Shown piece by piece: positions 1 to 64,000 of a stretch of DNA of 64,000 bases. The notes beneath the pieces were generated by a model. The model saw nothing but the letters and a program-made list of their open reading frames with translations, was not told the origin of the DNA and ran no database searches. Source of the DNA: Mariprofundus sp. NF (GTDB lineage: Bacteria; Pseudomonadota; Zetaproteobacteria; Mariprofundales; Mariprofundaceae); contig NZ_VWNC01000007.1 in the NCBI RefSeq assembly GCF_013387455.1, positions 62,001 through 126,000 of the forward strand. Direction: 5' to 3'. Numbering within the stretch: the stretch's first letter is position 1; the number at the start of each line of letters is the position of its first letter. The translations under genes were made by a program, and so were the position numbers.

Positions 1-300
1 TAATCCTCCCAGCGATGCTCTATTATTCGCTTGTTCTCCGACGGGAGTGATCACGACTTCTGCACGATAAATGTTTGGCAGGCTGCGCGCATAAACAACG
101 GCCAGCACTGTAGCCAAAACAACCATGCCGATAATCAGCCACTTTTTCCTCCAGAGCATCTTCCAATACTCCAGCAGATCAATCCCCTCATTATCCTGCA
201 CACCATACATAGCGGCAAGTAATCGGGGGTCTAAGGGTGGAACAGTCGATTGATCAGGTTGCTGGTCACTTTGTGGACGTTCTATTTTTACATCAGGCAT
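1..300 (-). CDS. Wzz-type chain-length determinant, N-terminal part (cut by window edge)
   Basis: One hundred codons are visible before the frame runs off the window. A short proline-rich cytoplasmic leader is followed by the sequence LEYWKMLWRKKW, a membrane segment at about residues 54-72, and the start of a periplasmic region (YRAEVVITP). This is the N-terminal pattern of the Wzz/chain-length determinant family, whose members control polysaccharide chain length in the inner membrane and, in some systems, carry a C-terminal tyrosine kinase. That end lies outside the window. The ATG at 300 shares its A with the TGA of the upstream SLBB gene, so the two are translationally coupled. The pairing with an export protein supports a role in exopolysaccharide assembly. 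Confidence 0.85.
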   Translation of the reverse strand, partial: MPDVKIERPQSDQQPDQSTVPPLDPRLLAAMYGVQDNEGIDLLEYWKMLWRKKWLIIGMVVLATVLAVVYARSLPNIYRAEVVITPVGEQANNRASLGGL

Positions 301-3110
301 CAGAGAACACCCAGTGCGACCATGGATGCCGTAAATATTGCCGTCTGCATCAACACTTTTGACCAGTCGAGTGCACTATCAAGTGCATTAAACGTCTCTA
401 ACTTTTGTGGTACAACTACAGTATCTCCGGGATAAATTTCACTATTACTTCGCCACCCACTACCAGACTCCACGTATCCATTGGCCCTGATAATATACGC
501 TCTGGAATTATCAGCCATTGCAGTCATACCTCCGGCAAGATCAATCAAATCATCTTTATCCATATTCTGTCGATAAAGCATGGCCGTCTGATTATACACC
601 TCTCCCATAACCATTACCTGATCCGGACGTTTCGGAATAAGTAAAGTATCTCCATCAATAAGCTTGAGAGTAGATCCTGCTCTTAGTTTTCCTTTGTTAT
701 CCATATCGATTAACAAACGGCCTTGCGGTTTAAGGTCTAGAAGAGCCTCAAGTACGTTTTCAGCACTCGAAAGCCCACGCTGCTTTTCGGCAAGAATTTT
801 GGGATCATTTATAGAACTATAGGCTGTTTCCATCTGGGCTATCTCGCGCTGCAGACGAGTTGCTGCCTCCTTCATCTGCTTACTCTGCTCTTCTTTAATT
901 GATTCTCTGGTGAAAATAGCAGCCTGCACATAAGCACTATCCGTTAATCCACCCGCTCGCTGCAGTAGTTGCTCAATGGTTTCCCCATTTTCAATCGTAT
1001 AGACGCCAGGGAATTTCACCTCTCCTTTCAGCTCCACCTGCTCTGAAGGTCGCCAGTTGCTGATGGAGCGCACCATCAGCACATCATCAGGAAGCAAAAC
1101 AACATTTGCTTTGGCATCTCCTGACAGCGCCTCTGCCAGATTAACCACAACATGTTTTGTTTTTCTTACATCGTCTTGATTAACCTCATATCTGGTAAGC
1201 TCGGCCTGTTTTAGGTAAGCCTCTTCTTTCGGACCACCAGCGGCCATCAGAAGATCGGCAATCCGCATGTTTTTACCAAGAGGATACTCACCCTCATATT
1301 GAATCGCGCCCTGGATAGTTACACTTGCCATCTGCCGCATGGCCTTATTCGAAAGAACAAAAATCTTATCGCCAGCAAGCAGGAGAGGGTTTTCTGACTG
1401 AAAACCACTGTGCAACATCTCACCAAGAGGCGGCTGAAGAATGGTTATCTCTCCACTGAGTGGATTGGCTCGTTGAATAATCAGGTAATCACGGAATGCA
1501 GATGGAAGAAGATCGGCTTCTGAGGCGATAAGATCAGAAAGATGCATATCATCTTTCAATCCGAAAGCTCCAGGACGCTTCACATGCCCGCCTAGGTGTA
1601 CCAAATCCTGTTTAATTCCTGGCACAGGATAGACAAGCATCAGATCACCATCTTTAGTAAGGTCAGCTTTCTTCACTGTAAGATCCAGATCAAGCAGCGA
1701 GCTATTCCCTGCTTTCGTAATCCGATCAATCTGAACATGGCGAACATCGGCTGTAGCCAGCGTTCCTCCGGCCAGTTTTAAAACATCGCTGGTACGATAG
1801 GAGCGTCCCTTCTTCAACTCATAAATACCCGGTCTTACAACTTCACCAGCCACGCCGATAACCTGGCCAATCGGAGGGACAAATACGACATCTCCGGGCT
1901 GTAGTCTCACATCATGCTGGCTGTCACCTTTAAGTAGAAAGTCATAGAGATCAAGTTCTGCCACATTTTTACCACTTCGTTTCAGAACCACATGGCGCAA
2001 ACTACCCTTTTTACTTATACCACCTGAGACAAACAATGCATTAGAGATCGTGGAAAGACCACTGACAAGATAAGAGCCGGGGTTATTTACATCACCGAGA
2101 ACAAACACACGCATAGAGCGCAGTCGCCCCATAGAAACAGACCCCGTTGCACCAATTATATGCTGATGAATCTTTTCAGCGATCAGCGCCTTAACCTGCA
2201 TAAAGCTCTGACCTGCTACACTTAGTGGTCCAATAGGAGGAAGTTCAATCACCCCTTCACGGTCAACCACCAGTTCAAGGCTATCATCTCTGCTGCCATA
2301 CAGTTGTACGGAAATCTCGTCACCCGGTCCTAGAATGTATTCTGGGGGAATGGGGATCTCTGAAGCTGGCTCAAAGGTGGTTGGCGTTCCTGCGAACAGG
2401 TTGTATCCATACTGGAGCAGCTCATTACTCACCTTAACCTTTGTCATTGCTTCATTAAGCTCATCGTTCCAAACAGTTTGTAAACGCTTCCTCTCAGTTA
2501 AATTAACCTTGCGCTGAGGCTGGGATTCTAGCTCTCCCTTCCAAGCTGATTGCAAGCGATCATCAATATTAATGTACTCATTATCAGCATCACGCGACTC
2601 TCTGGTATCAGCATCACGCGACTCTCTGGTATCAGCATCACGCGACTCTCTGGTATCAGCATCACGCGACTCTCTGGTATCAGCATCACGCGACTCTCTG
2701 GTATCAGCATCACGCGACTCTCTGGTATCAGTATCACGCGACTCTCTGGCATCAGTATCACGCGACTCTCTGGCATCAGTATCACGCGATTGCCTGATGT
2801 TTTCGACAAATGAGGCAAATCTATTTAATCGATCATGCATTGATCGTTCAATCGAACTTGGTTCAGACAGTAGTTCAACATCAAATGGCTCAACTGAAGG
2901 TTTTGACTGCTGTGACCCCTGCTGATCACGACCAGTATCCCGTGTGTTATCACCGTTAAAGCCTGCCTCTCTAGCCAAGGTTTTCTGATCCTTCGTTGAA
3001 AGCGAATTGGCCATCTTCAACTGTTCATCCAGTGCGGCTGCACTGACAGTGGCAGGAACAGCGATCGCACCGATAAGCAGAAACATTAGAACTTTACTCA
3101 AATGACTCAT
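300..3110 (-). CDS. Wza-like polysaccharide export protein with SLBB domains
   Basis: A 936-residue exported protein with a signal peptide at about residues 1-25. A polysaccharide export (Poly_export) domain begins near residue 255 (YILGPGDEISVQLYG), followed by several SLBB-like repeats recognisable by GxVxxPGxY signatures (GDVNNPGSYLVSG, GEVVRPGIYELKKG, GEVKFPGVYTIENG). A hydrophobic C-terminal stretch ends the protein. It should form the outer-membrane or periplasmic exit channel for polysaccharide. It is much longer than E. coli Wza (about 380 residues), as is common for multi-SLBB versions. Residues about 105-176 are nine copies of an octapeptide of the type ESRDADTR, highly charged and probably disordered. 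The gene sits downstream of ugd and is coupled to the Wzz-type gene. Confidence 0.9.
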   Translation of the reverse strand: MSHLSKVLMFLLIGAIAVPATVSAAALDEQLKMANSLSTKDQKTLAREAGFNGDNTRDTGRDQQGSQQSKPSVEPFDVELLSEPSSIERSMHDRLNRFASFVENIRQSRDTDARESRDTDARESRDTDTRESRDADTRESRDADTRESRDADTRESRDADTRESRDADTRESRDADNEYINIDDRLQSAWKGELESQPQRKVNLTERKRLQTVWNDELNEAMTKVKVSNELLQYGYNLFAGTPTTFEPASEIPIPPEYILGPGDEISVQLYGSRDDSLELVVDREGVIELPPIGPLSVAGQSFMQVKALIAEKIHQHIIGATGSVSMGRLRSMRVFVLGDVNNPGSYLVSGLSTISNALFVSGGISKKGSLRHVVLKRSGKNVAELDLYDFLLKGDSQHDVRLQPGDVVFVPPIGQVIGVAGEVVRPGIYELKKGRSYRTSDVLKLAGGTLATADVRHVQIDRITKAGNSSLLDLDLTVKKADLTKDGDLMLVYPVPGIKQDLVHLGGHVKRPGAFGLKDDMHLSDLIASEADLLPSAFRDYLIIQRANPLSGEITILQPPLGEMLHSGFQSENPLLLAGDKIFVLSNKAMRQMASVTIQGAIQYEGEYPLGKNMRIADLLMAAGGPKEEAYLKQAELTRYEVNQDDVRKTKHVVVNLAEALSGDAKANVVLLPDDVLMVRSISNWRPSEQVELKGEVKFPGVYTIENGETIEQLLQRAGGLTDSAYVQAAIFTRESIKEEQSKQMKEAATRLQREIAQMETAYSSINDPKILAEKQRGLSSAENVLEALLDLKPQGRLLIDMDNKGKLRAGSTLKLIDGDTLLIPKRPDQVMVMGEVYNQTAMLYRQNMDKDDLIDLAGGMTAMADNSRAYIIRANGYVESGSGWRSNSEIYPGDTVVVPQKLETFNALDSALDWSKVLMQTAIFTASMVALGVL
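2583..2798. repeat. 24-bp minisatellite, nine tandem units
   Basis: Nine head-to-tail 24-bp units run from 2583 to 2798. Five or six are identical, and the last three carry a few changes (gcatca to gtatca, ggt to ggc, and a diverged last unit). The period is a multiple of three, so the unit encodes an octapeptide (ESRDADTR/ESRDTDAR) in the SLBB export protein. It also leaves long open frames on both strands, which are artefacts. There are no spacers between units, so this is not CRISPR. Such arrays expand and contract by slippage, and the length probably varies between strains. Confidence 0.95.
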
Positions 3111-3145
3111 TCTTCCCTCTCTCCACGAAATAGCACAATCTCCAT

Positions 3146-4312
3146 CTAATCGCTGCCAAACAGATCACGCGTATAGACCTTGCTCTCAACATCTCTGAGG
3201 TTCTCGGAGATTCTGTTGGCCACAATAACATCCGACCTCTGTTTGAAAAGCTCCAAACTCTCAATAACTTCGGAATTGAAGAAATATTCATCTGACAGGG
3301 CAGGTTCATAAATTATAACTTCAACACCCTTGGCCTTGATACGCTTCATAATGCCCTGAATGCTGGAGGCACGGAAATTATCCGAGCCGCTCTTCATGAT
3401 TAGCCGATAAACACCTACCACCTTCGGTTTAAGTTTGAGAATGGAGTCGCCAATAAAATCCTTGCGTGTGGTGTTGGCATCAACAATGGCGTTGATCAGA
3501 TTTTGCGGCACATCCTGATAGTTGGCCAGCAGTTGTTTGGTATCCTTGGGCAGGCAGTAACCGCCATAACCGAACGAGGGATTATTATAAAAATCACCGA
3601 TGCGTGGATCTAGACAAACGCCCTGAATAATCTGTCGTGAATCCATGCCATGTGTGGCCGCATAACTATCGAGCTCATTAAAATAGGCCACACGCATGGC
3701 CAGGTAGGTGTTGGCAAACAGCTTAATCGCTTCAGCCTCACTGGAGTCAGTAAGGAGTATCTCAACATCCTGTTTTTCTGCCCCCTGTTTAAGAAGAGAA
3801 GCAAATCTCTCGGCGCGATCAGAGCGCTCGCCCACAACAATGCGTGAAGGATACAAATTGTCATAAAGAGCCCTGCCTTCACGAAGAAATTCGGGTGAAA
3901 AAATTAGATTATTACAATTGAAGCTGGCACTTGCCTTGGCTGTAAAACCGACAGGAATGGTCGATTTAATAATCATCACAGCATCCGGATTGATAGACAG
4001 CACATCCTGAATCACCGATTCCACGGAGCTGGTATTGAAACAGTTAGTCTCAGGGTCATAATCTGTAGGTGTTGCAATAATGACATAATCGGCGTCAGCG
4101 TAGGCAACCTGTTTATCAAGAGTCGCTCGGAAATGAAGTGCTCTATTACTCAGGAAATCTTCAATCTCATCATCCGCGATGGGTGAGAGTCCGTTATTGA
4201 GCATATCAACTTTCTCAGCTGATATATCGAGCGCAACCACATCGTTGTGCTGAGCCAGCAACATGGCGTTGGAGAGTCCGACATATCCTGTTCCGGCAAT
4301 GGCAATTTTCAT
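3146..4312 (-). CDS. ugd: UDP-glucose 6-dehydrogenase
   Basis: Oxidises UDP-glucose to UDP-glucuronate using two NAD+, providing an acidic sugar for exopolysaccharide. The 388-residue length from the ATG at 4312 equals that of E. coli Ugd. The sequence opens with a Rossmann motif ([12 protein letters not shown]), has the central SPEFLREG motif, and carries the catalytic cysteine in [12 protein letters not shown] (Cys253). An upstream in-frame ATG would add 20 residues before the Rossmann strand and is unlikely. It lies between rfbB and the SLBB export gene on the same strand, with 35 bp to the latter. An AT-rich 233-bp gap upstream includes a TATAAT-like hexamer (4467-4462, minus) that could be a -10 element, but no good -35 is visible. 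Confidence 0.95.
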
Positions 4313-4545
4313 CAGCTTGATAAACCCTCTCTTAAGGATGCTTTCCTGAAACATTATCCTACAGGATTGCACGCTACCTCAATGATAGAAAATGCCAATA
4401 AAATTAGAAACAACATGATTACAGGCGCATAACATCATGATATATAAAATAAAAAACCACAATTATAGCTTATGTTTTTATGATCTCAGCAGACGTATCA
4501 TGAAGGCCTGAAAAATGTAGTTAACTAGTAGGATATTCCGCAAAC

Positions 4546-5553
4546 CTACCTGTCCAGATACCAGTTCAGGGCTTTTCTAATGCCTGTCTCAAACGTCTCT
4601 GCAGGCGTCCAATTCAGAGTCTGCATCATCTTTGTCGCATCAATAGCATAACGCCAATCGTGGCCGGGGCGATCTTTTACAAATGAGATCAGATCGTTAT
4701 GTAGCCCATTCTCCGGAGCCGCCTCGTCCATAAGGCTACAAATCATGCGCACAATATTGATATTACTCCACTCATTGATACCTCCAATATTGTATACTTC
4801 GCCGGGAACACCTCTGCTGATGATCGCATTGATGCCAACGCAGTGATCCTCAACATAAAGCCAGTCGCGGATATTGGAGCCATCACCATAGACAGGAATC
4901 GGGGTGCCGTTCAGGCAATTGCGAATAATGGTTGGAATCAGCTTTTCACTGTGCTGATAAGGGCCATAATTATTAGAACAGTTACTGGTTGTCACAGGCA
5001 GCCCATAGGTGTGAAAATAGGCGCGCACCAGATGGTCTGACCCGGCCTTGGAGGCTGAATATGGCGAATTGGGGGCATAGGCCGTTGCCTCACTAAATGC
5101 CGGATCTGATGGCTCAAGAGTCCCATATACCTCATCAGTCGAGATATGATGGAATCGACACGCCGCCGAGTCCCATTGCCTCTCCTGCAACCAGTAGTGA
5201 CGCACTGCCTCCAGCAGCGTGAAGGTGCCAAGAACATTTGTCTTCACAAAAACTTCCGGGCCTGCAATCGAATTATCCACATGAGATTCAGCCGCGAAAT
5301 GGACGACTGTATCAATCTCAAATTCACGTAGCAGTCGATCAACCAGCTCCCGGTCACAGATATCACCCTGCACAAAGTGATGGCGTGACTCACCAGGTAA
5401 ACTGGTGAGGTTTTCAAGAGAACCCGCGTAGGTCAGCAGATCCAGATTTACAATCTTCACATCCGGATCACTGGCCAGCATATATCGCACAAAGTTGCAG
5501 CCGATAAAACCGGCACCGCCGGTGATTAGCATATTACGGGGTGTAAACATCAT
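4546..5553 (-). CDS. rfbB: dTDP-glucose 4,6-dehydratase
   Basis: Second step of dTDP-sugar synthesis: converts dTDP-glucose to dTDP-4-keto-6-deoxyglucose. It is an extended SDR enzyme of 335 residues with the NAD-binding GGAGFIGCN motif at the N-terminus, the STDEVYG segment bearing Thr, Asp and Glu of the active site, and the catalytic YSASK (Tyr and Lys). The start (ATG at 5553, or the adjacent ATG at 5550) overlaps the stop of rfbA, giving a coupled rfbA-rfbB pair. rfbC and rfbD are not in the window, so whether the end product is dTDP-rhamnose or another deoxysugar cannot be told. Confidence 0.95.
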
Positions 5554-6422
5554 CCATATTTCTCCATCAGAGAATGCAGATAGTCGCCATAGCCACTTTT
5601 ACCAAGTGCAGCTGCAAGTAATTTCAACTGATTATTATCAATATAACCCAAACGCCAGGCAATCTCTTCGGGGCTTCCGATCTTCAACCCCTGCCTGCGC
5701 TCGACCACCTCAACATAACGCGCGGCATCCATTAACGACTCATGGGTGCCGGTATCGAGCCAGGCAACACCTCGACCAATCTGAACCACTTCCAACTCTC
5801 CCCTTTTCAGATAAGCTCTATTAACATCCGTTATTTCCAGTTCGCCACGGGCAGATGGCTGCAACTTTGCAGCGACATCCACAACACTGTTGTCATAAAA
5901 ATAGAGTCCTGTAATGGCCCAGTTACTTTTAGGGGTTTCAGGTTTCTCCTCAATTGAAACTGCTTTGCCCTGCATATCGAATTCAACAACACCATAATGT
6001 TTCGGCTCTTGAACGCGATAGGCGAAAACCGTTGCCCCGCGAGCCTGATCTGCAGCGATACGCAACTGCTGCACCATCCCCTGACCATAAAAAATATTAT
6101 CGCCAAGAATGAGAGCGACCGAATCATCACCAATGAACTCCCGGCCAATAGTCAGCGCCTGCGCCAGTCCTTCGGGTGCAGGCTGCTCAGCATAGGAAAA
6201 CGTCAACCCCCATTGCGCACCATCACCTAAAAGCCTCTCAAAATTCGGCAGATCAGCAGGTGTAGAGATAATGAGAATTTCGCGCACTCCAGCCAACATC
6301 AGGGTGGAGAGAGGGTAATAGATCATTGGTTTATCATAAACCGGCATCAGTTGCTTACTCACTGAAAGCGTTAGCGGGTGCAAACGGGTACCAGAACCTC
6401 CGGCTAGAATAATCCCTTTCAT
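5550..6422 (-). CDS. rfbA: Glucose-1-phosphate thymidylyltransferase
   Basis: Makes dTDP-glucose from glucose-1-phosphate and dTTP, the entry step for dTDP-deoxysugars. The 290 residues match the family length. Visible motifs are the nucleotide-binding [13 protein letters not shown] at the N-terminus, [24 protein letters not shown] (Asp of the metal site), VEEKP-type [10 protein letters not shown], and [10 protein letters not shown]. The ATG at 6422 has a good ribosome-binding site (caggag, 7 bases upstream). A 91-bp homologue of the 5' end of this gene is found upstream at 6606-6697 (see the relic). The original order was probably cysC directly overlapping an rfbA allele. Confidence 0.95.
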
Positions 6423-6437
6423 CAGAACTCCTGCCTG

Positions 6438-6608
6438 AAACCAATTATTGGTTTGTGATTCGGGGCATCCATGCCCCTCACCCTAATGGGCGAGCTAAAG
6501 CACGACCAATTTAGTTCTCCTACCAAATTGTGATGTCGCACATCCTGTGCTCCTCCCCTCCGGGGCGAGCTAATTCGCTCGTCCAAATGGGCAATCCGTA
6601 CCCATTTG
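6438..6608. repeat. Serial-hairpin element (copy 1)
   Basis: About 170 bp made almost wholly of consecutive perfect inverted repeats: 6438-6454 (8-bp arms), 6462-6477 (7-bp arms around CC, core CATCCATG), 6481-6490, 6507-6512 with 6525-6530 nested inside 6499-6503 with 6547-6551, 6532-6544, 6555-6565, 6566-6581 (5-bp arms, 6-base loop) and 6584-6591 with 6601-6608 (8-bp arms). It lies exactly between the relic of one rfbA and the intact rfbA. The CATCCATG tip is shared with the hairpin elements near 26.2 kb and 51.1 kb. No transposase is nearby. Function is unknown. Confidence 0.75.
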
Positions 6609-6697
6609 TCATAAACTGGCATCAGTTGCTTACTCACTGACAGGGTTAGCGGATGCAACCGGGTGCCGGAACCTCCGGCCAGAATAATCCCTTTCAA
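6606..6697 (-). pseudogene. Relic of a second rfbA allele (first 31 codons)
   Basis: Ninety-one bases align without gaps to the first 30 or so codons of the intact rfbA (6331-6422). Apart from the start codon (TTG here, ATG there) there are nine substitutions and all nine are synonymous, so both encode the same [16 protein letters not shown]-type start up to VYDK. The frame then runs into the hairpin element and loses all similarity. The TTG overlaps the TGA of cysC, as expected for an old coupled cysC-rfbA junction. The pattern fits the 5' remnant of a diverged allele that was recently functional, not a recent local duplication. Confidence 0.85.
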
Positions 6698-7323
6698 GAA
6701 ACGCCTCCCTTGATAATGTCCGCTTCATATAAACATGCGATCACATGATCCACGCAAGCATCTAAAGAGAGGCTGCCGGTCTCAGCAACCACCTCGGGTG
6801 ATTCAGGCTCCTCATAGGGTGATGAGATACCGGTGAATGCAGGGATCTCCCCTGCCCGCGCTTTGGCGTATAACCCCTTCACATCGCGTGATTCACACAC
6901 CTCAATCGGGGTTTTGCAGTAGACCTCGATAAAATCGCCATCAACAAGCAGCGAACGCACTTTGGCACGGTCTGCTCTAAATGGTGAGATGAACGCCGTC
7001 AGCACGACCATCCCCGACTCCACAAACAGCTTGGCCACTTCACCAACGCGGCGGATATTCTCTACCCTGTCTGCATCTGAAAAGCTCAGATCACCACAGA
7101 GGCCATGGCGCACATTATCCCCATCAATAACAAAGGTTTTTACACCCATCTCATAGAGGCGCTCTTCCACAGCGTGAGCCAGCGTAGATTTTCCTGAACC
7201 GGAGAGCCCGGTAAACCACAACACAGCACTTTTATGGCCGTTGGCTATTTCACGCTTCTCTCTAGTCACCGCAGCCTGATGCCAGACCACATTGCTACTT
7301 CTCTTCTCACTCTGCGAATGCAT
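6694..7323 (-). CDS. cysC: Adenylylsulfate (APS) kinase
   Basis: Phosphorylates APS to PAPS, the universal sulfate donor. The 209-residue protein has the P-loop GLSGSGKS (residues 39-46), the conserved DGDNVRHGL segment, [13 protein letters not shown] and the FISPFRADR motif of the family. The ATG at 7323 is chosen over one 30 bases upstream because an aggtgag ribosome-binding site precedes it. No ATP sulfurylase or PAPS reductase gene is adjacent. Placement beside rfbA suggests PAPS made here may serve polysaccharide or lipid sulfation, which is inference. The next minus-strand frame, the rfbA relic, overlaps its stop. Confidence 0.93.
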
Positions 7324-7575
7324 TGGACTCACCTTATAAAAAAAAACTTTCAAGCGAACTGTAACGAATTATCCGCCAATCGCCATCCACAGGTTAACAT
7401 GTCATCCGACTATCAAAATTAATACGTCAGATACAGCCCTGTTTTTCAGCAACCCGAGCAAGCATAAAGCAAACGCACCCTGAAAGTGCATGCATTTCCT
7501 CCTGAAAAGCGAAGAGAGCAAGGCAATAAATTTCACCGTTTCTACCCTGATAAGTAGCTGCTAGTGTGCGCCACC

Positions 7576-10500
7576 ATGAATAGAACCCTTCTCCTACAAC
7601 AGCAGATGAAAAAACAGATCCTTATCCTGGACGGTGCCATGGGCACCATGATCCAGTCATATGGATTGGACGAGGCCGATTATCGCGGTGAACGCTTTGC
7701 CGACTGGCCTAGCGAGCTGAAAGGCAATAACGACCTGCTGTCGCTAACGCAACCGCATATCATCAGGGAAATTCATACGAAATACCTGGAAGCCGGTTCT
7801 GATATTCTGGAGACCAACACCTTTAACGCCAATGCCGCATCAATGGCCGACTACGGCATGGAAGCTCTGGTTTACGAACTGAATGTTGCCGGAGCCAAGG
7901 CTGCAAAAGAGGCTTGTAACGCCATTGCAACGCCAGAGAAACCACGTTTTGTTGCAGGAGTCCTCGGCCCCACATCTCGAACCTGCTCGATCTCGCCTGA
8001 TGTCAATGATCCGGGTTACCGCAATGTCACCTTTGATGAGCTGGTAGAGACCTACACCGATGCCACACGTGGCCTGATCGATGGTGGTGCTGATATCCTG
8101 CTGATTGAGACGGTGTTTGACACACTCAATGCCAAAGCGGCCGTGTTTGCCGTAAAGAAATATTTCGAAGATGCCGGTGTAGAGCTGCCGATCATGATCT
8201 CCGGCACCATTACCGACGCCTCGGGCCGCACCCTCTCCGGCCAGACAGCCACCGCCTTCTACAACTCGCTGGCTCACGCCAATCCGATCTCGATCGGTCT
8301 GAACTGTGCCCTGGGTGCCGGTGAGTTGCGCCAGTATGTTGAAGAGCTCTCCAACACCGTATCCTGTGGCATTAATGCCCATCCCAATGCCGGGCTGCCC
8401 AATGCGATGGGTGGTTATGATGAGACAGCTGAAGAGATGGCTGCCGAGATCAGGGAGTGGGCCGAGTCCGGATTCCTCAATGTGATTGGTGGCTGCTGTG
8501 GTACCGGCCCTGACCATATCCGCGCCATGGCCAAAGCTGTGGCTGGCATTGCCCCCCGCCCTGCCCCCCAGCGCGAAACCTTCTGCCGTCTCTCCGGTCT
8601 TGAGCCGCTGCATATCGACAGGAACTCCCTGTTTGTGAATGTTGGTGAGCGTGCCAATGTCACCGGTTCGGCCATGTTCAAACGGTTGATTCTTGAAGGT
8701 CAGTTTGAGAAGGCACTGGATGTCTGCAGGGATCAGGTGGAGAACGGTGCCCAGATCATCGATATCAATATGGATGAGGCGATGCTTGATGGTAAAGCCG
8801 CGATGGTCACCTTCCTTAACCTGATCGCCTCTGAACCGGATATCTCGCGTGTACCGGTGATGATCGATTCATCCAAATGGGAGATTATCGAAGCAGGCCT
8901 GAAATGCATTCAGGGCAAGGGCGTGGTCAACTCGATCTCCATGAAAGAGGGTAAAGAGGCGTTTGTACATCATGCCAAACTGCTGGCCAAGTATGGTGCT
9001 GCAGTGGTGGTGATGGCCTTTGATGAAGAGGGTCAGGCCGACACTTTTAAACGCAAAATCGAGATCTGTGAGAACTCCTACCGTATTCTCGTTGATGAGT
9101 GCGGCTTCCCGCCAGAAGATATTATCTTTGACCCCAACATCTTCGCTATCGCCACCGGCATTGAAGAGCACAACAACTACGCCGTTGATTTCATCGAAGC
9201 GACCGGCTGGATCAAGCAGAATCTGCCACACGCGATGATCTCCGGCGGTGTCTCCAACGTCTCCTTCTCCTTCCGTGGCAACAATCCGGTACGAGAAGCG
9301 ATCCACTCTGTATTCCTCTACCACGCCATCAAACAGGGCATGGATATGGGCATTGTGAATGCAGGCATGCTCGAGGTGTATGAAGAACTTCCGAAAGAGC
9401 TCAGAGATGCCGTAGAGGATGTGGTACTCAACCGTAACCCCGATGCCACCGATCACCTGCTCTCGATTGCCGATAACTATCGCGGTGATGGTACCATTGC
9501 CAAAAAGGCTGATGAGGAGTGGCGCAAGCTGCCGGTGGCCAAGCGCCTTGAGCATGCGCTGGTTAAAGGCATTGATGCATACGTTGATGAAGATACCGAA
9601 GAGGCACGCCTTGCCTTTGATCGCCCGATTGAGGTGATTGAGGGGCCATTGATGGATGGCATGAATGTGGTTGGAGACCTCTTCGGTGATGGCAAAATGT
9701 TCCTGCCGCAGGTGGTGAAATCGGCCCGAGTCATGAAAAAAGCCGTGGCCTGGCTGATGCCGCACATTGAAGCGGAGAAAGCTGAGGGTGTATCCTCCTC
9801 CAACGGTAAAATTCTGATGGCTACCGTGAAGGGTGATGTGCACGATATCGGTAAAAATATTGTCGGTGTGGTGCTGCAGTGCAACAACTTCGAAGTGATC
9901 GATATCGGGGTGATGGTACCTGCCGCCAGAATTCTCGAAGAGGCCAAAAAACATGATGTCGACATCATCGGCCTCTCTGGTCTGATTACCCCCTCCCTTG
10001 ATGAGATGGTGCATCTGGCCAAAGAGATGAAACGGTTAGGTTTCAACAAACCGATCATGCTTGGTGGTGCAACCACCTCCAAGGCCCATACAGCCGTGAA
10101 GATCATGCCGGAGTACGATGAGCCGGCTGTCTGGGTGAAAGACGCCTCACGCGCCGTTGGCGTAGCCCAGAATCTTATTTCAGATGCCTACCGCGCCGAC
10201 TTTGTAAGTAAGCTGCGCACAGAGTATGAGGGTGTACGTGATCGATATCTGGGTCGTCAGAGCCAGACCGACTGGCTCTCACTTGCTGATGCCCGTGCTA
10301 ATCCTGTCGTGCTGAAGCAAGAGAGCATTGCAGCTGCCCCGGCCACTCCCGGTGTGCAGGTGCTGGATAATATCGATATCGCTGAAATTCGTGCTTATAT
10401 CGACTGGAGCCCTTTCTTCTCGGCATGGGAGCTTAATGGTGCCTACCCGCGCATCCTTAATGATCCGCACAAAGGCAAAGAGGCGCAAAAACTGTTTAAT

Positions 10501-11232
10501 GAAGCACAGGTGTGGCTGGATCGCATCATTGCTGAGAACTGGTTTAGTGCCAAAGCGGTGTTCGGCCTCTTCCCTGCCGCATCCACTGACGATGACAGTG
10601 TGATTGTCTATAGTGATGAGTCTCGTTCTAATGAGTCCGCCCGCTTCCATTTTGTGCGCCAGCAGCTGGATAAAAAGGATTCACGTGCCAACCTCTGCCT
10701 CTCTGATTTCATTGCCCGAGAACATGACCACATCGGCGGCTTTGCTGTTGGCATCTTCGGTGCAGATGAGCAGGCCAAAATCCATGCAGCTCAAAACGAT
10801 GATTATGCCGCCATTATGATCAAGGTACTGGCTGATCGTCTGGCTGAAGCGCTGGCTGAGATGCTGCACAAGGATGTACGCTGCAAACATTGGGCATATG
10901 CAAGTGACGAGTCCCTAAGCACTGAAGAGCTGGCCAAAGAGAAATATCAGGGCATCCGCCCTGCTGCCGGTTATCCCGCCTGCCCTGAACACACCGAGAA
11001 AGCCACCCTCTGGAGCCTTCTCGATGTTGAAAACAATATCGGTATGGGCCTCACCGAATCATTTGCCATGAAACCTGCATCGGCTGTTTCGGGCCTCTAC
11101 TTTGCCAACCCTGAAGCGCACTACTTCACTGTCGGTAAGATCAACAAGGATCAGGTTGCTGATTATGCCAAGCGTAAAGGAATGAGCATCGATGAGGCCG
11201 AAAAGTGGCTGGCACCCAACCTGGGCTATTAA
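7576..11232 (+). CDS. metH: Cobalamin-dependent methionine synthase
   Basis: Transfers the methyl group of 5-methyltetrahydrofolate to homocysteine through methylcobalamin. The full four-module protein is present (1218 residues from ATG 7576). The homocysteine domain has zinc ligands Cys244, Cys307 and Cys308 (NCALG and GGCCGTG). A pterin-binding domain follows ([13 protein letters not shown]). The cobalamin domain has DVHDIGKN, with the base-off ligand His756. The C-terminal AdoMet reactivation domain ends with [12 protein letters not shown] 12 bases upstream is also in frame. The 250-bp gap to the divergent cysC shows no cobalamin or SAM riboswitch that I can recognise. Confidence 0.97.
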
Positions 11233-11267
11233 TCACACGCATTTAGATAAGATTACAAGGAGATTTT

Positions 11268-11726
11268 ATGTCAGAGCAAGACAGAGCAGCAAGCGAAGAG
11301 AACGCACCGATTTTCAGCGTACAGAAGATATATGTGAAGGATCTCTCCTTTGAGAACCCGAATGCACCTGAGATGTTTGCAGCTCCCGCCTCGCAACCGA
11401 AGATTGAGATGAATCTTGGGCTGGAGAACAGGCAGATCGATGATGAGCACTGGGAGGTCTCCCTGAAGGTCTCAGCCGTGGCGCGTGACAGTGAAAGCGA
11501 AAAGGTGCTGTTCGACATTGAAGTAGAATATGCCGGACTCTTCTATCTGAAGAACATCCCTGAAGAGCATATGGAGATGATTCTCGGCGTTGATTGCCCG
11601 ACAGTTATCTTCCCATATGCACGCCAGATGATCAGCACCATGACTGTCGATGGTGGTTTTATGCCGCTACTGCTGGAGCCGGTGAATTTCGGCGCGGCTT
11701 TTGCCAATAGCAAGCAGGCTAATTAA
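11268..11726 (+). CDS. secB: Protein-export chaperone SecB
   Basis: Tetrameric cytosolic chaperone that keeps preproteins unfolded and hands them to SecA. The 152 residues compare with 155 in E. coli. Family features seen are IYVKDLSFENPNAP near the N-terminus, the alternating hydrophobic beta strands (EVSLKVSAVARD), YAGLFYLKNIPEE, the CPTVIFPYAR segment and GGFMPLLLEPVNF near the C-terminus. The start has a clear aaggag site 5 bases upstream. It follows metH by 35 bp and may be co-transcribed with it. A hairpin terminator candidate follows. Confidence 0.97.
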   Translation: MSEQDRAASEENAPIFSVQKIYVKDLSFENPNAPEMFAAPASQPKIEMNLGLENRQIDDEHWEVSLKVSAVARDSESEKVLFDIEVEYAGLFYLKNIPEEHMEMILGVDCPTVIFPYARQMISTMTVDGGFMPLLLEPVNFGAAFANSKQAN

Positions 11727-11755
11727 TTAGAGAATTATCGTTTCAGTGTAAAGAT

Positions 11756-11782
11756 GAAGGGTGGGATCATATCTCACCCTTC
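11756..11782. terminator. Hairpin between secB and ankyrin gene
   Basis: Perfect 8-bp inverted repeat (GAAGGGTG / CACCCTTC) with an 11-base loop, 30 bases after the secB stop. The following T-rich stretch is weak (tctgttt). It lies between convergent genes and could act on both strands. Confidence 0.55.
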
Positions 11783-11837
11783 TCTGTTTCTGCTCGTATT
11801 ACTTGATAGCAGGAATTTGAGTTAACAGGCCCTGATC

Positions 11838-12269
11838 CTACTTATCAAACAGCATCAAATTTGCCCCGTGTTTGACATATAACTCGGCAATTTCGCGTGG
11901 CATGGAGCCATAGAAAGCGTAGTAGTAGGGATAGTCGTAGTCGGCATCCTTCAGATTCGGATCGGCTCCGGCCTCTAAAAGAATTCGGATGGCATCGATA
12001 TTCTTCTCAGTCAGATGCAGAGGCGTTGAGAGCCTCTCATTGACTGCATGCAGATCAGCGCCATTTTCAATAAGAAAACACATCAAACTGAGATGACCAT
12101 GTTTGGTCGCATAATGCAGGGCGGTCGATTTTGTAGCATCGGTAGTGTTAACCTGAACACCTTGCTCCAATAAACGCTCCAAACCCTCCTGATCACCAGC
12201 AACAGCTGCCTCAAACCAGCGTTTCTCATTATCTGTCTGCGCATCTCTGTTCACCGCATCCACCTCCAC
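11838..12269 (-). CDS. Small ankyrin-repeat protein
   Basis: A 143-residue soluble protein with no signal peptide. After a short charged N-terminus (QTDNEKRWFEAAVAGD) there are about four ankyrin repeats, marked by GDQEGLERLLEQGVQVN, STALHYATKHGHLSLM, STPLHLTEKNIDAIRILLEAGADPN and a final REIAELYVKHGANL. Such proteins are protein-binding scaffolds, and the partner cannot be inferred from the neighbours. It is transcribed against secB and divergently from icd. It is shorter than most ankyrin proteins but appears intact. Confidence 0.85.
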   Translation of the reverse strand: MEVDAVNRDAQTDNEKRWFEAAVAGDQEGLERLLEQGVQVNTTDATKSTALHYATKHGHLSLMCFLIENGADLHAVNERLSTPLHLTEKNIDAIRILLEAGADPNLKDADYDYPYYYAFYGSMPREIAELYVKHGANLMLFDK

Positions 12270-12418
12270 TGCGTTTTAGACCTTGAATGATGCAGCATAT
12301 CCGGTTTCACAGCAATTTAAACAGACCGACCTTTTTAATAAAACTCATGCTGTTAAACTCCTGCACATCAAAATATTTGCCATGCCCTGCTTATGGCTGC
12401 GCAGCAACAACAGGATAG

Positions 12419-14653
<2,235 letters not shown>

Positions 14654-14667
14654 AGAGATACGACGAA

Positions 14668-15069
14668 ATGAATAAAAAACTGAAAATGTTTATGCGCGGC
14701 AAAGGGGTATCGATGTTGCAGGAGCTTCTGCAACGCATGGGTTACCCCATGCATGATCAACCCGGTCTGTTCGGGGTGGCAACACGCAGTGCGGTTAAAG
14801 ATTTCCAGTCGAAAAAAGGGCTGAAAGCTACAGGTGACGCCGATGAGGCGCTGCTTGATCTGATGCGACAAAACTTTGCTGCGCCAGCAACTGATAAAAA
14901 GGCCAAAGCTAAACCAGCCCAGACTCCGGCGCTTATGCCCGCCAGTCAGATGCAGTTGGATGCCATCACCCGCCTGCTGATCAGCAAAGGCATCTTTAGC
15001 GAAGAGGAACTTGCTAAAGCGCTGTCGCGACCACAACCGGTGCGTATCACGCAGCCGCCTCTGACCTGA
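14668..15069 (+). CDS. Peptidoglycan-binding-like domain protein
   Basis: A 133-residue protein. Residues about 16-70 match a PG_binding_1-like fold: VSMLQELLQRMGYPM, PGLFGVATRSAVKDFQ and a GLKATGDADEALL ending, the usual helix-GLxGxxTxxAVxxFQ pattern. A lysine/alanine/proline linker follows, then a short helical C-terminus (LISKGIFSEEELAKAL). No signal peptide is visible, which is unusual for a wall-binding domain. The PG-binding fold may therefore have another role in the cytoplasm. Its TGA overlaps the ATG of the next gene, so the two are coupled. Confidence 0.75.
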   Translation: MNKKLKMFMRGKGVSMLQELLQRMGYPMHDQPGLFGVATRSAVKDFQSKKGLKATGDADEALLDLMRQNFAAPATDKKAKAKPAQTPALMPASQMQLDAITRLLISKGIFSEEELAKALSRPQPVRITQPPLT

Positions 15070-15737
15070 TGGATTCAGAGAGAGCAACCTGTTTACGACC
15101 CGGGTTCACAGCCGCTCTGGCAGGATTTATACTATCGGGAGAATCAGTCAACCTGATCAGTCCGCATGGACAGGGGCGCAGACGAACACTGGATGATCTG
15201 CGCAGTTTCATCCCCGGATCAACCATGATCATTCAGCTCAACATGCAGCTCTACTGCCATGATCTTAAAGGCTTTTTAAAGGCCATCGCCAGCTACTTCA
15301 ACCATCCTGATCACAGTGTAGAGAGTCTGGGGAAACTGTTTAATCAGCTGGAAAAAGAGAATCAGAAAGTACTACTCATCCTGCACAACTTTGATGAACT
15401 CTGGAGTGGCAGCACCCTGAAAGATGGTTACAGCGGCGCATTTCTTGAGGACCTGAACAGATTAAGGGAGAGGGAGATTACCCTGCTCTGCGTCACCGAA
15501 TATGCTGAACAGCATGATCTGTTGAAGGCCGATGGCTGCAAGCTTGATGCCATCCCCCTGCCTCTTCCAGGGATCACAGCAGCGCAACTTGTGGCAGAGA
15601 TTCAGCATCGTAATCTGCCTGTCGAAGAGAACGAACTGGATAAACTTGCCGCCTGGTTACTAAACCAGAATGCCCCCTACTCCATGCTTGATGAGTTGAA
15701 ACCAGCATGGTTTAAACAGAAAAGCTGGAAAGAGTAA
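15069..15737 (+). CDS. Degenerate P-loop (AAA/STAND-like) protein of unknown function
   Basis: A 222-residue protein that I cannot assign to a named family. Near residue 30 a beta strand leads into ISPHGQGRRRTLDD, which has the spacing of a Walker A loop but with Arg where Lys is expected. Around residue 108 VLLILHNFDELW looks like a Walker B strand with a following acidic residue, and LLCVTEYAEQHDLL resembles a sensor-1 region. This layout suggests an AAA or STAND NTPase core, possibly without ATPase activity. It is coupled to the peptidoglycan-binding gene by a TGATG overlap. Confidence 0.65.
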   Translation: MDSERATCLRPGFTAALAGFILSGESVNLISPHGQGRRRTLDDLRSFIPGSTMIIQLNMQLYCHDLKGFLKAIASYFNHPDHSVESLGKLFNQLEKENQKVLLILHNFDELWSGSTLKDGYSGAFLEDLNRLREREITLLCVTEYAEQHDLLKADGCKLDAIPLPLPGITAAQLVAEIQHRNLPVEENELDKLAAWLLNQNAPYSMLDELKPAWFKQKSWKE

Positions 15738-15780
15738 AAAAACAAAAAAAAGGGCTGGACACCTGAGTATCCAACCCTTT
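15738..15780 (-). terminator. Strong intrinsic terminator
   Basis: Arms 15749-15759 and 15770-15780 pair with one mismatch around a 10-base loop. Read on the minus strand, the stem is followed by a run of eight T, then G, then six T. It terminates the minus-strand AsmA-like gene. The other side is short of T and probably works less well for the plus-strand gene. Confidence 0.85.
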
Positions 15781-15802
15781 CGGTTATTTCAATTGTGCCC
15801 GC

Positions 15803-16588
15803 TTATTTGCCAAATAGTCCTTTAATGGCATCACCGGCACCACCGGCTGCACCGCCAACTGCACCTCCGGCACCACCAACTCTGTCCAGAGCCTGGGCCT
15901 TGAATGCATCCGCCGATTTTCCGAGATATTTTCCTACACCAAGCTTGGCAACGGAGCCCTTCACATTACCCAGCAGTTTGGATGATAGCTGTTGGGCCAC
16001 CTCTGCTGCAGTCGCGCCACCACTCTTTTTACCAATATCGCGCATGACAATTTTAGGCAGAGATACGCTCTGCTGCTGATCACCAAGTGCTGCAATGCGC
16101 ACCTTGGCAGACGTGCCTTCAACAACCAGGCGTTTGATAATCATTTTCAGCTCTTCTCCTTCACTTGTACCAGAAGAAGCACTGCTGCCACCACCTGCAC
16201 CGAGGTTCTTTTTCAATACATCAGCGTTGGAGATGCCTGATTTGTTGATCTCATAGACCACTTTGGGTGCACTGATAATAATCTCATCAATCACAATCGG
16301 ATTCTGGCGAATCGTTGAGATATCAATTTTGGTACTGATATTGCCCAGCTCAAAGATATTCGGGTCAGAAAAACCGGCTGGATTACCGATATTCAGGCCA
16401 GTAATTGAGGCCTCTCCGGATTCAAGTTTGATTTTTACATCGCTTACAGCAACCTGCGTTTTTGTAGCTTCTGATCCATAAACCTGAATAGCATCTTTTA
16501 CAATGTTATCAAGATTTGAGAGTAGAAAGAAGACTGCTCCAACAACAATCACGCCTAATGCTGCAACACCAATAAGCACCTTTTTCAT
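15803..16588 (-). CDS. AsmA/DUF748-like membrane-anchored protein
   Basis: A 261-residue protein with one N-terminal membrane segment (residues about 3-25) and a periplasmic beta-rich region. VAVSDVKIKLESGEASITGLNIGNP and PIVIDEIIISAPKVVYEINK are typical of AsmA/TamB/DUF748-type beta-taco domains, which are linked to phospholipid or outer-membrane homeostasis. It is much shorter than AsmA proper (over 600 residues). The C-terminus is a Gly/Ala-rich tail (GGAGGAVGGAAGG) that is likely flexible. A single-gene unit with a strong terminator downstream. Precise function unknown. Confidence 0.75.
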   Translation of the reverse strand: MKKVLIGVAALGVIVVGAVFFLLSNLDNIVKDAIQVYGSEATKTQVAVSDVKIKLESGEASITGLNIGNPAGFSDPNIFELGNISTKIDISTIRQNPIVIDEIIISAPKVVYEINKSGISNADVLKKNLGAGGGSSASSGTSEGEELKMIIKRLVVEGTSAKVRIAALGDQQQSVSLPKIVMRDIGKKSGGATAAEVAQQLSSKLLGNVKGSVAKLGVGKYLGKSADAFKAQALDRVGGAGGAVGGAAGGAGDAIKGLFGK

Positions 16589-16713
16589 ACCAACCTCCTG
16601 TTAATGAGACAATGATAGAGAGAGTATAGCAGAAGATCGGCCCTAAAGTTCATTTAAAATGAGCCGATAGATGGTTAGTTGAGTCAAATAATGCGTCGAA
16701 GGAATGGAGCCAC

Positions 16714-18474
16714 ATGGATCAGAAAAACTTCTTTTACCTTCATTGTGTCCTGCGACTGGCCATCATCATTCTGGTTGCCGAAATATTGGCCATGCTACTG
16801 TTTGATGTCACTGGTCTGGAGGATTCTCTATCACAACTGGCAGAAGCGGTACTTGATGGTGTTCTTCTTGTTACACTCTCTTCCTACCCTCTCTACCTGT
16901 TTGTATATAAACCCATCCTGAAAAGTTTCAAAAAAGATCAGCAACAGATTGAGATGCTCGCTGAAGCACTTCAGGGGGCTGGTGAGAGCGTGATTATCAC
17001 CCGACCTGATGGCGAGATCGTCTATGTCAATCAGGCCTTTTCTGATGTTACTGGTTATTCGCAGCAGGAAGCCATCGGTGGCAATCCGAATATGCTGCAA
17101 TCGGGCAAACAGGATCGCCACTTCTATGAACGGATGTGGGCATCGATCAAGAGTAAGGGACAGTGGAAAGGTGAACTGTGGAACAAGCGCAAAAGTGGTG
17201 AACTCTATCCCGAGGCTCTGGATGTCAGATCTATCCCCGATGAAGATGGCAACACTAAATTCCTTGTTGGTGTCTTCTCAGATCTGACTGAACAGAAACG
17301 AGTTGAAAATGCCCTCTTGCAGACCCAGAAGCTGGAGGCGGTGGGTACACTCGTTGGTGGTGTTGCCCACAACTTTAATAACCTGCTGGCAGCCATTTCA
17401 GGAAAAGCCTATGTGGCTCAGGTCAAAGCGAAAAAGAGTGGTGCACCCGATGCAGTCATTGAAAACCTTGATGATATTCAGACCCTCTCCTTTGATGCAT
17501 CACATCTGGTCAAACAACTTCTCGCTTTTGCCCGCGAATCACAACACGATAAAGAGAATATCACGTTAGCAGCAGCGCTCAGGGATGCTGTCGCAACGGC
17601 ACAGATAGGTATCCCTGAGGATATCGAGGTCAAACTTGATCTCTCCAGCGAACCGATGACCATATTCGCCGATCAGACCCACATCAAACAGGCCATCATC
17701 AATCTGGTTAACAATGCACGCGATGCTGTCAGGAGCAGTGTCGTCAAAGCCATCCATATTCGCCTCTACCCAAGCCAGCCCGAAAACTGTTGTGATCGTG
17801 GTGCCTGCCATATCCACTGTAAAAACATCGCCTGTCTGGAAATTCAGGATACAGGCACAGGCATCAACTCTTCCGATCTGGATAAAGTCTTTGAGCCCTT
17901 CTTTACCACCAAGGAGGTGGGTCAAGGAACCGGGCTGGGCCTATCTACAGCGCATGGCATCATCACCTCACACAATGGCTCCATTCATGTCAGAAGCACC
18001 TTCTCCAAGGGCTCTACTTTTAAGGTATGCCTGCCACTGGCTGAGAGTGATCAAACAGAAGTTACGACTGCATCTAAAACGCCGGTTCAAGTCTCACATT
18101 CAGGCACCATTCTTGTCGCAGATGATGCTATAGAGGTACGTAAAACGGTTGCATCGGTGCTTGAGAGTTTCGGCCATCATGTCATTCAGGCCAGCGATGG
18201 TATTGATGCGATTGAGAAGTTCTATGCCCATCAACATGAAATTTCACTGGTCATCAGCGATATTGTCATGCCCCGCATGGATGGCGTGGACAGTGTGCTT
18301 GAGATGCGAAAAACCTATCCCGAACTGCCGGTAATCTTCATGACCGGTTACGATGCGCCCAAAGAGAAGACCCAGAAGATTCTCGATAATGAAACCTCAA
18401 TGCTGCTGAATAAACCTTTCAAAACCGCGGAACTCAGCAAACTCGTGAACAAACTGATCAACAGAAATGGATAA
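16714..18474 (+). CDS. Hybrid sensor histidine kinase with PAS and receiver domain
   Basis: A 586-residue inner-membrane signalling protein. Two membrane segments lie at about residues 13-32 and 44-66, followed by a PAS domain (about 83-195; DGEIVYVNQAFSDVTGYS and a PAC segment). A HisKA-type dimerisation domain has phospho-acceptor His219 in GGVAHNFNNLL. An HATPase domain follows (NLVNNARDAV, DTGTGI, GTGLGLST). The C-terminal receiver domain has Asp516 in ISDIVMPRMDG and Lys in NKPF. A small Cys-rich insertion (CCDRGACHIHCKNIAC) sits inside the ATPase domain between the N and G1 boxes. It could bind metal, which is unusual. No cognate regulator is adjacent. Confidence 0.93.
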   Translation: MDQKNFFYLHCVLRLAIIILVAEILAMLLFDVTGLEDSLSQLAEAVLDGVLLVTLSSYPLYLFVYKPILKSFKKDQQQIEMLAEALQGAGESVIITRPDGEIVYVNQAFSDVTGYSQQEAIGGNPNMLQSGKQDRHFYERMWASIKSKGQWKGELWNKRKSGELYPEALDVRSIPDEDGNTKFLVGVFSDLTEQKRVENALLQTQKLEAVGTLVGGVAHNFNNLLAAISGKAYVAQVKAKKSGAPDAVIENLDDIQTLSFDASHLVKQLLAFARESQHDKENITLAAALRDAVATAQIGIPEDIEVKLDLSSEPMTIFADQTHIKQAIINLVNNARDAVRSSVVKAIHIRLYPSQPENCCDRGACHIHCKNIACLEIQDTGTGINSSDLDKVFEPFFTTKEVGQGTGLGLSTAHGIITSHNGSIHVRSTFSKGSTFKVCLPLAESDQTEVTTASKTPVQVSHSGTILVADDAIEVRKTVASVLESFGHHVIQASDGIDAIEKFYAHQHEISLVISDIVMPRMDGVDSVLEMRKTYPELPVIFMTGYDAPKEKTQKILDNETSMLLNKPFKTAELSKLVNKLINRNG

Positions 18475-18646
18475 AACTTCAGCGTTATAACAGCAGAGTT
18501 GCTCACCCGCCTCTGTAGAACATTGATAGTGCCCGGTAGTTCATCGAACTGTTATGCGGATATCGGTACCATTCAAGCACTAAAAGTGGCATCAATCTTG
18601 ATTACCCTTATAAGTTGAAACAGTATAAAACTTTCAGGAGAGACGT

Positions 18647-19579
18647 TTGGAATTTATCCAGTGCCCGTATTGTCAAAAGAAGTATGGCGTCAGCGATAAG
18701 CTGAGACGCGCGACTGGCAAGCGAATTAACTGCAAACACTGTCAGAAGACATTTATCATCTTTATACAGGAGAAGATAAGCCCGGCCGTTCAGAATCAGA
18801 TCGATGAGCAGCGACACACCAGAGAGGTTCAACAAGAGCAACAGATTGAACCGGAGATCATAGAGATCCCCCCGGAACCACAAAAAGAGCCCGAAAGCGA
18901 AAAGAAAAAAACTGCCTCAGGCGGCAAAAAAAAGAGGAAAGCGACAAAAAAAAGCGCCAATAAACCACTGAATATGCAGATGGTTATCCTGGTTATTCTG
19001 GGCACGCTGTTTATCGCAGGCTCCTCAGGCGCATACCTCTACTTCTATAACCATGAGCTTTTTGAAAGGTTAGCAGAACCGCCACAGGCAGAGCCCGAAT
19101 CAAACCCCGAATCAAACATTAAACCATTCGACCCCTTTGCCAAAATGGTGAAACCTGAAAGCGAAGATGAATCTCAAACTTCTCCTGCCGGGAATGAAGC
19201 CGTGCAACAAGAGACCAAACAGACAGCTTCCAGCCCTGAAGATAACCCTGTTGCAGCCACAAAAGATAAAGATAAGGCAGCAACGGATGGTCCGCTTAAC
19301 CCGTCACAGGTATGCCGGGATGCGGCAGCGGACTACTGGATTCGTACCAATATGATCGCCAATGCCATGCTCACCAACGAGGCATATATGAAGCTATTGA
19401 GTCAGGGAATCAGCCTGACCGATGAGGTGCGTACACGCTGCAAGGAGCGTGAACTGGTCGGCAGACTGGCGGAATCAGCCAGATCCGAAGATGTGCCGGA
19501 GTGGATCAAAAAAGAGATTATCAACCGCACATCCGTTAAGCCGACAAAGAGCAAAACACCATCAACGTCAGGTTTCTAA
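18647..19579 (+). CDS. Zinc-ribbon protein with single transmembrane segment
   Basis: A 310-residue protein starting at TTG (18647), with cagg and gag ribosome-binding bases just upstream. The N-terminus is an MJ0042-type zinc ribbon with Cys6, Cys9, Cys29 and Cys32. Next come a Glu/Gln/Pro-rich segment and a lysine-rich stretch (GGKKKRKATKKSANK). One membrane helix lies at about 111-133, followed by an acidic, low-complexity periplasmic linker and a small helical C-terminal domain with two Cys (VCRDAAADYW and RTRCKERELV). Proteins with this zinc ribbon plus membrane helix are common in delta- and zetaproteobacteria, but the function is unknown. Confidence 0.8.
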   Translation: MEFIQCPYCQKKYGVSDKLRRATGKRINCKHCQKTFIIFIQEKISPAVQNQIDEQRHTREVQQEQQIEPEIIEIPPEPQKEPESEKKKTASGGKKKRKATKKSANKPLNMQMVILVILGTLFIAGSSGAYLYFYNHELFERLAEPPQAEPESNPESNIKPFDPFAKMVKPESEDESQTSPAGNEAVQQETKQTASSPEDNPVAATKDKDKAATDGPLNPSQVCRDAAADYWIRTNMIANAMLTNEAYMKLLSQGISLTDEVRTRCKERELVGRLAESARSEDVPEWIKKEIINRTSVKPTKSKTPSTSGF

Positions 19580-19618
19580 ATGATTCACTCAAGCCCACAT
19601 GAGTAAGTTCGCAATAAC

Positions 19619-20488
19619 TTAAGAGAGAAGCTCCAGCATACGCGCACCCAGTAGCGTCGGGTTACGTTCTACAGTAACACCGGCCATCTCAAGCGCTGCA
19701 AATTTGGCCTCTGCCGTTCCCTTGCCACCGGAGATAATGGCGCCGGCATGGCCCATGCGTTTGCCTTTTGGAGCCGTTGCACCGGCAATAAATGCTACGA
19801 CCGGTTTTGAGATAGCGTGGCGAATATATTCAGCAGCATGCTCTTCATCGGAGCCGCCAATCTCGCCAATCAGTACAATACCCTCGGTCTGATCGTCCGC
19901 TTCAAAAAGCTTTAAGGCATCAATAAAATCCATGCCGTGAATGGGATCTCCGCCCATACCGATACAGGTGGACTGGCCAAGACCTGTCCGGGTTAACTGA
20001 TCTACTGCCTCATAGGTCAGTGTTCCGGAGCGGGAGATTACACCTACGCGACCCGGCTTATGAATGTGACCCGGCATAATACCTATCTTGGCATCACCCG
20101 GCGTGATAATACCCGGACAGTTGGGGCCGATCAGAACACACTCTTTACCGCTAATGCTCTCTTTCACCTTCAGCATATCGAGAACCGGAATACCTTCTGT
20201 AATACAGGCAATCAGTTTAATGCCGGCATCTGCAGCCTCAATGATCGCATCGGCAGCAAAACGGGGAGGCACAAAGATCACTGATGCTTCTGCCCCCTCC
20301 TGCTCTACGGCATCGGCAACCGTGTTAAATACAGGGCGTTCAAGATGGGACTGACCACCTTTACCCGGTGTCACGCCACCGACAAAACAGGTGCCGTACT
20401 CAATCATGGCACTGGAGTGGAATGTCCCCTGTTTGCCGGTATACCCCTGACAGATCACACGTGTGTTTTTATCAAGCAGTACACTCAT
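19619..20488 (-). CDS. sucD: Succinyl-CoA synthetase alpha subunit
   Basis: Forms succinyl-CoA synthetase with SucC, making nucleoside triphosphate from succinyl-CoA in the TCA cycle. From the ATG at 20488 the protein is 289 residues, the same as E. coli SucD. It has the CoA-binding Rossmann region ([12 protein letters not shown]), the [11 protein letters not shown] segment and the phosphohistidine loop [10 protein letters not shown]. The ATG overlaps the TGA of sucC by four bases. A longer frame upstream of 20488 lies inside sucC and is rejected. Confidence 0.97.
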
Positions 20489-21687
20489 CTCATATCCCCA
20501 TCTATCGCGCATCGGGACAGCGATGCTTGCTCCCCCGCAGCAGCAACTGCAAATTCAGCGGCCTGATCCAGATCAGTAGCCCAACGTACATCAAGACCGG
20601 CATCTTTAACCAGCCTGCGTCCCTCTTCTTCATTGGTACCCACCAACCGCATCACAACAGGCACACGCATTGGATGGGTTTTAATCGCTTCCAGCAGGCC
20701 GTTGGCGATCACATCACAGCGCACGATGCCACCGAAAATATTCACCAGCACCGCTTTAACATGATCATCACTGAACAGAAGCTTGAAAGCCTCACATACC
20801 GAATCGACGGTTACACCGCCGCCCACATCCAGGAAATTGGCCGGTTTGTCGCCCTTAAGCTGAATGATATCCATTGTCGCCATGGCAAGCCCTGCCCCGT
20901 TGACCATACAACCGATCCGACCATCCAGTGCGATATAGTTCAGCCCGAATTGCGAAGCTTCAACTTCACGCGGATCCTCTTCATCAAGATCACGCAGCGC
21001 CACCAACTCAGGATGTCGGTAGAGCCCGTTACTATCAGCAACAAACTTGGCATCGAGTGCCACCAGATCACCATCAGCAGTCAGAATCAGAGGGTTAAGC
21101 TCAAGCATAGAGCCATCTTTCTGGCAAAATGCCGCGTGCAGTTTTGCGAGCAGATCGGCACAGGCTGCAACCTGCGGCCCCTGGAGCCCGAGGAATGCAG
21201 CTATGGTCGTGCATTCATACTCAGAGGGCTGATCCCCTGCAACCGACAAGGTGAGAATCTTTTCAGGTGATGATGCAGCCACCTCTTCGATGTCCATGCC
21301 ACCGGCAGGACTGACCACAAAGGCAACCTTCTCTGTTTCACGATCAACCAGCAAGCTCAGGTAGAATTCGGAGTTAATATTTAATCCCTCTTCCACATAC
21401 AACCGCTTCACCTCTTTACCCGCTTCTCCGGTCTGTTTGGTTATTAACGTTGAACCCAACAGCGCTTCAGCCGCAATCCTCACTTCACGCTTTGATCTGC
21501 AGAGACGCACACCACCTGCTTTACCGCGTCCTCCGGCATGAATCTGAGCTTTTACTACCCAGAGATCTCCCCCCAGTTGATCGCTCGCAGCAACTGCCTC
21601 ATCCACACTGAGCGCAAGCACGCCACGCGGAACCGGCACGCCAAATTCGCTAAGCATGGCTTTGGCCTGATATTCATGAATATTCAA
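20485..21687 (-). CDS. sucC: Succinyl-CoA synthetase beta subunit
   Basis: ATP-grasp subunit that binds the nucleotide and carries out phosphate transfer with SucD. The 400 residues are slightly longer than E. coli (388). Features seen are [20 protein letters not shown] at the N-terminus, [18 protein letters not shown] of the ATP-grasp fold, LELNPLIL (metal binding), [11 protein letters not shown] and [11 protein letters not shown] near the C-terminus. It is transcribed first in the sucCD pair, with mdh upstream on the same strand after an 84-bp gap. Confidence 0.97.
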
Positions 21688-21771
21688 AGGAGTCTCCCTG
21701 GCAGTGTAAGCAGCAGCTGATACCTGATCATCAGCTACAGTGGCAAATGATGAAGGGCAATCAATAAATCT

Positions 21772-22767
<996 letters not shown>

Positions 22768-23016
22768 TTACAGTCTGGTTAATGTTACAATCTGTTACTG
22801 TTTCATAGTCTAACAAACAGGGACCTTTATTACAGTGAAAAGGAGCTTCACTATTCTACCTGAGCAAAGTTATGAGGAGTTCATCTTTTGCATTAATCAA
22901 CAGCTGATAAAGCATGGCTTGCACTGGATGGCAGGTAACGTAACATCCACCGCCTGAATAAATTTGCTGTTGTGATCAAACAAAAACGAGCGACACAAAG
23001 GATATAGCGTAACGAT

Positions 23017-23424
23017 ATGAGCAATGTAAAAGCATTTCCCGGCACATTTCCACTGCACGAAGATCGCAACTTTCTGGCTGAAAGTGAATGGGTTATTTTC
23101 AAACTACTCTGCAAGCCTGTCGACTCTTTTGCCGAGGAGGACCCTGAGGAGCTCTCTGTTGCCACAGGCAATCAGGTAACCCCGACCCGTTGTGACGAGC
23201 TGATCCGCATCGTTCGTATCAACCAGCTTGCCGGTATCGGCTCATGGATCTCCCGCATTTTTGCCGAAGCGGGTATGAATGATTCAGATATCAGAGAGCT
23301 ACCAGCTGAGGAGATCACCGACCGGGTGAATGCCAAAGCCGGGTACAGGATCTGCAATGAAGCCACGACACGTGCGCTGGCACTGCTGCAGTTGCAGTGG
23401 AAAGGCGCAAAAGCCAATGGATAA
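23017..23424 (+). CDS. Small hypothetical protein, helical
   Basis: A 135-residue soluble protein that I do not recognise. It is predicted mostly helical. The segment VRINQLAGIGSWISRIFAEAG resembles the helix-turn-helix hairpins of DUF4332-type or helix-hairpin-helix proteins, but this is weak. There is no signal peptide or membrane segment. It starts 264 bp from the divergent mdh and ends 12 bp before hldD, so it may be co-transcribed with the heptose and outer-membrane genes. Confidence 0.7.
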   Translation: MSNVKAFPGTFPLHEDRNFLAESEWVIFKLLCKPVDSFAEEDPEELSVATGNQVTPTRCDELIRIVRINQLAGIGSWISRIFAEAGMNDSDIRELPAEEITDRVNAKAGYRICNEATTRALALLQLQWKGAKANG

Positions 23425-23436
23425 CGGGCGATTAGC

Positions 23437-24396
23437 ATGAGTGAGAGAATTCTGGTTACCGGTGGAGCCGGTTACATTGGCTCAAATATTACCGCGGCAC
23501 TGCTTAAACGCCCGGCAACCGATGTTGTTGTCGTTGATGACTTCTCATCCGGTGACTGGCGCAATCTGATCCATGTTGATTGTGAAGTGCGCGCTGCCGA
23601 CTGCGATGATCCGTTTCTGCTTGAAGAGATTGCCGATGGTGGTTTTTCCGCCATCTATCATCAGGCCGCTATCACCGATACAACCGTGATGGATCAGCGA
23701 CTGATGGTTGAGGTTAACACCAATGCCTTCGCCTCTATTCTTGAAGCCAGCAGCATCTCCGGCACGCGTGTAACCTACGCCTCATCAGCAGGCACCTACG
23801 GCAACTCGCCAGCCCCTAACCGTATCGGTTTCGGTGAGGAGCCGGAAAACATCTACGGCTTCTCCAAGCTGGCTATGGATCGCATCGCCTGCCGCTGGTA
23901 CGACCGCCACCCCGCCCCGATCATCGGACTGCGTTACTTCAACGTATTCGGGCCGGGAGAGGCGCATAAAAATGAGCGCGAAGGCAATAAAACCGCATCA
24001 ATGATCCTGCAGCTTTATGAGCAGGTGAAAGCGGACAAACAGGTTCGCCTGTTTAAATTCGGTGAGCAAAAACGCGATTTTGTTTACATTCGTGATGTTG
24101 TCTCTGCCAACCTTGCCGCACTGGATGCATCACGCTCAGGCGTATGCAACGTGGGCTCCGGAGAAGCGCGCAGCTTTAATGATATTGTCACCAACCTCGC
24201 TGCTCTGCTCGACAAAAATCTGGATGTCGAATACTTTGATAATCCATTTTCATTCTATCAGGAACATACCGAAGCTGATCTCAGTGAGTCAGAACTACTG
24301 CTCAACTGGAAGCCGGAATGGACGCTGGAAAAAGGTATGAAAGACTATATTTCACTTCTTGAAAAAGGCCACCGTGGCCCTGCGGAGACAGCATGA
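23437..24396 (+). CDS. hldD: ADP-glyceromanno-heptose 6-epimerase
   Basis: Epimerises ADP-D-glycero- to ADP-L-glycero-D-manno-heptose for the LPS inner core. It is a 319-residue extended SDR with the cofactor motif GGAGYIGSN, the catalytic pair in IYGFSKLAMD (Tyr, Lys), and the epimerase signature YFNVFGPGEAHK. The last four bases overlap the start of bamE (ATGA), tying LPS and outer-membrane biogenesis together. Other SDR epimerases are similar, but the GEAHK segment favours HldD. Confidence 0.92.
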   Translation: MSERILVTGGAGYIGSNITAALLKRPATDVVVVDDFSSGDWRNLIHVDCEVRAADCDDPFLLEEIADGGFSAIYHQAAITDTTVMDQRLMVEVNTNAFASILEASSISGTRVTYASSAGTYGNSPAPNRIGFGEEPENIYGFSKLAMDRIACRWYDRHPAPIIGLRYFNVFGPGEAHKNEREGNKTASMILQLYEQVKADKQVRLFKFGEQKRDFVYIRDVVSANLAALDASRSGVCNVGSGEARSFNDIVTNLAALLDKNLDVEYFDNPFSFYQEHTEADLSESELLLNWKPEWTLEKGMKDYISLLEKGHRGPAETA

Positions 24397-24713
24397 TCAA
24401 ACACTTGATTCTACCCTTTGCCCTTAGCGCTATGCTGCTTGGCGGCTGTGTGTATGAACCGATCCATCAGGGTAATCGACTGAAAATCGGTAGTATCATG
24501 CAGATCCAGGAGGGTGATACCAAATTCAGCGTCGAACAGGCGCTCGGTACACCTTCGCTTGATCATGTCATGCAGGAAAATCGCGTTGTTTACTTCGAAC
24601 AGTTTGAAGATGAAGAGAGTGGCGATATGATTAAACGTGGTGTTGAAATCACCTATGACGATGCACTGCGCGTCAAAGAGATTCGTCGTTTCGGGTTTGA
24701 AAACGAGGAATAA
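24393..24713 (+). CDS. bamE: Outer membrane assembly lipoprotein BamE/SmpA
   Basis: A 106-residue lipoprotein with a signal peptide ending in the lipobox LLGGC (Cys19). The rest fits the SmpA/OmlA domain: a start such as GNRLKIGSIMQIQEGDTKFSVEQALGTPS and beta strands VVYFEQFEDEESG and RVKEIRRFGF. BamE is an accessory subunit of the beta-barrel assembly machine, and bamB is at 47.6-48.8 kb in this window. The start overlaps the end of hldD. Confidence 0.9.
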   Translation: MIKHLILPFALSAMLLGGCVYEPIHQGNRLKIGSIMQIQEGDTKFSVEQALGTPSLDHVMQENRVVYFEQFEDEESGDMIKRGVEITYDDALRVKEIRRFGFENEE

Positions 24714-24849
24714 GCGGTGATGAATCAAACTGAGCTTCGATTCCATGGTATGAAACAGCCTGCTCTGTCGATCAGAGTAAACGGATTTATTAAGCATATT
24801 CAACTGTTCCATCCAGCCACAACAACACCTTTAACTTTCTGCAGTTTTA

Positions 24850-24878
24850 TTGACACGTCATATAGCTGCGCGTAAATT
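24850..24878 (+). promoter_or_regulatory. Sigma-70 promoter of the Roadblock cluster
   Basis: Consensus -35 TTGACA at 24850-24855, exactly 17 bases, then TAAATT at 24873-24878. The predicted start of transcription is near 24885, leaving a leader of about 30 bases before the AGGGGG site and the proposed ATT start at 24915. Confidence 0.75.
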
Positions 24879-24914
24879 CAGGTCGAATTGCATTATTTTA
24901 CAGGGGGATAGGTC

Positions 24915-25295
24915 ATTTCTCTTCATACTGAGCTTGAACAGCTTCGTCAGGAAAAGAAGCTTATTTTCATCACCGTTGCCAATGATGAAGGGTTGGTCAT
25001 GGCTGAAACCGGTGAATGCCCCGAAGAGGATTTTTCTGCCTACTCATCATCGATGATGGAAACCGCCCGCAAAGTTGTCGAATCAGGCGATCTCGGCGAA
25101 CAGGTCTGCAGTGCTCTGGTGCTGAAAAATGGCCGCATGCTGATCATGCATGAAGCAGCTGTCGGTGATCAGTTCATTTACTTATCGATTTTGTGTAGCA
25201 GAGTTCCCGCTGGCATGCAGAATATGATCAAAGAGATCGTCAGCTGTGTTGCCAGAACCCTGTTGGGGAATAGTTATCAGGAGCCTAATCGTTGA
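24915..25295 (+). CDS. Roadblock/LC7 domain protein A, apparent AUU start
   Basis: A 126-residue Roadblock/LC7-family protein, a fold that regulates or scaffolds small Ras-like GTPases. Its core pattern is ITVANDEGLVMAETG, then SALVLKNGRMLIMHE, then a C-terminal helix. It is closely related to the protein at 40736-41092, and similarity begins right at ISLHTELEQLRQE. An in-frame TAG at 24909 precludes any earlier start, and no ATG, GTG or TTG occurs before the interior TTG/ATG at 24990. The ATT at 24915 lies 7 bases after AGGGGG. It begins a run of overlapping Roadblock genes behind a strong promoter. Confidence 0.85.
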   Translation: MSLHTELEQLRQEKKLIFITVANDEGLVMAETGECPEEDFSAYSSSMMETARKVVESGDLGEQVCSALVLKNGRMLIMHEAAVGDQFIYLSILCSRVPAGMQNMIKEIVSCVARTLLGNSYQEPNR

Positions 25296-25774
25296 GTAAT
25301 TATAAAGAAGCCTGCCGTCGTGAGCTTGAACAACTGGTTGAGCGTGAATATCACCTTGATGCGGCACTGCTCTGCACCTCTGACGGTCTTCCAGTCGCTT
25401 ATGCTTCATCTGCCGACATCGAGGCGGATGCTCTTTCTGCGATGTGTTCATCGATGCTCTCACTCGGTGATGCACTCGCCATTCAGGGCGATGATGATGG
25501 CTGTATCCAGGTGGTTACCCAGTCAAAAAATCAGACTGTGGCACTGATCCATGCCGGCAGCGATATGCTGCTGGCGCTCATCGGTGCCAGAGACCTTAAA
25601 CTCGGCATGCTGCTCGGCCATGCCCGTAAAGAGGTGGATATCATTCTTGAACTGATGAACAAGCAGCATCAAGAGGAGCAGGTTCAGGAGCAGCAGAAAG
25701 CGCCTGAACAGAGACAACCGGCCATGCTGGAAGAGCTGGTTAAACGCGTCATGCAAGAAGCACAAAACAGATAA
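25292..25774 (+). CDS. Roadblock/LC7 domain protein B
   Basis: A 160-residue protein starting at TTG (25292), which overlaps the TGA of the preceding gene, with cagga upstream. Residues about 1-115 form the Roadblock domain: HLDAALLCTSDGLPVAYAS, MLSLGDALA, TVALIHAGSDMLLALIGA. A Gln/Glu-rich coiled-coil-like tail follows (KQHQEEQVQEQQK), ending in a short helix (MLEELVKRVMQEA). The tail is absent from the other Roadblock proteins here and may mediate a partner contact. It is followed 10 bp later by a third family member. Confidence 0.88.
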   Translation: MSNYKEACRRELEQLVEREYHLDAALLCTSDGLPVAYASSADIEADALSAMCSSMLSLGDALAIQGDDDGCIQVVTQSKNQTVALIHAGSDMLLALIGARDLKLGMLLGHARKEVDIILELMNKQHQEEQVQEQQKAPEQRQPAMLEELVKRVMQEAQNR

Positions 25775-25784
25775 CAGGAAGTTA

Positions 25785-26192
25785 ATGATGGATATGAATC
25801 AGACCCTTGAAAAGCTGGTAGGTGAACTCGAAGGCGCACTTGCTGCTGCTGTTGTTGATCTGAATAACGGTCTGTTACTCGGTGCTCACCATAACGTCCC
25901 CTACTTTACGCAATCCTACGTTGATGCTGTTGGCGCTGCCGCTGTAGATATGTTCAGAGGCAAAACTATCACTGCGGTTGAAGCGATGATGGCAGCCCAG
26001 CGTGGCGAAGAGATCAAATACCATATCAAAGAGATTCAGATGACCACCGATGGCACCTACCATTTCATGGCGGTGGTACCGGAGAAACCTGACTACCTGC
26101 TAATTCTGGTGACCCGCACTACCATCAATCTCGGTTCCGGCTGGATGGCGACCCGCTCAGCACTCGCTGAAGTTGCACCCAAGTGTCCTTAA
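25785..26192 (+). CDS. Roadblock/LC7 domain protein C
   Basis: A 135-residue Roadblock-type protein: a leading helix (LEKLVGELEGALA), then AAVVDLNNGLLLGAHH, a long central helix (YVDAVGAAAVDMF) and strands YHFMAVVPEKPDYLLILVT. The start is one of ATG 25785 or 25788, both after caggaag. It is the last gene of the A-B-C run. Its stop lies one base before a hairpin element that separates it from the convergent metallophosphatase gene. The target GTPase is presumably the one at 30445. Confidence 0.85.
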   Translation: MMDMNQTLEKLVGELEGALAAAVVDLNNGLLLGAHHNVPYFTQSYVDAVGAAAVDMFRGKTITAVEAMMAAQRGEEIKYHIKEIQMTTDGTYHFMAVVPEKPDYLLILVTRTTINLGSGWMATRSALAEVAPKCP

Positions 26193-26326
26193 AGCATCTT
26201 ATAGGCTTAACAAATTAGCGAACCTCTGAAAAGCTACATCCATGTAGTTTTCAGCACGCAAAGGCAAAATCGTGGTTTTGCCTTTGCTCACAAACTCTGA
26301 CTTTTTCAAAGCATCCTTAGCTTAAC
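26191..26326. repeat. Serial-hairpin element (copy 2)
   Basis: Two strong hairpins fill the gap between convergent genes. The first (26226-26254) pairs 13 bases with one bulged G around CC, with core CATCCATG. The second (26258-26287) is a perfect 12-bp stem with the loop TCGTGG. The element is bordered by imperfect direct repeats of about 20 bp: 26191-26211 and 26308-26326, both of the form AAAGCATC..TTA..GCTTAAC. The CATCCATG tip and CGTGG loop recur in the element at 51.1 kb. It may also act as a bidirectional terminator. Confidence 0.75.
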
Positions 26327-27848
26327 GCCCTGCCCTGAGACGTTGCACGATACGCTCCGGAAAGTTGTTGTCCTGCATCTCTAAAGCCACTTTTTCGATA
26401 TCATAAGGGACAGTAAACAGCTCGATTCTCATACGATCAGGATAGAAGATCGCAGCTTCAGCCCCTACCTGACCGTCGCGCGGCTGACCCACCGAGCCGG
26501 GGCAGATCAACGATGCTGAAAATGGATTCAGATCAACCTCTGCTGCGTTGATAAATGGTAACACAACACTTCCCTGCATGGCATAAACACCCTGAATATG
26601 GGAGTGCCCGTGCAGGCAGATTCGAATATCCCTGCTTCTGAGGTGTTCGAGATTCTTCTCGGCAGTCATATTGTAGACATAACCGTTAAAAAAACTTTTA
26701 TCGATCGGCGAGCCATGCACAGCCATCCACTTATCAGTACGGTGACGTACCGGCAGTGTGGCCAGCCAGGCCCGATCATCGTCATCAAGCTGCTCAATCG
26801 TCCAATCCAGCGTCCACTGTGCACTGCGACTGGCTGCAACCTTTACATCACCATGATGAGCCACGTAGTGATCATGGTTGCCACGAATGCAGCAGATGCT
26901 CTGCTCCTTAGCCAGGCGTATACATGCGGCAGGCTGCGGCCCGTAACCGACAATATCACCCAGATGCATAATCTGTTCTACACCCATCTCTGCAAAGCGT
27001 TTCAGAACACTCTCAAAGGCTGGAAGGTTGGCATGCACATCGGCAATCATCCCAATCGGCTCATCACCTGACTGCAATACCACAGCAGCAGCCTTTTTAA
27101 CCATGACGCACGATTCAACAGAGCGAAGTTCAGAGATCAATGTCTGCTTATGCATCTCAAAGCTTCCGACAAATTGATCACTCAGCCCTTCATAAACCAT
27201 ATCATCGGCAGAGGATGAATACCCCCTCAACAGAGGCTTCAGGCTTTTCCCCAGCACTTGCCACTGATCACTGTCCATCCCCAGCTCATCTGATTTCCTG
27301 AGCCAGTTAGCCAGCATAGCAGAGAAGGATGAGAAGCTATCCCACGGGTAGATATCATCATCAAGGTAGAAGAGCTGATCATCAAGCAGAGCAAAATTGG
27401 ACAGCCCTTCATCCAGCCGCTTCTCGCTGCCGGCTGCAAAGCGGCAGTAGATCGCCAGCAGGTTGGTCAGGTAGTTTAATCGCTGCTCACTGCTAAGGGT
27501 TGAAAAATCGATAGTGTGCAGCGGCTGCATACGTGGCGAGATATTGCCCACCACCCAGCCCTTTCGCTGAATCACAAACCAGCAACGCTGTGGATGATAG
27601 ATGCCGTATGCCCTCTCCTTTTCAATCTGCAGAGCGGACCATTTGTGTGCCACCTCTTCAGTTGAGAAGTTGCGTCGCTCATCAATCTTTAATACCCATG
27701 ATGCATCAGCATGAAGTTGTGTCGAAGGTTTACCGGTAAAGTCACCGCCATGTGACATATTCAATGCAGGCCCCTCAAGCAGAGATGTTATCACCTCAAT
27801 CGTGACCTTCGGAAGGCCAGAGAGCGCGCCAATAATAGAGATCGTCAT
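26322..27848 (-). CDS. Kinase-like domain fused to calcineurin-like metallophosphatase
   Basis: A 508-residue protein. The C-terminal half (from about 265) is a YfcE/DNA-repair-type metallophosphoesterase with all metal motifs: IADVHANL, GDIVGYGPQP, RGNHDHYV and CLHGHSHI. The N-terminal 250 residues match no domain I can name with certainty, but they have the marks of an APH/protein-kinase-like fold. These are WVLKID (candidate Lys54), a catalytic-loop-like DEGLSN with Asp146 and Asn151 in the correct i, i+5 spacing, and LDDD (163-165) where the metal-binding Asp is expected. The usual His before the Asp is missing. It runs against the Roadblock genes on both sides. A joint phospho-signalling role is inference. 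Confidence 0.8.
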   Translation of the reverse strand: MTISIIGALSGLPKVTIEVITSLLEGPALNMSHGGDFTGKPSTQLHADASWVLKIDERRNFSTEEVAHKWSALQIEKERAYGIYHPQRCWFVIQRKGWVVGNISPRMQPLHTIDFSTLSSEQRLNYLTNLLAIYCRFAAGSEKRLDEGLSNFALLDDQLFYLDDDIYPWDSFSSFSAMLANWLRKSDELGMDSDQWQVLGKSLKPLLRGYSSSADDMVYEGLSDQFVGSFEMHKQTLISELRSVESCVMVKKAAAVVLQSGDEPIGMIADVHANLPAFESVLKRFAEMGVEQIMHLGDIVGYGPQPAACIRLAKEQSICCIRGNHDHYVAHHGDVKVAASRSAQWTLDWTIEQLDDDDRAWLATLPVRHRTDKWMAVHGSPIDKSFFNGYVYNMTAEKNLEHLRSRDIRICLHGHSHIQGVYAMQGSVVLPFINAAEVDLNPFSASLICPGSVGQPRDGQVGAEAAIFYPDRMRIELFTVPYDIEKVALEMQDNNFPERIVQRLRAGR

Positions 27849-28030
27849 AATCCTCCCCTTGAACCGGACTATAGATGAATGCCCTGCATCAATATAGCCA
27901 GATCATGGATGATGAAAAAGCTGCACATTCAATGTACCTTTGCAGCGTTCAGAAGCACTGCTCTGTTTTTTTATGGAATCCTTATTGAAATTAGGGTTAA
28001 ATATCGCGGCTGAACATGGGAGGAGTATTG

Positions 28031-28420
28031 GTGGAAAACACATCGGAACTAAAACTGGATGTGCGACTGCAGGCAATTCTCGAAGAGACCAGAGAGATGC
28101 ATAAGCTGCACTCTCTACTGCTGGCCGATCAGAACGGGCTGCCCATTAGCCATGCAGGAAAAATTGCCCATGCAGGCATGGCAGCCATTGCACCGGAATT
28201 GATCAGGGTTGGTGATCATGCTGTTCGTCTTGGGGAATACAACAGCATCACATGCGTAGCACTTGTGCTTGAAGATAGCCATCTGATGGTCATCAAGGAC
28301 ATCGAGATCAACAACAAGCCTTTTGTACTGGTGATGGATACGGCAACCGTTCCCAGAGGCATTCGCAAGCTGATCAGAGAGTTGAGGGACCGCTTAGCTT
28401 TTGCCATGCATATGGAGTAG
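28031..28420 (+). CDS. Roadblock/LC7 domain protein D
   Basis: A Roadblock protein of about 129 residues. A leading helix (LQAILEETREMHKLHS) is followed by LLLADQNGLPISHAG, a helix, and strands ITCVALVLEDSHLMVIKD and KPFVLVMDTA. An upstream ATG at 28016 is in frame, but the gggaggag ribosome-binding site lies inside it (28018-28025). The GTG at 28031 (5-base spacing) is therefore preferred, and TTG 28028 is also possible. It opens a second plus-strand run (D, diiron protein, E) after the divergent kinase/phosphatase gene. Confidence 0.85.
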   Translation: MENTSELKLDVRLQAILEETREMHKLHSLLLADQNGLPISHAGKIAHAGMAAIAPELIRVGDHAVRLGEYNSITCVALVLEDSHLMVIKDIEINNKPFVLVMDTATVPRGIRKLIRELRDRLAFAMHME

Positions 28421-28472
28421 AAAATCCCCACGTAACACTTTTATGGATATACATTAAACACGGAGGAACCGA

Positions 28473-29222
28473 ATGGCAGATATTCTATTCGAAAATGAAG
28501 AGCACAGATGTGTCTTCTTTGAGGACTTTACCGAGGGCGAGATGGTTTCGTCCAACCAGCATCTGATTATTCACAAAGGCAAAGGCATGCTGCTTGATCC
28601 CGGTGGGCACAAGGTTTATTCAAAAATCTTCTCTGCCATGCCCGAGCACCTGCCGCCGTCCATGCTGAAATACCTTTTTCTATCCCATCAGGACCCGGAT
28701 ATTGTTGCCTCTGTTAACGGTTGGCTGATGATTACCGATGCTGATGCCTACATGTCTGCAATCTGGCGTCGTTTTGTCGCCCACTTCGGTGTTGATGGCA
28801 GTGTCATGGATCGCATGAAGGAGATCCCTGATCAGGGTATGAAACTTGATCTGGAAGGCTGTGAGCTGATGATCATTCCGGCCCACTTCCTGCACTCATC
28901 CGGCAACTTCCATGTTTACGACCCGGTTTCAAAAATCCTCTACTCCGGTGATCTGGGAGCAGCCATTGTCGACTACCGCTTTGTTGAAGATTTCACTGCC
29001 CATGTAACCCACATGGAGGGCTTCCACAAACGTTATATGCCTACCAGTACTGCATGCAAAGCGTGGGCAGCTATGGTTCGCGATCTGGATATTGAGATTA
29101 TCGCACCCCAGCACGGCGCCATGTTTGTCGGCAAAGAGATCTGCAACCAGTTTATCGACTGGATTGAGGGACTGGAAGTGGGCGCTGACACCATGAAAGA
29201 TATCTACAAATTACCTGCATAA
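28473..29222 (+). CDS. Diiron oxygen-binding (ODP-type) metallo-beta-lactamase-fold protein
   Basis: A 249-residue protein of the flavodiiron/ODP branch of the metallo-beta-lactamase fold, without a flavodoxin domain. Metal-site motifs are in order: LFLSHQDPDI (the HxDPD variant), PAHFLHSSGN, YSGDLGAAI and APQHGAMF. In characterised relatives the site binds dioxygen and can signal to chemotaxis proteins. Here it sits between two Roadblock genes (53 bp after D, 33 bp before E), which suggests an oxygen or redox input to the GTPase module. That is inference. It has a good ggagg site. An iron-rich, microaerophilic lifestyle would fit. Confidence 0.88.
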   Translation: MADILFENEEHRCVFFEDFTEGEMVSSNQHLIIHKGKGMLLDPGGHKVYSKIFSAMPEHLPPSMLKYLFLSHQDPDIVASVNGWLMITDADAYMSAIWRRFVAHFGVDGSVMDRMKEIPDQGMKLDLEGCELMIIPAHFLHSSGNFHVYDPVSKILYSGDLGAAIVDYRFVEDFTAHVTHMEGFHKRYMPTSTACKAWAAMVRDLDIEIIAPQHGAMFVGKEICNQFIDWIEGLEVGADTMKDIYKLPA

Positions 29223-29255
29223 ACCTATTACTATAATTATTGAGAGGAGAGAGAG

Positions 29256-29621
29256 ATGGCAACAAAACAGGATAGAATTAACAGTGTTCTGGATGAACTG
29301 AAAATGGCCACATCGGACATTCAGGGTGCAGGTGTACTCAGCCCGGACGGCATGATGATTGCAGATAAACTCGGTGGTACTCAGGGTGATGCTGCAGCTG
29401 CCATGGGTGCTGCACTTGGCAGCCTTGCCAAACGTGTGACCGATACGCTCAAGGTCGGAGACTTTCAGGAGGTGAATATTCGCGGTTCTAATGCGGGTAT
29501 TCTGCTGTTTGATATTGAACATCGCGCCTCAATGATTGTCACCGTTTCTCAAGGCGCCAATCTTGGCCTGGTCTTCCTTGAAGCCCGAGAGGCACAGAGC
29601 AAACTGGGACAGATTCTGTAA
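29256..29621 (+). CDS. Roadblock/LC7 domain protein E (MglB-like)
   Basis: A 121-residue protein with the canonical Roadblock layout: leading helix (RINSVLDELKMAT), GAGVLSPDGMMIADKLG, helix AAAMGAALGSLAKR, strands FQEVNIRGSNAGILLFDI and ASMIVTVSQGANLGLVFLEA. This is the member most like MglB/CvnB-type GTPase regulators. It has a strong gagaggagag ribosome-binding site and is followed by an intrinsic terminator. A TATAAT hexamer lies at 29232-29237 in the short gap upstream, but no matching -35 is visible. Confidence 0.92.
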   Translation: MATKQDRINSVLDELKMATSDIQGAGVLSPDGMMIADKLGGTQGDAAAAMGAALGSLAKRVTDTLKVGDFQEVNIRGSNAGILLFDIEHRASMIVTVSQGANLGLVFLEAREAQSKLGQIL

Positions 29622-29632
29622 TAGAGCATCAG

Positions 29633-29659
29633 AGCCCCCAATTTCGGGGGCTTATTTTT
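29633..29659 (+). terminator. Intrinsic terminator after Roadblock E
   Basis: Perfect 7-bp GC-rich stem (AGCCCCC / GGGGGCT) with a 6-base loop followed by TATTTTTA, 12 bases after the stop codon. Ends the D-ODP-E run. Confidence 0.92.
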
Positions 29660-29750
29660 ATATGGCACTTAGTCAGTGATTATCATCCACAACAATCTGA
29701 TGATGTGATGAAAATGGTGCGCGCTTACTGACCATAAATTTAACTTTCCG

Positions 29751-29779
29751 TTTGCGGCAACCGGATCAGTCTGTATATT
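29751..29779 (+). promoter_or_regulatory. Candidate promoter of the GTPase pair
   Basis: TTTGCG (29751-29756), 17 bases, then TATATT (29774-29779), about 35 bases before the ATG at 29813. The -10 is good and the -35 is weak. Confidence 0.5.
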
Positions 29780-29812
29780 TCAAAAATTATCAGCTCTGAA
29801 GAGGATATAATA

Positions 29813-30445
29813 ATGAATTCACTCGTTTACCTCCGCCGTATGATAGTCAGCCAAAAGCCAGCCAGGGTTGATTACACGGTCGGATCAACTACGAAAAGCA
29901 TCTATTATGAGCGTGCCGGCTTTGAAGGCACTCATGATGAAGTATCCAGGAAACTCAGAGAGATTTTTGAATCCAAGTCGGTAGAGGTCATAACCAGTAG
30001 TGACTTTAACCCCATGAGTAACAAACGCGTCTTTGCTCCGCAGGCGATCGCCTCAGCGCTGGCCGGTTACACATTCAACGCAGAGATGCGCGCCTCCCTG
30101 CTCAGTTTTGCCATGCGCCTGCCGCCTCTGATTGTCCGACTCTACCCTATGCAGCGCTACGCCTTTCAGGACAACTCTACCTATATGAAGATGCATATGA
30201 TGTATCAGCACAACGGGTCACTCAGGATGCAGGGATTTATCTCCCAGGCTGAAAATACGCGTGATGAGATTATTCGTCTGCGGGTATTGATGGCGACCTA
30301 TATTCTGGGCCTGATTGCACCACTGAACTCCGGAGGCAACAGCCATACTGCAACCAGAGAGATGAGAGCTCAGAACCCTGATGCCAGACGTGGTAAGAAA
30401 GTCTCTATCTTAAGCCGAATCATCAACAGAATCAGGGGTCTATAA
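29813..30445 (+). CDS. Unknown protein coupled to small GTPase
   Basis: A 210-residue protein that I do not recognise. It has no signal peptide. A central segment (SLLSFAMRLPPLIVRLYPMQRY) is amphipathic to hydrophobic, and IIRLRVLMATYILGLIAPLNSGG could be membrane-associating. The C-terminus is very basic (KKVSILSRIINRIRG). Its stop overlaps the ATG of the GTPase gene by one base, so the two should be made together. A role as the GTPase's membrane adaptor or effector is a reasonable guess but only inference. It has its own promoter candidate after the upstream terminator. Confidence 0.75.
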   Translation: MNSLVYLRRMIVSQKPARVDYTVGSTTKSIYYERAGFEGTHDEVSRKLREIFESKSVEVITSSDFNPMSNKRVFAPQAIASALAGYTFNAEMRASLLSFAMRLPPLIVRLYPMQRYAFQDNSTYMKMHMMYQHNGSLRMQGFISQAENTRDEIIRLRVLMATYILGLIAPLNSGGNSHTATREMRAQNPDARRGKKVSILSRIINRIRGL

Positions 30446-31029
30446 TGGAAGAGAAACAGGTTGTAAAACTTGTCATCACCGGTCCGGTCAATGCCGGCAA
30501 AACCACAATGGTTCAGAACCTCAGTGACTCTCAGATTGCCGCAACCGATGTTGCCCCCTCTGATCAGGTCGCCCAACTCAAGAGCATGACCACCGTTGGT
30601 CTGGACTTCGGCATCCTTAAAATCGATGAGCACCTTGAACTGCACCTGTTCGGTACGCCGGGCCAGTCTCGCTTCAACTTTATGTGGAACATCCTCTCCA
30701 AGGGTGCCATCGGTGCGATCTTCCTTGTCGACAGTACCAGTGAAGAGTCACTGGTCGAAATGAGGAAGATGTATGATTACTATGAAGAGCATGTCGGTCT
30801 TCCCGTACTCGTTGGCGCAACCAAACAGGACCTGCCTGGTGCCAAGAATGTCGATGAGATCGCAGCTATCCTGAATCTTGGTGATGTCATGGTGGTGCCC
30901 GTTGATGCACGTGAGAAAGAGGGAAGTAAAATGCTCGCCCTCACCCTGCTCGGCAATGCACTGGTTGAAGCCAGTGCTGAGGCTGGAGAAGATGACTTTG
31001 ATGATGGCGATTATGATGATCTCTTCTAG
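30445..31029 (+). CDS. MglA-like small Ras-family GTPase
   Basis: A 194-residue GTPase with G1 GPVNAGKTT (residues 13-21), G2 threonine in MTTVGLDFG, G3 LFGTPGQ (68-74) and G4 TKQD (126-129). The TPGQ form of the DxxG motif is typical of bacterial MglA/CvnD-type GTPases partnered by Roadblock proteins. The C-terminus is an acidic tail (EDDFDDGDYDDLF), unlike MglA, and there is no lipidation motif. With five Roadblock genes just upstream it is the likely hub of a nucleotide-switch module, possibly for polarity or surface motility. Confidence 0.93.
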   Translation: MEEKQVVKLVITGPVNAGKTTMVQNLSDSQIAATDVAPSDQVAQLKSMTTVGLDFGILKIDEHLELHLFGTPGQSRFNFMWNILSKGAIGAIFLVDSTSEESLVEMRKMYDYYEEHVGLPVLVGATKQDLPGAKNVDEIAAILNLGDVMVVPVDAREKEGSKMLALTLLGNALVEASAEAGEDDFDDGDYDDLF

Positions 31030-31071
31030 CCAGCGTCACTGCTGATTATCGCTGCAATCACTGAATCTTTC

Positions 31072-32409
31072 ATGCACAGGACGTGGCAACAGAGATCCCT
31101 GATTCACTGCTTTCTTATTACGGGAGTATCATTGCTGTGTACAAACACGGCTCTGGCAGAGGAGCCGCTTGGTTACGCTGACCCTGACCGGCGACTGGTA
31201 AGTTATCAGGGCAGTCGTCTGATTCATGCGGCCAACACTGCATCCCACCAGCTCAAACTCTCCCACTCTCTGGTCAAACCGGTCTCTGATCAACCTGAAC
31301 CGCTGCTTAAAGGTATCAATGCGGATGATATCAAAGCGGTGAAAGCCATTGCCAAACAGCGTTTTAGCAAAAGATGGAATCTGGTCTCAGAACGCTCCCG
31401 CTTTGTCCGTTATCGTCTGGTAGAGAAGCTGGAGAAGGTATCTGCACCACTCTCGCTACAGATTATTCCGGTCGTGGAGTCAACCTACAGCCCTTATGCG
31501 CTCTCCCATGCCGGAGCATCAGGATTATGGCAGCTGATGCCGGGTACAGCCAAAGTGCTTGGTATCAAAGCGGATAAGAAGATTGATGGCAGGCGTGATA
31601 TCGAAAGATCCACAAGCGCAGCAGTTGAGTATCTCACCACCCAGCATGACCGCTTTGACAGCTGGCCACTGGCCATCGCCGCTTACAATCTCGGCCCCTA
31701 TGCCGTTTCAAAACGCTTGAAGAAAACACCATGGGATCTCGCCGATGGACTGGATGCGATGCCGGTTCCGACGGAGACCCGCAACTATGTTAAACATGTT
31801 ATTGGTCTGGTTGCCCTTCTTGATGATGGCACACTCTCATTTCCCAGTCCGATCAAAACCCGCGCTATTGATCTGAATCCACCGGTGGATATCCAACTGC
31901 TTGCCCAGCTTAGCGGCATGGAGAAAGATGCGATCTTCCGTTTTAATCCATCCCTGAATCAGGCCCAATACCTGACCCGTCCGGTGACCATTCACGTGCC
32001 TGAAACTGCCCATGGTAAGGTGCAGGAGAACATCCCCCACTCAGGTCCGAAGTTTGTTTATGTGACAGTACAGAGCGGCAACTCACTGTGGAGCATTGCC
32101 AGAGCCAATGGCACCGATGTCAAAACCGTGAAGAAACTCAATCGAGGCATCAGCAATACGCTTCGCATCGGACAGAAATTGAAGGTACCAGCCAATCAGC
32201 TGGCCAAGGCGAGTGCCAATATCAATCCTTTGCTGCCCTCAAAGAATCGCGTTCGCTATCGCGTTCGTTCAGGTGACTCACTGTGGCGCATTGCCAACCG
32301 CTTTGGCACCACAGTCAAAGCTCTGGCCCGCGTCAACAGTCTTTCGAAAAAATCAGTTATTCGCGCCGGTGATATCTTATGGGTTCTGGCCCGCGTTCGT
32401 CCAAGCTGA
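31072..32409 (+). CDS. MltD-like membrane-bound lytic transglycosylase
   Basis: A 445-residue exported protein (signal peptide at about 1-29). A soluble lytic transglycosylase domain has catalytic Glu136 in VVESTYSPYALSHAGASG and the following LWQLMPGTA, with AIAAYNLGP further on. Two LysM domains lie at about 325-372 and 395-440 (SGNSLWSIA, SGDSLWRIA). It cleaves peptidoglycan glycan strands. The layout equals E. coli MltD, though a lipobox is not clear. It follows the GTPase by 42 bp. The next gene's start overlaps its 3' end by 31 bases. Confidence 0.92.
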   Translation: MHRTWQQRSLIHCFLITGVSLLCTNTALAEEPLGYADPDRRLVSYQGSRLIHAANTASHQLKLSHSLVKPVSDQPEPLLKGINADDIKAVKAIAKQRFSKRWNLVSERSRFVRYRLVEKLEKVSAPLSLQIIPVVESTYSPYALSHAGASGLWQLMPGTAKVLGIKADKKIDGRRDIERSTSAAVEYLTTQHDRFDSWPLAIAAYNLGPYAVSKRLKKTPWDLADGLDAMPVPTETRNYVKHVIGLVALLDDGTLSFPSPIKTRAIDLNPPVDIQLLAQLSGMEKDAIFRFNPSLNQAQYLTRPVTIHVPETAHGKVQENIPHSGPKFVYVTVQSGNSLWSIARANGTDVKTVKKLNRGISNTLRIGQKLKVPANQLAKASANINPLLPSKNRVRYRVRSGDSLWRIANRFGTTVKALARVNSLSKKSVIRAGDILWVLARVRPS

Positions 32410-34082
32410 TTTTAATCAGATTGATCCCTATCAGAGCGCTACCCCTTATCTGCCTGTTGCTGCTTATCGGCTGCAGCGATTCAAATGCCCCGTCAGCAGC
32501 GCATGAGACAGCTGTTAACACTGCCTATGAAGATATCCCGGCGCGTGGCGACCGACTGGTTGAAGCTTCCATTGGTGATGCCACCAATCTGATTCCGATG
32601 ATTGCCGGTGATGCATCAAGTCACGCTGTCGCTGGCCAGCTCTACCTCTCACTACTCAAGTATGACAAAAATCTCGATCTGATCGGCCAGCTGGCAAAGT
32701 CGTGGGAGATCTCAGCTGACAATCTGACCATCACCTTTCATCTGCGCCCGAATCTGCGCTGGAGTGATGGCAAACCTCTCACCTCAGCCGACTGCCTGTT
32801 CACCCTCAGACTGATTCAGGATGAGGGCACCCAGAGCGCGTACAAAGCTGATTACATTATCGTCAAACGCGCTGAAGCACCCGATCCACTCACCTTTGTG
32901 GTGCATTATGATGAGCCATTCTCCCCCGCCCTCTCTTCCTGGTCCTCTTTAGCAATACTTCCTAAGCATGTGTTTGAAAACGAAAACATTATGGACACAC
33001 GTCTGTCGCGTGAGCCTAAGGCGAGCATCGGCCCCTACAAACTGACGCAGTGGCAATCCCAGCAATCGATTCTGATGAGCGCCAATGAGGATTACTTTGA
33101 TGGACCTGTCTGGATCAAAGAGCGGTTGACCCGCATTATCCCGGATCGCGCCACCCAGTTTCTTGAACTCTCAGCCGGCAGGCTCGATTCAGTGGGTCTG
33201 AGCCCGATGCAGTACTCCCGCCTGTTTGAGACACGTGAGGAGCTGAAAAAGAATTTTAATCGCTACAAATACCTTGATTTCGTCTACACCTATCTCGGTT
33301 TCAATCTTAAACGTAAACCCTTTGATGATATCCTTGTTCGCAAGGCAATCGCTTATGCCATTGATCGTCAGGAGATTCTCGATGGTGTGCAGCTCGGTTT
33401 AGGCGAGACCATCGCCAGCCCTTATAAACCCGGCACCTTCTGGGTCAATGAGAAGCTCAAACCACGCCCGTTTGATCCGGAATATGCCCGCAAACTGCTT
33501 GCTGAGGCAGGCTGGGTTGATTCTGATGGTGATGGCGTTGTCGACAAGGAAGGCAAACCGCTATCGTTTACTGTCTTGACCAATAACGGCAACAAACAAC
33601 GTGCCGATGCCGCCACGATCATGCAGCAGCGCCTGAAGAAGGTAGGTATAGAGATCAAGGTACGGCTGGTTGAGTGGTCAGCCTTTATTCAGAACTTTAT
33701 CAATAAACGAAACTTTGATGCGGTGATTCTAGGCTGGTCGCTATCACCTGATCCCGATCAATACACCATCTGGCACTCATCGCAGACCGGCCCGCGGCAG
33801 TTTAATTTCCTCTCTTATAACAATGCCAATGTTGATGCGGCACTGGATAACGCCCGCAGAACCTTTGATCGCCATGAGCGCAAAGCCCAATATGATCTTA
33901 TGCAGCAGGAGATCCACCAGGATGTACCGATGGTATTCCTCTTCGCCCCCTACTCGCTGCCGGTGATGCACAAACGCTTTCACGGCATCAAACCCGCCCC
34001 TGCCGGCATCGGCTACAATAGTGAACAGTGGTATGTTCCCAAAGCGTTGCAGAAATACCGCATTACATCCGTTGCTCCCTGA
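32379..34082 (+). CDS. Family 5 extracellular solute-binding lipoprotein (peptide type)
   Basis: A 567-residue periplasmic binding protein of the OppA/DppA class. The signal peptide ends in a lipobox (LLIGC, Cys32). SBP_bac_5 features include LAKSWEISADNLTITFHLRPNLRWSDGKPLTSAD, YDEPFSPAL, the SIGPYKLTQW segment and DPDQYTIWHSSQ. The permease and ATPase partners are not in the window, so transport partners lie elsewhere or the protein has another role. The ATG at 32379 lies inside mltD. The next methionine is far downstream, so the overlap is probably real. Confidence 0.9.
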   Translation: MGSGPRSSKLILIRLIPIRALPLICLLLLIGCSDSNAPSAAHETAVNTAYEDIPARGDRLVEASIGDATNLIPMIAGDASSHAVAGQLYLSLLKYDKNLDLIGQLAKSWEISADNLTITFHLRPNLRWSDGKPLTSADCLFTLRLIQDEGTQSAYKADYIIVKRAEAPDPLTFVVHYDEPFSPALSSWSSLAILPKHVFENENIMDTRLSREPKASIGPYKLTQWQSQQSILMSANEDYFDGPVWIKERLTRIIPDRATQFLELSAGRLDSVGLSPMQYSRLFETREELKKNFNRYKYLDFVYTYLGFNLKRKPFDDILVRKAIAYAIDRQEILDGVQLGLGETIASPYKPGTFWVNEKLKPRPFDPEYARKLLAEAGWVDSDGDGVVDKEGKPLSFTVLTNNGNKQRADAATIMQQRLKKVGIEIKVRLVEWSAFIQNFINKRNFDAVILGWSLSPDPDQYTIWHSSQTGPRQFNFLSYNNANVDAALDNARRTFDRHERKAQYDLMQQEIHQDVPMVFLFAPYSLPVMHKRFHGIKPAPAGIGYNSEQWYVPKALQKYRITSVAP

Positions 34083-34178
34083 CACGGGTTACAACCGTTA
34101 GTTAGTACGAACTACATGCCTGAGGGAAGGATAAATTGCCTAATATTCTCATATGGATGAAAGTCCCGACTTACAAGG

Positions 34179-34208
34179 TTGAAGTTATACAACTATGCTG
34201 ATTATTAA
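34179..34208 (+). promoter_or_regulatory. Candidate promoter of the acylation operon
   Basis: TTGAAG (34179-34184), 18 bases, TATTAA (34203-34208), about 35 bases before the first ligase start. Both boxes are imperfect. Confidence 0.45.
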
Positions 34209-34244
34209 ATAGAGATATCTACGATCTTCAGGATTAATTACGCA

Positions 34245-35612
34245 ATGATATTACCGATGGGAAACACTGCTAAAGAGTCAGGCGAGATAGAGCGTCTGTT
34301 TTCGAATCGTTTTGCATCAGAAACAGGCAGTGAAAAGAAGGTTCTGTTACAGGGTATAAAAGGCTCACTGGTGCTCTCCATCATACGATCTGCACTGCAA
34401 AATGGATGGACAGTCGCAATCATTCGAGAAGATGCAAGCAACGACTATCTGCAACATGCTCAATCAGAGTTGGGCTCACACTTACATGTCGTTGCTCATC
34501 AGGATTACGATGCTCCGCTTGTCTATGCTGGCCCGGATTGCAAACCACTGGATCTCTGGCTATCTGAAAATAGATCTGCCTCATCAGCTCGCCCCTATGC
34601 ATGGCGGGAGGATGAATGTGCGCTTATTCTCTTCACCTCCGGTTCAACAGGCATGCCCAAGGGCGTTTGTCATTCACTGGGAAATATCATTCGTTCAGCA
34701 GAGCTGTTTAGTGAACATTTTGAGATCGACAGTAGCGACCACCTCTATTGTCTGGCGCCTATCCACAGCATGTCAGGATTACGTAGTCTGCTTCTCCCCC
34801 TGGTTTCAGAAGCAGCGGTTACGATAGCTGACAATCACTCAGCACCCTTTCTATCGATCATCAAAGAGATACCCCAACTAAAGCCGACAAAAATTGTTTG
34901 CGGGCCCGTTTTCATCAAACAACTCGCCGCTTATGGCAAACGCATTATTGAACATATTCAAAGTGTAGAGGCCCTGCTTTGTACCGGCGCTGACCTTGAC
35001 GAGGCAGATCGCGCAACAGTAATGCAGGTGTTCGGAGTCCCGGTCGTGAATTATTACGGCTTAACAGAAACAGCTGGTATCGTACTGGCTGAAACAATCG
35101 CTAAGCAGACTGAAAATTGTCTCCCTCCCCCATGTGAAGGTTGCCAAATAGTGTTAACAACCGTTGAGGACTCCAGTCAACTGTTTCAACTGGGCATTAC
35201 AGGCCCAAACATGTTCCTGGGTTATTTGGGGGAACCACTACTTCGCACCTCATCATTTGATACCGGCGACCTGGTTCAAAAAACAGCGCATGAACAGCTC
35301 CGATTAGTGGGGCGATCTTCCGGGGCAGTAAAGGCGCCAACTACTGAGTGGATTTTTCCGAGCTTGCTAGAAGGCTGGTTAAAGAGTCAGGCCAACATAG
35401 ATGATGCCGTTGTCAAAGGATGCAGAATTTCAGGGGGATATGGTGTGGAGATATGGGTAGAGTGTTCTATGCCATTTGATTACTCAGCAATGGATAAATC
35501 GATTGTTCAACAGTTTGGCATTGAATACATGCCTGCCAAATGGCATAACGCAGTTATAAAACGAAATCCACTTGGCAAGGTTGACCAGATCATTGAAAAA
35601 ACAGGCTTTTAA
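34245..35612 (+). CDS. AMP-dependent ligase (adenylating enzyme) 1
   Basis: A 455-residue ANL-superfamily enzyme that activates a carboxylic acid as acyl-AMP. The core motifs are LFTSGSTGMPKGV (about residues 128-140), NYYGLTETAG, FDTGDLV and GR, with the C-terminal lysine in NPLGKVDQ, so it looks active. It is shorter than DltA (about 500 residues), with a compact N-terminal domain. The substrate cannot be read from sequence. It opens an operon resembling dltABCD in which a second ligase carries its own carrier domain. Base composition from here on is AT-richer than in flanking genes. Confidence 0.88.
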   Translation: MILPMGNTAKESGEIERLFSNRFASETGSEKKVLLQGIKGSLVLSIIRSALQNGWTVAIIREDASNDYLQHAQSELGSHLHVVAHQDYDAPLVYAGPDCKPLDLWLSENRSASSARPYAWREDECALILFTSGSTGMPKGVCHSLGNIIRSAELFSEHFEIDSSDHLYCLAPIHSMSGLRSLLLPLVSEAAVTIADNHSAPFLSIIKEIPQLKPTKIVCGPVFIKQLAAYGKRIIEHIQSVEALLCTGADLDEADRATVMQVFGVPVVNYYGLTETAGIVLAETIAKQTENCLPPPCEGCQIVLTTVEDSSQLFQLGITGPNMFLGYLGEPLLRTSSFDTGDLVQKTAHEQLRLVGRSSGAVKAPTTEWIFPSLLEGWLKSQANIDDAVVKGCRISGGYGVEIWVECSMPFDYSAMDKSIVQQFGIEYMPAKWHNAVIKRNPLGKVDQIIEKTGF

Positions 35613-35618
35613 TAAAGT

Positions 35619-37454
35619 ATGACAACCCAAAAGAAAAATTATACTGGTGCGCTTTATCGGGACATCAAGGTGCGTGCAAAAAATAACACTCTGTTTGCCG
35701 ATTTTAATGATGAAAAACTAACATATCGCCAGCTCTTGAATTCTGTGCAAAAGCTAACCTCCTTTTTCAGAACGCATGAACTTAAACAGGACTCACGAAT
35801 CATCATTGTGACCAAGCATGATAAGCATGCCATCACAATACTCACCGCAGCTTTGTTGGAAGGCTTTTCACCCATACTTCTATCCGTAGAAGCCAAATCG
35901 AAGCGTCTGCAAGCCATTGCGGAAAAAGTCTCGCCACAAATGATTTTTGTTGATGATGAGTTACAGCCAGCGTTACCCTGGTTGGCTGAATTCCTGTCTG
36001 TGAGCATATTGGAGGAGAGTAATCGATCTCTGTTTGCCCAGTTATTCGGGAAGAAAAACAGATCAGTTGAGTGTTATCCGAGCCTACTGACTGATTACGG
36101 CATAAGTGAACCGGCCTGCGCAGCCCGGGCGGATGATATTGCATTTATATCCTTCACCTCAGGAACAACATCCGAACCAAAGGGTATTCTCACAACACAT
36201 GCCAATTTATTTGAGCATTTAGAAACGCTTACACGCGTATTTGGCTACACAGAGCAATCCCGCATCTTCAATAATTTATCCCTGGCACATAACGATGGCT
36301 TCGTTCAGGGGCCATTGCTGGCACTGTTTTCCGGCGCCCTGCTGTATCGCCCCCCAGCATTTACGATCCAAAATCTGGAAGAGCGACTCAATAGCTTATT
36401 CAGCAAACGCATCACCCATTTCATCACAGTCCCTACAATACTTTCGCTGATAGATCGACTGACTTCCAATAATGACTATTTTGAAGGTGAAGATTTCCGT
36501 TGTTTGATCTCTGTGGCGGCCAAACTTGATGCAAATCTTTGGGAGAGGTCGCAGCAACGATTTGGCATCAATATATGCAATATTTACGGCCTGTCGGAAA
36601 CCGTTGCCGGAGGGCTGTTTTGTGGCCCGGATAAAGATTCGTTTGCCTTAGGTACAGTAGGTAAACCTGTTGATATGGATATTAGAATTGTCGATGAGAA
36701 AGGCTGTGATTGTTCGGTGAATGAAGAGGGTGAACTCTGGCTGAAAGGGGAAAATGTAACGCCTGGTTATCTGGATGACCCCATTGCTACAACATCACTG
36801 TTTTTCAACGACTGGTTATGTACAGGAGACATGGCTCGACAAAACCCGGAAGGCTTTATCGAAATTGTTGGTAGAAAAAAAGCAATTATTATGAGTGGTG
36901 GTTTTAATATACATCCTGATGAAATCAATGAAGTTTTGATGTCTCACCCACAAGTAGCTGATTCAGCAACCGTGGGAATAGCAGATCAGGATTGGGGTGA
37001 GCTGGTTGTGAGCGTTGTGGAATCAGATGATGATTTGGATGAAGCGAATCTTATCGATCATTGTCGTCATTTTCTTGAACCCATTAAGGTTCCAAAAACT
37101 ATTGTCACTACAAACAGGTTGCCTAGAGGGGTTTCAGGGAAAGTGTTGTTATCTGAAATCCGTGATTTGATTACTGATACAATTCATAAATCGGACAGAA
37201 ACAACACAACTATTCCACACAGTGATATTGTTGGCTTAGCAGCTTCAGTTTTCAACGCTTCAGAAAAAAAATTATCTTTGAATAGCTCGTCAGATCAAAC
37301 CCCGGGTTGGGATTCATTAGGGCATCTGAATCTCATCACCGCCACAGAGCAGAGATATGATATTCAGTTTAGCATGGATGAAATGATGCGTGTTGATTCT
37401 TTACAGTGCTTGCTTGAAATGGTTCAGAATAAGCTAAAATGTGATGAATCATAA
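35619..37454 (+). CDS. AMP-ligase 2 fused to an acyl/peptidyl carrier domain
   Basis: A 611-residue fusion. Residues 1 to about 520 are an adenylation domain with SFTSGTTSEPKGI, NIYGLSETVAGG, CTGDMARQNPEG, GRKKAIIMSGGFNIHP and the catalytic Lys in LPRGVSGKVL. Residues about 530-605 are a phosphopantetheine carrier with the attachment serine Ser566 in GWDSLGHLNL. In Dlt terms this unites DltA and DltC: the acid is adenylated, thioesterified to the carrier and presented to the MBOAT protein. Its end overlaps the start of the SGNH gene (11 bases from the ATG). Confidence 0.9.
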   Translation: MTTQKKNYTGALYRDIKVRAKNNTLFADFNDEKLTYRQLLNSVQKLTSFFRTHELKQDSRIIIVTKHDKHAITILTAALLEGFSPILLSVEAKSKRLQAIAEKVSPQMIFVDDELQPALPWLAEFLSVSILEESNRSLFAQLFGKKNRSVECYPSLLTDYGISEPACAARADDIAFISFTSGTTSEPKGILTTHANLFEHLETLTRVFGYTEQSRIFNNLSLAHNDGFVQGPLLALFSGALLYRPPAFTIQNLEERLNSLFSKRITHFITVPTILSLIDRLTSNNDYFEGEDFRCLISVAAKLDANLWERSQQRFGINICNIYGLSETVAGGLFCGPDKDSFALGTVGKPVDMDIRIVDEKGCDCSVNEEGELWLKGENVTPGYLDDPIATTSLFFNDWLCTGDMARQNPEGFIEIVGRKKAIIMSGGFNIHPDEINEVLMSHPQVADSATVGIADQDWGELVVSVVESDDDLDEANLIDHCRHFLEPIKVPKTIVTTNRLPRGVSGKVLLSEIRDLITDTIHKSDRNNTTIPHSDIVGLAASVFNASEKKLSLNSSSDQTPGWDSLGHLNLITATEQRYDIQFSMDEMMRVDSLQCLLEMVQNKLKCDES

Positions 37455-38337
37455 ACCAGTATCCAAAGTACCAGTCAGTCTCTGGCTTGCCACATTAAGC
37501 GGATTGCTATTTGTTATAATGATTTCTGACTATTTTCATCAAAACTATAAACCTCCTGCCGCATATGATCGTTTGTTGATGAGTTTTGTACCTGAACGAT
37601 TGAAAAGAATTCAAAATCATGGCCTGATTGTAATTGGAACATCTATGGTGAGTTGTGGATTTCCATATGATGAAAAGTTCGAATCATTAGCAGCCAAAAA
37701 AAATATGAAAATTGAATTTGTTCGTTTTTCACGCAATGCAGGTAGACCTAGTGATTTTGAATCCATCAGTGAGGCTGTTTTAAAGTCTAAACCACGTTGG
37801 ATCTTTCTACAGGCAGAACCATTTTTTTTAGAGTTAAGCAATCATAAATCTTTTTTTCATGAGCACTTCGATAGTATCCGTAATAATGTGCGTTTTATGC
37901 TTGAGCAAATCCTCATTAGAACTAAATTAATTATTCTATTCCCATTATATCAGGATGATCGCTCTTTAAAGCTTGAAGAGGTTGCTACAATAGACGAGAT
38001 CAAAAACGCAGAAGTTTCATATCAAATCAAACCACCTGTTTCCCCAAAGTATTTTGAATCTTTCCTTAAGCATGCCAAAGAAAATAATATCAAGGTCATC
38101 TTATTGGAAATGAATCGTTCAAAAGAAGGTAATGAGTACTTTGGAGATCGGTTCAGGGCTCAGTTAAACAGAACATTACAGCAAGTTTCAGAGTTTTATC
38201 AAATACCCCTATGGCAATTTAGAAGTGATCTCCCATTAGAGTATTATTCGGATCGTGCTCACTTGAATCGTAAAGGTCGTGCTGTTTTCAGTGACTGGTT
38301 TTTATCAAAGTTAGCGCAAGAAAACCATCATGACTGA
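37444..38337 (+). CDS. DltD-like SGNH-family membrane-anchored protein
   Basis: A 297-residue protein with an N-terminal membrane anchor (about residues 12-29) and a periplasmic SGNH-hydrolase-like domain. The nucleophile motif is IGTSMVSCG (Ser67) and the C-terminal DxxH is YYSDRAHLNRKG (Asp270, His273), as in DltD and AlgJ/AlgX-type proteins. It likely transfers or edits acyl groups on the envelope acceptor. The start is taken as ATG 37444, and the GTG three bases earlier is also possible. It overlaps both neighbours (carrier-ligase and MBOAT) and is notably AT-rich. Confidence 0.82.
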   Translation: MNHKPVSKVPVSLWLATLSGLLFVIMISDYFHQNYKPPAAYDRLLMSFVPERLKRIQNHGLIVIGTSMVSCGFPYDEKFESLAAKKNMKIEFVRFSRNAGRPSDFESISEAVLKSKPRWIFLQAEPFFLELSNHKSFFHEHFDSIRNNVRFMLEQILIRTKLIILFPLYQDDRSLKLEEVATIDEIKNAEVSYQIKPPVSPKYFESFLKHAKENNIKVILLEMNRSKEGNEYFGDRFRAQLNRTLQQVSEFYQIPLWQFRSDLPLEYYSDRAHLNRKGRAVFSDWFLSKLAQENHHD

Positions 38338-39439
38338 CTTCCAAGCGGTCTATTTTGTTTGGATGGTTGCCACAGTTATTGTGACCTGGATATCACCTAG
38401 GCAGTGGCAGGTTGATGTTGTTGCCATAAGTACAGTGATTTTTGTGGCAATCTATTCTCCCTGGTCCTGTTTTTGGCTGATATCGGCATCATTATTGACT
38501 TACTTATGCATCTGCATTTCACCCACTAAAAAACCGGCCTTGATCGGGGTATCAATCATTCTGATCGCTGTTGTTTTCCTTGTTTACAAGTGGCTGTCAC
38601 CTGGCGCGGACAATACCGGGGCAATATTGCCAGTGATGCTTGGCCTCTCATATTATACATGTCGTCACATTCATATTTTGATGGAAGTCTATAAAGGCAA
38701 CATTCAAACCATGAGTTTGCGCCGCTACTTTCACTATCAGCTCTTTCTACCGGTATTGGTTGTAGGCCCTATCCACCGCTATCAGAACTTTCAAAGGCAG
38801 TGCGAACGACGGCGTTGGGATTCGGTCAACCTTACGACTGGTTTTGAGCGCATTTTATATGGTTATGCCAAGGTTGTTGTACTTGGAAATTGGCTGCTTA
38901 ATCACAAATTAGGCGGTATTCTGGAGCAGTATGCTGGTGATGGCTTCTGGGGTATATTTATCATCTCTGCCAAGGACTGGCTCTATCTCTATATTGAATT
39001 TAGCGGCTATATTGATGTTGCATTGGGTTTTTCACTGTTATTGGGTTTTCATATCGAAGAGAACTTTAACCACCCTTTAAAAGCACGCAATTTGATTGAT
39101 TTCTGGCAACGCTGGCACATCACCCTCTCCAGCTGGTGTAAAGATTATGTATTCAGTCCGGTTCAGGCTAAAACACGTAACCAACTACTGGCCGTGTTTG
39201 CTGCTATGACAGTGATGGGACTGTGGCATGAACTATCGTTATATTATTTCTTATGGGGTTTTTATCATGCCACTGGTATCGCTTTGTGTCGCCTCTACCA
39301 GCTAAATGATGATCCGCTACGGCTTTCCATGCTGCCAGCTGTCTTGCAAAACGCGATAACCAGAACAGCAACTTTTACCTGGCTTGTTGCAGGTATGCCT
39401 GTCATTACTTCGATTCTGTCATTTGCCGGTTTAGGGTGA
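38330..39439 (+). CDS. MBOAT-family membrane O-acyltransferase (DltB-like)
   Basis: A 369-residue polytopic inner-membrane protein (about nine or ten helices). It has the MBOAT signature histidines: His263 in FWQRWHITLSSW and the invariant catalytic His300 in MGLWHELSLYYFLWG. It also has VVGPIHRYQNF and the YIEFSGYIDVALGFSLLLG segment seen in DltB/AlgI. In Dlt systems this protein passes the acyl group from the carrier across the membrane. The ATG overlaps the end of the SGNH gene by eight bases, and a 48-codon gene follows after four bases. Confidence 0.93.
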   Translation: MTDFQAVYFVWMVATVIVTWISPRQWQVDVVAISTVIFVAIYSPWSCFWLISASLLTYLCICISPTKKPALIGVSIILIAVVFLVYKWLSPGADNTGAILPVMLGLSYYTCRHIHILMEVYKGNIQTMSLRRYFHYQLFLPVLVVGPIHRYQNFQRQCERRRWDSVNLTTGFERILYGYAKVVVLGNWLLNHKLGGILEQYAGDGFWGIFIISAKDWLYLYIEFSGYIDVALGFSLLLGFHIEENFNHPLKARNLIDFWQRWHITLSSWCKDYVFSPVQAKTRNQLLAVFAAMTVMGLWHELSLYYFLWGFYHATGIALCRLYQLNDDPLRLSMLPAVLQNAITRTATFTWLVAGMPVITSILSFAGLG

Positions 39440-39443
39440 TGTG

Positions 39444-39590
39444 ATGAGTAAAACTTATCTATTTCTTTTAACGTGGTTGCCCGACCCTCTTGCAAGGTTG
39501 GCATTGGTAATCTGGTACATATTATTGATGTTAGCCATTATTGATCGCAGCACAGTGCCGTTTGATGGATTCATCTACTGGGATAATTAA
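39444..39590 (+). CDS. DltX-like 48-residue membrane microprotein
   Basis: A short gene four bases after the MBOAT stop, with agggtgatg as ribosome-binding site. The product has a short N-terminus, one membrane helix (about residues 17-34) and ends PFDGFIYWDN. This closely resembles DltX of Gram-positive D-alanylation operons, a roughly 50-residue single-helix peptide. DltX's C-terminal FIYxx(E/D)-type motif carries the tyrosine that relays the acyl group with DltB. Here Tyr45 would be the acceptor. It is too short for standard gene cut-offs and probably unannotated. Position, length, helix and C-terminal motif all agree. Confidence 0.85.
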   Translation: MSKTYLFLLTWLPDPLARLALVIWYILLMLAIIDRSTVPFDGFIYWDN

Positions 39591-39613
39591 CTGGAAAACG
39601 GGAGATAAAAGCG

Positions 39614-40567
39614 ATGGATTTCATCACATGGGCCAAAGGTCGCACGCTGCCAAAAGCACTCCAATCAAGAGAAGGTTGGGCTCAATTTTTTGAGCATTAT
39701 CGAACAGAAGAGCCGCATATTCACCAGATTGAGCCAACCAACCGTTGTCCTTATACCTGTGTGATGTGCCCCAGAAATGACAACATGACAAGAAAACAGG
39801 GTAACATGGAGATGGGGCTGTTCAGAAAAATTATTGATGAAGCTTCCACCTACTCAGAAAAAGTCCGTGAGAAGGAGATTGAACTTTTTCACTTTGGCGA
39901 ATCACTGTTTCATCCACAACTTGCAGAGATGGTCGCTTACAGTTCATCAGCCGGACTTAGACCCACGCTTTCTATAAACCCTGCAGACCTCAATTCCGGA
40001 ATGATCGATGACCTTCTCAAAAGCGCGCCTTATAAAATAATAATATCTCTGGATAGCATGACCGATAAAAGGTACCGGGCGATCAGAGGAGAACATGCCG
40101 AAATCGACCGGGCCGTAGAAAACACAGAACTACTGCTGCAGCGGCATCAGCAGTTGGAGAGTAATACAATCATCAGCATCAGAATGATTGTCATGAATCT
40201 GAATGAAGATGAGGTTGAGGATTTCCGCAATTTCTGGCAAGAGCGAGGTGGAGTTGTAGAGTTAAGAGATTTTTTTCCCTGGAGCAAAAACGAGCTTCAA
40301 GAGCTTGGCAGAGTAGAAAAATATCCGGCCTACATGCCCTGCCCTTTCCCCTGGCAATATCTTGTCGCCCAATGGAATGGCGATGTGGTTGCATGTTGCC
40401 GTGATTATAACGGCCTGTTGAAGCTTGGAAATGTCGCTGATTCTACGCTGAAAGAGATATGGAATGGCCCGGCTTACACTGAGTTCCGGAGAAAAATGGC
40501 CTCTGGTCGCGGCCTCACCAGTTTTTGTGAGGAGTGTCTCAGCATATACTATTCTGAGCCCACATAG
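39614..40567 (+). CDS. Radical SAM/SPASM enzyme
   Basis: A 317-residue radical SAM protein with the [4Fe-4S] ligands Cys45, Cys49 and Cys52 (NRCPYTCVMC). A C-terminal SPASM-type cysteine cluster follows (MPCPFPW, VACCRDYNG, FCEECLS). It has HFGESLFHPQ, LSINPADL and a GNVADSTLKEIWNGP motif typical of SPASM proteins. It lies 23 bp after the DltX-like gene on the same strand and is probably part of the operon. It might produce or modify the acyl group or the acceptor. The reaction is not known. Confidence 0.9.
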   Translation: MDFITWAKGRTLPKALQSREGWAQFFEHYRTEEPHIHQIEPTNRCPYTCVMCPRNDNMTRKQGNMEMGLFRKIIDEASTYSEKVREKEIELFHFGESLFHPQLAEMVAYSSSAGLRPTLSINPADLNSGMIDDLLKSAPYKIIISLDSMTDKRYRAIRGEHAEIDRAVENTELLLQRHQQLESNTIISIRMIVMNLNEDEVEDFRNFWQERGGVVELRDFFPWSKNELQELGRVEKYPAYMPCPFPWQYLVAQWNGDVVACCRDYNGLLKLGNVADSTLKEIWNGPAYTEFRRKMASGRGLTSFCEECLSIYYSEPT

Positions 40568-40735
40568 TTCTCACCCCACACAATAACTCAAAAAAATTAA
40601 TGCAACACACCGAACATTGCCCAGAGAACGATTGCCAGCTCCCAAAGGAACTTGAACTTATGATCAGGAATTGTGATACTGCTTGCTCTTGTGCCAGTCA
40701 CTTGAAAAATATGATGCAGGTTGGAGGGATGGCTT

Positions 40736-41092
40736 ATCTCTATTCAACAGGAACTTGAACAGATTCGACAGGAGCATGAACTCTCCTGTGTTATCGTTAT
40801 TGATGGTGAAGGCGGTCTGATTGCTCAGGTTGGCGATCATCCTGAAGGGGAAGAGTTTGCGCTCTACTCTCCGATGGTGATGGAAACCATTCGCACCATG
40901 TCACAGGTTGGTGGCTTTGGTGAGCCTATCTGTAACGGTGTAATCCTTAAGCAGGGTAAAATCCTTATCACCCATCAGGATGTGGTGAAGGGTGAAGTGA
41001 TCTACTCATCCCTGCTGTGCAAGAAAAAGGTTCCGGCTGGTCTGCTTGATCTACTCAACAAAATCACTGCACTGGTAGAAAAAGCGATCTAA
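40736..41092 (+). CDS. Roadblock/LC7 domain protein F, apparent AUC start
   Basis: A 118-residue paralogue of protein A: ISIQQELEQIRQE, VIVIDGEGGLIAQVG, NGVILKQGKILITHQ and a C-terminal helix. An in-frame TTG at 40721 exists, but the ggaggg ribosome-binding site (40723-40728) overlaps it. The site is 7 bases before ATC 40736, the position that aligns exactly with the ATT start of protein A. If TTG is used, five residues are added. It stands apart from the main cluster, between the radical SAM gene and the convergent ald. It may be a recent copy moved with the acylation operon. Confidence 0.82.
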   Translation: MSIQQELEQIRQEHELSCVIVIDGEGGLIAQVGDHPEGEEFALYSPMVMETIRTMSQVGGFGEPICNGVILKQGKILITHQDVVKGEVIYSSLLCKKKVPAGLLDLLNKITALVEKAI

Positions 41093-41128
41093 CTCAGTCT
41101 GTTGGGCTGTTTATGCCCTGTTTATAGT

Positions 41129-42226
41129 CTACTTCGACGACAGCGCAGCCCTGACACCTTTGTGAACAATCTTTCCATCTCTGATATTAACGCCCAGCTT
41201 AATTGCCGGATCTTCTTTTATGGCTGCATCTAAGCCCAGATCGGCGATTTTCTGAATATAGGGCAGTGTGGCATGGGTTAGCGCTGCGGTGCTGCTCTGA
41301 GGCACAGCCGATGGCAGATTGGGCAGACAGCAGTGAATGACCCCCTCCTCCAGATAGACCGGTTCAGCAAAGCTGGTAGCGCGACTTGTTTCACTCATAC
41401 CACCCTGATCAATCGCTACATCCACAAACACACAGCCCTGTTTCATGCGGGCTATATCTGAGCGTTTGAGCAGCATCGGGGCATGTTTACCCGGAATCAG
41501 GGCTGCACCGATCAGTATGTCGCAATCAGGTAGCAGCTTGAGAAGATTGGCATGGGTGTAGTGTACGACTTGAATATTCTCATGCGTCTGATGCTGCAGC
41601 TGATCAATTCTCCGATCATCAGCTTCCAGAAGCATCACCGCTGCACCCAGAGGTGCAACAACCTCTGCAGCACTGATCCCGACATTACCGGCCCCGAGAA
41701 TCACTACTTTTGCAGCGGGCTGTGCGCCCATCGGACCAACCAGACGTCCCATTCCCGTAATGCCTGTACCGCTCTCCTTCTGCAGATATTGCACTGCCAG
41801 TTGGGCAGCAACCTTGCCTGCCACCTGACTCATCGGTGCTAACAGCGGCAGCTGACCCGAATCCAGTTGCACTGTCTCATAACCGATCGCGCAAACTCCC
41901 GCACTCTGCAGTGAGCTGGCCAATTCTGGTACGGCGGCAAGATGCAGATAGGTAAAGAGCATCAGCTCGGGCCTGAAATAGCAGTACTCTGAAGCCAGCG
42001 GCTCTTTCACCTTTACCACCAGCTCACAACACCAGACCTCTTCTGCGGCTGTTACAACCGTTGCCCCCGCATCGATATAGCTCTGATCAGAAAAAGAGCT
42101 GTCAGCACCTGCTGCAACCTCTACAACCAGCGCATGACCGGCAGCAACCAGAGCTTTCACCCCATCCGGCGTGACTGACACTCGGTGCTCACGATTCTTG
42201 ATCTCTTTGGGAATACCAATGCGCAT
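41129..42226 (-). CDS. ald: Alanine dehydrogenase
   Basis: Reversible NAD-dependent deamination of alanine to pyruvate. The 365 residues are close to the family's 371. Features are MRIGIPKEIKNREHRVSVTP at the N-terminus, ELVVKVKEPL (substrate Lys), LFTYLHLAA (catalytic His), the NAD motif VILGAGNVGISAAEV and DVAIDQGGM. It is convergent with the Roadblock F gene, 36 bp away. If the nearby Dlt-like ligases use alanine, this could affect its supply, but Ald makes or uses the L-isomer and no racemase is present here. Confidence 0.95.
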   Translation of the reverse strand: MRIGIPKEIKNREHRVSVTPDGVKALVAAGHALVVEVAAGADSSFSDQSYIDAGATVVTAAEEVWCCELVVKVKEPLASEYCYFRPELMLFTYLHLAAVPELASSLQSAGVCAIGYETVQLDSGQLPLLAPMSQVAGKVAAQLAVQYLQKESGTGITGMGRLVGPMGAQPAAKVVILGAGNVGISAAEVVAPLGAAVMLLEADDRRIDQLQHQTHENIQVVHYTHANLLKLLPDCDILIGAALIPGKHAPMLLKRSDIARMKQGCVFVDVAIDQGGMSETSRATSFAEPVYLEEGVIHCCLPNLPSAVPQSSTAALTHATLPYIQKIADLGLDAAIKEDPAIKLGVNIRDGKIVHKGVRAALSSK

Positions 42227-42428
42227 ACACAGACCTCTAAGGTGACTACGCCATCAACCATCAACTGTGGAAATTCAATACAGCCAGCCGCAGCAGTGAT
42301 GACGGAACTTTTATTGCTGATATAGTAAGGGGTTATATCATAGGGATGAGATCATTCCAAACTTATCGATCATCGTCGAGGAATTGTCGATTGATAGTGA
42401 GTAGGATGAAAACGAGGGAGTCTTTTAG

Positions 42429-43040
42429 TTGAGTAAGCCACACCAAACTAATGATGCGCAGGAAGCACTGATTGCCCTGGTCGGTGCTCTGGAAGCAAGA
42501 GACAGCTTCTCAAATGATCACTCAAGGCGGGTCAGCCAGATTGCCATGCGGCTGGCTAAAATATTCAAGCTCGATGAGCAGGCCATCAAAGAGATCGGCA
42601 ATGCAGGGCTACTACACGATATCGGCATGGTCAGCGTTCCTGACGGCATCCTTCTCAAGCCGGGAAGTTTTACAAAAGCTGAACGTCAGGTGATTCGAGA
42701 GGCGCCCGGTGTTGCCGGTAAAATACTTAAACCGATTAAATCGCTGAAGCGTGAGCGGCTGATGGTACTGCATCATGGTGAGCGCTGGGATGGATCGGGT
42801 TATCCTGATGGGCTGAAACAGGAGAAGATCCCTGTTGGCGCCCGCTTTATCGCCATTGCAGAGGCAATTGATGCCATGACCCAGAATCGGGCGTACCGAC
42901 GCGCCAGACCCCTCTCCTTCTGCCTTGAGCAGCTCGAAGAGGGTGCCGGAAGCCAGTTTGACCCTAAAATTGCCAAGGTTGCTATTGCAGCACTGGCCAA
43001 AGGGTTGATCAGGGATCTGGTGGAGAAAAAAGAGACATAG
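42429..43040 (+). CDS. Stand-alone HD-GYP domain phosphodiesterase
   Basis: A 203-residue protein consisting of only the HD-GYP domain, which degrades cyclic di-GMP (or related cyclic dinucleotides). It has SFSNDHSRRVSQ, the HD pair in LLHDIGMVSVPDGIL, and HHGERWDGSGYPDGL with the GYP triplet intact. No receiver or sensor domain is attached. The start is TTG 42429 after gaggga. It is divergent from ald. With the EAL relic at 55 kb it points to c-di-GMP signalling in this organism. Confidence 0.92.
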   Translation: MSKPHQTNDAQEALIALVGALEARDSFSNDHSRRVSQIAMRLAKIFKLDEQAIKEIGNAGLLHDIGMVSVPDGILLKPGSFTKAERQVIREAPGVAGKILKPIKSLKRERLMVLHHGERWDGSGYPDGLKQEKIPVGARFIAIAEAIDAMTQNRAYRRARPLSFCLEQLEEGAGSQFDPKIAKVAIAALAKGLIRDLVEKKET

Positions 43041-43065
43041 CGCTGCTGAAGCCCACGCTACTTAT

Positions 43066-43656
43066 TTACAGATGTTTAAACCTACGCACGTCACTGGAGA
43101 CCACGCGCACCTGTTCATCGGGTGAGAGATCCAGATAGACCTTTTTAATAATACCTTTTTCATCAACCAGATAACTCATATTTTTGGTCATATGCGTCAT
43201 CGAGGTGTGGGCTGAATAATCCTCAATCACATCACCTTCAGGATCGGAGAGAAGCGGATGCGAAATACCCACTTTCGCGGCAAACTCATGGTGCGATGGA
43301 ACCGAATCATAGCTGATACCGATCAGCTGCAGATCAAGGGCGCGAAAACCTTCGTAGTGATCCCGGAAGCGGCGAGCCTGAATCAGCCCTTCAGCACGCG
43401 CTTCATTATAGAAATAGAGCAGGCACCAGTGACCCTTAAAATCACTGACTGAGACACGGTGATTATCCTGATCAGGCAGCGAAAATTCAGGCACCTGCTT
43501 ACCGATCTCAAGCGGCTTACCATTATTGACAATGACACTGATCATCACAATGGCAGGTGCCACAGCAACCAGTATCATGCCAAGCACAATCTTCACGATC
43601 GCCTTCTGCACCTTGGTTGCCAGTTCATGGTTGGCTGGTAGTGGTCTCTCACTCAT
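43066..43656 (-). CDS. Membrane-anchored AhpC/TSA-like protein lacking the peroxidatic cysteine
   Basis: A 196-residue protein from ATG 43656, with a membrane helix at about 19-44 and a thioredoxin-fold AhpC/TSA domain: PEFSLPDQDNHRVSVSDFKG, LLYFYNEARAEG, LIGISYDSV and a SYLVDEKGIIKKVYL ending. In peroxiredoxins the LLYFY strand is followed by TPGCT. Here that position reads AEGLI, so the peroxidatic Cys is replaced by Leu. The only nearby Cys is in the strand itself (HWCLLYF). It is therefore not a normal peroxidase. A longer start at 43713 is possible. Confidence 0.82.
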   Translation of the reverse strand: MSERPLPANHELATKVQKAIVKIVLGMILVAVAPAIVMISVIVNNGKPLEIGKQVPEFSLPDQDNHRVSVSDFKGHWCLLYFYNEARAEGLIQARRFRDHYEGFRALDLQLIGISYDSVPSHHEFAAKVGISHPLLSDPEGDVIEDYSAHTSMTHMTKNMSYLVDEKGIIKKVYLDLSPDEQVRVVSSDVRRFKHL

Positions 43657-43823
43657 GCCCACTTTATGCCACACCAGCATTAATAAGTAAAGTCTAATAT
43701 GCGAATGCATCATCTCTGCAACGGCTCGTTATTACTATTTTGAGCAGAAACTTCTCGCTACAGATCTTCTCATTTTCAGTTCAAAAAACAGTAATTTCAT
43801 ACAGGCAACTATTAATCTAAAGC

Positions 43824-43852
43824 TTGACAAAACAGCCATAACCTATTGATAT
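43824..43852 (+). promoter_or_regulatory. Sigma-70 promoter of the FlhG-like operon
   Basis: Consensus TTGACA (43824-43829), 17 bases, TGATAT (43847-43852). Transcription should start near 43859, about 26 bases before the ATG at 43885, which has a cggagg site. Confidence 0.75.
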
Positions 43853-43884
43853 GTTTCTCCTTACAGGACACGGAGGTCTTGACC

Positions 43885-44841
43885 ATGTTAAAAGTGGTGA
43901 CGTCCCCTACCGCTCCTGCCAGTGCAGGAGCCACTGAAAACAGACCACAAATCTGGGCTGTAGCAAGTGGCAAGGGTGGAGTTGGAAAAAGTTTTATCGC
44001 TTCTAATCTGGGCCTTGCGCTTGCCCAGAGTGGCAGGCGTACCATTGTTGTAGACCTTGATCTGGGCGGTGCCAACCTGCACACCCATCTCGGCATGAGC
44101 CGCCCGAAACATTCACTCTCCCACTTCATCAACGGTAAAAGAAGCGACCTGAAAGAGATGATCGAATCTCTGCCTGGCACAACGCTGGGCATCATCAGCG
44201 GTGCATCCGACCATCTTGAGGTCGCCAATCTCAAACATTTTCAGAAGCTCAAGCTTATCCGCCATCTCTATAAACTGCCTGCTGATTATGTAATCCTTGA
44301 TCTGGGTGCAGGCACAACCTACAACACGCTCGATTTCTTCAATATCGCAGATCAGGGCATTCTCTCAGTGATTCCTGAACCCACTTCGATTGAGAACAGC
44401 CACCGCTTCCTCAAATCGGCGATGTACCGCAAACTCCGTGATGTGCCTGTTGATACCAAAGAGATCGTCAAAGAGATTCTTGGCAAACCCACCGAGCAGA
44501 CCCGCAGCCTGAATACACTGAATAAGATCATCGCCTCGATTCATCAGAAATCGGCCAAACATGGCAAGATTCTCAGGAAAAATATCAATAGCGCTGGCCT
44601 GCACCTGATCGTCAATCAGATCAGGGAACCCTCCGACTTTCAGCTCGGTTATTCGATGGCCCTGATCTGGAAACAGTATTATGGCAAAAAACCGGACTCA
44701 CTATCCTTCCTCAACCATGATGCTTCGATTATGAAAGCACTCTGTGAGCATCAGATGTATCTGCATGAACATCCCCATTCACGAAATGCCATTCAGCTCA
44801 AACATCTGGTGAAAAGCATTATCCATCAGCAACAGTCATGA
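43885..44841 (+). CDS. MinD/ParA-family ATPase (FlhG-like)
   Basis: A 318-residue deviant-Walker ATPase with P-loop GKGGVGKS (residues 29-36), the DLDLGGANLHTHLG switch segment, the ILDLGAGTTYNTLDFF Walker B-like strand and VPEPTSIENS-type motif (here IPEPTSIENS). It lacks the large C-terminal membrane helix of MinD, and the region LGYSMALIWKQYYGKKPDSLSFLNHD is characteristic of FlhG/FleN-like members. Such ATPases position or count flagella or other polar machines. It is coupled to a J-domain/HTH gene (four-base overlap) rather than to flagellar genes. Confidence 0.88.
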   Translation: MLKVVTSPTAPASAGATENRPQIWAVASGKGGVGKSFIASNLGLALAQSGRRTIVVDLDLGGANLHTHLGMSRPKHSLSHFINGKRSDLKEMIESLPGTTLGIISGASDHLEVANLKHFQKLKLIRHLYKLPADYVILDLGAGTTYNTLDFFNIADQGILSVIPEPTSIENSHRFLKSAMYRKLRDVPVDTKEIVKEILGKPTEQTRSLNTLNKIIASIHQKSAKHGKILRKNINSAGLHLIVNQIREPSDFQLGYSMALIWKQYYGKKPDSLSFLNHDASIMKALCEHQMYLHEHPHSRNAIQLKHLVKSIIHQQQS

Positions 44842-45407
44842 ACCTTCCTGACTATTACGAGATTCTGGATATCCCCAGAGGCGCTACCCCTGCCGACATT
44901 ATTCAAGCCTACCGGCTGGCAACCAGAACCTATGTGACCGGATCACAGGCCACCTATTCCATGTTTGATGATGATCAGCTGCAGGAGATTCGCAGTGAAA
45001 TTGAAGCGGCCTATAAAACGCTAAGCAATACTGAAAAACGTAAGCTTTACGACACCATGCTGGCACAAAAAAGTAGTAGTCCGGTAAACAGAAGTAGTGT
45101 TGATGAGCGTGAGAAAAATGTTTTTTACCTCAAATCCGCAGATGAGAGCAATGCAACAGAGAGCATAAGATATACGGGTAGTCATCTGAAAAAAATACGC
45201 AAAAGCAGAGGTCTCTCTCTTGCCAAACTGGCTGACTCTTCAGGCATGCAATGCCGCCTTCTGCAAGCCATCGAAGATGAAGACCTCACCCGCTTCAGTG
45301 ACCCATCTGAACTTAAAGCCGTCCTTTTACGCTATTCGGCAGAGATCGGTGCAGACCCGCGAGAGGTCAGCAGCAGCTACCCACTGTTAAATCACCAACA
45401 CCAATAA
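44838..45407 (+). CDS. J-domain-like protein with C-terminal helix-turn-helix
   Basis: A 189-residue fusion. Residues 1-75 look like a DnaJ J domain (DYYEILDIPRGATPADIIQAY and EAAYKTLSNTEKRKLYD), but the HPD tripeptide is absent: the loop reads TYVTGSQATY. It thus probably cannot stimulate DnaK in the usual way. Residues about 112-185 are a RodZ-type HTH (LKKIRKSRGLSLAKLADSSGM, with YSAEIGADPREV). Its start overlaps the FlhG-like gene, suggesting a partner that links the ATPase to DNA or to a cell-shape/polarity complex. Confidence 0.85.
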   Translation: MNLPDYYEILDIPRGATPADIIQAYRLATRTYVTGSQATYSMFDDDQLQEIRSEIEAAYKTLSNTEKRKLYDTMLAQKSSSPVNRSSVDEREKNVFYLKSADESNATESIRYTGSHLKKIRKSRGLSLAKLADSSGMQCRLLQAIEDEDLTRFSDPSELKAVLLRYSAEIGADPREVSSSYPLLNHQHQ

Positions 45408-45430
45408 GCTCGTTGAAAGCTGTCCGGAAG

Positions 45431-45739
45431 TTAGTTGCCTGCTTCCACGCGAGCCTTTTTGGCGCGAATACGCTCTTTTTTATCATCGGCGGCATGGGCA
45501 TTGCGCGGTTTGCGCGGTAGTGAACGGTAGATCTCAACCCGATCACCCTCGCGTAGCTCCTGAGTACCCTTGATCAGTTTGGCATAGATACCGAGCTGAT
45601 GCACCGCCAGATCGATTTCAGGACACTTTTCCATCAAGCCGCTGGTACGTACCGCCTCTTCAGCCGTTGTGCCCTCAGCAACATCCAGATCTTCGATAAA
45701 TTGTTCGTGCGCGAGCGCATAGACGACACTAACGTGCAT
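45431..45739 (-). CDS. rnfH: RnfH-family protein
   Basis: A 102-residue ubiquitin-fold (beta-grasp) protein of the RnfH/UPF0125 family: VSVVYALAHEQFIEDLDVAEGTTAEEAV at the N-terminus, LAVHQLGIYAKLI, GDRVEIYRSLPRKPR. Its cellular role is not well defined. It directly follows ratA (stop and start adjacent), the standard ratA-rnfH arrangement of proteobacteria. The basic C-terminal tail (KKERIRAKKARVEAGN) is common in the family. Confidence 0.9.
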   Translation of the reverse strand: MHVSVVYALAHEQFIEDLDVAEGTTAEEAVRTSGLMEKCPEIDLAVHQLGIYAKLIKGTQELREGDRVEIYRSLPRKPRNAHAADDKKERIRAKKARVEAGN

Positions 45740-46174
45740 TTAGAGCCCCTTCAGGGCCAGAGCCCGTTGTTCAAAGGCCTGTACCATCGATTTGCATGCT
45801 GTTGCGAAGATAGGAGAAGCCACCATATCCAGCATCATACTGCGAAACTCAAACTCGATCGAGAAATGCACCTTGCAGCGATCATCCCCCATCGCCTCAA
45901 AGGTCCAGATGCTCTCCAGAAAGCGAAAAGGGCCATCGAGCAGTCGTATCTCAATCAACTTTTCTGAAACATAGCGATCAATGGTTTTAAAGCTGTGTCT
46001 GGAACCGGCCAGATCTGCTACAAGCTCAGCCGTCAGTTCACCCTGCTGCTCAGTCAGGATCGTCGCATCAGCAACCCAGGGCAGATACTGCGGGTAGGCT
46101 TCAATATCCATCACAACATCAAACATTCTACCTGCTGAGCTGGCGATCACCCTGGTCTCTTCGAAACTACGCAT
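45740..46174 (-). CDS. ratA: RatA/Coq10-like START-domain protein
   Basis: A 144-residue polyketide cyclase/START-fold protein: ETRVIASSAGRMFDVVMDIEAYPQYLPW is the family's N-terminal signature, with LLDGPFRFLESIWTFE and a final helix of the FATACKSMVQAFEQRA type. It is related to yeast Coq10 (ubiquinone binding) and E. coli RatA, described as a ribosome association toxin. A quinone-related role is more general. It sits immediately after der and before rnfH on the same strand. Confidence 0.9.
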   Translation of the reverse strand: MRSFEETRVIASSAGRMFDVVMDIEAYPQYLPWVADATILTEQQGELTAELVADLAGSRHSFKTIDRYVSEKLIEIRLLDGPFRFLESIWTFEAMGDDRCKVHFSIEFEFRSMMLDMVASPIFATACKSMVQAFEQRALALKGL

Positions 46175-46177
46175 GGA

Positions 46178-47545
46178 TCAGCGTCTTTTCTCCGGGGCAT
46201 AGGGGTTGTCGCCACCCCCTGAGAAGGTAAAGCGGACAGTGACACCGGTAAGATTAAATGTCTTACGGAATGACTGCTCCAGATAACGGCGATAACTGGT
46301 CTTCAGTGCCTGCGGACGATTACAGAAAACTTTGATACTTGGCGGAGAGGTACCGATCTGCGATGCATATTTCAGTTTTACAGCGGCACCACGATCACTG
46401 GGTGGATGCTGCGCCTCCTGAGCCGACTGCAGCCAGCGATTCAGCTCACCGGTTCCGATCTCAAAGCGGTTACGTTTGGCTGCCCTGACCGCCTCATCAA
46501 GTAGCTTTTTCACACCTTTGCTGCTCTTGGCAGTGATGCGAAAAATCTGAATGTCCGCCAGACCACGCATGCGGAAGTTGAGGCGCTCGGCGAAATAGTT
46601 CCACTCATCTTCACTCAGCAGATCAAGCTTGTTCACGGCCACCAGCAGCGCACACCCTTCATCCTGAGCCAGTTGCATCAGCCGCATATCCTGCTCTACA
46701 ACACCTTCTGAGCCATCAAGTACCATGACAGCCGTATCTGCACGCGCAAATGCCTGTACAGCCTTCACACGCGCCACAAACTCGATGATATCACTGATTC
46801 GGCCATGCTTACGCTGCCCTGCCGTATCCACCAGACGCACAACACCGTCACGATATGGAAGATCGCTATCAATCGCGTCTCTGGTGGTGCCAGCCACATC
46901 ACTGACCACCATACGTTGCTTACCAAGCCAGGCATTGATCAGGGTCGACTTACCGACATTCGGACGACCAATCACAGCAATACTGGCCAGCGGCGTCTGC
47001 TCATCCTCTGTTGATTTAACCAGTTCCGGCAGCAACGTTTCCAGATGAATCACGAAATCACGGATGCCATCACCATGTGCTGCAGAGACAGCAATCGGAT
47101 CACCCATACCGAGCTTGAAAAACTCCAGCTCACTATTGGGTTTCTCAGCTTTATTCACCACAATCGCCACAGGAATATGATGGCGGCGCAGCTTATTGGC
47201 TATAGCAGCATCCACCGGTGTTACACCAGCCTTACCATCACCGATAAAAAGAACAACATCGGCGATCTCAAGCGCGGCTTCCACCTGCGCATCAATGGCC
47301 GGCTGCATCACATCATGGGTGCCCTCACCGATACCACCGGTATCCACCAGCACGCATTCGCGAACGCCAATCAGGCATTCACTCTCCAGCCGATCGACAG
47401 TGACACCGGGGCGATCTCCGACAATGGCTTTGCGTTTGCCCAGCAGACGGTTAAACAGTGTCGACTTGCCCACGTTGGGGCGGCCAACAATAGCAATGAC
47501 CGGCAGACGGCCGGATAACTTCTGATAATGGGGTTTCTGATTCAA
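46178..47545 (-). CDS. der: Ribosome biogenesis GTPase Der (EngA)
   Basis: Essential tandem-domain GTPase for 50S maturation. The 455 residues contain two complete G domains, each starting with GRPNVGKSTL (near residues 21 and 192), with DTGGI and DTAGQ G3 motifs and NKAE/NKLD G4 motifs. A C-terminal KH-like domain follows (RYLEQSFRKTFNLTGVTVRF). It follows bamB with a 23-bp gap, in the widespread yfgM-bamB-der order. Confidence 0.97.
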   Translation of the reverse strand: MNQKPHYQKLSGRLPVIAIVGRPNVGKSTLFNRLLGKRKAIVGDRPGVTVDRLESECLIGVRECVLVDTGGIGEGTHDVMQPAIDAQVEAALEIADVVLFIGDGKAGVTPVDAAIANKLRRHHIPVAIVVNKAEKPNSELEFFKLGMGDPIAVSAAHGDGIRDFVIHLETLLPELVKSTEDEQTPLASIAVIGRPNVGKSTLINAWLGKQRMVVSDVAGTTRDAIDSDLPYRDGVVRLVDTAGQRKHGRISDIIEFVARVKAVQAFARADTAVMVLDGSEGVVEQDMRLMQLAQDEGCALLVAVNKLDLLSEDEWNYFAERLNFRMRGLADIQIFRITAKSSKGVKKLLDEAVRAAKRNRFEIGTGELNRWLQSAQEAQHPPSDRGAAVKLKYASQIGTSPPSIKVFCNRPQALKTSYRRYLEQSFRKTFNLTGVTVRFTFSGGGDNPYAPEKRR

Positions 47546-47568
47546 GGGAGTGACCTGTTTTGGCGCGC

Positions 47569-48750
47569 TCAGCGCAGTTTAAACAGAGTTCCAAGGTTAT
47601 TTCTAACCAGCACCCCGTCAGAAGATGCAACAGGAGCCAGGTCGATACGTCCACCCAGTTCAACCGTTGCAAGCAGTTTTCCATCAAGATTCAGGCGGAA
47701 TACTTTTCCAGACTCATCTGCAACCCAGAGCATCCTGTTCCAGAAGATCGGGCCAGCCAGCTCAACATCGGAGAGTTTCTGTTTCCAGAGTGTTTCGCCA
47801 CCAGCGGCATCGAGCATACTCAGTGAACCCTGCGCATCAGCCACATAAACCTTGTTACCGATCAACAGTGGTGATGCTTTCGTGGAGATGGCACGACTCA
47901 TCAACGTACTGCCATCCTGCAGTGAGAGGAAAAACAGCTCGCCCTGAAACACCGGCACAGCCAACATATCCTCATGCTTGCCGGACTGTTCAGCCGGGAT
48001 AAGCAGCGGTGTTGCTACAGGCACCTTGAGATCTCTTAATACTGCAGCATCACTATTAATCAGCAGCTGGCGCTGCCACAAAAATCTTCCACTTTCAGCT
48101 TTTAGTGCCACAACATCACCATTGCGCATCGCTACATAGACCTGATCACGGAATACAACCGGAGAGGGCAACAGCTGCATGCCCAACCCCGCTGCTGGTC
48201 CGGAGTAGCTCCAGACTTTTTCTCCGGATGGGGAAAAACGGAACACCTGATTGGTTTCAGTCTGGATAATGAAATCATTGCCAATTAGAACAGGCCGGCT
48301 TAACAGCGATGAAGAGAGCTGAATGGTCCAGGCGATGCTGCCCCGATTGACATCGATGCCGAATACCTTACCCGCCACATCACCGACAACAACCAGACCA
48401 TTGGCCAGTTGCAGACCGCCGGACTCACCTGCCGCAGTCAGTGCAATGCGATGAATTTCCCGGCCCGATGCATTGAGTACCCTGACTCTTTTGTCCTGGG
48501 CACCGGCAACGATCACTTCACCATCTTCACTCTCGGCAATCGCCGGGTTACTGATACCGCCGTTGGAAGCAGGCTGGCGTTGATCAAGGTCACTGCGCCA
48601 GACAACTGAAATATTAGAGGTGGTCTCCACAACCGCTTTCTGCTCGCCATCCTGTGAAGAGAAGAGGTTCATGGAGCAGCCGGAGATAAGAACTACGGCA
48701 GCTGCCAACAACGGCAACTTCAACTGAGTTGTCAATCTGGCTCTTATCAT
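47569..48750 (-). CDS. bamB: Outer membrane assembly factor BamB
   Basis: A 393-residue lipoprotein (lipobox LISGC, Cys25) built of PQQ-like beta-propeller repeats (GSIAWTIQL, GEKVWSYSG, GRFLWQRQL, GETLWKQKL). This is the eight-bladed scaffold of the BAM complex that helps insert outer-membrane beta-barrels. Its start overlaps the end of the TPR gene upstream by four bases. Length agrees with E. coli BamB (392). Confidence 0.94.
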   Translation of the reverse strand: MIRARLTTQLKLPLLAAAVVLISGCSMNLFSSQDGEQKAVVETTSNISVVWRSDLDQRQPASNGGISNPAIAESEDGEVIVAGAQDKRVRVLNASGREIHRIALTAAGESGGLQLANGLVVVGDVAGKVFGIDVNRGSIAWTIQLSSSLLSRPVLIGNDFIIQTETNQVFRFSPSGEKVWSYSGPAAGLGMQLLPSPVVFRDQVYVAMRNGDVVALKAESGRFLWQRQLLINSDAAVLRDLKVPVATPLLIPAEQSGKHEDMLAVPVFQGELFFLSLQDGSTLMSRAISTKASPLLIGNKVYVADAQGSLSMLDAAGGETLWKQKLSDVELAGPIFWNRMLWVADESGKVFRLNLDGKLLATVELGGRIDLAPVASSDGVLVRNNLGTLFKLR

Positions 48751-49379
48751 GAGGTTTTCTTATTCATCTGAGATTCAATCTTCTGCTTAAGTTCTGCATC
48801 ACTCACCGCAGATGCATCCAGCGCCTTCTGCAGATACTCCTGCTTCTGCGCTGCATCGGTTGCGGTCTGAGCCAGCAGGTAGTAGCGAATCTGCTGATAC
48901 TGATCCCCCACCTTCTGATCGAGAAGCGTCTTGGCTGCAGCCAGATCACCGGCAGCAAGCTTAATCTCAGCCAGATCAATTCTGGCCTGCCATACCCACT
49001 CCGGCATCGCTTTAGGGTGCGCAATCAGTGCATTCAGATGCACTTCGGCATTGGCCGAATCTACGCTGGCCAACTGCATCAGTGCCAGTGCACCATAACT
49101 GCTGGATGAGAAATCCCTGCTGACGTTCTGCAGCAGAATCTGTTTGTTGCTCACATCAGCTTCACCAACAGCCTGTTGGTAAACAGTTGCAGCAGTTGCA
49201 CTGTGAGCACGATCCTGTTCGATCCAGAATCCGGCAGCCAGCAGCACTACCACCACGGCAGCAGCAGCACCCATCAACAGCTTCTGGTTGGCCTCTACCC
49301 AATTGGTCCATTGGGCAGAACGCATTTCGCGTTTGAGCTCTTCGATGTCGGAATCTTTTACTGGTATATCGTCACTCAT
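48747..49379 (-). CDS. YfgM-like TPR protein of the inner membrane
   Basis: A 210-residue protein with a cytoplasmic start, one membrane helix (about residues 34-53) and a periplasmic TPR_21-type domain (VYQQAVGEADVSNKQILLQNV, SSYGALALMQLASV, WQARIDLAEIKLAAGDLAAAKTLLD). E. coli YfgM is a periplasmic chaperone-network partner of the Sec translocon and PpiD, encoded just before bamB as here. ATG 49379 is preferred because the gagg site lies nine bases upstream. An ATG nine bases earlier has no spacing. Confidence 0.88.
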   Translation of the reverse strand: MSDDIPVKDSDIEELKREMRSAQWTNWVEANQKLLMGAAAAVVVVLLAAGFWIEQDRAHSATAATVYQQAVGEADVSNKQILLQNVSRDFSSSSYGALALMQLASVDSANAEVHLNALIAHPKAMPEWVWQARIDLAEIKLAAGDLAAAKTLLDQKVGDQYQQIRYYLLAQTATDAAQKQEYLQKALDASAVSDAELKQKIESQMNKKTS

Positions 49380-49482
49380 CTCATTCATCCTCGTTCATAA
49401 TCATGAACAATCGGCGCTGCGTTAAGAAAACCGATTATAATAAAGCTGCTGCACCCTAAAAGGCACCCATCCAGTGTCAATG

Positions 49483-50553
49483 TCAGTTTTCATGCAAAGC
49501 AGGCTCATGACGCCGCTCCAGCACAATGGACACCACACTTTTCACCAGGGCAGCCATCGGTATGGCAATGACCACACCGACAATACCCCACAAGCTGCCA
49601 AACACCAGTATGGCCACAATAATTGCGATGGGATGCAGATTAACAATTTCAGAGAATAACCACGGCACAATCACATTGGCATCAATTGCCTGAACCACCG
49701 TATAGGCCAGCAGACTGTAGGCCATGGTATCGGTCCAGCCCCACTGGAAGAATGAGAGCAGAATCACCGGCACAGTCACCACAGCAGCACCTACAAACGG
49801 AATCCAGACCGAGATACCGGTAAGCACACCCAGCAGCAGCGCATATTCATGCCCCATCCACCAGAACACCAGCCACATCGCCAGCCCGACTATGAATGCT
49901 TCCCAGAATTTACCCCGGATATAGTTGCCAATCTGAATATCCAGCTCAGCCCAGACCCGTTGCAATAGTGAACGTTCTGTGGGCAGAAACTGCTGTGTCC
50001 AGGTGATAATCAGATTTTTATCCTTGAGAAAGAAGAAGACCATCACCGGCACCAGTACCGCATAGACCAGCAGGGTTATCATGCCCGGAATAGAGGCGAT
50101 CGAGAAGGTGAGCAGTGCCCCGCCCCACTCCTGCAGTTTCAACGCAATGGCGGCAATTACCTTCTGCAGAAAGGCCGGATTCATCCACTCAGCATGGTTG
50201 GCCTGCAGCTGCAACAGCATCTCTCTGATCGACTGCACATATTGCGGTGCATTCATCACCAGTCGTCCCACCTGTTCGGTTAACAGTGGCAGCACAGCCA
50301 ATAGCGCGAACATGATCAACAGCAGAGCACCACCACCTGCAACAGCGATAGCGACTAAACGTGGTGTTTTGCAGCGCTGCAGAAGATCAACCACGCCATC
50401 AAGGACATAAGCCAGTGCAATAGCCAGAAGAACCGGTGCCAGAATCGGCCCCAGCAGGAAGAGCAGAAAGAAAATAACCAGCAGTGAAGAGAGCAGCATC
50501 ACCAGCTCGGTGTCTGCCATTCGTTTCTTCAGCCAGTCAGTCAGGACGAACAT
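49483..50553 (-). CDS. AI-2E/PerM-family membrane permease
   Basis: A 356-residue protein with seven or eight hydrophobic helices, including LLSSLLVIFFLLFLLGPILAPVL-like N-terminal segment split by a helix boundary and the conserved DGVVDLLQRCKTPR loop. The C-terminal family region has PFVGAAVVTVPVILLSFF and VIVPWLFSEIVNLHPIAII. Members transport various small molecules or ions. The substrate is not assignable. The start is ATG 50553 after ggagaag. A longer frame lies inside the DUF4149 gene, whose end overlaps this start by 13 bases. Confidence 0.9.
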   Translation of the reverse strand: MFVLTDWLKKRMADTELVMLLSSLLVIFFLLFLLGPILAPVLLAIALAYVLDGVVDLLQRCKTPRLVAIAVAGGGALLLIMFALLAVLPLLTEQVGRLVMNAPQYVQSIREMLLQLQANHAEWMNPAFLQKVIAAIALKLQEWGGALLTFSIASIPGMITLLVYAVLVPVMVFFFLKDKNLIITWTQQFLPTERSLLQRVWAELDIQIGNYIRGKFWEAFIVGLAMWLVFWWMGHEYALLLGVLTGISVWIPFVGAAVVTVPVILLSFFQWGWTDTMAYSLLAYTVVQAIDANVIVPWLFSEIVNLHPIAIIVAILVFGSLWGIVGVVIAIPMAALVKSVVSIVLERRHEPALHEN

Positions 50554-51032
50554 GCTTCTCCGGGTTTGGTCGGCCCTAAAGCAACCAGTGCGGCAGCTGT
50601 GATGGCTGCAATCAGGTGAATTGAGGCGCTCACCCCGTGCCACATACCGAACTGCTTGCGAAGCGGATGCTCATCGGTCACAGCATCCAGCGAAGCGATC
50701 TGCACTTTTAACTCCGCCAGAATCGGTGAAATCGTGTACTCATTGGCCACGATTAGGGCCGTAACCAGAGCCAGAAGCCCCCAGCGCAAGCGGCCGATCT
50801 GCATGCCTGCGCTACGCATACGCAACCAGAAAACAATCACGGCAGCAGAGAGCAGCATCAGCCCCAAATTGGCCATATGAAAAATCTCCCCGGCAAGTGC
50901 GCCTGCCAGAGAAACTGAACCGGCTTTGTCAAAGAGAACCGGAGCCACAATAAAACCGGGCACAACCAGCAGCCCCAACATCAGTGCCAGACTGAGTCGA
51001 ACCGAACCGATGCGAATGCACTCAACTCTCAA
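50541..51032 (-). CDS. DUF4149/TMEM205-like membrane protein
   Basis: A 163-residue protein with four predicted membrane helices: LSLALMLGLLVVPGFIVAPVLF, NLGLMLLSAAVIVFWL, LLALVTALIVANEY and SIHLIAAITAAALVAL. The GFIVAPVLF and FGMWHGVSASIHL segments match the DUF4149 pattern. Function unknown. It lies between greA and the permease on the same strand, with a hairpin element just upstream (51067-51158). Confidence 0.85.
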   Translation of the reverse strand: MRVECIRIGSVRLSLALMLGLLVVPGFIVAPVLFDKAGSVSLAGALAGEIFHMANLGLMLLSAAVIVFWLRMRSAGMQIGRLRWGLLALVTALIVANEYTISPILAELKVQIASLDAVTDEHPLRKQFGMWHGVSASIHLIAAITAAALVALGPTKPGEACSS

Positions 51033-51066
51033 TATGAACTCCTCTTCACGATCAACCTGCTTCTAC

Positions 51067-51158
51067 CCGCACATGGATGTGCGGCGGGCGAAGCCCGTAA
51101 GCGCAGCAAAACCACGCTTTTGCTGCGCGGCCAAGCAAAACTCATGGACGAGTTTTGC
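51067..51158. repeat. Serial-hairpin element (copy 3)
   Basis: Four consecutive perfect inverted repeats: 51067-51084 (8-bp arms, 2-base loop, core CATCCATG on the minus strand), 51085-51097 (5-bp arms), 51101-51128 (11-bp arms, minus-strand loop GCGTGG) and 51135-51158 (9-bp arms, minus-strand loop GTCCAT). The CATCCATG tip and the CGTGG loop flanked by GCAAAA/TTTTGC match copy 2 at 26.2 kb, while most stem bases differ. It lies 13 bases after the greA stop and could also work as an attenuator or RNA-stability element for downstream DUF4149 and permease genes. Confidence 0.75.
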
Positions 51159-51170
51159 GGATCAATCAAA

Positions 51171-51644
51171 TCAAACGTAACTGATCTCCTGAACCTCATA
51201 CTCACGTTCACCACTGGGAGCCTGCACCACAATCACATCACCCTGCTCTTTACCGATCATAGCTCGCGCAATCGGAGAGGTAATGGATACTTTGCCCGCC
51301 TCAATATTGGCCTCATCAACGCCAACCACCTGATAGGTCACTTCTGTGCCCTCATCAAGGTCGATCAACTCCACCGTTGCTCCGAAGACAATCTTCTCGG
51401 AAGTGATAGTAGCCGGGTCAATAATGTGAGCACGGGCCAGCGTATCCTCAATCTGAGAGACGCGCCCTTCATTCATGCCCTGCTCTTCCTTGGCAGCGTG
51501 GTATTCGGCATTTTCGGAGAGGTCACCGTGTGCACGCGCCACTTCAATCGTTCTCACGATCCTGTGACGATTCTCCCCCTTCAGATAAGCGAGAGTTTCA
51601 CGCAGCGTTTCAGCGCCCTGTTTAGTCATCGGTACACGTTCCAA
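51171..51644 (-). CDS. greA: Transcription elongation factor GreA
   Basis: Rescues backtracked RNA polymerase by stimulating transcript cleavage. The 157 residues equal the family norm (158). The N-terminal coiled coil carries the two acidic tip residues in HGDLSENAEYHAAKEEQ, and the C-terminal FKBP-like domain ends ITSPIARAMIGKEQGDVIVV. It follows carB by 31 bp, the common proteobacterial carB-greA order. Confidence 0.97.
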   Translation of the reverse strand: MERVPMTKQGAETLRETLAYLKGENRHRIVRTIEVARAHGDLSENAEYHAAKEEQGMNEGRVSQIEDTLARAHIIDPATITSEKIVFGATVELIDLDEGTEVTYQVVGVDEANIEAGKVSITSPIARAMIGKEQGDVIVVQAPSGEREYEVQEISYV

Positions 51645-51675
51645 ATAGTTCTCCTAACCCCTAACGATTCACGCC

Positions 51676-54600
51676 TTACTGGCGGTGGTATTCCTGAATA
51701 CTTTTTACGACAGTTACATCCGAGTGACCGGCAATGGCCTGTGCAGCAGCAAGACCGCCGGCCATGGTTGTGTAGTAGGCGATACCACGATCCAGCGTTG
51801 CCTCACGAATCGATTTGGAATCCTTGATCGCCTGTTCACCTTCGGTGGTGTTAATAATCAATTTCACTTCATCATTAAGCAGGCGGTCAACAATATGCGG
51901 ACGCACACCATCGGTCACCTTGGCAACACTCTCGGAAGCCACACCGGCATCAGCCAGTGCCTGATGAGTACCGCTGGTGGCCAGCAGTTTAAATCCCGCC
52001 CCTGTTAATACGCGACCAATCTCAACGGCATGGGCTTTATCACATTCACGAACCGAGATAAATGCACGCCCTGATTCCGGCAGCCGCACGCCGCCGCCAA
52101 GCTGCGCTTTGGAGAAGGCAGCGGTGAAGGTGGTGGCAATACCCATCACTTCACCTGTTGATTTCATCTCTGGAGAGAGCAGCGGATCAACACCACGGAA
52201 CTTCACAAACGGGAAGACCGCCTCTTTCACAGCTTTGAAATCTTTCGGCTGCGGAATCTCACTAATACCCTGCTCATCAAGTGACTGACCGGCCATGATA
52301 CGCGCTGCAATCTTAGCCAGCGGTTTGCCGGTTGCCTTGGATACAAACGGCACCGTACGTGAGGCGCGTGGATTGACCTCCAGCACATAAATGGTTTCAC
52401 CCTGAATAGCGAACTGAATATTGAGCAGTCCCTTGACGTTCAGAGCCAGTCCCAGTGCCTCAGTCTGACGAATCACCTCAGCCACAATCTCGTCAGAGAT
52501 CGAATGCGGCGGCAGGCAGCAGGCTGAATCGCCTGAATGCACACCAGCCTCTTCGATATGCTCCATAATGCCGCCGATCACTACCCGCTTACCATCAGCC
52601 AGGGCATCGACATCAAGCTCAATGGCCTGATTAAGAAAACGATCCAGCAGAACCGGATGATCAGGGGATGCCTGCACAGCCTCGCGCATATAACGCAGCA
52701 GACCCTTTTCGTTGTGTACAATCTGCATCGCACGGCCACCCAACACATAGGATGGTCGCACCACGACCGGATAACCGATCTCATTGGCCACAGCAACAGC
52801 CTCTTCAGTAGAACGGGCTGTACCATTCTCAGGCTGTTTCAGCTTCAGCTGATGCAGCAGCTGCTGGAAACGTTCACGATCCTCAGCCAGATCAATCATA
52901 TCAGGCGAGGTACCGATAATCGGCACACCGGCCGCTTCCAGTGACTCGGCCAGTTTCAGTGGCGTCTGACCACCAAACTGCACGATCACACCATAGGGTT
53001 TTTCCACATCAACTATGGCCATCACATCTTCATAGGTCAGTGGTTCAAAATAGAGGCGATCTGAGGTGTCGTAATCGGTAGATACGGTTTCAGGGTTACA
53101 GTTGACCATGATGGTCTCATAACCATCGTCTGAGAGTGCAAAGGCTGCATGCACGCAGCAGTAGTCAAACTCAATGCCCTGCCCGATGCGGTTGGGACCA
53201 CCACCAAGCACCATAATCTTTTTGGCATCGGTAGGCCGCGCTTCACACTCATCTTCATAGGTAGAGTAGAGATATGGCGTATTGGCTTCAAACTCCGCAG
53301 CACAGGTATCTACACGTTTAAATGCCGGATTCACACCTGCTGCCTGACGTGCTTTGCGCAGGCTTAACTCATCACTGCCCAACAGCTGTGCCAGACGCAG
53401 ATCAGAAATGCCTTCGCGTTTGGCCTGGCGCCACTCATCCGCACTTAGTGAAGCAACATCACGACCGCAAAGGGTGGTTTCCAGCGTAATCACAGCTGTG
53501 ATCTCACGGATAAACCATGGATCAACATGCGAGACATCAAACACCCGCTCTTCAGACCAGCCGGCGCGCAGCGCTTCACCGATCCACCAGAGGCGCTCAG
53601 CCCTTGGTACAGCAAGTTTCTCCTGCAGGAATCGATCCTCATCAACATCATCAGGAATCGTGAAATCAAAACCACAGGAACCGGTCTCAAGGCCACGCAT
53701 CGCTTTACCCAGGGATTCGGTAAAGCAGCGACCAATGGCCATCACCTCACCCACAGACTTCATCTGTGTGGTCAGGCGTGTATCGGCACCCTGAAACTTC
53801 TCAAAAGCAAAACGTGGCAATTTGGTGACCACATAATCGATGGTCGGCTCAAAGGCAGCCCAGGTTTCACCGGTAATATCGTTACGGATCTCATCAAGGG
53901 TGTAACCCACAGCCAGCTTGGCCGCAATCTTGGCGATCGGGAAACCGGTGGCTTTAGAGGCAAGGGCAGAGGAGCGGGATACACGCGGATTCATCTCAAT
54001 AACAATCAGACGCCCATCTTTAGGGTTAACGGCGAACTGAACATTGGAGCCGCCTGTCTCCACACCGATCTCACGCAGGATGGCAATCGAGGCATCACGC
54101 ATCTTCTGATACTCTTTATCGGTCAGTGTCTGGGCAGGAGCCACGGTAATCGAGTCACCGGTATGCACACCCATGGCATCGAAGTTCTCAATCGAGCAGA
54201 TAATGACGCAGTTATCAGCGTGATCGCGCATCACCTCCATCTCATACTCTTTCCAGCCGATAATTGACTCTTCAACAAGAATCTCATCGGTAGGTGAAGC
54301 ATCAAGGCCGGAAGCTGCAATCTGTTCCAGCTCTTCAGGGTTATAAGCGATACCGCCACCGGAGCCGCCAAGTGTGAAGGATGGACGAATAATGATCGGG
54401 TAGCCGATCTCAATCGCCAGTGCGCGCGTCTCTTCCATGGAGTGGGCAAAACCGCCGCGCGCCATCTCCAGACCTATATGGTCCATCGCATGTTTGAAGC
54501 GTTCGCGATCCTCCGCTTTATCGATCGCATCGGGCTGGGCACCGATCAGTTTCACATTGAACTTTTCAAGGATGCCGTGTTTATTCAACGAGAGTGCGCA

Positions 54601-54891
54601 GTTGAGTGCCGTCTGGCCGCCCATGGTTGGCAGAATCGCATCAGGCCGCTCCTTCTCGATAATCTTGGCAACAACCTCCCAGGTTACCGGCTCAATGTAG
54701 GTGGCATCGGCAAACTCGGGGTCGGTCATAATCGTAGCGGGATTGGAGTTGACCAGGATGACCCGGAACCCCTCTTCCTTGAGCGCTTTACAGGCTTGAA
54801 CACCTGAATAGTCGAACTCGCAGGCCTGACCGATTACAATCGGACCGGCTCCCAGAATCATGATGGATTGAATATCATTACAGCGTGGCAT
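51676..54891 (-). CDS. carB: Carbamoyl-phosphate synthase large subunit
   Basis: Makes carbamoyl phosphate from bicarbonate, ammonia and two ATP for arginine and pyrimidines. From ATG 54891 it has 1071 residues (E. coli 1073). The sequence starts [18 protein letters not shown]. It contains two homologous ATP-grasp halves (each with GGQTALN or GGQTPLK and EVNPRASR or EMNPRVSR), followed by the C-terminal MGS-like allosteric domain ([17 protein letters not shown]). An aaggag site lies 11 bases upstream of the chosen start. A longer frame would add 14 residues. carA is not in the window. Confidence 0.97.
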
Positions 54892-55060
54892 CGGCGTGGC
54901 TTCTCCTTGATCGGAACATTGAATTCCAGACACAGAAAACGGGCAAGTTCATGACTCACCCGCCAATTCGCCAACCCTAGCGTGACTGGGCTATCGGGAA
55001 AAGGTGCAAGGTGAATTATTTTTGATGATTGAGCATAGCAGAGGTGCGGCTCTGTTCTCT

Positions 55061-55228
55061 CTATTTTTGCACTGTTGTTTCATACCAGCCAAGTAGCTCA
55101 TCACCGGCCAGCGGTTCACAGATATAATAACCCTGTGCGATGTCGCAACCGTATTGGCTCAACAGCTCAAGTTCTTCAACTCTTTCAATACCTTTGGCCA
55201 CCACCTTCAAGCCGACATTATGACTAAT
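55061..55228 (-). pseudogene. C-terminal relic of an EAL-domain (c-di-GMP phosphodiesterase) gene
   Basis: About 55 codons encode the typical end of an EAL domain: VGLKVVAKGIERVEELELL, then YGCDIAQGYYICEPL. The upstream part (catalytic EAL, metal ligands) is missing. The frame continues upstream only as unrelated sequence inside the glycosyltransferase-family gene, whose stop lies at 55224. The relic shows that a full EAL gene once lay here and was cut, perhaps when the neighbouring genes arrived. No start codon fits and it is unlikely to be functional. Confidence 0.85.
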
Positions 55229-55832
55229 TGTCAATCTGCCAACCCATCGCAACCGCACGCTGAATATCCTCAGGCAGATCCACATCAAAGCTGAGATCAA
55301 GCAGCGCATAGGAGAGACTTAAAGCATCGATATGGGCCAGCGTCTGATCAACAACCTCAGCAGTTGACCAGTTTACATTCTCAAAGAGCGGATAATCTGC
55401 CCGCATGGCCAGCAGATCGTAACCGCCATCCTCAACCGGCCCGAGCACGACATCATTCTCTTTCAGCAAGCGGGCTGCAGTTAGTAGCCGCTGATCTGCC
55501 ATATGCGGCGAGTCGGTTCCCAGCAGCATGACCGCATCCGCCCCATCAGCAAAAGCAGAACTTACCTGCCGCTGCATGCGATCACCGAGATCGCCTTCAC
55601 CCTGATCGGTCACGGGCACTCCGAATGCACTGAAAAAAGGGTGTCCCGGATCATCTGCAGCGACCACGACCGATTCAAACAGTCGTTTTGCCCGCTTAAT
55701 CACTGTCGTAGCCATGGCCGCATGCAACTCGGCAGCTCTACTGGCAGAAAACTCAGTCATCAAACGGGTTTTTACACGCCCTGCCAGCGGTGCTTTACAC
55801 ATCACCACAACCCCGATGCCTGAAACTTTCAT
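55224..55832 (-). CDS. TIGR04282-family (DUF2064) glycosyltransferase-like protein
   Basis: A 202-residue protein with a nucleotide-diphospho-sugar transferase-like fold: VVVMCKAPLAGRVKTRL at the N-terminus, GDLGDRMQRQ, VMLLGTDSPHM and VLGPVEDGGYDLLAM. These features define the DUF2064/TIGR04282 family, named for a link with arsenosugar biosynthesis, though many members have no known product. It is coupled to its usual partner, the TIGR04283 protein (stop and start share a base). Its 3' end overlaps the EAL relic by a few bases. Confidence 0.88.
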   Translation of the reverse strand: MKVSGIGVVVMCKAPLAGRVKTRLMTEFSASRAAELHAAMATTVIKRAKRLFESVVVAADDPGHPFFSAFGVPVTDQGEGDLGDRMQRQVSSAFADGADAVMLLGTDSPHMADQRLLTAARLLKENDVVLGPVEDGGYDLLAMRADYPLFENVNWSTAEVVDQTLAHIDALSLSYALLDLSFDVDLPEDIQRAVAMGWQIDN

Positions 55833-56521
55833 CAGCGCGACTGCCTGTAGATTAGTGCAAGCTGATCAGCAGGCCTACCCAGCCAGAAGAGCAGTCGAAT
55901 CTTCCACATCAGCAGCACTGTCCTGAAAATACCGGAGTGCTGCCAGCGACGAGAACTGGTGATCACCTTCTGCCTCAAACAGGCGATCTTACCCTCTCGT
56001 TTAAGCGCCTTTGAGAGCGCGATATCCTCCATCAATGGCAGATCAGCAAAGCCGCCGATCTTCTCAAACAGCGTGCGGCGCACAAACTGACACTGATCAC
56101 CTGTACTGATACGACTCAATCGCGAGCGCAGATTCATCATCCAGCCAATCAGCGCAAAGGCGGGGTGAGAGCCAGATAGCCTGACATCGAAACGGCCACC
56201 GACATATTCAGGAGCCTTCATAGCCCCTTTCACAGCTGAAATATGGGTTGAAGTTATAACTGTATCTGCATGGATAAAAAGGAGAATATCACTTTCACAC
56301 TGTGCGGCACCGGCATTCATCTGCCGGGCTCGCCCTGCCTCTGAAGAGATCCACCGCAACCCTGATTGTTGCAGCATCTCAAGACTGCCATCGCTTGAAC
56401 CACCATCGACAATAATCAGCTCATCTGCGCCAAGCTGCTGCATCCGTTTAATCATATCCGGTAAAACCCGATACTCATTGAAGATCGGAATAATCACCGC
56501 AACGCTAAGATCATCCTTCAA
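55832..56521 (-). CDS. TIGR04283-family glycosyltransferase 2
   Basis: A 229-residue GT-A fold protein: AVIIPIFNEYRVLPDMI, ELIIVDGGSSDGS, the GRARQMNAGA segment, LLFIHADT (metal-binding Asp) and a C-terminal hydrophobic helix region. It belongs to the TIGR04283 group that almost always accompanies DUF2064 proteins, as here. The acceptor is unknown. Its start overlaps the end of the ATP-grasp-like gene by 11 bases, so three genes form one unit. Confidence 0.9.
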   Translation of the reverse strand: MKDDLSVAVIIPIFNEYRVLPDMIKRMQQLGADELIIVDGGSSDGSLEMLQQSGLRWISSEAGRARQMNAGAAQCESDILLFIHADTVITSTHISAVKGAMKAPEYVGGRFDVRLSGSHPAFALIGWMMNLRSRLSRISTGDQCQFVRRTLFEKIGGFADLPLMEDIALSKALKREGKIACLRQKVITSSRRWQHSGIFRTVLLMWKIRLLFWLGRPADQLALIYRQSR

Positions 56522-57578
56522 CGCTTAACGGTACCCAGCCACTGCCCGGCTCACGGAAATTGGTCACCTGCCCACGCCAGGCACGACCGGCCAGGGCAAT
56601 CAGCTTGTCTCCATGCATATAGAGGCGAATATCAAACTTCATGCTCTGCCCTTCTACCTCAACCATGGATGCCGGAACCAGCTGCTGTACAATGGTCTCT
56701 TCGATATCCAGTGATTCAAAGCGTTTACGACTCATGGCCTTGCCGAGCACAACACCCTTACCACCATGACGTGCTGAAGGCTTAAATACCCACTGCTTGC
56801 GCTCAGCCCAGGCCCGGTCCCTGTCGAACTCAGCCAGTTGCACAGTTTGTGGTGTTACCGCACGAATGCTCTCAACGGCATCAGAGTCGACGCACTGCTC
56901 AAGCAGCCCCTCACGCCACCAGTCTACCATGCGTGATTTATCACCGATCAGTGCATAACTGCGTGGATGCGGATTAATCACCACCTGGCCGATCTCATAA
57001 GCTGCGCGAACATGTGCGACATCCGCCGCCTCAAGGTAAAAATCGGTATGGCGATTGTAGATGGCATCAATGCGCACATCATTCACAAACAATCCGTCAT
57101 TGGTGCGCTGAATATCTTCAGGACTTACCACCACAACATGGCGCCCCTGCTGCTCAAGCAGCACGGCGTAGGCCTGCATCTCCGGATACATATACTGATT
57201 CGTTACATCTTCATCCATAATGGCAATGGTCGTCCAGTCGCCATGAAACATTTCAGTCAATCGTATTTCCAGTGAGCCGGGCAGCTCTGCAATCACTGGC
57301 TGAGGCATCCAGCGGTTATCACCAATGTACAGTCCACCGGCATTATTGTTGATCTCAATCAGTTTCGGGCCGTCCGGGGTGAGATGGAAATCAAAACCCA
57401 TCAACACGCTCGGCCACTGCGTCTTTATCTTTGCCATCTCAGGAAGATAGGGCTCCAGCAGCTTGAGATAGGCCGGATTATCCTTCAGAGCAAATACGCT
57501 GCGTGAAAAATTGAGCATGGTCGTGAAATCATGCAGTGGAATAGATACAGGGGTTTCGCTTGCCAGTGAGGTAACCAT
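56511..57578 (-). CDS. ATP-grasp-like protein of unknown substrate
   Basis: A 355-residue protein with ATP-grasp hallmarks: KPSARHGGKGVVLGKA (ATP-binding lysine and glycine loop), LMGFDFHL, PKLIEINNNAGG (acidic metal ligand and Asn) and VEGQSMKFDIRLYM. The order, with the EINNN-type motif placed before the KPSARHGGKG loop, suggests a circular permutation. Such enzymes ligate carboxylates to amines or thiols. The ATG at 57578 sits in CCATGG, overlapping the rlmN start on the other strand. No ribosome-binding site is clear. Confidence 0.8.
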   Translation of the reverse strand: MVTSLASETPVSIPLHDFTTMLNFSRSVFALKDNPAYLKLLEPYLPEMAKIKTQWPSVLMGFDFHLTPDGPKLIEINNNAGGLYIGDNRWMPQPVIAELPGSLEIRLTEMFHGDWTTIAIMDEDVTNQYMYPEMQAYAVLLEQQGRHVVVVSPEDIQRTNDGLFVNDVRIDAIYNRHTDFYLEAADVAHVRAAYEIGQVVINPHPRSYALIGDKSRMVDWWREGLLEQCVDSDAVESIRAVTPQTVQLAEFDRDRAWAERKQWVFKPSARHGGKGVVLGKAMSRKRFESLDIEETIVQQLVPASMVEVEGQSMKFDIRLYMHGDKLIALAGRAWRGQVTNFREPGSGWVPLSVEG

Positions 57579-58716
57579 GGCGCAAGACTATCTCAGAAAC
57601 ACGCACTCTGTCACAATGCGCCGCATGCCAAGTTCATCATCAACACCAAACAACAACGAAAAACCGCAACTGCCTGTCATTTCCCTGACTAAGCTGCAGC
57701 TGCTGATGAAAGACCGCGGTCAGCCCGCTTTTCGGGCCAAGCAGGTAATCGACTGGCGTAATAAGGGCGTTCTTGATCCGAACGAGATGAAAAACATACC
57801 CAATGAACTGCGCAACATTCTCAATGAAGAGGTGCTCTGTGAACCTCTGCGTCTGGTACGCCGCGAATGCTCTACAGATGGCACACGCAAATATGTCTTT
57901 GCGCTTAATCGCCCACGCATGGCGGGAAAGATGGTTGAAAGTGTGCTGATCCCTGAAGAGAGCCGTGGCACCGTCTGTATCTCTTCACAGGTCGGCTGTG
58001 TTCTCGACTGCCCATTCTGCCATACCGGCACACAGGCTTTTGAAGCCAATCTGACGGCAGGTGAAATCGTTGCTCAGGTATTGATGATCAAAGCGGATCT
58101 ACGCAATGAACCACTGGCCGAGGATCTGCACAATGAGGTCACACATATCGTCTATATGGGTATGGGTGAACCGCTGGCCAACGAAGCAGGGCTTCACGGT
58201 AGCCTGATTGCCCTGCTCTCAGATGACGGACTGAAACTCTCGCGTCGCAGAATCACGGTATCAACATCCGGACTGGTGCCCCAGATCAACAGGCTGGGGG
58301 AAGCCTTTAATGTTAATCTTGCCATCTCGCTGCACTCGGCCATCGACTCACTTCGCGACACTCTTGTACCGATCAACAAAAAACATCCGCTCAAACAGCT
58401 GCGTGACTGCCTGAACCGGTATTCGCTGGGCAAACAGCGTCATATCACACTGGAGTATGTGCTACTCAAAGAGACCAACGACAGAGATGAGGATATCCGA
58501 GCGCTGATCGATTTTGTCAATCCTGAGCGGGAACGGGTCAACCTCATCCAGTTTAACACCTACCCCGGCAGCCCCTATGCTGGAAGCGCAAAGGAACACA
58601 TGAGCAAATTCGCGCAACAGTTGATTTCAAAAGGAATTCGTGCCACTGTAAGGCGTTCTCGCGGAGAGGATATCATGGCGGCCTGCGGACAACTGAAAGC
58701 AGAGACACCAGAATAG
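57577..58716 (+). CDS. rlmN: Dual-specificity RNA methyltransferase RlmN
   Basis: Radical SAM enzyme that methylates C2 of A2503 in 23S rRNA and A37 in some tRNAs. From ATG 57577 (gtgaggt site, 5-6 bases upstream) it has 379 residues. The cluster cysteines are Cys141, Cys145 and Cys148 (CVLDCPFC). It also has VYMGMGEPLAN, ISLHSAID and the C-terminal catalytic Cys in MAACGQL. The first 35 residues are not conserved, and starts at 57616 or 57625 are possible but lack a ribosome site. It heads the rlmN-mtnP-pilF-rodZ group. Confidence 0.95.
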   Translation: MAQDYLRNTHSVTMRRMPSSSSTPNNNEKPQLPVISLTKLQLLMKDRGQPAFRAKQVIDWRNKGVLDPNEMKNIPNELRNILNEEVLCEPLRLVRRECSTDGTRKYVFALNRPRMAGKMVESVLIPEESRGTVCISSQVGCVLDCPFCHTGTQAFEANLTAGEIVAQVLMIKADLRNEPLAEDLHNEVTHIVYMGMGEPLANEAGLHGSLIALLSDDGLKLSRRRITVSTSGLVPQINRLGEAFNVNLAISLHSAIDSLRDTLVPINKKHPLKQLRDCLNRYSLGKQRHITLEYVLLKETNDRDEDIRALIDFVNPERERVNLIQFNTYPGSPYAGSAKEHMSKFAQQLISKGIRATVRRSRGEDIMAACGQLKAETPE

Positions 58717-58730
58717 TGAAGGGAGAGCAG

Positions 58731-59594
58731 ATGCAAACGCGCACGGGTATTATTGGTGGTAGCGGATTATATGACATTCAGGGCATTGAGGTAATCGACT
58801 CACTCAATATTGATACGCCCTACGGCAAGCCTTCAGATGAACTGCTGCTGGCCAGAATAAATGGCCATGAAGTGGTCTTCCTGCCTCGCCATGGCCGCGA
58901 CCATGCAACCCCACCCCATAAAATCAATTATCGCGCCAACATCTATGCCATGAAGCTGGCAGGCGTGAATCGCATCATCTCTATCTCTGCTGTCGGCTCG
59001 CTACGACAGGAGATTGAGCCCGGTCACTTTGTTCTCGTTGATCAATTTGTCGATCGCACCCACAGCAGAGAGGGCACCTTTTTCGATGGCCCTGTTGTCG
59101 CCCATGTATCCATGGCTGATCCGGTATGCGCATGCCTGAAATCATCACTTCTGAAAGCCTGCAACAGTGCCAGCATCACTACCCATGAAAATGGCAATTA
59201 TCTGGTCATGCAGGGGCCTCAATTTTCCACTCGCGCTGAATCAGAGCTCTATCGCAGCTGGGGCATGAATGTGATTGGCATGACCAACATGCCGGAAGCC
59301 AAACTGGCCCGTGAAGCAGAGATTTGCTACGCCACGGTGGCCATGAGTACCGATTACGACTGCTGGCATGAAGAGGAGGAGGATGTCTCGGTACAATCGA
59401 TCCTTGATGTCATGCGTGGCAATGGCGTTAAAGCACAGGCGATGTTGCAGAACTATTTCAATACGCTCTCAGCAGATGAGCTCTGCAGTTGTGGCTGCCC
59501 CACTGCCCTGGAACACGGTATTTTTGCCGATTTGAAAGTACAGAGTGATGATGCAATCCGGCCGATTCATGCGCTGGTAAAGAGATTTTTATGA
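58731..59594 (+). CDS. mtnP: S-methyl-5'-thioadenosine phosphorylase
   Basis: Splits methylthioadenosine into adenine and methylthioribose-1-phosphate for methionine salvage. The 287-residue protein has IIGGSGLYDI, LPRHGRDHATPPHKINYRAN, the MQGPQFSTRAESELYRSWG motif, and the MTAP-type STDYDCWHEEEE that separates it from purine nucleoside phosphorylase. ATG 58731 follows a gggaga site, and a GTG at 58716 would add five residues. It follows rlmN by 14 bp, and its end overlaps the pilF-like gene by four bases. Confidence 0.94.
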   Translation: MQTRTGIIGGSGLYDIQGIEVIDSLNIDTPYGKPSDELLLARINGHEVVFLPRHGRDHATPPHKINYRANIYAMKLAGVNRIISISAVGSLRQEIEPGHFVLVDQFVDRTHSREGTFFDGPVVAHVSMADPVCACLKSSLLKACNSASITTHENGNYLVMQGPQFSTRAESELYRSWGMNVIGMTNMPEAKLAREAEICYATVAMSTDYDCWHEEEEDVSVQSILDVMRGNGVKAQAMLQNYFNTLSADELCSCGCPTALEHGIFADLKVQSDDAIRPIHALVKRFL

Positions 59595-60373
59595 TCGGAT
59601 CACCTCTCATGGCTGGTAAAAACCTGACAGTAGCACTACTGATGACTGTTGCTCTTGCAGTGACAGGCTGTGCCGGCAATCAGAAACAGACAGACCAGAA
59701 CCAGAGACTGGCTGAAACCCATTACAAACTGGGGCTGGATGCCATCGGCAAAGAGGGCATGCTGCCCAAAGCCTTTGAAGAGCTGATGAAATCTAATGCC
59801 CTGCGTCCTAATCAACCCGAGGTGCTCGATGCACTGGCTTATGCCTGGCTGCTACGTGGAAACTTTGATAAAGCTGAATCCTATTACAAGCGCGCCATGC
59901 GCCATGACGCGGGTTCGGCCACAAAAAACAACTATGCCAACCTGCTCAATAGAAGCGGACGATTTAAGGAGGCCGAGTCGATGGCGCGCGCCGCACTGGA
60001 TGATCCTCGCTACCCCAATCAGGATTATGCCTTTATCAATCTTGGCGATGCCCTGCTCGGTCAGAAAAAAGCTACTGAAGCCATCAAAGCCTACAGTCAG
60101 GCTCAGACATTCAGCCCTGATAGCCTGCTTCCCAAAATCAAGACGGCTAACGCTTATGCAGCAGACAACCGTATGAATGAAGCACGCCTGCTCTATCAGG
60201 CACTATATAATAAAAACAACAGCAATCGCACGATTGTTGAAGGGCTTCTCACCATCCTGAAGAAACAGAATGCCAAATCACAGGCACGACAGATGCTTGA
60301 AGACTTCAACCAGAATGCCGCCTCAGTCATGGATCAGGCGTGGGCACTGGATGAGATGGAACGGTTGTATTAA
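59591..60373 (+). CDS. PilF/PilW-like TPR lipoprotein
   Basis: A 260-residue lipoprotein (lipobox AVTGC, Cys27) with about six TPR motifs (HYKLGLDAIGKEGMLPKAFEEL, PEVLDALAYAWLLRGNFDKAE, FINLGDALLGQKKATEAIKAY, and others). Its place between the rlmN side and a rodZ-like gene matches pilF of Pseudomonas-type genomes. There it is the pilotin for the type IV pilus secretin PilQ. No other pilus genes are in the window. A general TPR lipoprotein remains possible. Confidence 0.87.
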   Translation: MIGSPLMAGKNLTVALLMTVALAVTGCAGNQKQTDQNQRLAETHYKLGLDAIGKEGMLPKAFEELMKSNALRPNQPEVLDALAYAWLLRGNFDKAESYYKRAMRHDAGSATKNNYANLLNRSGRFKEAESMARAALDDPRYPNQDYAFINLGDALLGQKKATEAIKAYSQAQTFSPDSLLPKIKTANAYAADNRMNEARLLYQALYNKNNSNRTIVEGLLTILKKQNAKSQARQMLEDFNQNAASVMDQAWALDEMERLY

Positions 60374-60375
60374 TT

Positions 60376-61281
60376 ATGAATGATGAAGTCACAATAAAAC
60401 CGGAAGAGCAGGCTTCTCCACGTCAGGTACTGCTATGCGAGATCGGTAGAAAACTCACTGAAGCAAGAGAGATGCGCGGAGAGGGCATTGATACTCCGGC
60501 ACGCCTGCTGAAACTCAGCAGATCCAATCTTGTCTCTCTGGAGTCGGGAAACTGGAAAGATCTTCCCGATGAAGTCTATGCGCTGGGCTTTCTGCGCCAG
60601 TACAGCAGGCATCTGCAGCTTGATATCAGTCATGATCTGGAGCTACTTAAAAATGATCAGTATCAACTGACCAAACCGATCACCTTCCCTGACCCTGCTG
60701 TTGCACCATCAAGAAAATGGGCCTGGATTGCAGGTATCGCGTTTGTCGTTCTGTTTATCCTGTTTAATATTATTAATAGCAGTAACAGCGAAGTCGAAGC
60801 GCCCGATGCAGTGGTCGAATTCGCACCGACCATGCAATCAGAACTTGAGACAGCAACTGTGGATGAGGCCGAGCCGGTTAGAGCTGCAGAGGAATTAGCA
60901 GTCGAGTCTACCAGTCCCGCTACTGCGAATAGCCCAACAGAAAGTCCAACAGCCGTAGCAGACAGGCCGGCTCAAGAGAAAGAGGTCGCTATCCCGCAAA
61001 AACATCTCTACCGTTTCGAAGCTGTGAATGGCGATGTCTGGCTACAGATATTCCTGCCTGATGAGAGCGGCAACAAAAATAGCAAACCGCATCGTGAGGC
61101 ACTGTTGAAACAGGGTTATCACGTCAATGTAAGCAGCAGCTCAGAGCGGTTATGGATCACCTGCGGCAATGCGCTGAGCCTGCGCATCAAAGTGGATGGT
61201 AAAATCGCAGCCGATACAGGCAGCTTGAGCAACAACAGAAAGATCCTGCGTGATCACCTTTTCAGCATTGGAAAACCATAA
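60376..61281 (+). CDS. rodZ: RodZ-like HTH membrane protein
   Basis: A 301-residue bitopic protein: cytoplasmic HTH_25 domain (about 20-90; GRKLTEAREMRGEGIDT, SRSNLVSLESGNW, YALGFLRQYSRHL), one membrane helix at about 114-133, a Thr/Ser/Pro/Glu-rich periplasmic linker and a C-terminal DUF4115 beta domain (RFEAVNGDVWLQIFLPD to SLSLRIKVDG-like). RodZ anchors MreB and supports rod shape. Length (E. coli 337) and position after the pilF-like gene fit. It begins two bases after the previous stop. Confidence 0.9.
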   Translation: MNDEVTIKPEEQASPRQVLLCEIGRKLTEAREMRGEGIDTPARLLKLSRSNLVSLESGNWKDLPDEVYALGFLRQYSRHLQLDISHDLELLKNDQYQLTKPITFPDPAVAPSRKWAWIAGIAFVVLFILFNIINSSNSEVEAPDAVVEFAPTMQSELETATVDEAEPVRAAEELAVESTSPATANSPTESPTAVADRPAQEKEVAIPQKHLYRFEAVNGDVWLQIFLPDESGNKNSKPHREALLKQGYHVNVSSSSERLWITCGNALSLRIKVDGKIAADTGSLSNNRKILRDHLFSIGKP

Positions 61282-61361
61282 ACCGGGAAAACAGACTTGC
61301 CATTTTCAACCATCTGCTGCATATTGCTGAGCCTTGATAAACGCTTACGAGGGGAGCTTTT

Positions 61362-62039
61362 ATGACCGCCACAGACTTTCAATCCGCACGACGCAACATG
61401 GTCGAGTACCAGATCCGCTGCTGCAAAGTACTGGATCCAACAACACTTGATCTGATTGAGTCCATGCCTCGCGAGAATTTCCTGCCTGAACACCTGCGCA
61501 GCCTTGCTTACATGGAGGGTCACGTTCCCTTGCCAGCCAATCAGGAGATGCTCTCACCTCTGCAGGAGGCGATGATTCTGCAATGCCTGATGCTTGAGGG
61601 TCATGAACGCGTTCTTGAGATTGGAACAGGTACAGGATTCCTTACCACGATGCTGGCCATGCAGGCAGCTGAAGTCGTCGGTTGTGAAATTCATGCCACC
61701 CTTGCAGATCTATCTCGTGACAACATCAGTAACCACGGCATCAACAATGCCAAGGTATTGCAGGTCAATGCCATGGACCCTGATGCGATGGCTGCACTTA
61801 CTGAAATGCAGCAGCCCTTTGATGTGATTGTTCTGGGCGCTTCAATCAAAGAGGTGCCGGCTCATATCCAGGCCCTGCTGGCAGAGAATGGCCAGATGAT
61901 GGCCTTTATCGGCTCCAATCCTGTGGTCTCTCTGATTCACCGTCGTAAAGTTGGCAACAACGCTCAGGACGTGGGTATGTTTGAAACCCTGCTGCAGGAT
62001 ATGGAAGGTGTTCCGGAGTGCCGCGAATTCGTCTTCTAA
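61362..62039 (+). CDS. Protein-L-isoaspartate O-methyltransferase-like protein
   Basis: A 225-residue SAM-dependent methyltransferase: RRNMVEYQIRCC (the PCMT N-terminal signature), the SAM loop VLEIGTGTGFLTTMLA (about 87-102), VVGCEIHATLA and NAKVLQVNAMD. It most resembles the short Pcm-like group found near tolC in proteobacteria. Its true target may not be isoaspartate, since the GASIKEVPAHI segment departs from the usual ATDAAPEIPPAL-like pattern. It has a ggggagc site and stands 80 bp after the rodZ-like gene. Confidence 0.87.
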   Translation: MTATDFQSARRNMVEYQIRCCKVLDPTTLDLIESMPRENFLPEHLRSLAYMEGHVPLPANQEMLSPLQEAMILQCLMLEGHERVLEIGTGTGFLTTMLAMQAAEVVGCEIHATLADLSRDNISNHGINNAKVLQVNAMDPDAMAALTEMQQPFDVIVLGASIKEVPAHIQALLAENGQMMAFIGSNPVVSLIHRRKVGNNAQDVGMFETLLQDMEGVPECREFVF

Positions 62040-62067
62040 GAGTCTATCGGACTCTCTTAACACTGTT

Positions 62068-62628
62068 TTGTATTTAACCATTAGAGTTCCGGCTCTTCTC
62101 ACACTTCTATTGCTGGCTGCCTGTGGCGACAATCAGATTGCTGATGAACCGCTGCAACAGAGCCAGACAACCTACTTCTTTGCAGCCACAGTCATGCTCT
62201 CTGAGTCGCAACAGTCACCACAACAGATCAGTTTTGAGCGATCCCTGCTGCCTGCTGATGGCAATGCTGTGATCTGGCAACTCGACAGCTACGACATCCC
62301 CAGCTACCGCCCTACCGGTCTGCATCTGCATCACCATCTGAAGATTACAACAGATCCTGATATCGTAGTGCATCGTGATCAGACATTGACCCTCTATTCA
62401 CCTGCTATTGCATATCCACTGGCAGTGACCAGAGCCTCCCACGCACTCTGGTTACTGATCTCACCCTCCCCTTCAACCGGCACCAGCCTCTGGATGGCCC
62501 CCTCCTTCACCCCTGATATTGCCGAGCAGGCACAACAGGAAACCCTGGAACGTGCCAGACTTACCGAAAGCATGGCTGATGATGCCTATTTTTTCGGTTA
62601 CTCCAGTAATGATGATGCGCTGGAATAG
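62068..62628 (+). CDS. Lipoprotein of unknown function
   Basis: An approximately 186-residue lipoprotein that I do not recognise. The signal sequence ends in LLLLAAC with the lipidated Cys. The body is beta-rich (QISFERSLLPADGNAVIWQLDSY, ASHALWLLISPSPS), and the C-terminus is acidic. The start is doubtful: TTG 62068 gives a normal signal peptide but has no ribosome-binding site, and ATT 62080 is a second option. A longer frame from 61951 lies within the pcm-like gene and reads through non-signal sequence, so it is not favoured. Confidence 0.7.
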   Translation: MYLTIRVPALLTLLLLAACGDNQIADEPLQQSQTTYFFAATVMLSESQQSPQQISFERSLLPADGNAVIWQLDSYDIPSYRPTGLHLHHHLKITTDPDIVVHRDQTLTLYSPAIAYPLAVTRASHALWLLISPSPSTGTSLWMAPSFTPDIAEQAQQETLERARLTESMADDAYFFGYSSNDDALE

Positions 62629-62723
62629 CGTGATTCGGTTCATTATCTTTTTCACTACAAGGGGATGAATAATCACCCCTCTTGGCACTATCTGAAAGCA
62701 TCATTCGCCGCTAAGCTTCGCAG

Positions 62724-63785
62724 ATGATTTTTCCAAAGACCTCCGTTTTTCACCTCAATACGACTATTTACAGATCCCTGCTGTTGATCTTGCTATTGAT
62801 CACAGCTCCTCTGACATCTCAGGCAGCCAGCAAAGCACCTGATGGCACCCAGCAGGTAAGCCGTGAAGCGCTTGTTTCACTGCTTGCCAGTGAAACCGGA
62901 CTTCCTGCTGATGAGTTAACTGAAATCATCAAGGATGCGGTATTTAAACCCGGCATCATCGAAAGCATGAACAAACAGTGGGAATCACAGCCCTATGTCA
63001 AATATCGCCCACTGTTTATCAAGCAGAGCATGTCTGATAAGGGTAAAGTATTCCTCAAAGAGAACCGTTCAACATTCGCATCGGCTGAGCAGAAATATCA
63101 GGTGGACACGGCCATTATTGCCGGGATTCTGGGCATTGAAACACGCTTTGGTGAAACCCATGGCAGCAAGCCCATTCTTGATTCACTCTACACGCTCTCT
63201 ACAGGTTTCCCCAGACGGGCAAAATTTTTCCGCAGCCAGCTTGCTGCCATTATTCAGATATCGCTTCAGGATAAACTTAAACTCAGTGAACTCAAAGGCT
63301 CCTATGCCGGTGCCTTCGGTGCCATTCAGTTTATCCCCACCTCCTTCCGCGATTTTGCCGTGGATGATGATGGGGATGGCATTCGCGATGTGTTCAACTC
63401 CAAAGCGGACATTATCGGCAGTGTTGCCAACTATTTTCAGAAACATGGATGGCAGCACGGCAGGCCTGTCGCGCACTGGTTACCGCCACGCACCAAGTTG
63501 AATAAAACATGGAAGAAACATATTAAAGATAGCAAACCAACACATTGGGTCACGCTGGCTGATCTGCGTCGTGAGATGCCAAAGGTTTTCAACAAGATTC
63601 CATTGCCATGGTTAGAGGATGATAAAGTCAGCATCATTGAGATGCAGACCAAAAATGGCAGACAGCTGGCACTGGTACACTATAACTTCCGGGTCATCAT
63701 GCGTTACAATCCATCCTTTAATTATGCCATGGCGGTCACTGAGATTGCGGCCATGTGGGAGCGTGAAAAATTCGCTGTCGACTGA
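62724..63785 (+). CDS. mltB: Lytic murein transglycosylase B (MltB)
   Basis: A 353-residue exported enzyme that cleaves the MurNAc-GlcNAc bond with 1,6-anhydro ring formation. A signal peptide is followed by the SLT_2 domain: catalytic Glu139 in ILGIETRFGETHGS, SQLAAIIQIS, GSYAGAFGAIQFIPTSF and VDDDGDGIRD. The C-terminal part has LVHYNFRVIMRYNPSFNYAMAV, the usual end of MltB. No lipobox is obvious, so it may be soluble. rlpA follows with an overlapping start, a common mltB-rlpA pairing. Confidence 0.94.
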   Translation: MIFPKTSVFHLNTTIYRSLLLILLLITAPLTSQAASKAPDGTQQVSREALVSLLASETGLPADELTEIIKDAVFKPGIIESMNKQWESQPYVKYRPLFIKQSMSDKGKVFLKENRSTFASAEQKYQVDTAIIAGILGIETRFGETHGSKPILDSLYTLSTGFPRRAKFFRSQLAAIIQISLQDKLKLSELKGSYAGAFGAIQFIPTSFRDFAVDDDGDGIRDVFNSKADIIGSVANYFQKHGWQHGRPVAHWLPPRTKLNKTWKKHIKDSKPTHWVTLADLRREMPKVFNKIPLPWLEDDKVSIIEMQTKNGRQLALVHYNFRVIMRYNPSFNYAMAVTEIAAMWEREKFAVD

Positions 63786-64000
63786 TTCCCCTCACCCTGA
63801 TCAGCCTCTTCGCGATCACCATATTCACAGGCTGTAACCATCAGAAAACCAGTCATACAAACTCACCGCCGAACAAAACTAGCGGTGCTGCAACCCTGCC
63901 TGATGGCAAAGGTGGCACATACAAAACCGGCAAGCCCTACATGGTGGCCGGGCGCTGGTATACGCCGATGCAACAGCTCACCTCTTATGATCAAACGGGT
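63770..64000 (+). CDS. rlpA: RlpA-like septal ring lipoprotein, N-terminal part (cut by window edge), apparent AUU start
   Basis: Seventy-seven codons before the window ends. A lipoprotein signal (basic start, hydrophobic LIPLTLISLFAITIF, lipobox FTGC) leads to GGTYKTGKPYMVAGRWYTP, the RlpA N-terminal signature that precedes the double-psi barrel. An in-frame TGA at 63764 leaves no ATG, GTG or TTG. ATT at 63770 is 8 bases after gggag and gives a textbook 22-residue lipoprotein signal. CTG 63782 or ATT 63785 lack a ribosome site. The start lies inside the end of mltB. Confidence 0.82.
   Translation, partial: MRCRLIPLTLISLFAITIFTGCNHQKTSHTNSPPNKTSGAATLPDGKGGTYKTGKPYMVAGRWYTPMQQLTSYDQTG

Follow-up and report, generated by a model that had tools for sequence, protein, structure and literature searches.

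A conserved AUU codon as the probable translation start of a Roadblock-fold protein in Mariprofundus

Introduction

Where does translation begin in a small signalling-type gene of the iron-oxidising genus Mariprofundus whose reading frame is shut by a stop codon before any ATG, GTG or TTG is reached? Annotation pipelines take only these three codons, so that genes with other starts are truncated or missed, and experimentally established non-canonical start codons in bacteria are few. A preliminary description of a 64,000-nucleotide stretch of Mariprofundus sp. NF (the window) proposed that one such gene, here called Roadblock A, starts with AUU and that standard gene finders would deprive it of 26 residues. 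We compared the locus with its orthologues across the genus, with a paralogue in the same window (E), and with infC as an internal positive control.

Results

The start region of Roadblock A

The succession of TAG, GTC (24912-24914) and ATT that had been described is borne out by direct reading, as are the AGGGGG seven bases 5' of the ATT and the consensus promoter preceding it (Table 1). No ATG, GTG or TTG lies upstream of the first interior canonical codon, again as described, although that codon had been placed at 24990 and is in fact the TTG at 24993; the next in frame is ATG 24999. The loss of 26 residues also agrees with the open reading frame list, in which only 24993-25295 is offered.

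Table 1. Features of the Roadblock A start region, its downstream partner B and its paralogue E (positions in the window).
Feature	Position	Strand	Remarks
sigma-70-type promoter of A (predicted)	24850-24878	+	TTGACA 24850-24855, spacer 17 nt, TAAATT 24873-24878
Shine-Dalgarno AGGGGG of A	24902-24907	+	spacer to ATT 7 nt; GGAGG in several orthologues
TAG, in-frame stop	24909-24911	+	shuts the frame two codons upstream of ATT; 12/12 orthologues
ATT (AUU), probable start codon of A	24915-24917	+	ATT in 12/12 orthologues
Roadblock A, 126 aa, Roadblock/LC7 fold (model)	24915-25295	+	AF2 mean pLDDT 84.9; Foldseek top matches Roadblock3, MglB
TTG, first canonical codon in the A frame, probable gene-finder false start	24993-24995	+	Shine-Dalgarno absent (+0.3 kcal/mol)
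Roadblock B	25292-25774	+	TTG start overlaps A stop (TTGA); own Shine-Dalgarno
Paralogue E, probable ATC start	40736-41092	+	GGAGGG then 7 nt before ATC

Conservation across the genus

A protein search of 61 genomes recovered orthologues of A in 12 genomes of Mariprofundus. All 12 have ATT in the start column, TAG at −6 and nothing canonical upstream, and in none does the conserved frame hold an ATG, GTG or TTG able to serve as a start; what is conserved across species is a near-cognate codon at Shine-Dalgarno spacing. Replacement of ATT by ATG, which the preliminary description had proposed to look for, was never seen in A and was seen once in the paralogue family E. The −35 element TTGACA is likewise unchanged in 12/12, the −10 element is mostly kept, and conservation extends to the leader TTTACAGGRGGATAG...ATTTCACTTCA. 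When 84,980 genomes were scanned with the leader pattern TTTACARGRRGATAGNNNATTTC, 8 Mariprofundus/Zetaproteobacteria records were found, together with 7 single matches in unrelated phyla, a number close to chance expectation. By this leader scan the carriers of A include M. ferrooxydans PV-1, M. erugo, M. micogutta, Mariprofundus sp. EBB-1 and MAGs. Neither A nor E was found outside the genus in a profile search of 78 genomes of the class, the remoter matches being other Roadblock paralogues, and a related-locus search with the A protein as query gave no match. Within the genus, roughly half of the genomes yielded no A, two single-contig assemblies among them, one with E only (G007) and one with neither gene (G011).

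The GTC at 24912 was considered as a start and rejected, since this codon varies freely among orthologues (GTC, ATC, AGC, AAT, GCC and GAC, among others). The TAG, for its part, is invariant beyond what closing the frame would need, and may have a role in the leader.

Protein-level evidence for the N terminus

Were the default gene-finder ORF correct, translation would begin inside the frame, at TTG 24993 or ATG 24999, and the similarity upstream would be merely that of a conserved leader. Codons 2-26, however, have a pN/pS of 0.306 in the orthologue alignment, against 0.271 for codons 27-112, which indicates that they are under purifying selection at the level of the protein. Nor is the internal codon itself a stable feature, as the first one shifts among orthologues (index 26, 13, 11 and 9), and the anti-Shine-Dalgarno pairing is poor at the TTG (Table 1) and −4.6 kcal/mol at the ATG, compared with −9.4 kcal/mol at the ATT. 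Together with the loss of fold elements described below and the ATG codons found in E, these observations make an internal start very improbable. Both a sequencing error and a pseudogene are ruled out by the 12/12 conservation and a pN/pS of 0.31; the particular error named beforehand as fatal to the proposal, one hiding an ATG or giving a false TAG, is excluded by the invariance of ATT and TAG alike.

An AF2 model of the ATT-started protein, built from an alignment of proteins of the window only (paralogues), shows the order H-E-E-H-E-E-E-H, that is, the alpha-beta-beta-alpha-beta-beta-beta-alpha arrangement of the Roadblock/LC7 fold. Helix 1 is formed by residues 3-13 and strand 1 by residues 18-23, with pLDDT of about 88-93 over residues 1-26, and according to the model a start at 24993 would delete both elements. 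The best PDB matches from Foldseek are the archaeal Roadblock3 (9jue) and Myxococcus MglB (6hjm), with TM of about 0.7. As the Pfam Robl_LC7 profile scores 12.3 bits on A, under its gathering cut-off of 23, the name Roadblock is used here for the fold and not for Pfam family membership. A search of NCBIfam gave no match, the MglB equivalog profile included, and A is accordingly not filed as MglB, the GAP of MglA.

Paralogue E and a natural start-codon swap

The similarity between A and the paralogue at 40736 does begin at the ATT, as had been described; what had been missed is that the codon of E at this position is ATC, itself non-canonical. Among E orthologues the position holds ATC or ATT in 9 and ATG in 3, with one (G007) ambiguous. 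The ATG-bearing genes, from M. erugo, PV-1 and a third genome (G009), have the ATG at the AUH position or one codon from it and form a single clade nested within E (support 100/98); PV-1 combines AUU for A with AUG for E. Of the comparative evidence that translation starts at this position, the AUH/AUG swap is the strongest.

In the E gene of the window the only canonical codon upstream is a TTG that overlaps the Shine-Dalgarno sequence and has none of its own, the pairing energies being −9.8 kcal/mol at the ATC and +0.4 kcal/mol at the TTG. In three other E orthologues (L015, L016 and L023) the open frame also contains canonical codons at positions further 5', but the Shine-Dalgarno sequence adjoins the AUH codon and not these. 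In G007 (L072), an ATG upstream of E is accompanied by an SD-like AAGAGG, and the gene may have gained an N-terminal extension that begins there. An out-of-frame ATG (40729) directly after the Shine-Dalgarno sequence of the window's E could suggest programmed frameshifting from an out-of-frame upstream start, but this ATG is present in only two E orthologues (L026 and L027) and no conserved out-of-frame start lies upstream of A, so that we give frameshifting almost no weight.

Initiation at the AUU of 24915 is supported as the sole reading that fits the orthologue conservation, the protein-level selection on codons 2-26, the placement of the Shine-Dalgarno sequence and the fold, and on these comparisons Roadblock A is almost certainly translated from it.

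Shine-Dalgarno strength and leader structure

The anti-Shine-Dalgarno duplex at A ranges from −6.7 to −10.3 kcal/mol over the 12 orthologues, and that at the AUH starts of E from −7.3 to −11.7 kcal/mol, whereas the canonical genes of the window have a median of −5.6 kcal/mol. The stronger pairing at AUH starts than at their canonical neighbours is the compensation expected for a weak codon. No unusual structure was seen in the A leader (z +0.86), and beyond the codon and its Shine-Dalgarno sequence nothing at A indicates regulation.

infC and the genomic background

In the genus, infC, which encodes IF3, starts with ATT in 20/20 genomes where it was located, mostly as AAGGAG-N6-ATT, and this strengthens a regulatory, infC-like link for A. 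As a second control pcnB was sought, and no match above the family cut-off was obtained in the genus. To estimate the background, the close relative G015 was set against a sample of the genome under study, made up of the window and about 134 kb outside it; in the 147 gene pairs so obtained, which are not a census, A and infC are the only genes whose coding similarity, taken with the Shine-Dalgarno sequence, calls for a non-canonical start. At so short an evolutionary distance many flags come from non-coding DNA that is conserved, and the filter leaned on Shine-Dalgarno strength; E, which passes it unnoticed because of an upstream TTG, was recognised in the alignment of its family. Two further candidates were discarded, a hydrolase (C2:2109) with an ATG at the expected place and a spurious ORF (C7:126362) whose ATT is CTT in G015. 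Genes neighbouring A have conserved ATG, GTG or TTG starts, and apparent upstream extensions at 29744, 30397 and 26325 were dismissed because the ATG there is common to the orthologues.

Discussion

The position and conservation of the A start are well supported by sequence; a lower yield of A, its dependence on IF3 and a role in stoichiometry are what we infer. Transcription from the TTGACA/TAAATT promoter would give an mRNA whose leader measures about 30 nt, and on it initiation at AUU 24915 would be driven by the strong Shine-Dalgarno sequence upstream. IF3 rejects initiator tRNA at codons with a third-base mismatch, so the output of A should fall to a fraction of the AUG level and be tied to the level of IF3, itself produced in the genus from an AUU-started infC. 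The AUU start thus probably holds A production low, and its purpose would likely be to limit A in proportion to the overlapping partner B as well as to the cluster's small GTPase and remaining Roadblock proteins; E, with AUC or AUU, would be restrained likewise in most species. Where B was located in orthologues, the A/B junction is overlapping or close and B starts with TTG or ATG. Because B overlaps or adjoins A and has its own Shine-Dalgarno sequence, the AUU may determine the proportion of A to B, by analogy with the proposal for sigR:rsrA.

The AUU could also be real but merely tolerated, having drifted in and been offset by a strong Shine-Dalgarno sequence, with no regulatory role. Weak starts can be rescued in this way, and the ATG reversion of E in one clade, which shows that E need not be kept low in every species, is in keeping with it. 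ATT taken alone is, moreover, weak evidence of selection on the third base, since a conserved Ile codon in the interior (column 17) is likewise ATT in 11/12 A orthologues. Against mere tolerance, a single substitution would give AUG, yet ATG occurs in 0/12 A orthologues at a synonymous divergence of around 0.55-0.73, and the A and E families have both retained AUH despite identity of only about 40%. We therefore consider tolerance unlikely, and judge that an AUU start discriminated by IF3 and keeping A scarce, as in pcnB, sigR and cvfC1/ccpN, is in all likelihood the better reading.

IF3 destabilises initiation complexes on codons other than AUG, GUG and UUG, with infC, pcnB, sigR, cvfC1 and ccpN as examples (PMC5472188; PMC13009471). 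With infC, which starts with AUU, AUC or AUA, A shares an AUU and a strong Shine-Dalgarno sequence, but infC encodes an autoregulated translation factor and A a Roadblock-fold protein with no known feedback. Escherichia coli pcnB, where AUU limits expression (Binns and Masters 2002, as cited in PMC13009471), is like A a non-translation gene, and the two proteins are unrelated. Similar in arrangement is the IF3-repressed sigR of Streptomyces, which starts with GTC or GTT and has a genus-wide non-canonical start, a strong ribosome-binding site and the first place in a gene pair; its start has been proposed to set the ratio with the downstream partner (PMC5472188), as may be the case for A. In Staphylococcus aureus the conserved near-cognate starts of cvfC1 (AUU) and ccpN (AUA) give about 10% of AUG output in poor medium and also have strong Shine-Dalgarno sequences, and cvfC1 is likewise first in its operon, though the proteins are unrelated to A (PMC13009471). 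The IF3 repression of sigR is experimental and the cvfC1 and ccpN starts were mapped by Ribo-Ret and reporters, whereas the AUU of A is supported here by sequence comparison.

Roadblock A belongs to a Roadblock-type cluster (24915-31029 and 40736-41092) that comprises A, B, D, 29256-29621 and E, and that also holds an ODP-type metallo-beta-lactamase (28473-29222, PF19583) and a small Arf/Ras-like GTPase (30445-31029). The cluster is possibly an MglA/Roadblock-like module linked to oxygen sensing. Elsewhere in the window, 300-3110 on the minus strand encodes a polysaccharide-export-like protein with a tandem ESRDADTR-type repeat near 2570-2930.

The start mechanism proposed for this small protein is known from a few other bacterial genes. 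New here are the AUU case in A and a second, paralogous case in E, with genus-wide comparative support, a natural AUG swap in the paralogue and the AUU of infC as internal control, which points to alignments as a systematic means of finding conserved AUH starts. More speculatively, A and E, as Roadblock regulators of a GTPase module, might be throttled together with infC in a small IF3-controlled regulon, such that the composition of the GTPase switch would follow the translational state of the cell. The case also makes it possible to test whether IF3 is linked to a small-GTPase/Roadblock signalling module in Mariprofundus.

Follow-up and report, generated by a model that had tools for sequence, protein, structure and literature searches.

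A horizontally acquired cassette in Mariprofundus sp. NF encodes a probable Dlt-type acyl relay

Can a bacterium with an outer membrane carry a Dlt operon, or something that works like one? In Bacillota, the Dlt system (DltX-DltA-DltB-DltC-DltD) carries out the D-alanylation of teichoic acids. Six tightly packed genes in Mariprofundus sp. NF, at positions 34245–40567 (+) of the window (the whole 64,000-nucleotide stretch of DNA analysed here), raise this question, and a first-pass annotation read them as a Dlt-like envelope acylation operon in a Gram-negative that handles a non-standard or modified acyl group. The host encodes LptD and therefore has an outer membrane. The features are as follows:

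34245–35612, + strand: LigA, a 455-aa adenylate-forming ligase of an unusual short type (Pfam, motifs, orthologues)
35619–37454, + strand: LigB, an adenylate-forming ligase of 611 aa with a fused acyl-carrier domain (Ser566, codon 37314–37316)
37444–38337, + strand: SGNH-fold protein with an N-terminal membrane anchor and Ser67/Asp270/His273 (ATG start at 37444)
38330–39439, + strand: short DltB-like MBOAT of 369 aa with His263 and His300, lacking a C-terminal FXYXXF tail
39444–39590, + strand: DltX-like 48-aa single-helix membrane peptide ending in FDGFIYWDN, with a proposed acyl-shuttle Tyr45 (codon 39576–39578)
39614–40567, + strand: radical SAM/SPASM (twitch-type) enzyme with a CxxxCxxC core; by sequence, its nearest solved structure is BtrN
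34089–40650, no strand: acquired cassette, the stretch lacking a counterpart in the closest relative compared (G015)

All six ORFs lie where the first-pass annotation had placed them on one strand; neighbouring genes are separated by 6, 4 or 23 bp or overlap by 11 or 8 bp. The annotation's numbering of Ser566, Ser67/Asp270/His273 and His263/His300 is correct. An alternative GTG start is possible for the SGNH gene at 37441. Promoter and terminator scans returned sites no more frequently than in shuffled sequences.

The data support horizontal acquisition of the cassette as an insert, as its AT-rich composition had suggested from the start. Its GC content is 36–47%, versus 51–52% in two upstream genes, and the comparison with G015 shows about 6.6 kb of extra DNA between an SBP gene and a roadblock-like gene. 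The cassette is absent from every sampled congener; in five of them the two flanking genes adjoin with no cassette between. Neither flank, each examined on its own, contains direct or inverted repeats.

The operon is rare and cross-phylum. Five other genomes keep the cassette gene order, from Thiomargarita, Desulfopila, Legionellales and Nitrospinaceae and, in part, from a gammaproteobacterium. Four loci (L033, L034, L036 from Legionellales, and L037) show the order LigA-LigB-SGNH-MBOAT-peptide, and the gammaproteobacterial one (L035), at a contig edge, retains SGNH-MBOAT-peptide. Given this recurrence, the genes cluster more than chance would allow, which removes the objection that their grouping might not be conserved. 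An SGNH profile search of 398 Pseudomonadota genomes matched only the Mariprofundus sp. NF genome and added no further members, an MBOAT profile search of viral contigs gave no match, and we found no account of such an operon in the open-access literature.

This distribution bears on the reading that the ligases and the radical SAM enzyme belong to an unrelated metabolic pathway and merely adjoin a conventional MBOAT/SGNH pair for O-acetylation. In favour of that reading, ANL ligases and radical SAM enzymes are widespread, and the gene following the peptide differs from cassette to cassette. However, the order of ligase-carrier, SGNH, MBOAT and peptide is kept, overlaps included, across several phyla, and a Sulfitobacter plasmid retains LigB-SGNH-MBOAT-peptide next to glycosyltransferases. 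Moreover, a cassette-carrying genome encodes, besides the cassette, a canonical MBOAT/SGNH pair that has an FIYFDF tail. We therefore regard a chance neighbourhood of this kind as very unlikely.

By sequence, the MBOAT is nearest to DltB. It scores 171 bits against TIGR04091 (DltB family), where an equivalog needs 375, and is a relative of DltB but not an equivalog. When a profile built from the six cassette MBOATs was searched against the sequences of solved structures, DltB was the sole relative found (143 bits), and comparison with a DltB profile gave an E value of 2.4e-34. His263 and His300 are invariant in the six relatives. In the MBOAT tree the cassette proteins form one clade (SH-aLRT 98), with the Sulfitobacter MBOAT as sister, apart from 100 ungrouped rows that mostly carry the FXYXXF tail. 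The C-terminal shuttle tail is present in 95 other MBOAT ORFs and missing from the cassette MBOATs; the Mariprofundus sp. NF protein ends in ..ITSILSFAGLG, with no PatA-type fused FXYXXF tail.

In every cassette the tyrosine lies instead on the separate peptide. The six peptides end in FIYWDN (Mariprofundus sp. NF), FIYWDH, IIYWDKP, IIYFGH, FLYYGH and IVYWDE; one C-terminal Tyr is kept in all six, resembling the acyl-shuttle tyrosine of DltX, but none of them has the Phe that closes the published FXYXXF motif. The C-terminal Tyr expected of the MBOAT-SGNH class, on the MBOAT or on a partner, is here an invariant residue of the peptide, with a putative acyl-shuttle role. A Pfam search with the six peptides matched no model, DltX included, and their profile match to two true DltX sequences was weak and spanned only 15 columns. 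Because Pfam gives no match, the label 'DltX-like' is based on the peptide's position and length, its single hydrophobic helix and its C-terminal Tyr.

The SGNH protein has a weak Pfam match to Lipase_GDSL_2, and structure prediction indicates an SGNH fold (Z about 14). DltD is not among the listed structural matches of the predicted model, and an SGNH profile found nothing significant among the sequences of solved structures. We considered the protein as a candidate DltD and ruled this out by sequence; it has no match to PF04914, versus 79 bits for a Klebsiella protein, and the hhalign probability is 1.2%. Its Asp and His are invariant in the six homologues, and the Ser block is missing only in L035, where the contig ends. 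As in MBOAT-SGNH acyltransferases generally, the adjacent MBOAT and SGNH genes encode the catalytic His and Ser/Asp/His.

Pfam finds AMP-binding in both ligases and AMP-binding_C also in LigB. The PP-binding match of LigB is weak (15.1 bits, below the 20.8 cut-off), yet the GWDS motif is present; Ser566 sits in PGWDSLGHL and is invariant in the six homologues, so that the phosphopantetheine carrier expected of a Dlt system is found as GWDSLGH within LigB. LigA contains the conserved motifs KGVCHS, HxxSG and GRxSGxVKxxxT and a terminal GK lysine. Its orthologues in L033, L034, L036 and L037 share 55, 47, 38 and 31% identity; the corresponding values for LigB are 66, 47, 42 and 40%, with 36% for the Sulfitobacter plasmid protein.

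The adenylation pockets speak against a Gram-negative dlt operon that performs true D-alanylation or another alpha-amino acylation of a surface polymer. The DltB kinship, shuttle peptide and carrier would all suit such an operon, and a genuine dlt-like set on a Klebsiella electrica plasmid makes a Gram-negative Dlt possible. However, the SFDLS of DltA (from two lactobacilli) and of the Klebsiella enzyme is replaced by AHNDG or AHADG in LigB and by IHSMSG in LigA. In the alignment, the column of the DltA Asp that binds the alpha-amino group holds N, V or A in LigB, and LigA likewise lacks Asp. Because neither ligase has Asp at this position, D-alanine is unlikely as the acyl group. LigB does have an invariant Asp one column further on, which may leave some room for an amino substrate. 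The nearest solved relatives of LigB are oxalyl-CoA, succinylbenzoate and malonyl-CoA ligases, and both ligases are closer to acyl-CoA-synthetase-type enzymes than to DltA. Together with an SGNH protein that is not DltD, these results make a true dlt operon unlikely.

The pairing of ligases suggests a different possibility, in which LigA activates another acid and this is coupled, before export, to the unit carried on LigB, giving a small conjugate, e.g., an acylated amino or hydroxy acid. Two ligases stand side by side in four relatives, yet a single carrier is encoded, and LigA of the Legionellales locus has an additional N-terminal adenylation domain with FDFS, a motif typical of amino-acid activation. 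The cassette encodes no condensation enzyme, however, and the Sulfitobacter cassette consists of LigB, SGNH, MBOAT and peptide without LigA; we consider a two-part acyl group rather improbable.

The sixth slot holds a radical SAM enzyme in three of the six loci and an unrelated zinc-ribbon protein in the other three (L035–L037). The radical SAM protein has Radical_SAM and SPASM domains (Pfam), with orthologues only in L033 (72%) and L034 (62%). Its nearest solved sequence relative is BtrN (2-deoxy-scyllo-inosamine dehydrogenase), with which it shares a SPASM/twitch layout. A search for the zinc-ribbon protein on plasmids found none, and its predicted structure was set aside for a mean pLDDT of 40. 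The earlier proposal of a non-standard acyl group is thus upheld in that the pocket comparison with DltA points away from D-alanine; the radical SAM enzyme, once cited in its favour, lies outside the conserved core.

Our best reading of these comparisons is that the operon would work like Dlt but is not Dlt, given an SGNH protein that is not DltD, a peptide that matches no DltX model and ligases that are not DltA. The first-pass annotation was therefore right about a Dlt-like relay in a Gram-negative, and a dlt operon in the strict sense does not stand. We think it probable that the cassette is a horizontally acquired Dlt-type acyl relay, in which ligase-carrier, MBOAT, Tyr peptide and SGNH protein transfer an acyl group that has no alpha-amino function to a glycan in the periplasm, with tailoring that differs by cassette. 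This reading draws on the gene order, the DltB kinship, the separate Tyr peptide, the predicted SGNH fold, the missing DltA Asp and the adjoining flanks in cassette-free relatives. LigB would adenylate a carboxylic acid, probably one that lacks an alpha-amino group, and load it onto its own phosphopantetheine carrier domain. By analogy with Dlt, the MBOAT would use His300 to move the acyl group from the carrier across the inner membrane and hand it to Tyr45, at the peptide's C-terminus in the periplasm. The acyl-Tyr peptide may then swing over to the membrane-anchored SGNH protein, and Ser67 of the latter would accept the acyl group and esterify an extracytoplasmic glycan. LigA may activate a second acid or supply a precursor, and the radical SAM enzyme may modify either the acyl group or its acceptor; differences between cassettes would lie in these two parts. 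The glycan acceptor in Mariprofundus sp. NF is presumed, and the immediate neighbourhood of the cassette in this locus showed no glycan genes.

More tentatively, the cassettes could represent a class of their own among outer-membrane bacteria, in which surface acylation is fed by a carrier and depends on a microprotein. Such a class would have moved between phyla as a unit and would export an acyl group new to envelope polymers, with two ligases to make it and an exchangeable enzyme (radical SAM or zinc-ribbon) to finish it. Were the acyl group indeed new, the operon would offer a way to attach non-acetyl, non-alanyl groups to surface glycans, and the exchangeable sixth gene would tell each host's chemistry. 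The altered peptide motif is also informative about which residues of the FXYXXF hexapeptide count, as only the Tyr is invariant here.

Among known systems, the Tyr relay has been described biochemically for DltX/DltB/DltD and PatA/PatB (PMC12148441). The cassette resembles Dlt in its ligase and carrier, its short, tail-less DltB-branch MBOAT, its separate single-helix peptide with a C-terminal Tyr and its anchored SGNH protein. It differs in its outer-membrane hosts, the fusion of carrier to ligase, the absence of the DltA Asp, an SGNH protein that by sequence is not DltD, a peptide that lacks the last Phe of FXYXXF, an additional ligase and a tailoring enzyme that varies. PatA/PatB and other Gram-negative MBOAT-SGNH O-acetyltransferases share the MBOAT-SGNH pair, the His and Tyr relay logic and outer-membrane hosts. 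However, PatA-type MBOATs carry their own FXYXXF tail and use acetyl-CoA (PMC12148441), whereas the cassette encodes a carrier and has its tail as a separate peptide. Outside Dlt, MBOAT/SGNH pathways have been stated to possess neither a carrier protein nor a DltX-like microprotein (PMC12148441); the cassette and the Klebsiella and Sulfitobacter sets appear to be exceptions from outer-membrane bacteria. The Klebsiella electrica plasmid set (NZ_CP041250.1) likewise combines a separate microprotein, short DltB-like MBOAT, ligase and carrier in a Gram-negative host, but has a true DltD (PF04914), a DltA-like ligase of the SFDLS type, a free carrier and a canonical FEYQKF, and no LigA or radical SAM enzyme. 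The Sulfitobacter pontiacus plasmid set (NZ_CP049347.1), the nearest outgroup of the cassette clade, encodes a ligase-carrier fusion (36% to LigB), an SGNH protein, an MBOAT (34%) and an unannotated IIYID peptide, with a NeuD-like acetyltransferase and a PanE-like reductase instead of LigA and the radical SAM enzyme.

The six genes that the first-pass annotation placed at 34245–40567 were all found, on the forward strand; three junctions are gaps (6, 4, and 23 bp) and two are overlaps (11 and 8 bp). The residue numbers in that annotation proved exact. In order, they encode a ligase (LigA), a ligase with a fused carrier (LigB), an SGNH protein, an MBOAT, a 48-aa peptide, and a radical SAM/SPASM enzyme. 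Domain searches identified an AMP-binding domain in each ligase; LigB additionally shows the AMP-binding C-terminal domain and, weakly, a carrier domain. The other hits were MBOAT, Radical_SAM plus SPASM, and a weak match to GDSL lipase. LptD is encoded in the host's 2.53-Mb genome (24 contigs), indicating an outer membrane. By analogy, the best-supported reading of the cassette is a Dlt-type acyl relay that would carry another acyl group.

Searched against ∼85,000 species genomes, the MBOAT has five near relatives at 45–70% identity, with the next ones at 35% or less. The close MBOAT relatives are:

L033, Thiomargarita
L034, Desulfopila
L035, an uncultured gammaproteobacterium
L036, a Legionellales bacterium
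L037, a Nitrospinaceae bacterium

Four of them keep the gene order of the cassette, from ligase and ligase-carrier through SGNH and MBOAT to peptide; in L035, the contig starts within the SGNH gene and the rest of the order matches. The system is rare: among 398 genomes of the phylum, a profile of the SGNH proteins matched that of the window alone. A close MBOAT was found in none of 22 congeners. The cassette reads as an acquired insert. The flanking SBP and roadblock-like genes are adjacent without the cassette in five congeners, four of which have a gap of ∼100 bp. Similarity to the DNA of the fifth and closest congener (G015) is lost at 34088 and returns at 40651. That genome has an unrelated 176-aa ORF with hydrophobic segments at the cassette's insertion site (L146, 7403–7933), so the site may accept differing inserts. 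GC content is 36–47% in the cassette genes versus 51–52% in the two genes immediately before them; the downstream roadblock gene is also at 47%. Neither flank, scanned by itself, contains repeats of at least 14 bp.

The only NCBIfam match of the MBOAT is the DltB model, far below cut-off, and a profile of the six MBOATs matched DltB alone among solved structures. In a 111-row tree, the six group as a single clade (SH-aLRT 98) sister to a Sulfitobacter plasmid MBOAT; DltB joins only weakly (68), with long branches. An FXYXXF-like tail, the published shuttle motif, occurs in 95 MBOAT ORFs and is absent in 23, the cassette MBOATs among them. Each cassette MBOAT is followed by a 48–49-aa peptide. 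The six peptides share invariant M1, L8, P13, W24, Y25, I33, and Y45, and Tyr45 occupies the position of the DltX acyl-shuttle Tyr, which passes D-Ala from DltB to DltD; PMC12148441 describes this mechanism and extends it to PatA. The last Phe of FXYXXF is missing in all six. The window and Thiomargarita peptides differ at 14 synonymous and 12 non-synonymous codons, which favours a translated gene, although the sample is small.

Immediately before the Thiomargarita cassette lies a DUF5989 peptide (L033, 81–233) that ends in FIYTLF, which fits FXYXXF; DUF5989 may be shuttle-like. In another Pseudomonadota genome, a 407-aa MBOAT (L030, 1048–2445) precedes a 55-aa ORF ending in FLYGRF, perhaps a further separate shuttle peptide. 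Beyond the window, at G000:C7:42666-43349 (locus L001), the window's own genome encodes a second, canonical MBOAT with an FIYFDF tail, neighboured by SGNH-like and carbamoyltransferase-like genes.

The SGNH protein gave weak matches in sequence searches. The predicted structure (mean pLDDT 71) shows a helix at the N-terminus and resembles SGNH esterases in fold (Z about 14 across 165–190 residues), with PatB among the Foldseek matches. Neither Pfam nor profile comparison places the protein with DltD.

The solved structures nearest to LigB are oxalyl-CoA, succinylbenzoate, and malonyl-CoA ligases. In the adenylation domains that activate alpha-amino acids (NRPS, DltA), an Asp binds the amino group. 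In an alignment of LigA and LigB with two annotated DltAs and a DltA-like enzyme from Klebsiella, this stretch is SFDLS in the DltA sequences; AHNDG, AHVDG, AHADG, or SHADG in LigB; and IHSMSG or a similar string in LigA. Both ligases therefore lack the Asp at its column. In LigB, however, the next column holds an invariant Asp, and there is one additional residue at this place, so that the sequences speak against an alpha-amino acid but not conclusively. The Legionellales LigA is fused to an additional N-terminal adenylation domain with FDFS (L036, 3357–6341), a motif typical of amino-acid activation, and an amino acid may therefore take part in that variant.

The sixth slot varies. The radical SAM enzyme, whose closest solved relative is BtrN, occurs in the window, Thiomargarita, and Desulfopila (62–72% identity). 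Its place in L035–L037 is taken by an unrelated protein whose N-terminus carries a zinc ribbon (only weak matches, to Trm112/FYVE); one stretch looks methyltransferase-like by eye, a likeness backed by no family model. A Sulfitobacter pontiacus plasmid (L114, NZ_CP049347.1, 5351–9175) carries LigB, SGNH, and MBOAT together with a DltX-like peptide, unannotated, whose end reads IIYIDLQEAQ. This set, which is related to the cassette core, adjoins genes for a NeuD-like acetyltransferase and a PanE-like reductase as well as glycosyltransferases. Because the slot varies and the plasmid set keeps these four genes, we regard the ligase-carrier, the SGNH protein, the MBOAT, and the peptide as core components and the other genes as tailoring. 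The Legionellales cassette likewise adjoins glycan genes (GtrA, PMT_2, polysaccharide deacetylase); no gene or feature within the window names the acceptor.

Carrier-like ORFs also lie near other MBOATs. Among 75 loci outside the cassette clade (L038–L112), 50 have such an ORF, free-standing, at a distance of no more than 3 kb. The fraction is indicative only, since short MBOAT patterns were used to choose the loci and carriers were called by BLAST and a loose motif. Most of the 50 have FLYFQF-type tails, and several loci outside the clade have DltA-like ligases (L054, L073, L096). Carrier-fed MBOAT clusters may thus be common among Gram-negatives, at odds with PMC12148441, which states that a carrier is missing from pathways other than Dlt. 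A Klebsiella electrica plasmid (L118, NZ_CP041250.1, 4439–8491) encodes DltD, a DltB-like MBOAT, a DltA-like ligase, a carrier, and a 40-aa peptide ending in FEYQKF, and IS elements flank this set.

The cassette belongs to the broad MBOAT–SGNH class. We also considered membership of the Dlt family as defined and rejected it, since tests showed no DltD, no FXYXXF motif, and no DltA pocket. The cassette is thus like Dlt in its predicted mode of working, but not in family membership.

What the first reader, a model, noticed from the sequence alone, without database searches (positions are those of the whole stretch)
39444..39590. DltX-like 48-residue microprotein ending in an FIY motif
Seen: a small frame four bases after the MBOAT stop, with its own ribosome-binding site, one hydrophobic helix and a C-terminus FIYWDN. 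Known: DltX is about 50 residues, has one helix and ends in an FIYxxF-like motif whose tyrosine is proposed to relay the acyl group. A DltX equivalent in a Gram-negative MBOAT operon would generalise the relay mechanism. It is easy to miss because of its size.
Basis: partly seen in the sequence, partly recalled or inferred. Interest (0 to 1): 0.85.

Follow-up and report, generated by a model that had tools for sequence, protein, structure and literature searches.

The report
Detached acyl-carrying membrane microprotein (DltX-like)
A real, easily overlooked 48-residue membrane protein sits next to a membrane acyltransferase in a Gram-negative bacterium and probably carries an acyl group on its last conserved tyrosine across to a second enzyme, as DltX does in Gram-positive bacteria, but it belongs to a different, so far unnamed family.

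Summary
The reading frame is real. All six homologous operons found (Thiomargarita, Desulfopila, a gammaproteobacterium, Legionellales, Nitrospinaceae, a Sulfitobacter plasmid) carry a homologue within 5 bases of, or overlapping, the MBOAT stop, and the tyrosine (Tyr45) is invariant in 7 of 7. Purifying selection is strong (dN/dS about 0.08). The operon encodes AMP-ligase, AMP-ligase with an ACP-like domain, SGNH, MBOAT, microprotein and radical SAM. The MBOAT matches DltB best in structure (Z 32) and stops where DltB stops. Of 97 longer MBOATs read first, 92 end exactly in FxYxxF; this family lacks that tail, and the microprotein profile aligns in register with it. It very probably supplies the missing shuttle. 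It is not a DltX family member (no PF12459 match; no terminal Phe). Beyond the finding, every other motif-less MBOAT that I inspected has a detached microprotein ending in FxYxxF, in Pelagibacteraceae, Enterobacteria-type dlt and four further lineages. This contradicts a 2025 statement that non-Dlt MBOAT/SGNH pathways lack one. Gram-negative DltX was already mentioned for Dickeya/Pectobacterium. Not shown: expression, acyl-tyrosine, the complex, the acyl group, the target polymer.

The parts
39444..39590 (+). 48-aa membrane microprotein, proposed acyl-shuttle subunit; helices 3-11 and 14-37, C-terminal FIYWDN, Tyr45 invariant
39433..39436 (+). AGGG, possible Shine-Dalgarno for the microprotein, inside the end of the MBOAT gene
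   Evidence: sequence
38330..39439 (+). MBOAT acyltransferase, 369 aa, DltB-like (TIGR04091 171 bits, below its 375 cut-off); catalytic His300; lacks the C-terminal FxYxxF tail
37444..38337 (+). SGNH/GDSL-like transferase with an N-terminal membrane helix; block I GTS and block V DxxH present (GTSMV, DRAH)
   Evidence: residues read directly
35619..37454 (+). AMP-forming ligase fused to a C-terminal carrier-protein-like domain (GWDSLGH; PP-binding hit below gathering score)
34245..35612 (+). second AMP-forming ligase, 455 aa, without a detected AMP-binding_C domain
39614..40567 (+). radical SAM/SPASM protein; shared with two relatives (L032, L033), replaced by other genes in the rest

Best explanation
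The 48-residue protein is a separately encoded acyl-shuttle subunit of a DltB-like MBOAT/SGNH envelope acyltransferase. Proposed steps: the AMP-ligase loads a carboxylic or amino acid onto the fused carrier domain (inferred). The MBOAT takes the acyl group from the carrier and, using His300, passes it to Tyr45 at the periplasmic end of the microprotein (inferred from DltX and PatA). The acyl-tyrosine peptide then donates to the SGNH serine, which esterifies an envelope glycan (inferred). Shown here: the gene is real and conserved, it always accompanies this MBOAT, its tyrosine is invariant, and it matches the tail that other MBOATs carry in the same chain.
For: Homologue directly after, or overlapping, the MBOAT stop in 7 of 7 loci, Tyr invariant. 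dN/dS about 0.08. 92 of 97 long MBOATs end exactly in FxYxxF with the Tyr fourth from the end; this family's MBOATs end about 70 residues after the catalytic His and lack it. The profile of seven microproteins aligns in register with fused MBOAT tails (hhalign P 4e-5; 0 of 200 column shuffles as good) and, more weakly, with DltX (P 1.3e-3; 0 of 200 full column shuffles, 2 of 200 when only the C-terminal columns are shuffled). Best fold match of the MBOAT is DltB, Z 32.4 over 358 residues at 3.7 A, to the last residue. N-terminal positive charge in all seven, fitting N-in/C-out. Known chemistry: DltX and PatA tyrosine acylation (PMC12148441).
Against: The last residue of the hexapeptide is N, H, E or K (L in Sulfitobacter), not Phe, and the Sulfitobacter protein runs seven residues past the Tyr. 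No model of the complex could be made, so Tyr45 near His300 is untested. Profile matches of 48-residue membrane helices are weak evidence alone. No expression data. Donor, acyl group and target are unknown; the carrier domain scores below the Pfam gathering threshold.
Confidence: 0.82

Rival explanations
1. The microprotein is a structural or assembly subunit of the MBOAT/SGNH complex; its tyrosine anchors the tail in the MBOAT funnel but carries no acyl group.
For: Conservation and adjacency are equally expected. The terminal Phe of the shuttle hexapeptide is lost. An earlier DltB paper proposed a regulatory role for DltX and DltD (PMC11035591).
Against: This MBOAT otherwise has no shuttle tyrosine, whereas nearly all its relatives carry one in the same position; the in-register match to those tails includes the Tyr.
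Confidence: 0.1
2. It is a RiPP-type precursor peptide for the neighbouring radical SAM/SPASM enzyme.
For: A small frame directly before a SPASM radical SAM gene; FIYWDN is rich in residues that such enzymes modify.
Against: The radical SAM gene follows in only 3 of 7 loci, and other genes stand there in L034, L035, L036 and L119, while the MBOAT is always adjacent. The protein is a transmembrane helix with no leader/core layout.
Confidence: 0.04
3. It is the C-terminal part of the MBOAT, joined by programmed frameshifting.
For: It corresponds to the tail of the fused MBOATs and is read a few bases downstream.
Against: The relative frame is +1 in the window but +2 in all six relatives, and each has its own ATG, mostly in the coupled ATGA arrangement.
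Confidence: 0.02
4. The frame is spurious.
For: Short frames are common (one search lists 126 of 30 aa or more in 13 kb); no database family matches.
Against: Conserved in Pseudomonadota, Thermodesulfobacteriota and Nitrospinota, with third-position and synonymous substitutions dominating.
Confidence: 0.01

Closest known systems
DltX (PF12459) of the Gram-positive Dlt pathway
   Same: about 50 residues, one main helix, N-in/C-out, invariant Tyr fourth from the C-terminus in FIY, partner of a DltB-fold MBOAT, an SGNH protein, a carrier domain and an AMP-ligase
   Different: no detectable Pfam match, no terminal Phe, gene after rather than before the MBOAT, different partners (two ligases, carrier fused to a ligase, radical SAM), Gram-negative host
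DltX-like gene of enterobacterial dlt operons (Dickeya/Pectobacterium type; L127-L132 here)
   Same: Gram-negative host, detached single-helix microprotein next to an SGNH protein and a short MBOAT
   Different: 39-40 aa ending FEYQKF or FEYQQF, encoded between the SGNH and MBOAT genes; MBOATs on a separate tree branch
PatA/AlgI-type MBOATs with the FxYxxF motif fused at the C-terminus
   Same: the tail corresponds to the microprotein in register; the same acyl-tyrosine relay is shown for PatA (PMC12148441)
   Different: single chain of about 450 residues or more; here the tail is a separate protein
DUF5989 (PF19451)
   Same: about 50 aa, one helix, ends APFIYTLF
   Different: different family; function undescribed in the library searched; occurs in L032 in addition to the shuttle homologue

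Membership tests
DltX (PF12459) | match to the Pfam profile | tested here: not met
   no hit at E 1 nor a significant one in the whole genome; a true DltX scores 72.6 bits
DltX (PF12459) | about 50 aa, single transmembrane helix, N-in/C-out | tested here: met
   48 aa, helix 14-37, K/R at the N-terminus in 7 of 7; topology inferred from charge, not measured
DltX (PF12459) | C-terminal FxYxxF with invariant Tyr | tested here: not met
   Tyr met in 7 of 7; terminal Phe absent in all seven
[quoted passage not shown]
DltB equivalog (TIGR04091) | score above 375 bits | tested here: not met
   171 bits, E 3.8e-50
DltB fold / MBOAT superfamily | MBOAT fold with catalytic His | tested here: met
   Z 32.4 to DltB 8jem_B, rmsd 3.7, 358 aligned; His300 invariant; PF03062 90.6 bits
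Dlt-like MBOAT/SGNH pathway (mechanism) | AMP-ligase, carrier protein, MBOAT, SGNH and shuttle Tyr encoded together | tested here: met
   carrier domain below the Pfam cut-off but with the GWDS serine motif; L034 is cut off upstream by the contig end, inside the SGNH gene
RiPP precursor of a SPASM radical SAM enzyme | conserved pairing with the radical SAM gene | tested here: not met
   pairing in 3 of 7 loci only

The most novel reading that the evidence does not exclude
Detached acyl-shuttle microproteins are a general feature of short MBOATs in Gram-negative bacteria, largely missed because of their size, and are not confined to teichoic-acid D-alanylation. Several families unrelated in sequence exist: the window's (ending FIYWDN-like), Pelagibacteraceae (FLYFNF/WIYTVF), and unnamed Pseudomonadota (FIYVSF, FLYGRF, FRYAGF, FEYRVF). 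The window's family suggests that the tyrosine, not the full FxYxxF, is the part that is needed.
Probability: 0.65. Interest if true: 0.72.

Novelty: new variant of a known kind. Interest (0 to 1): 0.62.

Why it matters
A 2025 paper states that MBOAT/SGNH pathways other than Dlt lack a DltX-like microprotein and a carrier protein (PMC12148441). This family contradicts that if it is not a Dlt pathway, and the ACP-like frames near many MBOATs bear on the second part. It gives a simple annotation rule: a bacterial MBOAT that does not end in FxYxxF should have a small partner that does, or nearly does. Missing that partner would make reconstitution fail. The variant ending also offers a natural test of which residues of the shuttle peptide matter.

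Tried and rejected
MBOAT and microprotein were modelled apart, so there is no Tyr-His distance. 2) Hypothesis that a detached shuttle goes with a carrier-protein donor and a fused one with acyl-CoA: rejected. 58 of 72 fused-MBOAT loci also have an ACP-like frame within about 6 kb (the HMM was homemade and the loci were biased by the query), and detached L157 shows neither an ACP nor a ligase. 3) More family members by microprotein profile in 349 genomes of the phylum: only the window itself; three hits at E about 0.007 look like noise. 4) PF12459 in 249 genomes of the phylum: none above cut-off. 5) No PDB chain matches the microprotein profile or a true DltX (only E 0.55). 6) Frameshift fusion and RiPP precursor: see rivals. 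7) In the tree, the row L121 labelled fused is a regex accident (a DltB ending DYVKF), so the count of 4 changes is overstated. 8) Promoter and terminator scans are at the shuffle level. 9) The original DltX mechanism paper (Nat. Microbiol. 2023) is not held.

Full report
Observation. The genome encodes LptD, so the host has a Gram-negative outer membrane. The operon reads: AMP-ligase 34245-35612, AMP-ligase with a C-terminal carrier-like domain 35619-37454, SGNH-like protein 37444-38337, MBOAT 38330-39439, the microprotein, and radical SAM/SPASM 39614-40567.

Is it a gene? A scan of a collection of 84,980 species' genomes with the MBOAT gave five close relatives in diverse bacteria: Thiomargarita L032, Desulfopila L033, a gammaproteobacterial MAG L034, Legionellales L035, Nitrospinaceae L036 (45-70% identity). 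All five have a homologous microprotein starting between 4 bases before and 5 bases after the end of the MBOAT stop. A sixth, on Sulfitobacter pontiacus plasmid NZ_CP049347 (34% MBOAT identity), has one in a 160-base stretch with no listed gene. In the six-row alignment the invariant residues are M1, L8, P13, W24, Y25, I33 and Y45; Tyr45 also holds in the seventh. Between window and Thiomargarita dN is 0.156 and dS 1.98 (near saturation), with 21 of 37 differences at third positions. The frame is a gene under purifying selection.

What it resembles. Published work shows that DltX, and the fused C-terminus of PatA, carry an acyl group on a tyrosine in a terminal FxYxxF, from the MBOAT to an SGNH protein (PMC12148441). 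In my loci 92 of 97 long MBOATs end exactly in FxYxxF, Tyr fourth from the end; the window's MBOAT and its relatives end about 70 residues after the catalytic His and have no such motif. The microprotein's Tyr is also fourth from the end in five of seven (the script counts a second Tyr in L035). A profile of the seven microproteins aligns in register with the last 60 residues of 96 fused MBOATs (P 4e-5; 0 of 200 column shuffles reach it, and 0 of 200 when the motif columns are kept and the rest shuffled). With four true DltX sequences the match is weaker (P 1.3e-3; 0 of 200 full shuffles, 2 of 200 when only the C-terminal columns are shuffled). The AlphaFold model of the MBOAT (pLDDT 88) has DltB as best match (Z 32.4 and 32.1), ahead of PORCN (29.1), aligned up to its last residue: it is DltB-shaped, without an extra shuttle helix. 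The microprotein alone is predicted as helices 3-11 and 14-37 with a loose tail (pLDDT 79.6).

Mechanism. The most economical reading is that the microprotein is the detached shuttle: acid to AMP-ligase to carrier domain, to the MBOAT (His300), to Tyr45, to the SGNH serine, to a glycan. Conservation, adjacency, tail correspondence and the DltB fold are shown here by computation; each chemical transfer is inferred from DltX and PatA. The target polymer is unknown; the Sulfitobacter copy lies beside glycosyltransferases, which hints at a surface glycan. The acid is unknown.

Membership. It is not a DltX in the Pfam sense (no match), lacks the terminal Phe, and its MBOAT scores 171 bits against the DltB equivalog cut-off of 375. 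It works like DltX without being a documented member. On the tree the seven MBOATs form one clade (support 100/99), apart from Gram-positive and enterobacterial DltB. That tree has long branches and many open forks, so deeper placements are uncertain.

Wider pattern. I then checked other MBOATs lacking the terminal motif. A Gram-negative DltX of the same topology but no sequence similarity was already mentioned in 2017 (PMC5541007). Pelagibacteraceae (L046, L052, L056) have one ending WIYTVF or FLYFNF, divergent from ligase, ACP and MBOAT genes. G012, in the window's own genus, has FIYVSF (L157); G057 FLYGRF (L158); G105 FRYAGF (L159); G370 FEYRVF (L160). As a control, the same strict search in 72 fused-MBOAT loci (809 kb) gave 69 hits, all on the + strand and, where I compared frame starts, in the long frames of the MBOATs themselves, i.e. 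their own tails; there were none in the 64-kb window. The Pelagibacteraceae lie inside the fused clade on starred branches, so detachment (or fusion) happened more than once.

Limits. No complex model, no expression or chemistry. The genome set searched was one genome per species and the query favours relatives of this MBOAT, so frequencies are not population estimates. The Sulfitobacter record's gene table is incomplete, so the lack of an annotation there is not proof that none exists.

Noticed in passing
L052 3477-3626 (-), L056 3477-3626 (-), L046 3445-3594 (-): Pelagibacteraceae encode a 49-aa single-helix microprotein ending FLYFNF or WIYTVF, divergent from ligase, ACP and a motif-less MBOAT: an independent detached-shuttle candidate.
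   Followed up: partly
L157 7227-7379 (-), genome G012 of the window's own genus: A different short MBOAT (413 aa) with an SGNH protein and a 50-aa frame ending FIYVSF, in a glycosyltransferase cluster, without ligase or ACP nearby.
   Followed up: partly
L158 8877-9044 (+); L159 9687-9830 (-); L160 2591-2743 (+): Three more microproteins ending FLYGRF, FRYAGF and FEYRVF, next to SGNH genes and near MBOATs that lack the motif.
   Followed up: partly
L032 60-233 (+): A DUF5989 protein (PF19451, 94.5 bits) ends APFIYTLF, the same C-terminal layout as acyl shuttles; DUF5989 may be another shuttle family. No paper in the library names it.
   Followed up: no
L127, L128, L130, L132 (enterobacterial DltB-like MBOATs): The catalytic His position reads Asn (FCMGAWNGLE) in all four, and RWH reads RFH; odd for an active MBOAT.
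   Followed up: no
loci L037-L111: 58 of 72 loci with fused-motif MBOATs have an ACP-like frame within about 6 kb, although the literature says only Dlt uses a carrier protein (homemade HMM, lenient threshold).
   Followed up: partly
L119 9014-9175 (+), Sulfitobacter pontiacus plasmid NZ_CP049347: Homologous microprotein with no gene listed in the plasmid table, beside glycosyltransferases.
   Followed up: yes
L034 1905-3656, L035 7259-9055, L036 7261-8622: Where the radical SAM gene is absent, a large protein with an N-terminal zinc-ribbon-like stretch follows the microprotein instead; no clear Pfam family.
   Followed up: no
L021 (window genome, C7:42750-43778): The same genome has a second MBOAT, 466 aa, with the fused FIYFDF tail, so both architectures coexist.
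   Followed up: no
window 41129-42226 (-): An alanine dehydrogenase-like gene lies close to the operon, on the other strand; probably coincidence (identity from reading, no family search).
   Followed up: no
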